Notes under the pieces: generated by a model
Told to the model about the DNA's origin: nothing
Seen by the model: the letters and a program-made list of their open reading frames with translations, nothing else
The model's database searches: none
Part shown: positions 1 to 33,090 of the stretch, one piece after another
Layout: every line of letters starts with the position of its first letter
How positions within the stretch are numbered: the first letter of the stretch is position 1
Program-made: the position numbers and the translations under genes
DNA from: an uncultured Nitrospinota bacterium
Lineage (GTDB): Bacteria; UBA8248
NCBI GenBank assembly: GCA_947258645.1
Contig: CAMYJL010000006.1
Span: forward strand, 1 to 33,090
Reading direction: 5' to 3'
Length of the DNA: 33,090 nucleotides

Positions 1-286
1 ATTTGAAATATTTGTCGTAAAAATTGATGATGTCCGCAACATAGCCAAGCTTATTGAATGTTTGAGCGATAGCCACTGCGCACTGATTGTTTTGATGTCT
101 ATACCACTCGTCTGACCCTCTCTCCAAAAAAAAGGGAAGTGTTATATAGCTGATCAATACACGGCCTTTTTTTGGCACGGATGGATAGTGATCATAGTCC
201 ATGACCCGCCTGAACTTTTGCCTCAATCTCAGGGGAACGAAATTTTTGGCGTATCCTTTGAGTATGCCCGTTCCGATTCGAAGCAT
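1..286 (-). CDS. Partial CDS (N-terminal part, runs off window start), probable glycosyltransferase of an exopolysaccharide locus
   Basis: Hand translation from cat(284-286) on the minus strand is open to the window edge: MLRIGTGILKGYAKNFVPLRLRQKFRRVMDYDHYPSVPKKGRVLISYITLPFFLERGSDEWYRHQNNQCAVAIAQTFNKLGYVADIINFYDKYFK. The 'LISYIT.PF...' plus 'A.TF..LGY..D.I' pattern resembles N-termini of group 1 type glycosyltransferases. Not in the ORF track. Confidence 0.55.
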   Translation of the reverse strand, partial: MLRIGTGILKGYAKNFVPLRLRQKFRRVMDYDHYPSVPKKGRVLISYITLPFFLERGSDEWYRHQNNQCAVAIAQTFNKLGYVADIINFYDKYFK

Positions 287-340
287 CGCTAATTTTTCCC
301 AATTCAGAATAAGGTGTATCCCCTGCCTGAATGACTGGTT

Positions 341-1876
341 TCAAGAAGTGAAAAAGTCCTTAATTTTACTCCCGAAAATAGCCGATGCGAAAAAGACGTA
401 TGCCGTCAAAAATATAACGGTTGGATAAATCGATCCGCTCAATGGGTTCGCCTCATCTAATCGGCCCCCTGCTGCCACGGAAGAAATTCCGATGATAACT
501 GCCAGTCCTACCCCCATGAGGACAAGCAGGCGGGCATCCCGGATCACCGCGATGAAGCAGGATGTATATTTTTCCGCGAACCAGAAGGTCAAAACGTTCA
601 CGAAGACACAGACCGATACCACATAGATCAGAATTTCATCCAGGCCAAACCCACCCGCCCGGCCGAATGGCATGACCGCAACGAGAAAAATGATTTGAAT
701 GATGACCCCAAAAGAGATGATGGCCTGCCTTCCGACCGCTTGGAGCAGATAATAATACGGCACCCCCAGCAATCCAATGATGCTCCATACCGCTATGATC
801 CGCGTGGCGAATACCGCCCCCTCCGGCAATTCGCCGAGCCAGAGATAGAGGATTTTGTCGGCTGTCATCGCGAAAAATCCGAGGGCACCGACGCCGACGC
901 CCAACAGGTAATACAGGGACTCTCGAATGATTTTGATGATCCCCTCCCGGTCGCCCAGGCGATGAAGCTGGGCCAGCGCGGGAAGCAGCGAGCCGAAGCC
1001 CGTTGCTATCGCATTGCGCAGGGTCGAAATGATTTTCATGGCGATCTCGAAAACACCGACCGCCGGGAGGCCCGCCACGGAGCCGATGACCACCCGAAGC
1101 AGGGGCTCCCAAATGGCGCTCAGCCAGGAGATTGCCGAGAGCTGCCAGCCCCGCCGGACGAGGGAGCGAACCCTGGGCCAGGTGGCGGCGGGTGGAAGCG
1201 GGGCGCGGGCATCGAGCCATTCCCGGTGGTGCCGGGCGATCCACCACCGGTAGACGGCGATCTCGGCGGCGCCCTTGAGGACGCGCCCGAGGGCGAATCC
1301 CTCGATGGGCTTGCCGATCAGGGCGCCGGCGATGGCGGCGGCGAGCGCGAGGACGGGGATGAGGGATTTGACGATCTGGACGACGTAGTTGTGGCTGCGC
1401 GCGGCGATGACGGCGGCGTCGAGCTTGGCCGTGACTTCAATCGTGGTGCCGAAGACGAGGATGAGGGAGGCGAGCAGGAGGCCGTCGGCGGGATAGGCGT
1501 TTCCGAAATAGAGAAAAATATATTGGTGACCGGCCAGGAGGACGGCGAGCAGAGCCGCGCCGGTGAGGAAATAGAGGCGCCGGGCGGCGAGGCGGTCGCG
1601 GTGGAAATCGGCGAGTTCTTCTCGTGAACGGTCCCGGCCGGCTTCCCGGTTGATGAGGAGGCTGAAGCCGACGTCGGCGGTGTGGAGGTATGCGCCGAAG
1701 CTGGAGAGGAGCGACCAGACGCCGAGGACGGCGAGGCCCGACCTGTGGACGATGATGGGAAAAAGGATGAAATAGCCGAGGACGGGGATCGCGGTGCCGA
1801 GCGGGCCGATCAGGACGGAGAGGAAAACGTCGCGCCGGAGGGCGGTGGTTCCCCTCGTTTTTCCTTTACTCAACAC
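341..1876 (-). CDS. Polysaccharide flippase / oligosaccharide repeat-unit transporter (Wzx/MATE-like, multi-TM)
   Basis: 511 aa ORF, highly hydrophobic with repeated TM segments and MVF/Wzx-like layout; adjacent to Wzz/BY-kinase. Confidence 0.8.
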   Translation of the reverse strand: MLSKGKTRGTTALRRDVFLSVLIGPLGTAIPVLGYFILFPIIVHRSGLAVLGVWSLLSSFGAYLHTADVGFSLLINREAGRDRSREELADFHRDRLAARRLYFLTGAALLAVLLAGHQYIFLYFGNAYPADGLLLASLILVFGTTIEVTAKLDAAVIAARSHNYVVQIVKSLIPVLALAAAIAGALIGKPIEGFALGRVLKGAAEIAVYRWWIARHHREWLDARAPLPPAATWPRVRSLVRRGWQLSAISWLSAIWEPLLRVVIGSVAGLPAVGVFEIAMKIISTLRNAIATGFGSLLPALAQLHRLGDREGIIKIIRESLYYLLGVGVGALGFFAMTADKILYLWLGELPEGAVFATRIIAVWSIIGLLGVPYYYLLQAVGRQAIISFGVIIQIIFLVAVMPFGRAGGFGLDEILIYVVSVCVFVNVLTFWFAEKYTSCFIAVIRDARLLVLMGVGLAVIIGISSVAAGGRLDEANPLSGSIYPTVIFLTAYVFFASAIFGSKIKDFFTS

Positions 1877-2073
1877 GGGATGCTCCGCCGAAGGGGGATG
1901 GCTGTTTATTCATTCCGCCGAGGCTTCGGCCGATCAACTGGCGAACCTCCCGTTCCTCATCACGGGGCGGCCATTCCAATCCTATATTAACATTTAACTT
2001 TCAAGATATTGAAGTAATAATAAAAAATGCAGGCATCGGATCTTCATTAGCCGCGCATCGCGGACAAATCAAA

Positions 2074-4284
2074 CTAACCGCTGTAGTTATCGTAGCCGCC
2101 ATAGTAATAGTCGCCGGCGCCGCTCACCCTGTTGGGGATCGTTCCCAGAACCGGCACGTCCAGGCTGCGGAGCTTGCTCACCGCTTTCTGGAGCATCTCG
2201 GGCTTCACCTGCTTCATGTCCACCACGAGGAAGGCCCCGTCCGCACAACTCGACCACACCAGCGGGTCGCTCACCGAGAGGAGCGGAGGCGTATCGATGA
2301 AGATGTAATCAAAATGCGCCTTCATCGGTTCGATAAGCTTCACCAATCCGGATTGAATCAATAGCGTGGAAGGCTCTCCAACAACGTTGCCCGCCGGGAG
2401 TATCCCGAGGGTGGAATGGGGAAAACGCCGGATGGCTTCTCCCATATCCGCGTTTCCCCGCAGAACCTGGGACAGCCCGCCGGAGGGGATGTTTCCGAAC
2501 ATCTCTCCAAATCCGGGTCGATGGAGGTCTCCCTCGATCAGTAAAACTCTGCTGCCCGTCTTGCCCGTCTTGCTCATCGTGAGGGCCAGGTTCGACGCGA
2601 CGAAAGTTTTCCCCTCTCCCGGCAGACAGCTCGTCACAAGAATCACCTTGGGCGTTTCTCCGAGCCGCGAGGCCGCCATAATGCCCGCCTCGCGGAAACT
2701 CTGGTTTCCGAGAATCGTCGTATCATTATCCCGCATCAGCAGAGAATTCCCCTTGGCGGAAAGCTTGTGATTCAGATCCGGAATCACGCCAAGCAGCGGT
2801 GCGCCCGAAATGGATCCGGCATCCTCCGGCGTCCGGAGGCGCCGGTCGAGGTGATCGACGAAAAAGGTGAGGACAATGCCAAAAAACAGGCTGGCGCTCA
2901 TCGCGAAAACGATGTTCCGCATTCTCCTTGGCCGAACCGGATTTGTCGGAAGCTTGGCCTTCTCCACAATGCGGATGTTGCTCGTCCTGAGCTTTCCCAT
3001 CAGCCCGGTTTCCTTGCTCCGCTTGAGCAACTCCAGGTAAATCTCCTGATTCGTGTCGACGCCTCTCTTCAAGGAGCGGAAGGAAATGGCCAGCCGATTC
3101 AACTGAAGCGATTCTTTCTTCTGATTTTCAAGAGATTTTTTCAGCGACATCTCCCGGGCCCGTGCCACCTGATACCGGGCGAGAATGTTGTCCGTCAATT
3201 TCCGGATCTCGCTCTTTATCTTCTTTTCCATCAGGCGAAGTCTTGAGTTCAGACGGATGAGTTTTGGATGGCCGCTCTTGTAGCGCTTGGACAGATCCGA
3301 ATGCTCACGCTGCAGGGCAATATGGGTCGCCCTTAAGCCTTGCAGGACCGGATTGTCCATCACAATGGGAAGGGAATCCAAACTGCCGGCATCGCCGTTA
3401 ATCGATCTGATCTTCCGCACCAAGACCTCGATCCCGAGCGTCTCGGTTCTCGCCTTCGTATAGGTGCTGTTCAGCTCTTTCAGCTTTTGGGTCACAATGT
3501 TTTGGCGGTCTTCCAGCGAGACAAGGTTGAATTTTTCCTTGTAGCGCTGGAGCTTTTGCTCAGACACCATCAAGGCTTTTCGGGTCGATTCAATCTCGTT
3601 TTCCAGCCACTTCGAAGCGTTCTGGTTCATGTCGAATCGCAGACGAAGATTCATCTCGAGATACAGTTCGCTCAGCTTGTTGGCAATTTTGACCGCAACG
3701 GCCGGATCCTGACTCTCATAATGAACCTTGACGAGGCGAGTTCCCTTGACCGGCTCAATATCCAGTCCCTCCAGGATGCGCTTCACGGCAATATCTTCGG
3801 GCGAGATGGATGGGCGTCCTGAGTCAGCCTGCGACATATCCAGGAAGGGCTCCCCCAGCCCGCGCGCATACCGGAGCGCCCAGGCCGCCGAGTCGCTCAA
3901 AACATGATCCAGGGAAGAAAAGGGGCCGGAACCGTTCCGCCGGAGTCCGAAACTCCCTTCCTGGGTGAGATTCAGGGCACGGACCGTTTGCCGGGCCAGC
4001 GTGTTTCCGCGGAGAAGTTTGTACTGGGTCGCGTAGTAATCGCCGTATCTTGAGTGGCCAAAATTTTGATCCGCGATCTCATCAAAGGCAACCACCCGGG
4101 GATTGACCGGCTCGATGAGAATCTGAACCGTCGCCTGATACATCGGCGTCGCTTTGACATTCCAGAGCACGGAGAGGCTGACAACGACGACAAACATGGC
4201 CACCACGACCCAGATGCGCTTCCGGATGATCGACAGGTATTCGAGGATATGACGGGATTTTTCCATAGATGAAAAATTGTCCAT
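2074..4284 (-). CDS. Wzz-type polysaccharide co-polymerase fused to BY-kinase (tyrosine autokinase)
   Basis: N-terminal Wzz TM plus coiled coil; Walker A 'CLPGEGKTFVASNLA', Walker A' 'VLLIEGDLHRPG', Walker B 'YIFIDTPP'; C-terminal Tyr cluster 'DYYYGGYDNYSG'. Confidence 0.93.
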   Translation of the reverse strand: MDNFSSMEKSRHILEYLSIIRKRIWVVVAMFVVVVSLSVLWNVKATPMYQATVQILIEPVNPRVVAFDEIADQNFGHSRYGDYYATQYKLLRGNTLARQTVRALNLTQEGSFGLRRNGSGPFSSLDHVLSDSAAWALRYARGLGEPFLDMSQADSGRPSISPEDIAVKRILEGLDIEPVKGTRLVKVHYESQDPAVAVKIANKLSELYLEMNLRLRFDMNQNASKWLENEIESTRKALMVSEQKLQRYKEKFNLVSLEDRQNIVTQKLKELNSTYTKARTETLGIEVLVRKIRSINGDAGSLDSLPIVMDNPVLQGLRATHIALQREHSDLSKRYKSGHPKLIRLNSRLRLMEKKIKSEIRKLTDNILARYQVARAREMSLKKSLENQKKESLQLNRLAISFRSLKRGVDTNQEIYLELLKRSKETGLMGKLRTSNIRIVEKAKLPTNPVRPRRMRNIVFAMSASLFFGIVLTFFVDHLDRRLRTPEDAGSISGAPLLGVIPDLNHKLSAKGNSLLMRDNDTTILGNQSFREAGIMAASRLGETPKVILVTSCLPGEGKTFVASNLALTMSKTGKTGSRVLLIEGDLHRPGFGEMFGNIPSGGLSQVLRGNADMGEAIRRFPHSTLGILPAGNVVGEPSTLLIQSGLVKLIEPMKAHFDYIFIDTPPLLSVSDPLVWSSCADGAFLVVDMKQVKPEMLQKAVSKLRSLDVPVLGTIPNRVSGAGDYYYGGYDNYSG

Positions 4285-4888
4285 GACAATCTTTGCCTAT
4301 TCGAAAATTAACTCAGCAAAAAGGTGAAATATCAGCCCCTTGCGCCGGAGATTCGCGGCGGCGGCTCCCCCGCCGTGACTGTCTCCTGCACCGGCCTCGC
4401 GCGATCCTTTCCGTATGTGACGCCCCCAACCCAACAAGAATCAAAGGCGCGGCAAGGATCTGAGACAAAAATAAGCAATTTGCGAACCAAACCCGTAAGC
4501 CATTCATACAACACAAGTTGCCGGAATCCTCCCCAAATCCCGGAGGGGATTTCTGTAAAATCCGTAAACACTAATGCTCGGCCCTTTTCCAAGGCTCAAA
4601 AAAGCCGGCGAGTCGTTCAGTTGGATAGATGAGCGTTATTTTGATTGAATCGGGGGTATTGTCAAGGAGTCTTGCCAATAATTTGGCTATTTATATCATC
4701 TTACCAGCTTATTCTTGATCTGTTCGATGAAGGATTTTGGCTGTGAATATACAGGTCCTGGCCGAGGACGCCGGAGAAGTTTTCATATCAGGGAAAAGGA
4801 TTTTGCCTGAAGAAAATCATCATAAATTTTTAACAGGATTTTGCCGGTTTTGCGGATAGACACTCACATGCTCTGGAAATCAGCTTTC

Positions 4889-4965
4889 TGGTACCCCCTG
4901 GGTGACTCGAACACCCGACCTCCGGATTAGGAATCCGATGCTCTATCCGGCTGAGCTAAGGGGGC
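4889..4965 (-). tRNA. tRNA-Arg(CCT), CCA encoded
   Basis: Minus-strand GCCCCCTTAGCTCAGCCGGATAGAGCATCGGATTCCTAATCCGGAGGTCGGGTGTTCGAGTCACCCAGGGGGTACCA; cloverleaf arms pair and the anticodon loop reads CCT. Confidence 0.95.
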
Positions 4966-5038
4966 AAGAATGAGGGAAATTATCGCGGACAAACCTCCGG
5001 GCGTCCACATCCGCCCGGCGATTCGGCCCGGCGGCGCC

Positions 5039-5563
5039 TCAGTACTTTATGAGCGAGTGGATGGGGTATTTCGCGAACCGCGCGCGCGCGTTCAGGAACG
5101 AGAGCTCGATGAAAAAGCTCATCCCGACCACCTCGCCGCCCATGCGCTCGACGAGGTCGACGCACGCCTCGGCGGTGCCGCCCGTCGCGAGCAGGTCATC
5201 CGCGATCAGGACTTTCATCCCGGGCTGAATGGCGTCTTTATGGATTTCGAGCGAATTGGTGCCGTATTCCAGCTCATACTCTACCTTCTCGGTCATCCAG
5301 GGCAGTTTTCCGGGCTTTCGGACGAGGATGAAGCCCGAGCCCAGCTTGTAGGCCAGCGGCGATGCGATGATGAACCCGCGGGCCTCCGCGCCCACGACGA
5401 CATCGACCCCCTTTCCCATGTATTCCTCCGCCAGCAGATCCACGGCAGTCCGGAAGGCTTGGGGATCCCTGAGCATCGGGGAGATGTCCTTGAAGACGAT
5501 CCCCTCCTTGGGAAAGTCCGGCACGTCGCGAATATGGCGGAGCAACTCATCTATCTCGTTCAT
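5039..5563 (-). CDS. apt: Adenine phosphoribosyltransferase
   Basis: MNEIDELLRHIRDVPDFPKEGIVFKDISPML..., PRPP-binding motif 'VLIADDLLATGGTAEA'. Start at 5563 (GAGGGG RBS) preferred over ORF-track 5608. Confidence 0.95.
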   Translation of the reverse strand: MNEIDELLRHIRDVPDFPKEGIVFKDISPMLRDPQAFRTAVDLLAEEYMGKGVDVVVGAEARGFIIASPLAYKLGSGFILVRKPGKLPWMTEKVEYELEYGTNSLEIHKDAIQPGMKVLIADDLLATGGTAEACVDLVERMGGEVVGMSFFIELSFLNARARFAKYPIHSLIKY

Positions 5564-5609
5564 GATTCCCCTCGGCTCATCGAATGAATCCGGAAAACCG
5601 GACCTCATT

Positions 5610-6401
5610 TCACGGAAGATAGGTTAGCGGATCGCGTGGTTTCGTGCGATAGCGGATCTCGAAATGAAGCTGGGCCTTTTCCACTTTTCCCGTTTGTCCG
5701 ACGCGGGCGATAGGAGCGCCCCGGCGCACGGTCTGGCCCCTTCTGACCAGGTTGACGGCATTGTGTGCGTAAACCGAATGATAGGCACCGCCGTCGTGGC
5801 GGATGATGACGGTCCTCCCAAAACTGCCCGGCCCCCAGTCGCTGAAGATCACCCGGCCGGTGGCGGCGGCGCGCACGGTCGTCCGCTCGGGCGCGGAGAT
5901 AGCGATTCCTTCATACTTCACGCCGTTTTGCGAGCCGAACCCGCGAACCACTTTTCCCCGCACCGGCCAGACGAACCGGACTGAATTGGCGGAAACCTTC
6001 CTTGCCGTGCGTTTCCGGCGAGCGGGCCGCCGCGCATGATTCCTCGAGGGGGCCACCCACCCGGGCCGCTTCCGGGGAGCGGAGGAGCGGCCATATCGCG
6101 GCACCGCCATCACCCGGGTGGCGCCGGGAATAAAAATCTTCACACCGGCCTCCAGCCGGTCCGGATTGTTGATTCCGTTCAGGACGGCGACCTGCTCGAC
6201 ATCGGCGCCGTAGGCTCTCGAAATCCTCCACAGCGTCTGCCCCTTCCGGATTGTATGATAAACGCCCCGGTGGCGGGAGGTTTCGTACACCTCATGGGAA
6301 GGCCAGAAAGCGCACCCGCCGAGTAGCATCCCGAAAAAAAGCAGGGCCACACCCGGAGCGCTCCGGAATAATTTTCTCAGCTCCCGCCACCTACTCATCA
6401 A
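5610..6401 (-). CDS. NlpD-like lipoprotein: LysM domain plus M23/LytM domain with degenerate active site
   Basis: Lipobox 'LLGGCAF', LysM 'YHTIRKGQTLWRISRAYGADVEQVAVLNGINNPDRLEAGVKIFIPG', C-terminal LytM fold '...YAHN...GQTGKVEKAQLHFEIR'. Confidence 0.88.
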   Translation of the reverse strand: MMSRWRELRKLFRSAPGVALLFFGMLLGGCAFWPSHEVYETSRHRGVYHTIRKGQTLWRISRAYGADVEQVAVLNGINNPDRLEAGVKIFIPGATRVMAVPRYGRSSAPRKRPGWVAPSRNHARRPARRKRTARKVSANSVRFVWPVRGKVVRGFGSQNGVKYEGIAISAPERTTVRAAATGRVIFSDWGPGSFGRTVIIRHDGGAYHSVYAHNAVNLVRRGQTVRRGAPIARVGQTGKVEKAQLHFEIRYRTKPRDPLTYLP

Positions 6402-6837
6402 GCGCCATCCTCACGGCTTCGTCCGGGTCCGAGGCGCTCAAAGCACCCGGCGGACTTTCCCGGCGGCCAAGAGAGACGACGGGCCGGCCCATTTTCAGGC
6501 CCAGAGCCATTTCGGAGAGCGTGCCATAGGCGCCCTCGAGTGCGATCAGGGCGTTCGCCGTCGCCGCGATGATCGCGTTTCGGGCATGACCCATGCCCGT
6601 GCACACGGGAATGTCCATATAGGGATTGGCGGCGGCGGGATCGTACCCGGGGAGAATCCCGATGGTGAGGCCTCCAGCCGCTTTCGCTCCGCGCCCGGCC
6701 GCCTCCATGACACCCCCGAGGCCCCCGCACACCAGCACAGCGCCGCTCGCGGCAATTCCGCGCCCCACGGCCTCGGCCAGCTGTGCAGTCGCGGGAGAGG
6801 GATTGGAGTCGCCAATCACAGCGATGAGAGGCTTCAA
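6391..6837 (-). CDS. SLOG/LOG-like Rossmann protein (TIGR00725-type, putative nucleotide-binding)
   Basis: 'MKPLIAVIGDS', 'VCGGLGGVMEAAGRGAKAAGG', 'ALIALEGAYGTLSEMALGLKMGRPVV'; overlaps the NlpD-like start by 11 bp. Confidence 0.8.
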   Translation of the reverse strand: MKPLIAVIGDSNPSPATAQLAEAVGRGIAASGAVLVCGGLGGVMEAAGRGAKAAGGLTIGILPGYDPAAANPYMDIPVCTGMGHARNAIIAATANALIALEGAYGTLSEMALGLKMGRPVVSLGRRESPPGALSASDPDEAVRMALDE

Positions 6838-6938
6838 TCGCTATCTTTTCCGGGGCGGAAAGGGTGAGGCGTAAACCCGTGGGAAACACGTTACCATATA
6901 TGTCTCTATTCTCATGAGCGACAAAGAGGGGTCAACCC

Positions 6939-7763
6939 CTAAATTCGCTGAAGATCCTCGCCGACAATCACTTCGCCATCAAAATACCGCGCCACGTCCT
7001 CCCCGACAGCTTCATCGTCCGCAATAATGGGGATGATATGGGAGAGGACGACAGTCCCCACCCCAGCCGCCGAGGCCGTTCGCCCCACCTGCTCGGGCGT
7101 CGCGTGACGCGAAATCGTTATCTTCGCGCGCGATGGGTTTTGAGGCGTATTTTTGATGAACAACTCCGGCACACAGGGGTGCATCACCAGCACATCGGCG
7201 CCCCGGGCAAAGGCGGTCAGTTTTTTCATGGGAGCCCCATCGCCGGCGATAACGATTGTCCGGCCGTCCGCCTCGAATCGGTAGGAGAGCATTCCCTCCA
7301 CGATCCCGTGATCAGTCGTCTTGTCGGCACCAATGGTCATCCCATCCACTTCAAGGGTGTCGCCGGGCGAGAGTGCATGGACATCCATCCGAGTCCCTTC
7401 GCGCACCCTTCCCTCCCGAACGCGAAGCGCAATATCGTATTCGAGCCAGTCCAGCGTCCTCTTCGCGATCTCCTCCACGGGAGGTGGGCCATACACCCTG
7501 AACGGCCGGGTCGCGCCGCCGACCCAGCGTGAGAAGATGAAATCGCCGAACCCGGAATAGTGATCCAGATGGAAATGGGTGAAGAACACATTCTCGACAT
7601 CTTTGATGGGAAAGCCGGAGGCGACAATCTGGCGAGAGACGTTTCTGCCCGCATCGACGAGATAGAGCTTGTCCTTGAAAAGGATGCCGTCCGCCTGGCC
7701 GCTTTTTCGAAAAGCGGGAGGCGCACCCGTTCCCAGCAAGAGCAGTTCCATGCAATCCCTCAT
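6939..7763 (-). CDS. MBL-fold metallohydrolase (RNase Z/arylsulfatase-like subgroup)
   Basis: 'FFTHFHLDHYSGFGDF' (HxHxDH), 'LLLGTGAPPAFRKSGQADGILF', 'IVIAGDGAP', 'VVLSHIIP'. Confidence 0.88.
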   Translation of the reverse strand: MRDCMELLLLGTGAPPAFRKSGQADGILFKDKLYLVDAGRNVSRQIVASGFPIKDVENVFFTHFHLDHYSGFGDFIFSRWVGGATRPFRVYGPPPVEEIAKRTLDWLEYDIALRVREGRVREGTRMDVHALSPGDTLEVDGMTIGADKTTDHGIVEGMLSYRFEADGRTIVIAGDGAPMKKLTAFARGADVLVMHPCVPELFIKNTPQNPSRAKITISRHATPEQVGRTASAAGVGTVVLSHIIPIIADDEAVGEDVARYFDGEVIVGEDLQRI

Positions 7764-7804
7764 CGCACTCCGACCATTTTCCGGGGAAAATGGCGCCCTT
7801 CCCC

Positions 7805-8986
7805 CTATTCCGGCACCACAACTCTCTTGTCGTGCCCGGCGGGAAGGCCATTGTTGAGCGTGTCGAGCATCCAGTCCGCGATGGCGGGATACATGTCCGC
7901 CGCCACCTCGCCCATCGGGTGAAATACGCCCTCGTAGAGCCAGAGTTCCTTCGGGCAGGTGAGCGTGTTTATGAACACCTCGATGTCCTCCGGAGAGCAG
8001 AGCTCGTCCATGTCGCCCGCCACGAGAAGGTAGTTCGCCTTCATCTTTGCGGCCAGGGGCAGCCAGATGCTGTCACGCTTCTCGACGAAGGCGTCGAACT
8101 CGTCCTCGTCCAGGATGTTGGACATGTACATGTAGATGCGTTTGAAGTTGGGCTGGGCTTGATTGAAAATGATATCCGAAGGGCCGACATTGGCCATCTG
8201 CCCGCACACCGCCTGCGGGCGCGGATCGTTCGCGGCGATCTCCACCGTCCAGCGGCTTCCCATGCTCATGCCGAAGAGGCCGATTTTGGATTCATCCACC
8301 TCGGGGCGGGCGCAGAGCAAGTCGAGCACCTTGCTCCCGGCGCGGGCGTAGTTTTCATGATCCACCCAGACCTGGTTGATGTTGCTCTCGCCCTGCCCCG
8401 GCCCGTCCATGATGGCGAAGTTCATCCCGCGCATGTGGAACCAGTTATTCCAAGGGAGCAGGCCATCTTCCTTGATCATGTCCATCCCCGGTATCAGGAG
8501 GACGGTTGGCTTGGGCCCCTCCCCCTCGGCGGGCCAGAAATAAAAGTAGGCGTTCTTGCCCGGATCGAACTCGGCCTGGTGTTTTTCGATCTTCCCGCCC
8601 ATCAACTCGCGCATCTTGTCGAAGCAGCGCAGTACACCCGCGTGGTACTCCATCTTCTTCGGGTGGCCGTCGACCGGAATGAGGTGCTGCGCCCGGCCGA
8701 AGCAGAGCCCCGCCCGGTTGTAGTGCAGCTTCGCGGTCTGGATATGTCCGGCCCCCTCGGCCGCACGGGCTTTTTCCTCCTGAACCGCCGCCTGCCGGGC
8801 CCAGAGGCGCGGAAAAGAGCGGCGGCCGGTCACGCGGCTGTACACCGCCTCCAGATCCATGTGCTTGAAGCCGCGCTCGTAGCGCACCCCCATGATGCCC
8901 GGATGCAGCACGTCCTCGTTGTCCGAGAGCTTGAGAAAATTATCGAAAATCCAGTTCTGGCTCGACCGCGACGCTTGCCTTCTCAT
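7805..8986 (-). CDS. Alpha/beta hydrolase (FrsA/DUF1100-like)
   Basis: Nucleophile elbow 'IGLFGMSMGSRW', oxyanion region 'VLLIPGMDMIKEDG', 'AIMDGPGQGES', C-terminal 'AGDMDELCSPED' and 'GVFHPMGE'. Confidence 0.85.
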   Translation of the reverse strand: MRRQASRSSQNWIFDNFLKLSDNEDVLHPGIMGVRYERGFKHMDLEAVYSRVTGRRSFPRLWARQAAVQEEKARAAEGAGHIQTAKLHYNRAGLCFGRAQHLIPVDGHPKKMEYHAGVLRCFDKMRELMGGKIEKHQAEFDPGKNAYFYFWPAEGEGPKPTVLLIPGMDMIKEDGLLPWNNWFHMRGMNFAIMDGPGQGESNINQVWVDHENYARAGSKVLDLLCARPEVDESKIGLFGMSMGSRWTVEIAANDPRPQAVCGQMANVGPSDIIFNQAQPNFKRIYMYMSNILDEDEFDAFVEKRDSIWLPLAAKMKANYLLVAGDMDELCSPEDIEVFINTLTCPKELWLYEGVFHPMGEVAADMYPAIADWMLDTLNNGLPAGHDKRVVVPE

Positions 8987-9056
8987 TTCTGAAAATCCCC
9001 TCCATGGTCAAAAACTGCATGCCGTTTCCATTGAACGGAAAGACCCAAACCCCGGG

Positions 9057-10436
9057 TTAGCTTCCGGGGGAATTCGCCAAATGGCTCAGTCCGCCTTCTT
9101 CCATGATCCGCCGGCCGGAGTCGGCGAGTTGTTGTTTTTTCGATGCGAGGTCGGATTCAGAATACAGGAGCCGTCCCCCCTCTTTCACCCTGCGCCCGGC
9201 GACGAATACGGTATCCACATTGGAGCGGCCGGCGTGAAACACCACGGCCTGAACCGGGTCGTTGACCGGGAACATATTGATGTCCCCTGCCCGGAGCAGG
9301 ACGATGTCCGCCTGCTTGCCCGGCGAGAGAGAGCCAATCCGCTCCTCCAGCCCGAGCGCCCGGGCGTTGTTGATCGTCGCCCATTCGAGCGCGTGCCGGG
9401 CGGTCAACATTCTCTTCTTCCCGGCGCTTTCAGGGGAAGCGTGGGCCAGATTATCGAAGATGCGCTCGCACTGGAGCGCGAAACGCATCACGTAAAACAT
9501 ATCGCCTTCCAGATATATCTCGATATCGGCGCCGATTGACGGCCTTCCCCCCAGCGCCATGACCCGGCCCGTGAGGGGCTCGGCAGGGTGCTTCTGCGCC
9601 TCGACCGCCGGCGTCGCCGTGACCGAGACCCCGGCGTCGACGATGACGCGAAGCTCCTCATCCTCCAGATAATTTCCATGAACAATGTTGTGATCGGGAC
9701 CCAGCAGGCCTTCCTCCTTCAACCTGTGGTAGCCCTCCTTGACGAGCCGGTCGGGTGTTCCCCAGATATGCGCGCTTGAGAGGAGACCGTACTCGCGTGC
9801 AAGGCGGAAGTCGTGAAGCGTGACCTCAAGAGTCGAATAGTCCGACCCCAGAATCGCCATCGCCAGCGTCACCAGCCCCCCGTCGTCGGAAAGGCGTTCC
9901 TTGCGCAGCCGCATGATTTCTTCTCTCGGGTGGGGGATTCGGGAGTAGTGCGGCTCGCCCTCTTTGGGGTCGGGCTTGACGGTGCCGTGGCCGAATACGG
10001 CCCGGACACCCGAGTCGATCAAACCGTCGATCGCCGCGTCCGAATGCTCGGGGGTGGCGTTGTTGTGGCACCAGTCGAAGATGGTCGTCGTGCCGGAATC
10101 GATCTGGTTCAGAGTGCCCAGAAGGTTTCCCAGATAGGTGTCCCCGGGCGTATAGCGGGGGGCCAGATTCGCGTGGACGACCCGGAAATACTCCGGCCCC
10201 CGCCAGTCTCCCCCAATGCCGCGGAGCGCTGTCTCCCAGGTGTGCAGGTGCGCGTTGATCAGGCCGGGAATGACGATCTTCCCGCTCGCGTCCAGAATTT
10301 CGGCGTCCTGCGCATCGAGTTTTTCCCCAACCGCGAGGACGCAATCGCCCTCGATCAGGAGGTCACCGGTTGGCAGGTCGCCAATCTCCGGGTCCATCGA
10401 GATAATGGTCCCGTTCCGGATGAGAATTCTGGACAT
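9057..10436 (-). CDS. Metal-dependent amidohydrolase (Atz/Trz / SsnA-like subtype)
   Basis: 'IPGLINAHLHTWETALRG' (HxH), 'SLSPGKQADIVLLRAGDINMFPVNDPVQAVVFHAGRSNVDTVFVAGRRVKEGG'. Start at MSRILIRNG (10436) preferred over 10487. Confidence 0.88.
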   Translation of the reverse strand: MSRILIRNGTIISMDPEIGDLPTGDLLIEGDCVLAVGEKLDAQDAEILDASGKIVIPGLINAHLHTWETALRGIGGDWRGPEYFRVVHANLAPRYTPGDTYLGNLLGTLNQIDSGTTTIFDWCHNNATPEHSDAAIDGLIDSGVRAVFGHGTVKPDPKEGEPHYSRIPHPREEIMRLRKERLSDDGGLVTLAMAILGSDYSTLEVTLHDFRLAREYGLLSSAHIWGTPDRLVKEGYHRLKEEGLLGPDHNIVHGNYLEDEELRVIVDAGVSVTATPAVEAQKHPAEPLTGRVMALGGRPSIGADIEIYLEGDMFYVMRFALQCERIFDNLAHASPESAGKKRMLTARHALEWATINNARALGLEERIGSLSPGKQADIVLLRAGDINMFPVNDPVQAVVFHAGRSNVDTVFVAGRRVKEGGRLLYSESDLASKKQQLADSGRRIMEEGGLSHLANSPGS

Positions 10437-10613
10437 CTCCCCCTCCCGAACCCGGCGCGCAACGGCAGTTCTGCAGCAGAGGGCCATCAGGCAAATTATA
10501 AGTGGGCTTCAGATATTGGTGTCCACGATACCTGAGATGGACAGATCCCGCGAATGGCGACGGCCATGAAAAGGACACAGGGTTCGGTACACCTGTGCCA
10601 GAATGAAAGGAAA

Positions 10614-10690
<77 letters not shown>

Positions 10691-10704
10691 TTTCCACTTT
10701 CCTG

Positions 10705-11409
10705 TCAGTCGTCCTCATTCCAGCCGAAGCGGCCGATGAGTTTGACGAATACACACCCGGTCATTTGTTTCGGTTCGCTGAGGTTCCCTTCGCTGTCTTT
10801 CTCATAGCGGAGAAGTACCTGCCCACCTTCCCCGCCCACCGGCACGACAAGGCGCCCGCCCGGAGCCAGCTGCTCCAGCCAGGGCAAAGGAGGTTCAGGC
10901 GCCGAGGCCGCCGCGATGATTGCGTCGAATGGGGCCTCATCCGGCCAGCCGTAGGTGCCGTCGGCCGTCCGGAGGAGGAAGTTCGCGTAGCCGAGCTTCT
11001 CCAGCCGCTCGCGGGCCGCCTCCGTCAGCTCGGGTATCCTTTCGATGGCCCGGACGGTACCGGCCAGTTCCGCCAGAAGGGCAGTAACGTATCCCGAACC
11101 CGCTCCGATCTCAAGCACCTTCTCCCCGTCTTTCAGGGCAAGCGCCTCCAGGCTGAGCGCCACCATATAGGGCTGGGAAATCGTCTGGGCGCTTCCGATG
11201 GGAAGCGCCCGGTCCGAATAGGCTTCCTCCCGGAAGACTTCGGGAACGAATTCGTGACGCGGAACGCGCCGCATGGCGTCGAGGACGCGGGAATCGCGGA
11301 TGCCCCGCGCGATGAGCTGATGCCGTATCATTGATTCGCGTGCACCCGTCCACCGAACTTCGTCTCTCCGGTCCTTGCTTGTCCCCGAATCGCTCAAAGG
11401 AACTTCCAT
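10705..11409 (-). CDS. pcm: Protein-L-isoaspartate O-methyltransferase
   Basis: '[31 protein letters not shown]', '[19 protein letters not shown]', '[18 protein letters not shown]', '[11 protein letters not shown]'. Confidence 0.95.
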
Positions 11410-12149
11410 CTTCTCAACTCATCCATTGAGTCAAAATCCGTGAGGTCCAGACGGACGGGTGTAACCGATATCGACCGGTTGGCCACGGCGTCGAAATCGG
11501 TGTTCGTCTCCCGGACCCAGTTCAGGCCGTTGCCGCCGATCCAGTAATATTCACGACCCCGCGGATCGATCTTTTCGACGATAGCGTCCCCATAAATACG
11601 CTTTCCCTGTTTCGTCACGCGAACGCCCCGGCACTCCCCAGCCTGGATGTTGGGGACATTGACGTTCAGAAGGATTCCCTTGGTCAGCCCGCGATTCAGA
11701 ACCTCCTCGGCGATGCGGCGGGCAAATTGTCCGGCGAGCTCGAAACGGAAGGGCTCTCCCTCTTCATAAACGAGCGACAAGGCGACCGCCGGGTAGCCAA
11801 TCAGGGTCGCCTCCATGGCGGCCGCCACCGTCCCGGAATATGTAATATCGTCGCCCAGATTTCCCCCCTTGTTGATGCCCGAGAGGACGATATCGGGCGG
11901 CCGATCCTTGAGGAAACCATTCAGGGCGAGGTTGACACAATCCGTCGGGGTCCCGTCCACGGCGTACCAGTCATCTCCCCTTGCGTTGATCCGCAGGGGA
12001 CGGTGCAGACTCAGGGAATGTCCCGCCGCGCTCTGCTCCCTGTCGGGCGCCACAACGATGACTTCGCCCAGGGGACGTACCGATTCATAGTGGGTGTGCA
12101 GTCCTTCCGAGGAAATGCCATCGTCGTTCGAGAGGAGTATCCGGACCAT
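11394..12149 (-). CDS. surE: 5'/3'-nucleotidase SurE
   Basis: 'MVRILLSNDDGISSEGL', 'VAPDREQSAAGHSLSLHRPLR', 'VDGTPTDCVNLALNGFL', 'DIVLSGINKGGNLGDDITYSGTVAAAMEA'. Start at 12149 preferred over 12239. Confidence 0.96.
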   Translation of the reverse strand: MVRILLSNDDGISSEGLHTHYESVRPLGEVIVVAPDREQSAAGHSLSLHRPLRINARGDDWYAVDGTPTDCVNLALNGFLKDRPPDIVLSGINKGGNLGDDITYSGTVAAAMEATLIGYPAVALSLVYEEGEPFRFELAGQFARRIAEEVLNRGLTKGILLNVNVPNIQAGECRGVRVTKQGKRIYGDAIVEKIDPRGREYYWIGGNGLNWVRETNTDFDAVANRSISVTPVRLDLTDFDSMDELRRWKFL

Positions 12150-12338
12150 GAACCAACCAGAGATATCGTTACGCGGGCGACCGAAAAGAGAGGGAGTATA
12201 GAAGTCCTCTAAGAGAGCGTCAATGTGGCGAATCCGCAACGATAGATGGGGAGAGAACGCTCCCCTCTCCTGATTTCCAGGAAAATCAAACGGGATTCAC
12301 AGCGGGGATACGAGAGAGAGGGAGAGAGCTGGTTCATT

Positions 12339-12533
12339 CTAAACTATGAGATCGATGCTGCCCGGGGTCTGAATAGCGTTGGCCGCATACAAGGCCCTGA
12401 GCGCCTGCTCGTCCGCAATCTGGTTGGTGGCGATGAGCTGTTGCACCGCGGCCCGTGTTCTCGCAATGGTGCCGACAACTTGGGGAGGGCTCAACCCCCT
12501 GGCGATGGCTGAAATCAGGTTCTGATCTGCCAT
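12339..12533 (-). CDS. Small hypothetical protein (64 aa)
   Basis: MADQNLISAIARGLSPPQVVGTIARTRAAVQQLIATNQIADEQALRALYAANAIQTPGSIDLIV; preceded on the minus strand by purine-rich GGGAAGGGGAAG (RBS-like). Confidence 0.5.
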   Translation of the reverse strand: MADQNLISAIARGLSPPQVVGTIARTRAAVQQLIATNQIADEQALRALYAANAIQTPGSIDLIV

Positions 12534-12773
12534 GACTTCCCCTTCCCAACAATGGACCTTGAAAATACTTCCGTAGAATTACCCATGGTTATATGCTCAT
12601 TCCGAGAAAATCCCGAAAACCGAACCAGCCTCTTCTCTATTCTTTATCGGTCGCGTACCCTTTGGCTTTAGCGAAAAATGAAAATTATCACGATTTTTAT
12701 CTCAAAGACATAATTATATATATTACAATCATTTAAATGGATATCTCAATCTATAGTGTTAACTCAGGAGCTC

Positions 12774-12818
12774 TGCCTCATTGTTGTGCTGCTTCTGGGA
12801 CAGGGAGAAAATGAGGCA
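12774..12818 (+). promoter_or_regulatory. Possible leader hairpin upstream of metY-like gene
   Basis: 9-bp perfect inverted repeat TGCCTCATT (12774-12782) / AATGAGGCA (12810-12818) ending about 50 nt before the GTG start at 12869. Confidence 0.3.
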
Positions 12819-12835
12819 AATTCCAGTCAAAATGA

Positions 12836-14191
<1,356 letters not shown>

Positions 14192-14213
14192 ACCGGGAAG
14201 GACAATACCGAAA

Positions 14214-14690
14214 ATGGACCCCTCGTTTCAGGACCCTCACACGATACAGCGGATACTCCGGCGCATGAGGCGCGTTGCCATGGTCGGCGCATCGGCCAAC
14301 GAGGCCCGGCCCAGCTATTTTGTCGCCTACTACCTTCAGCGCATGGGATATGAACTCATTCCGGTCAATCCACGGTACGAGGAAATACTGGGCCGCCCCT
14401 GTCACCCTGATCTTTCGGCAATTCCGCACCCACCCGAAATCGTGAATGTATTCCGTCGGCCGGAAGAGGTCGGCGAAATTGTGGACGAAGCCATCGCCAT
14501 CGGCGCCCAGGCCATCTGGCTGCAATTCGGCGTCGTCAACGAAAAGGAGGCCCGGAAGGCCCAGGAGGCCGGTCTGGCCGTCGTCATGGACCGTTGCATG
14601 AAAATCGAACATGGGCGTTATTATGGCGGACTCCAATGGACCGGGATGCGTACAGGCGTGATAACCGCGAGGCGTACGCCCTGGCGGTAA
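14214..14690 (+). CDS. CoA-binding domain protein (YccU-like)
   Basis: 'MRRVAMVGASANEARPSYFVAYYLQRMGYELIPVNPRYEEILGRPCHPDLSAIP', 'AIWLQFGVVNEKEARKAQEAGLAVVMDRCMKIEH'. ATG 14214 preferred over TTG 14175. Confidence 0.88.
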   Translation: MDPSFQDPHTIQRILRRMRRVAMVGASANEARPSYFVAYYLQRMGYELIPVNPRYEEILGRPCHPDLSAIPHPPEIVNVFRRPEEVGEIVDEAIAIGAQAIWLQFGVVNEKEARKAQEAGLAVVMDRCMKIEHGRYYGGLQWTGMRTGVITARRTPWR

Positions 14691-14816
14691 CACCTGAGAA
14701 AAAAGGAATCAAGAAGGACTTGCTTCGGAGTCCATAATCTCTTATAAATGAATTAGATGGTTCGGCTTCCACTAGGGCCGTTCTGATTTTCCCCTGGTCG
14801 CCAAATCAGGTGAATA

Positions 14817-15497
14817 ATGGAGAGGCCTTCATTTCAAAAGCGGGGTTTCTATCTGCTTGCCATTTCTGTAGTCCTCGTTGGCGTTCCATCCATTCTTTCC
14901 GCTGAAAATATTACAAACGCGCAGATTGTCTCCTTCACCGGAAATCCGGTTATCGTTCCAGACGGTCGCCCCGCGGTTCCGATAACGGAGCAAACAGCCA
15001 TTCGATCGAATGTGCGGATCCAGACGGGTCCACGCGATAGCGTTCAGATACAATTTTCCGGGAAAAAAAACTGCCGTTTTTTCCTCGGACCCGACAGCAT
15101 CATGGAGTTCAAGGGCGCGAAAACCCCGCTGGACTACCGAGCGTATTTACGCAAGGGCGCCCTTACTTGCCAAGCGGTACCATGCCAGGTGACGCTGGAC
15201 GTCGAAACATCCATTGGCCGTTTGCGCGGGCAAAATTCGAGATTTTCGGTACGCGTGAGGAAAGAAACCACCACAGTTTTCGTGCGCTCCGGCGACCTGA
15301 GACTTTTCATTAGAGGCGAATCCATCCCCCTGCGGGAGATGACTCAAACCACGATATCCCATTCCGGCTCCCACCGAATTGCCTCCATTGAAGACACCCA
15401 GCCAAACACTTCTTCCCTTGCCCCACCGATGGCCTTTCAAAACAAGGATCTCCCGTCTCGAAGCATCTCACCGGTCTCAGCGACCAAGCGGCCTTGA
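14817..15497 (+). CDS. Secreted FecR-domain-like protein
   Basis: Signal peptide 'FYLLAISVVLVGVPSILSAE' then FecR-type beta-rich region ('...NVRIQTGPRDSVQIQFSG...SIMEFKG...LRKGAL...TSIGRLRGQNSRFSVRV...TTTVFVRSGDLRL'). Confidence 0.65.
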   Translation: MERPSFQKRGFYLLAISVVLVGVPSILSAENITNAQIVSFTGNPVIVPDGRPAVPITEQTAIRSNVRIQTGPRDSVQIQFSGKKNCRFFLGPDSIMEFKGAKTPLDYRAYLRKGALTCQAVPCQVTLDVETSIGRLRGQNSRFSVRVRKETTTVFVRSGDLRLFIRGESIPLREMTQTTISHSGSHRIASIEDTQPNTSSLAPPMAFQNKDLPSRSISPVSATKRP

Positions 15498-15552
15498 CGA
15501 ATACCCCCACCTCGCTTAAATAGCCTTTGCTCAATTAGACGAATGAATCGGT

Positions 15553-15629
<77 letters not shown>

Positions 15630-15767
15630 TTCAAGTCTTTGAAATCCCCCAGCAAAAGCCACTTTAATTTTTGGGGCGAGTTTTCGCTGTCGGCACATTT
15701 GTAACCTTTTCTGTAGCCATTTCGGCATTGCCCCTGCCCAACCTCTCCGAATGGCCTTTGCCAAAAG

Positions 15768-15923
15768 TCACTTGTCGAAGTGAATATAGTCTCGTGTGGT
15801 GCCGATATCGGCGTACCGCGGGATCTCCCGAATATACCCAACTGGGACTCCCTGATCGTGACGCAGGAGCCCACGAGTAAATCGGAGGGTGTGCGGGGCG
15901 CAGGATCGAACTCCCGCTTCCGG
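15768..15923 (-). pseudogene. Remnant of tyrosine recombinase (phage-type integrase/Xer superfamily) C-terminus
   Basis: Minus-strand frame reads ...PEAGVRSCAPHTLRFTRGLLRHDQGVPVGYIREIPRYADIGTTRDYIHFDK*, matching the family C-terminus 'AGi...PHtLRHTfAthLL..Gvpl..IqelLGHadIsTT..YtH'. HxxR and nucleophile Tyr kept; LRHT to LRFT, LGH to PRY, and 'FAT' region contracted. Confidence 0.7.
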
Positions 15924-15948
15924 GCGGCACACGCATGATTTTCGAAAC

Positions 15949-16701
15949 ATGGAGAAAAAGATGGACCGTGGCATCTGGGCTGTCTGATACGACCTGCCGA
16001 AGGAGGGGGAGGACGAATACCTCTCGTGGCTGCATGAAGAGCACATCCCTTCGGCGCTCAAACGCCCGGGGTATCTGTGGGCGGCGCATTACCGCTCCAT
16101 CCGGAACGCGTCCCATAATGCGAGCCCGGTGCAGCAGGCCAAGAGGTTCATGGACGATCCCGATCTCGGACGGGGAGGAGACTACCTGCTCCTGTTCGGG
16201 GCGGACAGCGCCCACGCCTTCCTGGACCCTGCCCCTGATGACCTGCTGAAGAGCCATGACGCCCGCTCACAGGAGATGATCGCCCGCCGGCAGGGAGACC
16301 GCACCGCCTACTTCACCGAGGTCGGCCGCGTGGATGGTCCCGAGATTGCCCGGCGCGGCGCGGGCCTCACCCCCGCCCCCATGATCCAGATGGGCGCCTA
16401 CCGGGCCGACGACGAAAATTACAACCTCAACGTGGCCCTCTGGTATGTCCATCATCGCCTCGCTTCCCTGCCGGAAATGGAAGGCTGCGTCGGGGCGCGC
16501 AAACTCCTGTCCCTGGGGGGCTGGTCCCGCCACGCCATCCTCTACGAATTCATCTCCCCCGAGGCCCGGGAGCACTACTATCAGCTCCAAGAAGCGCCCG
16601 GTGCTGACGCGAACCATCCCACCGGCGGCATCGTTCGGACCCTCATCCATGGACCGGCCTCTCCAACCTTGGCGGTACGCATCTGGCCTGAGGTGAAGTA
16701 A
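15949..16701 (+). pseudogene. EthD-like/dimeric alpha-beta barrel protein with in-frame TGA at 15985-15987
   Basis: Same frame as ORF 16129..16701. From ATG 15949: MEKKMDRGIWAV*YDLPKEGEDEYLSWLHEEHIPSALKRPGYLWAAHYRSIRNASHNASPVQQAKRFMDDPDLGRGGDYLLLFGAD... Coding character is continuous on both sides of the TGA. Confidence 0.7.
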
Positions 16702-17058
16702 AGGACCACGGCTCTGGATTCGCTACAAAGCGAAAAACCGTATGGCCAAGTGCGAAGAAGGGGCACGTCAGACATCTCATGCCGCCATCGCTTTCAGGCC
16801 ACCCGCGTTCCGCTGGAATCAGTTGCCATATCGCAGCTTTCACCTATAATTATCTGGATCTCGAAAATTGAGTCCGCTTCAGCCATCGGTATCAGAGCGG
16901 CGCGGTTGAACCTCACACGGGGATGCCTGTCGTTGGAGTCACGATGGCATTGGGTTTGTTTTCCGGATTCGGCTCCCTTCGCCAACGAGAAGGCCTGAAT
17001 TTAATTTTTCCAGAGACGGAAAACGGCTCGCCGGCGATTAATATCAGGGGGGAGCGTT

Positions 17059-17484
17059 TTGAATCTGGCATGGGTTATTGTCGCTGCGATATTTCTCACT
17101 CTGATAGCTTCGTCGGGATTGGCAGATCCCAAATCATGCGTCATCCGGCAGTTCATCACGGCGAAAAACCTGACCTCTTTCAAGCCAAGAGGGATCACCA
17201 CCGAATTTTCCGAGAAAGACCCTTGGGTTTTCGGCTTGGCCCGCTTGGATTGCCTGAAAACACGGCAGGGAGAGGCTTTCCAGTTCCGCTGGATCAGGGA
17301 CGATAAAGAAATCCTCAAGTCGCGCGCCGGGATCGGGAGTAGCCGCAACTGGCGGATATGGTCCAGGGTCAGGGCGCGGCCGGGCCGGTGGAAAATTCAA
17401 CTCACCTACATGGAAGGGCGCGTGATCGCTGAACGCACGTTCGTCGTTGAGGGCAGGAACACACGGCGGAAAGCCAACCGCTAG
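17059..17484 (+). CDS. Secreted DUF2914-like protein
   Basis: TTG start after GGGGGGAG RBS; signal peptide 'LAWVIVAAIFLTLIASSGLA'; 'FQFRWIRDDKEI...SSRNWRIWSRVRARPGRWKIQLTYMEGRVIAERTFVV' resembles the DUF2914 pattern. Confidence 0.65.
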   Translation: MNLAWVIVAAIFLTLIASSGLADPKSCVIRQFITAKNLTSFKPRGITTEFSEKDPWVFGLARLDCLKTRQGEAFQFRWIRDDKEILKSRAGIGSSRNWRIWSRVRARPGRWKIQLTYMEGRVIAERTFVVEGRNTRRKANR

Positions 17485-17496
17485 CGAGAAGCGGTC

Positions 17497-18357
17497 CTAC
17501 TTCTCTACCGGAAAGCCCACGATGCTTCCCCACTCCGTCCACGAGCCGTCGTACACCCGCACATTTCCATAACCGGCCAAGTACCGCATGGCGAACCAAG
17601 CCAGCGTCGCCCGGTGGCTGAGGCGGCAGTACGTCACAATTTCACCCGCCTTGCCGGGCGCCGCGCCCGCCTCCTCCAGAATGGCGCTCAACTCTGCCTT
17701 TGACTTGAACGTATCGTCTTCGTTCACGAAGTTTCGAAAAAACAGGTGAACCGCACCCGGAATCCGACCCGCTCGCTCCGCTCCATGGTCGAAGTTCGGG
17801 CGGGGCCGAACGCGCTCTCCGTGGTATTCCTCGGGCGAGCGGACATCGAGCAGTAGCCGATGCGTCCGGCCCAGATTGTCCCGAATATCGTCCCGCCCGA
17901 CACGGCTCGAACGGTCGGCCGCACCGGGCTTAAACTCGGCAGGCGCAAATTCGGGGATTTCCTTCACCAGCGGTCTTCCCGCGGCAATCCACCCCTTTCG
18001 CCCCCCATCCAGGAGCCTGACACCGGGCACGCCGCACATGGTCAACACCCAGAAGGCATAGGTTCCATACTGAACCGGGTCACCGTAAAGGACGATCGTC
18101 GCCCCCGTGGCGATTCCGATCCGCCCCAGGCGGGCCGCCATATCTTCCGGCGTAGGAAACTCCCGGTCAGTCTCGTGCCACACGGCGTCCTTCCAGTACC
18201 ACCAGAGCGCACCCGGAACATGACCCTCATCGTAATCCGGGGCCTCGTCTCTCGCCGTCACCTCTATGATGCGGACATTCGGGTCGTCCAAATGGTCGGC
18301 GAGCCATTCTCCGGATACGAGGGGTGAACCTGTGTCGGAAGACAAATCATTCATCAT
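17497..18357 (-). CDS. Thiosulfate sulfurtransferase (tandem rhodanese domains)
   Basis: 'LVSGEWLADHLDDPNVRIIEV', 'HVPGALWWYW', 'LLDGGRKGWIAAGRPL', active-site 'IVTYCRLSHRATLAWFAMRYLAGYGNVRVYDGSWTEWG'. Confidence 0.92.
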   Translation of the reverse strand: MMNDLSSDTGSPLVSGEWLADHLDDPNVRIIEVTARDEAPDYDEGHVPGALWWYWKDAVWHETDREFPTPEDMAARLGRIGIATGATIVLYGDPVQYGTYAFWVLTMCGVPGVRLLDGGRKGWIAAGRPLVKEIPEFAPAEFKPGAADRSSRVGRDDIRDNLGRTHRLLLDVRSPEEYHGERVRPRPNFDHGAERAGRIPGAVHLFFRNFVNEDDTFKSKAELSAILEEAGAAPGKAGEIVTYCRLSHRATLAWFAMRYLAGYGNVRVYDGSWTEWGSIVGFPVEK

Positions 18358-18470
18358 GAGTTCCTCATCAATGAAAACAAATCAAAACCTATTAATTTCA
18401 TTAATATCAATCTATTGTAAAAAATAGTTAAAAATTCAGATAATGTTTACTCCAGTGCTTTACTCCCTTC

Positions 18471-18512
18471 AAAAAACAGATCGCCGCCCCCAATCATCCG
18501 GGAGCGGCGATC
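18471..18512 (-). terminator. Rho-independent terminator for the leftward operon
   Basis: Minus strand GATCGCCGCTCCCGGATGATTGGGGGCGGCGATCTGTTTTTTG: 9-bp perfect stem extended by 3 bp across one mismatch, then T6; lies just after the SBP stop. Confidence 0.85.
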
Positions 18513-18550
18513 CGATTCTTCCGGCACTACTTACATAACAAGCTTCAACG

Positions 18551-20107
18551 CTAGTTGCTTCCGGTCAGGCCGATCTCCCAGGCCATGATCCGCTCGTCCA
18601 CCCGCGGGTCCCAGTCCACGCGATTGCGCAGCCCGAAGGTCGCGTGCAGCCGGTAGAGTGGCACCACGGAGAGATCGTCGGAGCCCTTCTTCGCGATGGA
18701 CGAGAAAATCTCATCCCGCTTCTTGTAGTCCTGGTTCGCGGAAGCCTGGTCGATCATCTTTTCGATCTTCTTGTCGCACCAGCCGCTCCAGGAACCCCGG
18801 CAGCCGAAGATGGAGCCCAGCTGGAGGTCCGAGTCGCCGCCGCCGCCGCCGAACGAGTTGAAGAACAGGAACGGCTTGAAGCCCTTGCCGGGCTTCTTGC
18901 GATGCTTCCGGAAGCTGTTGCGGAACGAGCGGGGGCTGAGCTGGACGAGCTTCACCCGGATGTTCGCCTTGCGGAGCATCCCGGCCAGCACCTGGCCCGC
19001 CTCACGCGTTTTCAGGTGATTGGTGTTCGCCATCAACTCGATGTCGATGCCGTTCGGATAGCCCGCTTCGGCCAGGAGTTTCTTGGAGAGCGCGGGGTTG
19101 TACTCGTAGGGATAGGGGTAGTCTTTCGGACTCCGATAGCCCTCCGTCCAGGGATGGAGCACCACGGAGGCGTCCTCGGCGCTTCCCTTCAAGACGGACT
19201 CGCGGAGCGTCTTCCGATCCACCGCGCGGGCGACGGCCTCGCGGAGCTTTTTGTTGTCCAGCACGCCACCCCATTTGTTATAGAACCCGAGGCGGAATAT
19301 CCGGATACTCGGCTTCGAGACGACCTTCGCCACGCCGCTCTTGTTCACCCGATCCCACATCGCGGGCGGGACGTTGAAGACAACATCCACCTCGCCCTTG
19401 ATGAGCGCGGCCACGCGGGCGCCGGCCTCGGGAATGACCTTCACGACCAGGTGCTTCACCTTGGGATAACGCGGATCCCAGAAATTGGGATTGGCCTCGT
19501 AGACACGGTGGTCATCCCGTGCCCATTTTTTCAGAATATAGGGGCCGCTCCCGACCGGATGTGTCGCCAGATAACGGAGAGGCTTCGAGGAGTAATACTT
19601 CGGGGGAATGATCACGCCGACGTTTCCGAGGCGGTTCACGAACCCCACATCCGGATAGGCCAGATGGAAGCGCACAACGTACTTGCTCACCACCTCGACC
19701 TTTCCGCCCTTTGCTTTCGAGATCACGCGCATACGCCGCCTCTGGCGGGACTTGAGCTTCTTGTCGAATACGCGCTCCATGCTGTATTTCACCGCGTGGG
19801 CATCCATGTCCTCGCCGTTGGTGAACTTGATTCCTGGCCGGAGCGTGAATTCGAGAATCTTCGGCGTGACCCACTTGTGGCTCTTCGCCAGGAGATGGAT
19901 CAATTCGCCCTTGGGGGTTCGATGCATGATGGTCTGCATCACCCACCGGTTCGTCATGTTGGAAAGCTGGGAGCTTTCCGTGTGCGGGTCGTGTGTCGGC
20001 GTCTCGGACTTAAAGCCCATCGTGAGCGTTGCGTCCTTCGGCGCCGCCCATGCATAGGAAGCGACCGAAAGAAGCACGACAGCCGCTACGGCAATTAATC
20101 GTTTCAT
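18551..20107 (-). CDS. ABC transporter substrate-binding protein, family 5 (dipeptide/oligopeptide type)
   Basis: Signal peptide MKRLIAVAAVVLLSVASYAWA; 'EFTLRPGIKFTNGEDMDAHAVKYSMERV', 'PVGSGPYILKKW', 'LREAVARAVDRKTL'. Start 20107 with GGAGGG RBS preferred. Confidence 0.92.
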   Translation of the reverse strand: MKRLIAVAAVVLLSVASYAWAAPKDATLTMGFKSETPTHDPHTESSQLSNMTNRWVMQTIMHRTPKGELIHLLAKSHKWVTPKILEFTLRPGIKFTNGEDMDAHAVKYSMERVFDKKLKSRQRRRMRVISKAKGGKVEVVSKYVVRFHLAYPDVGFVNRLGNVGVIIPPKYYSSKPLRYLATHPVGSGPYILKKWARDDHRVYEANPNFWDPRYPKVKHLVVKVIPEAGARVAALIKGEVDVVFNVPPAMWDRVNKSGVAKVVSKPSIRIFRLGFYNKWGGVLDNKKLREAVARAVDRKTLRESVLKGSAEDASVVLHPWTEGYRSPKDYPYPYEYNPALSKKLLAEAGYPNGIDIELMANTNHLKTREAGQVLAGMLRKANIRVKLVQLSPRSFRNSFRKHRKKPGKGFKPFLFFNSFGGGGGDSDLQLGSIFGCRGSWSGWCDKKIEKMIDQASANQDYKKRDEIFSSIAKKGSDDLSVVPLYRLHATFGLRNRVDWDPRVDERIMAWEIGLTGSN

Positions 20108-20202
20108 ACCCTTCCCTCCTTGCTGGTGAGCAGACCTGCGACGGGGCACAGCCCCCGTCCGCTTTATGAAAAAGAGGAACACCAATCTCTCAATACGCTT
20201 GC

Positions 20203-21486
20203 TTAAACGACAGTCAGTTCAAGCGGGTACTTCGTCACCCGCTCATGGCCCGTCTCGGTGATGATGTAGGTTCGGCCGATGAAGCTTCCCAGCCTTCCAT
20301 CCGGGGTGATCGGGTTCGGCTCGGACATGATCACCATGCCCGGCTGGAGCGTGCGATCACCATCCTTCGCCCGAATGTCCTTCACTGACACGTGCGGGGA
20401 GCACGTAACGATATCGATGCCGTGTATCAGGGTAGGTCTGGAAGTATAGCCCTTTTCGACGATCAATTGCCCCGCTTCCTGAATCTCCTCGACGGTGCCC
20501 CCGGGCCGGAGGGTGGCTTCGATGGCCTCGAACACCGGAATGGCCACCTCCTCGTGCATGCGGCGCATGGCGTCACTTGGCGTCCCGAGGCAGATGGGTG
20601 CGCCGATCTGGGCCGTATAGCCAAAGTAGCCAGCCGCCAGCTCATTGAGGACGGCATCTCCCTGCCGGAGCTTGCGGCCCGAGGGGCGGGGGTTCCCGAA
20701 GGGAAGCGCGGGGGCGGACATGGGGGTCGAGCCGATGATGTTGAGGTGGACATACCCCCCGTCGTCCTGAATGGCGAACGAGGCGCTCGCGGCAAGCTGG
20801 TGCTCCGCCACGCCGGGCGCCACCCGATCGCGGATGGCCTCGACCGCCCGGTCGCAAAGCGCCCCCGCCTTTCGGACGTAAGATCTCTCCTCTTCGCTCT
20901 TGATGTTCATCAGAGGGTGGAGAATCTCGGAGACAAACTCTATCCGGGCCTCGGGGAGCTTTTCCTTCATCTCCACATAGTAGTTTGCGGGGAGATATTC
21001 ATTCGCCCTGCCCTCGGAGTTGGCGCTGGCGAGCCCGATACGCCCGGCGCCCAGGTCGAGTTCTTTGATGCGCTGGACGATGGCGTCGCCAAATTTTCCG
21101 CCCGCGGCGCGGACATCCTTCACGGCGCTCGCCTGCCGCGTCGCCCAGATGTGCGCGCCGCCCATCGAACACAGGAGGGTCGGCTCTCCCTCCAGGGGAA
21201 ATACGACGTATTGCGAGAGGGCGCGCGAGTCGAGGTGGCCCGAGAGCCAGACCATGCCGTAGCCCATGCTGCCGTTGTTCATGCTGCCGGGCACGATGAG
21301 GCAGTCCAGGCCCTTCTCGCGCATGGCGGCCCGGAGCGCATTGTATCTGCGGCGGTACTCATCCTCGGAGAAGTGGGGATAAACCGTGTCCCCGTACCAG
21401 GGGGCGTCGGCGAGATCGTGAAAGTTCTCCCCCAGGTGAAGGGCACTGCATACGGAATCAAAAGGCTTGGGGGCCATGATCAACAC
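20203..21486 (-). CDS. M24-family (creatinase/prolidase fold) protein, paralog 1, non-canonical metal site
   Basis: Creatinase-N-like domain plus pita-bread domain 'LRQGDAVLNELAAGYFGYTAQIGAPICLG', 'LIHGIDIVTCSPH', 'MVIMSEPNPITPDGRLGSFIGRTYIITETG'. Confidence 0.88.
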   Translation of the reverse strand: MLIMAPKPFDSVCSALHLGENFHDLADAPWYGDTVYPHFSEDEYRRRYNALRAAMREKGLDCLIVPGSMNNGSMGYGMVWLSGHLDSRALSQYVVFPLEGEPTLLCSMGGAHIWATRQASAVKDVRAAGGKFGDAIVQRIKELDLGAGRIGLASANSEGRANEYLPANYYVEMKEKLPEARIEFVSEILHPLMNIKSEEERSYVRKAGALCDRAVEAIRDRVAPGVAEHQLAASASFAIQDDGGYVHLNIIGSTPMSAPALPFGNPRPSGRKLRQGDAVLNELAAGYFGYTAQIGAPICLGTPSDAMRRMHEEVAIPVFEAIEATLRPGGTVEEIQEAGQLIVEKGYTSRPTLIHGIDIVTCSPHVSVKDIRAKDGDRTLQPGMVIMSEPNPITPDGRLGSFIGRTYIITETGHERVTKYPLELTVV

Positions 21487-21505
21487 TCCATGTCTTTCAA
21501 CATAT

Positions 21506-22477
21506 CTAATCCAGCGCCTTGAGGCGGGGATCGAGAAAATCGCGAAGCCAGTCGCCCAGCAGGTTGGTGGACAGGACCGTCATCATGATGGCCAGCCCCG
21601 GGAAGACGCAGATCCACCAGGCGGTGTCGATGTAGGCCCGCCCGTCCGCCAAGATTCCGCCCCAGGTGGGCGTCGGCGGCGGAACGCCCAGGCCGAGAAA
21701 GCTCAGAGAGGCCTCGATGATGATCATCCGGCCGACGGAAAGGGTACCGATCACGACGGCGGGGGCGACAACATTCGGCAGGACATAGACAAACATGATC
21801 CGGAGGATTCCCATCCCCGCGGCATGTGCGCCCGTGACGAACTCCTGCTCCTTGACCGAGAGCACCGAGCCGCGCACCACGCGCGCGTAGACGATCCAGG
21901 TGCGCACGGATATCGCGAAGATAACGATGAACAGGCTCGGCCTCAGAATGGCCACCAGAGAGAAGACGATGATGATGAAGGGAAACGCGAGAAAGATGTC
22001 CACGATCCGCATGATGACGTTGTCCACCCAGCCGCCCATGAAACCCGACACCAGGCCGATGAGGACTCCGATCGTCCCGGCGATGATGACCACGCTGAGC
22101 CCGACGGTCAGGGAGACCTGGGCGCCGTGAACGATCCGGCTGAGCACATCGCGGCCGATGGCGTCGGTTCCCAGAATATGAAACTTGCCCGTGGCGGGGT
22201 TCGTGAACCACGGGGGCATGGCCCCCAGCCTGGGATCTTGATCCAGCGGGTTGTAGGGGGAGAAAAATTCCGGAAATATGGCCAGGAGCCCCATGATGAT
22301 GAGAACGATCGCGCCGACGAGGCCCACCTTGTGGCGGATGAGGCTCCGGCAGGCCGCGACGAGCACATGAGGCTCTTCCGGGGTCATTTCCTCGGTTCTC
22401 ATCTGCTCCATGAGTCCTGCTTCCGTCGCCGACACCGTTTCCTCAATCAAAGCGGATGCGCGGATCCAGCCACGCAT
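21506..22477 (-). CDS. ABC transporter permease, DppC/OppC type
   Basis: Multi-TM; 'HILGTDAIGRDVLSRIVHGAQVSL', 'EQEFVTGAHAAGMGILRIMFVYVLPNV', 'LSFLGLGVPPPTPTWGGIL'. Confidence 0.94.
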   Translation of the reverse strand: MRGWIRASALIEETVSATEAGLMEQMRTEEMTPEEPHVLVAACRSLIRHKVGLVGAIVLIIMGLLAIFPEFFSPYNPLDQDPRLGAMPPWFTNPATGKFHILGTDAIGRDVLSRIVHGAQVSLTVGLSVVIIAGTIGVLIGLVSGFMGGWVDNVIMRIVDIFLAFPFIIIVFSLVAILRPSLFIVIFAISVRTWIVYARVVRGSVLSVKEQEFVTGAHAAGMGILRIMFVYVLPNVVAPAVVIGTLSVGRMIIIEASLSFLGLGVPPPTPTWGGILADGRAYIDTAWWICVFPGLAIMMTVLSTNLLGDWLRDFLDPRLKALD

Positions 22478-23360
22478 ACAGAATATCCACGGTCAGGTTG
22501 ATGAAGATGAACATGAACGCGAGAAAAAAGACGGCCGCCTGCACGACGGGAAAGTCGTCGTTCAAAATGGCGTTGACCGTGAGCCGGCCCACGCCCGGCC
22601 AGGCAAACACGGATTCGGTCACCACCGTTCCGCCGAGGACGATGCCGAGCTCGAGGCCGATCACGGTGACGACGGGGATGGCAGCGTTTTTCAGGGCGTG
22701 CTTGTAGACGACGATGGTATTCCGGAGTCCCTTGCTTCGCGCCGTGCGCACATAATCCTCGGAGAGGACTTCGAGCATGCTCGAGCGCAGGACGCGCGTA
22801 ATTCGCGCGGTGGCGTAAAGGCCCGCCGTGATGGCGGGGAGGAGCAGGTGCTTGAACGTGCCGCGCCCATGCGAGGGGACCAGATCGAGCCAGAGCGAAA
22901 CGGTGAGAAGCAGGATAAGCCCGAGCCAGAAATTGGGCATGGATTGACCCAGCAGGGCCCCGATCATGCTCCCGTGATCCAACATGCTGTTGCGCCGGGT
23001 GGCGGAGACGACGCCCGCCGGGATGGCGATGATCAGAGAGACGAAGATGGCGGCGAAAGCCAGCTCCGCCGTCGCCGGAACACGGTCCAAAACAAGACCC
23101 ATCGCCGGCTCCCCCTGGCGGAACGATTCACCGAATTCAAACTTGAGCGCGCTGACGAAAAAGCGACCGTACTGGGTGATGAGCGGATCGTTGAATCCCA
23201 TCAATTTGTTCAGCTCCTCGACATCTTCAATATCCGCGTCTTCGGGGAGGAGCATTTCGGCCGGAGCGCCGGTGAGATGCAGCATGAGAAAGGTGATGAC
23301 GAGAACACCCTTGAGGACGATCAGCGCCTGAAGAAGGCGCCTGACGATATAACCCCACAT
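22443..23360 (-). CDS. ABC transporter permease, DppB/OppB type
   Basis: 'MWGYIVRRLLQALIVLKGVLVITFLMLHLTGAPAE', 'LLPAITAGLYATARITRVLRSSMLEVLSEDYVRTARSKGL'; overlaps the downstream permease by 35 bp. Confidence 0.94.
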   Translation of the reverse strand: MWGYIVRRLLQALIVLKGVLVITFLMLHLTGAPAEMLLPEDADIEDVEELNKLMGFNDPLITQYGRFFVSALKFEFGESFRQGEPAMGLVLDRVPATAELAFAAIFVSLIIAIPAGVVSATRRNSMLDHGSMIGALLGQSMPNFWLGLILLLTVSLWLDLVPSHGRGTFKHLLLPAITAGLYATARITRVLRSSMLEVLSEDYVRTARSKGLRNTIVVYKHALKNAAIPVVTVIGLELGIVLGGTVVTESVFAWPGVGRLTVNAILNDDFPVVQAAVFFLAFMFIFINLTVDILYAWLDPRIRFD

Positions 23361-23524
23361 GCGAATTTCCTTACCACGGGTTGCGAGAAGCTAGCGATAA
23401 GAGCAAGTTCCCGATCCGAAACGTGGACCACCCCTCGTCACTAAAAACAATCGTTCGAATATTCAAAATATGGCCAAAGTACCAAATTGACTAAAACGCG
23501 GCAAGAAACGCTCCTGCCAGCTCT

Positions 23525-24745
23525 TCAGCCACAGCGGATGACTTCCGGCGCAACCCGGTGCATACGCTCGAAGCCCTCCCCCGTAATCACGCCCATGTCC
23601 CCCAGCTGAACGCCCATCCGCTCGTCTTTCGTCGTCGGGTTCGGCTGGATAACGACGGTCATGTTCTCCTCGAACACGAATCGCGGCGGTGGCGGAAAAT
23701 CGAGCGAGCGGACCGAGGGCGGCAGGATATCCACCCCGAAGCCATGAAACAGCCCGTCCACCGTCGTATAGCCGCTCTCGGGAATCAGCGAGGTCGCTTC
23801 GTAGATGTCCTGCGTCCTCGTTCCGGGCTTCAGGAGCGCGGCCACCTGGTCGTAGACTTTCTTCGCGACATCGTAAAGTTTCGCGTAGTCGGACGTCGGG
23901 TCTCCCATAAAAAAGGGGCGCAAAATCTGCGCCGAATACAGCCCGTAGCTGGCACTGAGCTCGGTATTGATCACGTCGCCCATCTGTATCTTCCGGCGGG
24001 AGATATTCTGGTTCGGAACACAGCTCTCCGATGCCGCCATAGGCGTGCTGTTCAGATACAAAAACTGGGGCTCACAGCCCGCCGCCCAGGCCGCTTTTTC
24101 GCTAATGATCTCAAGTTCCCGTTCCTCGATTCCCGGCCTGAGCTCCCGCGTCATGGCCTCGATGGCATCGTCACAGGCTCCCGCCGCCTTGCGCTGGAAC
24201 GCCAGTTCTTCCTCGCTCTTGCGCGCCCGGATTTCCCGGAAGGCGCCTGTCGCGTCCGCCCACTCCACCGATGGAAGCTCCCGGCGCACGGCGTCCATCA
24301 CCTGGTAATAAACGGTACCCACCACGCCAACAGAGCCGAAGCCCTTGCCCTTTATCTCCTGAGTGATGGAGGGCGCGGAATCTCGACCCTGCTTGGCCGT
24401 CCGGCGAACATCATCGAGTACGGACACCTCCTTGGCGCTCGCCAGGTGGTTGTTGTGGGTGATGAAAAGCGTCGGCTCCCCTTCCTTCGGGAAAATCAGG
24501 TAGCTCTCGTGGCGCGGCGCAACACCGGCAAGATAATGAACACTGGCATGGTTGTGCTGCCGGTTTCCGCTATGACCGAAGACGAGAAGCGTATCGAACC
24601 CTTCCCGGTCCATCATGGTCCGAACGTTCTTGTAGCGGCGCTTGAACTCCTCGGGGCTGAACTGGGGAATCCCCTCTTTGCTCATGCGCACCCTTTCACC
24701 AGGAAGAACCGGGGAGCGACCAATCTTGGAGTTTGATTTTGTCAA
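23525..24745 (-). CDS. M24-family protein, paralog 2 (divergent), non-canonical metal site
   Basis: 'IQMGDVINTELSASYGLYSAQILRPFFMG', 'GLFHGFGVDIL', 'MTVVIQPNPTTKDERMGVQLGDMGVITGEG'. Confidence 0.85.
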   Translation of the reverse strand: MTKSNSKIGRSPVLPGERVRMSKEGIPQFSPEEFKRRYKNVRTMMDREGFDTLLVFGHSGNRQHNHASVHYLAGVAPRHESYLIFPKEGEPTLFITHNNHLASAKEVSVLDDVRRTAKQGRDSAPSITQEIKGKGFGSVGVVGTVYYQVMDAVRRELPSVEWADATGAFREIRARKSEEELAFQRKAAGACDDAIEAMTRELRPGIEERELEIISEKAAWAAGCEPQFLYLNSTPMAASESCVPNQNISRRKIQMGDVINTELSASYGLYSAQILRPFFMGDPTSDYAKLYDVAKKVYDQVAALLKPGTRTQDIYEATSLIPESGYTTVDGLFHGFGVDILPPSVRSLDFPPPPRFVFEENMTVVIQPNPTTKDERMGVQLGDMGVITGEGFERMHRVAPEVIRCG

Positions 24746-24865
24746 TTAAATCTAATATGGTGGGATTTCATTGTCAATCTCACATTATGAGAATTTCCAA
24801 AAGCCTTTGGCTCACGGAAAGGTCATCCTTTCTTTGCCGAACAGCCGAAAGAGGAGCGATTCTCC

Positions 24866-25690
24866 ATGTCGAGTCTCGTCCGAATGCTTGGCGTCCTGGA
24901 CGTTTTTTCCGAAGACGTGCCGGTCTGGACAGTGGATCGTCTCGTAGAAGAGCTCGGCTATTCGAGGTCAACGGCATACCGCTATGTCAAGGAACTTTGC
25001 GAGGCTGGTTTGCTGGCCCAGATCGGGGGCGGCAACTACATGCTGGGCCCCCGGATCATCATGATGGATCGGCAAATCCGAATCTGCGATCCCTTGCTGG
25101 CCGCCGGACAGAAAATCATGCCCGGCCTTCTGGACATGTGCGGAAAGGGCGCCCTGCGCATCTGTTGTCTGTATGGCGACAAACTCATACTGATTCACCA
25201 GATAACCAACATCAGCGGCCTGGAAGAAAGATACCCTCGCGGCCTTCAAATGCCCCGGGTGCTGGGGGCCGCATCCAAGCTTATTCTCGCTCACCTGCCG
25301 GAAAGGCAAGCGATCAAGATATTTTTGCACCATCAGGACGAAATCAAGTCTGCCGGACTGGGAGAAAGCTGGGAAGATTTCCGGGCCAACCTTCGCCAGA
25401 TGCGCCTGGACAAAACCTCCCGGGCCTATGGAGAAATCGACCCCGACGCCGTCGGCATCGCCGCTCCCATTTTCGGCGGCGACGGCCCCATCGTGGGCAG
25501 CCTGAGTCTCGTGGTGAAGGAGCGGCCGTTTTCCGAAAAAAGACTCGATACCCTCTCGGATCAGATTCAGAAAGGGGCCGCGCAACTCTCAAAGATCATC
25601 GCCGATCTTTCCAACCCATACAGTGAGTCTCCCAGCGCGGTGGCCATGGCCATCGGGCCTTCCCACAAAGAGCCCCTTCGCCGGCGCTGA
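24866..25690 (+). CDS. IclR-family transcriptional regulator
   Basis: N-terminal wHTH 'VRMLGVLDVFSEDVPVWTVDRLVEELGYSRSTAYRYVKELCEAGLLAQIGGGNYMLGPRI'; IclR effector domain 'GAASKLILAHLPE', 'IDPDAVGIAAPIF...IVGSLSLV'. Confidence 0.93.
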   Translation: MSSLVRMLGVLDVFSEDVPVWTVDRLVEELGYSRSTAYRYVKELCEAGLLAQIGGGNYMLGPRIIMMDRQIRICDPLLAAGQKIMPGLLDMCGKGALRICCLYGDKLILIHQITNISGLEERYPRGLQMPRVLGAASKLILAHLPERQAIKIFLHHQDEIKSAGLGESWEDFRANLRQMRLDKTSRAYGEIDPDAVGIAAPIFGGDGPIVGSLSLVVKERPFSEKRLDTLSDQIQKGAAQLSKIIADLSNPYSESPSAVAMAIGPSHKEPLRRR

Positions 25691-25726
25691 ACCTCACCCG
25701 GCACGCGGGAACGGAAGGAGAGAAAA

Positions 25727-27004
25727 ATGAACAACTCTTCCGGCAAAAGGCTTGATATCCACTCGACCGAGGCCATGGTCAATTTAAAAGACGCGGTCTG
25801 GCACAAAGATTCCATCTATCCCAGTCCGTCGCCCGAGGAATACAAACGCAGGCACGAGGCGCTTCGCGAAGAAATGAAAGCGCAGGGATACGACTGCCTG
25901 ATCGTCGGCGGCGGCTCCAACCTGATGAGCATGTGGGGCGGACTCGTCTGGCTCACCGGCCACATGGATCATCGAACGATGGCCCAGTACGTCGTCTTCC
26001 CGCTCAAGGGCGAGCCCACCCTCCTCTACCCGATGGCGAACTCGCACATCTGGTCCGCGCGGGCGCAGGCGAAAGGCGTTCAGGACATCCGCTCCGTGCG
26101 CGGAAAGGCGGGCGGCTTCGGAAAGATGATGGTGACCCGAATCAAGGAGCTGGGGCTTGAGACCGGAAGCATCGGCCTCACCTCGGTCAACATGGAAAAG
26201 TGGGCCGAGTTCATCCCCGCGAACTTCTACCTGGAGCTCATCGAGGGGTTGCCGAAAGCGAACATCTCTTTCGTTCCCAAAATCTTCCACAAGCTCTGGG
26301 TCAAGAAGAGCCCCGAGGAGCTGGACCTCTACCGAAAGGCGGGCGAGCTGTGCGACCGCGCCCATGAGGCCGTCCTCGAACACGCCAAACCCGGTGCGAC
26401 CGAGCGCGAACTCGCCGCCCGGGCGGCTTTCGCGATGTCGGCCGGCGGGGGATATCCCCATCTGTGCATTTTGGGAATTACATCGATGGAAGATCCCTCC
26501 CAGATATTCGGCAACCCCAACCCCTCGGATCGGGTACTCGAGGAGGGCGACCTCATCAACAACGAACTGGCGGCGGGCTACTGTGGCGTCACCTCTCAGA
26601 TCGGCAACCCCATCTGCGTGGGAAAACCCACCGACATTGTGAAAAACCTCTGGGAGGAGGCTGTTCTTCCGACAGCGATGGCGATGGAAGAAGCGCTCCG
26701 CCCCGGCAAGACGATGGATGACCTCCTCAAGGCCGGAGAAACGATGACCGATCGCGGCTACACCGGGCGGCCCATTCTCATGCACGGAATGGATATCTGC
26801 AGCTCCGACCCGAGCGTCAGCTTTGACCGGATCGTCGCTGAAGACTATGAACGGACGATGTTCCCCGGCATGGTGCTCATGAGCGAACCGAATCCGATCA
26901 CTCCGGACGGCAAGCTGGGCCTCTTCTGGGGCCGGACCTACATCATCACCGAGGACGGAAACGAGCGCGTGAGCAAGACGCCTGACGAGTTGTTCGTCCT
27001 CTAG
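25727..27004 (+). CDS. M24-family protein, paralog 3, non-canonical metal site
   Basis: 'LEEGDLINNELAAGYCGVTSQIGNPICVG', 'LMHGMDICSSDPS', 'MVLMSEPNPITPDGKLGLFWGRTYIITEDG'. Confidence 0.88.
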   Translation: MNNSSGKRLDIHSTEAMVNLKDAVWHKDSIYPSPSPEEYKRRHEALREEMKAQGYDCLIVGGGSNLMSMWGGLVWLTGHMDHRTMAQYVVFPLKGEPTLLYPMANSHIWSARAQAKGVQDIRSVRGKAGGFGKMMVTRIKELGLETGSIGLTSVNMEKWAEFIPANFYLELIEGLPKANISFVPKIFHKLWVKKSPEELDLYRKAGELCDRAHEAVLEHAKPGATERELAARAAFAMSAGGGYPHLCILGITSMEDPSQIFGNPNPSDRVLEEGDLINNELAAGYCGVTSQIGNPICVGKPTDIVKNLWEEAVLPTAMAMEEALRPGKTMDDLLKAGETMTDRGYTGRPILMHGMDICSSDPSVSFDRIVAEDYERTMFPGMVLMSEPNPITPDGKLGLFWGRTYIITEDGNERVSKTPDELFVL

Positions 27005-27075
27005 GCCGCCGATTTCTATTTTCCGTTTTTTTCCGCCGCGCTCATCCGCGGCGCCGACGCCAAAAGGAGCCGACA

Positions 27076-28359
27076 ATGGGCGAATTCGAGTTTTCCAAGG
27101 TGTGCGGATCGCTTCACGAAGGGCGTGTTTTCAACAACCTCGAAGACTCGCCCTGGCACAAGGACGCGGTTTATCCCCGCTTTTCCGACAAGGAATTCGA
27201 GCGCCGCAGGGAGGCCACGCGGGCCGCGATGAAAGAGGCGGGCGTGGACTGCCTCATCCTTGGCGGAAGCTGCAACCTGATGAGCATGTGGGGCAGCCTC
27301 GTCTGGCTCACCGGCCACATGGACTACCGGAGCGTGGCCAACTACGCCGTCTTTCCGGCCGACGGAGAGCCGACCCTCCTCTACCCCATGTCGGGCACCC
27401 ACATCTTCGGCGTCCGTCAGCAGGCCGCGGGCATCAAGGATGTCCGCCCGGTGCGCAGCGTGGGCGGCTACGGAAAGGGCGCGGCGGCGCGCATCAAGGA
27501 GCTGGGCCTCGAAGCCGGAAATATCGGCATCACCTCGATCAACATGGAGGGCTGGGGACCCGAGTATCTTCCCGTGAACTATTTTCAGGACATGCAGGAA
27601 GAGCTGCCCAATGCGAATTTCGTCTTCCTCCCCGATTTCTTCCACAAGCTCTGGTACATCAAGAGCGAGGAGGAGATGGCAATGTACCGCAAGGCGGGCG
27701 AACTCGCCGATCGGGCGCTCGAGGCCGTCGTCGAACGGGCGAAGCCCGGCGTGACCGAGCGCCAGCTGGCGGCGAGCGCGAACTTCGCCATCGCCGACGG
27801 GGGGGGATACCCGCACTTCTGCATCATGGGGATCACTTCCATGAAAAACCCCGCACAGATATTCGGCAACCCGAACCCCTCGGATCGGCCCCTCGAGGCG
27901 GGAGACATCATCAACAACGAGATGGCGGCCGGCTACGGCGGCGTCACCGTCCAGATCGGAAACCCCGTCTGCGTCGGCGAGCCCACCGAGGCGGCCCAAA
28001 AGCTCTGGGACGAGGCCGTTCTCCCGAGCGCGAACGCCATTGACGCCGCCCTGAAACCGGGCAGCACCCTCGAGGACGTGCGGCTGGCCGGCCACGTCAT
28101 CGTCGACAACGGCTACACGGGCCGCCCTACGCTCTGCCACGGAATCGACATCGCGACTTCCTCCCCCCACATCCGGATGGAGGAGATACACGGAGCGGAC
28201 TACGAGCAGACGCTCCAGGCCGGCATGGTCATCATGAGCGAGCCGAATCCCGCCACGAAGGACGGGCGGCTGGGCATGTTCTTCGGGAGGACCTACATCA
28301 TCACCGAAAACGGAAACGAGCTCGTGACCAAATACCCATTCGAACTCCCGGTTGTTTAA
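27076..28359 (+). CDS. M24-family protein, paralog 4, non-canonical metal site
   Basis: 'LEAGDIINNEMAAGYGGVTVQIGNPVCVG', 'LCHGIDIATSSPH', 'MVIMSEPNPATKDGRLGMFFGRTYIITENG'; closely similar to paralog 3 over the full length. Confidence 0.88.
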   Translation: MGEFEFSKVCGSLHEGRVFNNLEDSPWHKDAVYPRFSDKEFERRREATRAAMKEAGVDCLILGGSCNLMSMWGSLVWLTGHMDYRSVANYAVFPADGEPTLLYPMSGTHIFGVRQQAAGIKDVRPVRSVGGYGKGAAARIKELGLEAGNIGITSINMEGWGPEYLPVNYFQDMQEELPNANFVFLPDFFHKLWYIKSEEEMAMYRKAGELADRALEAVVERAKPGVTERQLAASANFAIADGGGYPHFCIMGITSMKNPAQIFGNPNPSDRPLEAGDIINNEMAAGYGGVTVQIGNPVCVGEPTEAAQKLWDEAVLPSANAIDAALKPGSTLEDVRLAGHVIVDNGYTGRPTLCHGIDIATSSPHIRMEEIHGADYEQTLQAGMVIMSEPNPATKDGRLGMFFGRTYIITENGNELVTKYPFELPVV

Positions 28360-28378
28360 CAGGGATCGGGAGGATTCA

Positions 28379-29578
28379 TTGACGGAGGAGGAAGCCCGGG
28401 CGGCGGGAAGATTCGGGGACATCCAGAAAACCGCATTTTTCTCGCTCATTTTCGCCCACGCCGTGAACGACATGGCGGGCGCGTTCTTTGCACCCCTGAC
28501 GCCGCTGATCGCAAAGGAACTCGGCCTGAGCCTGACGATGATCGGCGTCATCATGTCGATCCGAAGCTTTTCCACATCGCTCCCCCAGCCCCTGTTCGGC
28601 TGGCTGACCGACCGCTATCCGAGCCAGTGGTGGCTGGTGGCGACGCCACTCATCGTCGGCCCGTTCCGGACCGCGATTGGCTTCGCGACCGGGTTCTGGA
28701 GTCTCGCGGCGATGCTCTCCGTCGGCTCGTTCGGGGCGGCCTGCTTTCATCCCGCCGCCGCGTCGCGGGCGAGAGCGATTTCGAGCGGGCGCCGGGGGCT
28801 GGTGATGTCCTCCTACGTCGCCGCCGGGCGGCTCGGTCATGCGTGCGGCCCCATCGTCGCGCTCTCCCTCGTCTCCGTTCTCGGGCTCAAAGGTTTGGCA
28901 TGGGCGACGCTCCTCTACCTCGCCTCGATGGTGGTCCTCAAGAAATTTCCGCCGGAAACCGGGGCAAAGAAGCCTGGCGGGCGACGGGAAGGAAAAGCAG
29001 AAGAAAAGCCCTCGGGGGCGCCAGGCGGGGCCTGGCGGTCCATGGCTCTTCTCTACGTCATCAACATTTTTCGGAACATGGTGATGATTAATCTCTACGC
29101 CTTCATACCGCTCTACTTCGCCTCCCGGGGCGGCTCGCTCTGGACGGGAGGGGGCGCGCTGACCCTGCTCCTCGCCTCGGGGGCCGCGGGAGGGATCGCC
29201 GGGGGATGGCTCTCGGACCGAATCGGGCGAAAGAACGTTATCGTCGGAACGGCGCTGATGCTCATCCCGGCGTTTCTTTTGTTCCTGAACACCGAGGGCG
29301 CCCTTCAGTTTGCCGTCATGCTTCCGCTGGGCCTGTTGCTCCACAGCTCGATGGGGGTGAGTGTGGCCTACGCGCAGGAGCTCATGCCGAACCGCCCCGC
29401 CCTTGCGGCCAGCCTCATGCAGGGGGGAAACTGGTTCATCTCCGGCTTCACACTGACGGGAATGGGCGCGCTCGGCGACTGGCTGGGCATCCAGACGGCG
29501 CTTCAGGTTCTGGTTGTGGTCATCTGCCTGGAGTCCGGCGTCGCACTGACGCTACCGGGCCGGAGGAAATTGACATAG
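28379..29578 (+). CDS. MFS transporter (fosmidomycin-resistance Fsr-like subgroup)
   Basis: 12-TM-like profile; 'HAVNDMAGAFFAPLTPLIAKELGLSLTMIGVI', 'QPLFGWLTDRYPSQWW', 'GAACFHPAAASRAR'. TTG 28379 (GGGAGG RBS) or TTG 28352 as start. Confidence 0.85.
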   Translation: MTEEEARAAGRFGDIQKTAFFSLIFAHAVNDMAGAFFAPLTPLIAKELGLSLTMIGVIMSIRSFSTSLPQPLFGWLTDRYPSQWWLVATPLIVGPFRTAIGFATGFWSLAAMLSVGSFGAACFHPAAASRARAISSGRRGLVMSSYVAAGRLGHACGPIVALSLVSVLGLKGLAWATLLYLASMVVLKKFPPETGAKKPGGRREGKAEEKPSGAPGGAWRSMALLYVINIFRNMVMINLYAFIPLYFASRGGSLWTGGGALTLLLASGAAGGIAGGWLSDRIGRKNVIVGTALMLIPAFLLFLNTEGALQFAVMLPLGLLLHSSMGVSVAYAQELMPNRPALAASLMQGGNWFISGFTLTGMGALGDWLGIQTALQVLVVVICLESGVALTLPGRRKLT

Positions 29579-29663
29579 AAACGATGGAATTCAGAGTATG
29601 AATGTTCATATATTTAGATAGCAAAATTTAAACTAAAACATTCAACATCAAGGAGGACATCCG

Positions 29664-30827
29664 ATGAGCGATACTGCCATTCTCGAATCATTGCCGCTTG
29701 CGCCGAGCGAGGATCCCTTTGTGGTGGAGCACGGCGGCTTCTATCGGCGCTGGTTCTACATGATCGATGACTTGCAGCTCCTCAAGGACACAGTGGCCAC
29801 CCTCAAGGGAACGACGGACAACCTCTGGGTTCCCGTCTGGCGCGACCTCGGGAAACGCTTCGAGGACGAGGCCGAGGAACTTGCCGCCAAAGGGGACGGC
29901 CAGGCGGCCCGGGTGAAGTTTCTTCAGGCCAAGACTTTCTACAGCCTCGCCCGCTTTCCCCGGCCGCTCACACTCCTCAAGGAAGAGGCCAACCAGGACT
30001 GCATCCGGGCCTATCTCCGCTCGTGCGATTTTCTCGATCCCCCGATGGAGACCGTGAATGTCGAATGCGAGGGAAAATCGATCGTCTCCCACTTCAGAGC
30101 ACCCAAGGGCGCGAGCGCCGAGAATCCCGCGCCGGCCGTCCTGATCATGTGCGGCGGGGACATGTTCAAGGAAGACCGCGGCTGGGCGGGCGAGATGGCG
30201 ATGGACAACGGGCTTGCCTCCCTCGTGATGGACGGGCCGGGCACGGGAGAAAACCCTTTTCCCTACGAGCCTGAGTCCGTGAAGGCGTGGATGGCGGCGA
30301 TTGACTACCTGGCGGGGCGGCCCGAGGTGGACGCGGACTGCATCGGCGCTTTCGGCATCAGCCGGGGAGGACATTCCGTCATGCTGCTGGCGGGCTCCTA
30401 TCCCGAGCGGGTGCGGTGCGCCGTTGCGAGCGCGGGGCACCCCTACGGCTACCGGATGAGCAAGGAAGAAATCGAGAATTTCGTGGAGATGCGCAACAAA
30501 CGCTCCAGCGTCATCTACGGCGCGCCGGGCGACGCTCCCAGCTTCGCGCCCACATCGGTGGAAAAAGAAGAGGCGAACTTCAAGCGCTGGGCGCTCAGCG
30601 AGCTCGGCATCGTGGACAAGATCGTCTGCCCGATCCTCATGATCAACGGCAAGCAGGATCACCTCGCCCCAATCGGGAACATCTACTACATGCTCGAGCA
30701 CGGCCCCGTCACGGGCAAGGAGGCGCGCATCTACCCCGACGACGGACACTGCGCGTTCAAATATTTCGAGGAATGGGCGCCCGAGTCGTTCCGCTGGATC
30801 AGGGAAAAAGTGGACGCGGCGAAATAA
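29664..30827 (+). CDS. Alpha/beta hydrolase (FrsA/DUF1100-like), paralog of 7805..8986
   Basis: 'VLIMCGGDMFKEDRG', 'SLVMDGPGTGENP', 'RPEVDADCIGAFGISRGGHS', 'NGKQDHLAPIGN', 'DDGHCAFKY'; AAGGAGG RBS. Confidence 0.87.
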   Translation: MSDTAILESLPLAPSEDPFVVEHGGFYRRWFYMIDDLQLLKDTVATLKGTTDNLWVPVWRDLGKRFEDEAEELAAKGDGQAARVKFLQAKTFYSLARFPRPLTLLKEEANQDCIRAYLRSCDFLDPPMETVNVECEGKSIVSHFRAPKGASAENPAPAVLIMCGGDMFKEDRGWAGEMAMDNGLASLVMDGPGTGENPFPYEPESVKAWMAAIDYLAGRPEVDADCIGAFGISRGGHSVMLLAGSYPERVRCAVASAGHPYGYRMSKEEIENFVEMRNKRSSVIYGAPGDAPSFAPTSVEKEEANFKRWALSELGIVDKIVCPILMINGKQDHLAPIGNIYYMLEHGPVTGKEARIYPDDGHCAFKYFEEWAPESFRWIREKVDAAK

Positions 30828-30850
30828 CCAGAAACGAAAAAGGAACTACC

Positions 30851-31405
30851 ATGACCCCGGAAGAAAAATTCGACGCCGCTGTGGCTTCCGCCCTAGGAGA
30901 CCGGAGGGAGCTGGTCCGCTTTCTCGAAGGCGTCAGCGACGCACAGGCGGCATGGCGCCCGCCGGATGGCGAGTGGTCCATCGCCGAGGGCACCGAGCAC
31001 ATCCTGATCACGGACGCCTGGGCGCGGAAGACGCTGGTGGAATTTCTCGAGAAGGCAAAGGCGTCGGGGAACTGGGACACGACGCCCTCGAACCCCCAAA
31101 AACTGTCGCTGGATCAACTCCGCCGCCGCGAACAGGGCCGCGTCGATGCGCCGGAGCATTTGTTCCCGAAAGGAGAACGTCCGCTGTCCGAAATGATCCC
31201 CCTGCTCCTGCCCTCCCGGGAAGAGACGAACAAGGCGCTTCTTCCTTCCCGCGCCTTTGATCTTGAGCGGCTGGTTCCGCCGAACACGCGCTACGGCGAC
31301 CAGAATGTCTACGACCGCATGTCCTACATGGGAATTCACGACGCGCTTCACCAGGAACAAATGGAGCGGGTGAGAAAAACCACCGGATACCCGAAAGCAC
31401 CTTAA
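30851..31405 (+). CDS. DinB-like four-helix-bundle protein
   Basis: 'LVRFLEGVSDAQAAWRPPDGEWSIAEGTEHILITDAWARKTL', C-terminal 'MGIHDALHQEQMERVRKTTGYPKAP'. Start ATG 30851 in the frame of ORF 30416..31405. Confidence 0.78.
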   Translation: MTPEEKFDAAVASALGDRRELVRFLEGVSDAQAAWRPPDGEWSIAEGTEHILITDAWARKTLVEFLEKAKASGNWDTTPSNPQKLSLDQLRRREQGRVDAPEHLFPKGERPLSEMIPLLLPSREETNKALLPSRAFDLERLVPPNTRYGDQNVYDRMSYMGIHDALHQEQMERVRKTTGYPKAP

Positions 31406-31621
31406 AATAAGCGGATTCAACGCGGCGATCCGACGCTTCAAAAAAGACCTCACCCCCTATACCCCGCCTTCTTCCCGCACCGGAAGCTGGTGACATCCCA
31501 CTCGGAGCGGGTGTAAGGTGAACTGTGTTCCATATTGAATGCGCCGATGTTTGAAGGAAGAGATTAAATTTTCTTTTTGCTGCCTACAAGACGTGGCGCA
31601 TGAACCGCCACATCAGGAACG

Positions 31622-32961
31622 ATGCGGATGCCAGATAAAGATCCATCTCCTCCTGCCAGCGGCGAGCCGGAAAATCCGGAGATCCCGGAGGAGAAGATAC
31701 TCAGCGAACTTCCCAGGGTCCGTCCCCGATTCAGGTTGCGGAAGCTCTCTGCGTTTATCATTCTGACCGCCGTCATCCTCGCGGGCAGGCCCTCTACCTG
31801 TGGTGGGACCATCGGCAGAACTTCGAGATCACCGACAACGCCTATGTCCAGGCGACCACCGTCCCCGTCAGCGCCCAGATTCCCGGTATCGTGAACAAGC
31901 TTTTCGTCACGGACAACCAGGCCGTTCACGCGGGCGACCGACTGGTCCAGCTCGACCGGAGACGCTTCGAGGTGGCGGTGGAAAAAGCCCGGGCGGCGGT
32001 CGCGGTCGCAAAGGCCCGGTACGAGTCGAGCAAAGTCTCGGTCACCTACTCCCAGGGGCGCGGAAGAGCCCTCCTGGACGAAGCGCAGGCGCGCCAAAGC
32101 ACACTGCGAAAGACGCTCCTCTCTGCCCGGGCCCTCCTGATGCAGCGGCGGAACGAGACCAAGGCAATGGCCGCCACCCTCACAAGAACCGCTGACGATC
32201 TAAAAAGAAAGCAGCGGCTCCATAAGGAACGCGTGATCTCGGACGAAACCCTGACCTTGACCCGGGCCTACCAGGAGGTGGCGAAAGCCAACTACGACGC
32301 ATCCCGTGCCGCCCTCCAGGTCGAAGAAGAAAAGGTGGCCGCCCTGGAACAACAGCTCAAAGAGTTCAAGGCCTCCGTCGATCTGGCAAGGAACGAGGGG
32401 AGCTCCGAGGAGATTAAATCGTTCGACTCCGAATCACTGAAAGCCGAGATGGCCCAAGCGAAGGCCAACCTGAAGGAGGCACAGCTTCTCCTTTCCTACA
32501 CCGATATTCAGGCGCCGGTTTCGGGATACGTGAACAAGACGGTGGACCCCGGAACCTATGTCGATGCAGGGCGTCCCCTGCTCGTCATCGTCCAGCTGCG
32601 CAAGGCTTATATCCGGGCCAATTTCAAGGAAGTTCAGCTGGAAGATATCCACGTCGGCCAGCCCGTCGCCATCACCATCGACGCCTTTCCCGGCAAAATT
32701 TTCAAGGGACGCGTGGACAGCGTCTATTCCGGAACCGGTGACGCTTTCTCCCTTCTCCCCCCCGAAAACGCCACCGGCAACTGGGTGAAGATCACCCGGC
32801 GCGTTCCCGTCAAAATCGTTCTGGACAATGCACCCCCGCCCCAGTACCCCCTGCTCGTGGGAATGTCCGCGGAAGTGTCGGTGGATGTCCGCGATCGCAG
32901 CGGCCTGCGCCTGCTCGCCTACCCGAGCCGCGTCCAGAAAAACCAGCCCCGTATCCCCTGA
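31622..32961 (+). pseudogene. EmrA/HlyD-type membrane fusion protein with apparent frameshift near 31775-31800
   Basis: ORF 31622..31894 gives cytoplasmic N-terminus plus TM '...RLRKLSAFIILTAVILAG'; the +1-shifted frame continues 'ALYLWWDHRQNFEITDNAYVQATTVPVSAQIPGIVNKLFVTDNQAVHAGDRLVQLDRRRFEVAV...' into ORF 31891..32961. Confidence 0.8.
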
Positions 32962-32970
32962 TCTCGCTGG

Positions 32971-33090
32971 ATGAATTCCCCCACACAAACCGCAGGGGCC
33001 TCGGGCGCCGAGGAGATTTTCGTTCCGGTCGCCAACCGGGGGATGCTGACGCTCTCCGTCATGTTCGGCACATTCATCTCCGTCATGGAC
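32971..33090 (+). CDS. Partial CDS, EmrB/QacA-type (DHA2) MFS transporter, N-terminus only
   Basis: MNSPTQTAGASGAEEIFVPVANRGMLTLSVMFGTFISVMD, open to window end; directly after the EmrA-like gene. Not in ORF track. Confidence 0.75.
   Translation, partial: MNSPTQTAGASGAEEIFVPVANRGMLTLSVMFGTFISVMD

Follow-up and report, generated by a model that had tools for sequence, protein, structure and literature searches.

The window (the whole stretch of DNA that was analysed, 33,090 nucleotides) is one complete contig (G000:C6) of an assembly that consists of 509 contigs and has a completeness of 92%. The closest named relatives of this genome are Candidatus Tectomicrobia and UBA8248 genomes. Two divergent gene groups contain four genes coding for M24-fold proteins, which are designated A, B, C, and D and whose open reading frames (ORFs) are all intact. 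The order on the minus strand is M24 B, DppB, DppC, M24 A, and a solute-binding protein; on the plus strand, an IclR regulator is followed by M24 C, M24 D, an MFS transporter, and a FrsA-like hydrolase. The following features were located.

18551–20185, minus strand: family 5 extracellular solute-binding protein (SBP_bac_5; PF00496, 1.3e-73)
20203–21486, minus strand: M24-fold protein A, 427 residues, E282-Q293-H355-E389-G404 at the ligand positions (ORF; PF00557, 1.5e-25; alignment)
20608–20643, minus strand: Glu282–Gln293 segment of A in place of the D-x10-D metal motif
21506–22477, minus strand: DppC-type ABC permease (ORF; assigned by eye from the sequence and from the conserved order in relatives)
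22443–23360, minus strand: DppB-type ABC permease, between M24 B and M24 A (ORF; assigned in the same way as DppC)
23525–24745, minus strand: M24-fold protein B, 406 residues, E262-Q273-H334-Q367-G382 (ORF; PF00557, 1.2e-26; alignment; model)
23927–23962, minus strand: Glu262–Gln273 segment of B in place of D-x10-D
24866–25690, plus strand: IclR-type regulator, between the two divergent gene groups (PF01614, PF09339)
25727–27004, plus strand: M24-fold protein C, 425 residues, E280-Q291-H353-E387-G402 (ORF; PF00557, 3.1e-25)
26564–26599, plus strand: Glu280–Gln291 segment of C in place of D-x10-D
27076–28359, plus strand: M24-fold protein D, 427 residues, E282-Q293-H355-E389-G404 (ORF; PF00557, 2.6e-27; model)
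27919–27954, plus strand: Glu282–Gln293 segment of D in place of D-x10-D
28352–29578, plus strand: MFS transporter, downstream of M24 D (PF07690, 2.9e-36)
29664–30827, plus strand: FrsA-like alpha/beta hydrolase (PF06500; PDB 8qd1, 1.5e-25, and 2jbw, 6e-17), conserved beside M24 members

All four proteins are members of the Peptidase_M24 fold family (PF00557), which they match with 90–96 bits at a gathering score of 23 (E values of 3e-25 to 3e-27); the Pfam profile Creatinase_N is also above its cut-off in each of them. The AlphaFold models reach mean pLDDT values of 92.9 (D) and 92.4 (B), show M24 folds, and have M24 enzymes throughout as their best Foldseek matches. For D, the first match is the metal-free Xaa-Pro peptidase structure 5giu and the second is product-bound EutD/DoeA (6yo9); with B, EutD/DoeA takes the first two places.

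An alignment with prolidases was used to compare the metal ligands. The canonical M24 ligands D-D-H-E-E correspond to E-Q-H-E-G in A, C, and D, and to E-Q-H-Q-G in B; none of the four proteins thus possesses the five ligands of an M24 metallopeptidase. A previous reading of the sequence alone (the sequence-only reading) had described Glu and Gln exactly 11 residues apart at ligands 1 and 2, Gly at ligand 5, and a retained ligand His in all four proteins, and the alignment reproduced each of these features. Its claim that all four share the same ligand loss is correct for ligands 1, 2, and 5. It does not hold for ligand 4, which that reading did not discuss and which is the only signature difference within the quartet: Glu in A, C, and D, Gln in B. 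The four proteins are therefore not identical, and B belongs to a different branch (see below). The M24 dinuclear site has been dismantled according to a fixed pattern, with Asp replaced by Glu, Asp by Gln, His kept, Glu kept or replaced by Gln, and Glu replaced by Gly. With the bridging Asp and Glu both gone, formation of a dinuclear site is not expected, and with regard to this centre metal independence of A–D is likely from their sequences.

The M24 genes are under purifying selection. Comparison with orthologs from related genomes yielded dN/dS values of 0.17 and 0.10 for A, 0.17 for B, and 0.28 for D, and a value of 0.15 for the neighbouring DppB gene, which served as a comparison; since dS is near or above 1, these values are rough. 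Values of about 0.1–0.3 rule out random decay of the metal site, against which the sequence-only reading had also argued.

The genome of the window contains 27–28 M24 loci (L001–L028), about 16 of which have D-D-H-E-E or a motif near it. E-Q-H-x-G is found in seven full-length M24 genes, and further variants read E-H-H-Q-G, G-H-H-E-G, L-E-H-H-C, and E-K-F/T-x-G. Genomes of the same taxonomic family have 8–27 M24 matches each, compared to 2–6 per genome in a sample of 23 unrelated ones. When genome contigs were scanned, 79 loci were identified, with relatives in Tectomicrobia, Chloroflexota including Ktedonobacterales, 'Deltaproteobacteria', Actinomycetota, Alphaproteobacteria, haloarchaea, and other archaea. 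Two search patterns were used; one of them included the ligand-4 residue, and ligands 1, 2, 3, and 5 were part of neither. The signature was E-Q-H-Q-G in 86 and E-Q-H-E-G in 13 of 139 aligned M24 sequences, a ligand-4 split that is biased by the search pattern. The E/Q/G pattern extends beyond A–D to three more full-length paralogs encoded in this genome and to about 100 homologs outside the window. No paper on an E/Q/H/x/G group of M24 proteins turned up in the literature searches.

In order to avoid circularity, ligand frequencies were counted in a clade of a phylogenetic tree, because rows chosen by their signature would be circular for the ligand columns. The tree of 98 catalytic domains contains a clade of 71 rows with a support of 100/95 when the ligand columns are included. 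Every D-D-H-E-E protein, DoeA, and creatinase, which sits on a long branch, lie outside of it. The clade persists at 99/91 after removal of the five ligand columns, with creatinase left out. It covers Tectomicrobia, Chloroflexota, Actinomycetota, Pseudomonadota, and archaea. Within it, the ligand pattern goes beyond chance. In 70 of the 71 rows, ligand 1 is Glu. Ligand 2 is mostly Gln (60 rows), otherwise Lys (nine) or His (two). The ligand His at position 3 occurs in 66 rows; at ligand 5, 66 rows have Gly and five have Ala or Ser. Ligand 4 is Gln in 47 rows and Glu in 19, frequencies that are biased because this residue was part of one search pattern. No row has Asp at ligand 1 or 2, or Glu at ligand 5. 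A, C, and D are located in a branch of 13 rows (100/100), and B in the largest branch, which comprises 46 E-Q-H-Q-G rows; all four are thus members of a supported clade having Glu at ligand 1 and no Asp at ligands 1 and 2. Note that four additional rows (L017, L046, L020, and L131) join the clade at 99/87, a support that drops to 48/69 without the ligand columns. DoeA may or may not be the sister of the clade: the grouping of 77 rows has a support of 94/74, and p-AU is 0.43 without the ligand columns.

A side branch with the signature E-K-F/T-x-G (L026:1294-2541, L027:964-2163, L081:4544-5740, L087:705-1940, and L092:3216-4526) has Lys at ligand 2 and lacks the ligand His as well; its genes are in frame and conserved.

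A–D score far below the cut-off of every curated NCBIfam equivalog model (at best 72 bits, compared to 613 for DoeA). The assignment of A–D to a distinct, unnamed M24 subfamily, as postulated in the sequence-only reading, is supported. Three individual memberships were rejected. The model for the ectoine hydrolase DoeA/EutD (TIGR02993) gave 48.7–72.3 bits at a cut-off of 613, and that for the DMSP lyase DddP (NF043017) gave 30.5–32.8 bits at a cut-off of 600; creatinase was rejected on the basis of its residues H232 and E262, which are not kept.

DoeA/EutD (PDB 6twj, 6twk, 6yo9) resembles the four proteins in its M24 fold, its Glu at ligand 1, the loss of the canonical ligands, and its setting in an operon for import and catabolism; moreover, it is the top structural match of B. 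Its signature reads E-P-P-M-T, with the third position placed by eye. The Glu of this signature has chain position 255, is presumably the residue of the covalent intermediate, and aligns with E282, E262, E280, and E282 of A, B, C, and D. In contrast, the other active-site residues differ, sequence identity is about 20%, and no ectoine genes were recognised around the M24 genes of the window. A gene for the DoeB/EutE deacetylase is present next to Rhizobium doeA; none was recognised beside A–D among the part of the window ORFs that was scanned.

Creatinase (PDB 1chm, 1kp0, 7yto) is a metal-free enzyme of M24 fold that has lost ligands 1, 2, and 5 and keeps the His and, like A, C, and D, the Glu at ligand 4. 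It differs in its signature N-A-H-E-H and in its position outside of the clade. Its ligand His was placed by means of an ungapped motif alignment, which was used instead of MAFFT because MAFFT moves this residue by one column. Creatinase H232 is the His of the GAHNPV motif. At the positions of H232 and E262, A–D contain Asn and Gly/Leu, which means that the creatinase machinery is not conserved. The creatinase-like chemistry proposed in the sequence-only reading is therefore not upheld; judged by alignments and models, DoeA is the closer analogue. Neither set of residues is matched as a whole, however, because ligand 1 is common with DoeA and the His (plus the Glu in A, C, and D) with creatinase.

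Prolidase and aminopeptidase P (PDB 1wy2, 1pv9, 5giu) are the best sequence matches of A–D and have the same two-domain fold, but possess a D-D-H-E-E dinuclear metal site, which is altered in A–D at three or four of five positions. DddP (PDB 4b28, 4s00) is a further case of an M24 fold serving a non-peptidase reaction; it retains the metal ligands.

The gene neighbourhood is that of a catabolic import system. The order DppB–DppC–M24 A–solute-binding protein is kept in three related genomes (G001, G008, G011), in G008 with M24 B in front. No ATPase gene was seen beside the Dpp-type permeases and the solute-binding protein. Two more variant M24 genes of the same genome (L017 and L012), with the signatures E-H-H-Q-G and E-Q-H-H-G, adjoin DppB/DppC/SBP genes of their own (loci L148 and L150; G000:C212 and G000:C5). 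M24 D lies next to the FrsA-like gene in G011, in G014 (L066/L141 record), and in G008 (at a contig edge). In G014, a UBA8248 genome, the ortholog of M24 D is split by a frameshift (L066:9161-10350 / L141:2853-4063), and the adjacent FrsA-like gene is 88% identical to that of the window.

The closest solved relatives of the FrsA-like hydrolase are Ayg1 and 2,6-dihydroxypseudooxynicotine (DHPON) hydrolase, both of which are C-C bond hydrolases. In 15 loci, the window included, such a gene is no more than 5 kb away from an M24 member, and in 12 of them the two are directly adjacent; these loci were selected by their M24 gene and not by the FrsA-like neighbour. They stem from Chloroflexota, Actinomycetota, Pseudomonadota, and a UBA8248 genome. 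Further neighbours of M24 genes are catabolic, namely Mo-hydroxylase, amidohydrolase, nitrilase-type, luciferase-type, and NMT1/ABC genes; individual neighbours in relatives may be wrong, because the genes were called as longest ORFs.

Our preferred explanation, to which we assign a probability of about 0.45, is that A–D represent an unnamed M24 subfamily that lacks the metal pair and hydrolyses imported small amide or N-heterocyclic compounds. They would then be cytoplasmic catabolic hydrolases that make no use of the M24 metal pair. The nucleophile or general base would be the invariant Glu at the position of DoeA Glu255; the retained His could provide acid/base catalysis, and the Gln and the Gln/Glu could hold the substrate in position. 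This substrate, putatively a small amide, a cyclic amidine, or an N-heterocyclic compound, would be imported by means of the adjacent Dpp-type ABC permeases and the solute-binding protein. It would be processed jointly with the enzyme resembling Ayg1 and DHPON hydrolase, under the IclR regulator.

Alternatively, A–D may be single-metal enzymes with an altered metallohydrolase or lyase chemistry, in which the pair is lost and Glu, His, and Glu together bind one ion (A, C, and D). These three residues are indeed still present in A, C, and D, and the His occurs in 66 of 71 clade rows. However, the bridging Asp is Gln, the bridging Glu is Gly, and the largest branch, whose 46 rows include B, has Gln at ligand 4 as well. 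We regard a single-metal enzyme as rather unlikely.

It is distinctly less probable that the proteins are catalytically dead and serve binding or regulation like Ebp1 and Spt16, which are eukaryotic M24-fold proteins. Such pseudoenzymes would explain the loss of the canonical ligands and the E-K-F/T-x-G side branch that lacks the His as well. The replacement residues, however, are polar and hardly vary between phyla; a catalytic site that has been rebuilt accounts for this better than a free pocket does, and the gene neighbourhood is one of catabolic import. Creatinase-type enzymes acting on creatine-like guanidino compounds are very improbable: three ligands are lost and His plus Glu are kept in A, C, and D as in creatinase, but Asn and Gly/Leu occupy the H232 and E262 positions and creatinase branches outside of the clade. 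Least credible of all are ordinary Xaa-Pro peptidases with metal ligands elsewhere in the pocket, even though prolidases are the best PDB sequence matches and a Dpp-type transporter would supply dipeptides, as D-x10-D and E-x10-Q form an ungapped alignment in all four proteins and most of the clade, and the clade alignment contains no other invariant Asp/Glu pair.

The large group to which A–D belong occurs in many bacteria and some archaea, and its members probably degrade small compounds after import and do so without a metal pair of the usual kind. A more specific proposal is rather doubtful, namely that the clade is a separate mechanistic class of M24 enzymes in which the invariant Glu effects covalent or general-base C-N or C-C cleavage, and which, together with the Ayg1/DHPON-type hydrolase, forms a module shared by several phyla for the catabolism of N-heterocycles or amides. 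Annotation pipelines label relatives as 'M24 family metallopeptidase' or 'Xaa-Pro peptidase', and these names are probably incorrect throughout the clade. If this is confirmed, creatinase and DoeA, the two bacterial M24 enzymes without metal that were considered, would be joined by a broad group. The transporter and hydrolase neighbours offer a direct route to the substrates.

Two further observations concern gene neighbourhoods. On a plasmid of Haladaptatus halobius (L139:4040-14663), a relative of M24 D is found among two amidohydrolases, an asparaginase, a cysteine hydrolase, an ABC importer, and an aldehyde dehydrogenase; here, the tblastn match is longer than the M24 gene as annotated. 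In the window, a second FrsA-like hydrolase and an amidohydrolase are neighbours on the minus strand (7805–8986 and 9057–10487), and the latter matches PRK08204 with 557 bits at a cut-off of 391.
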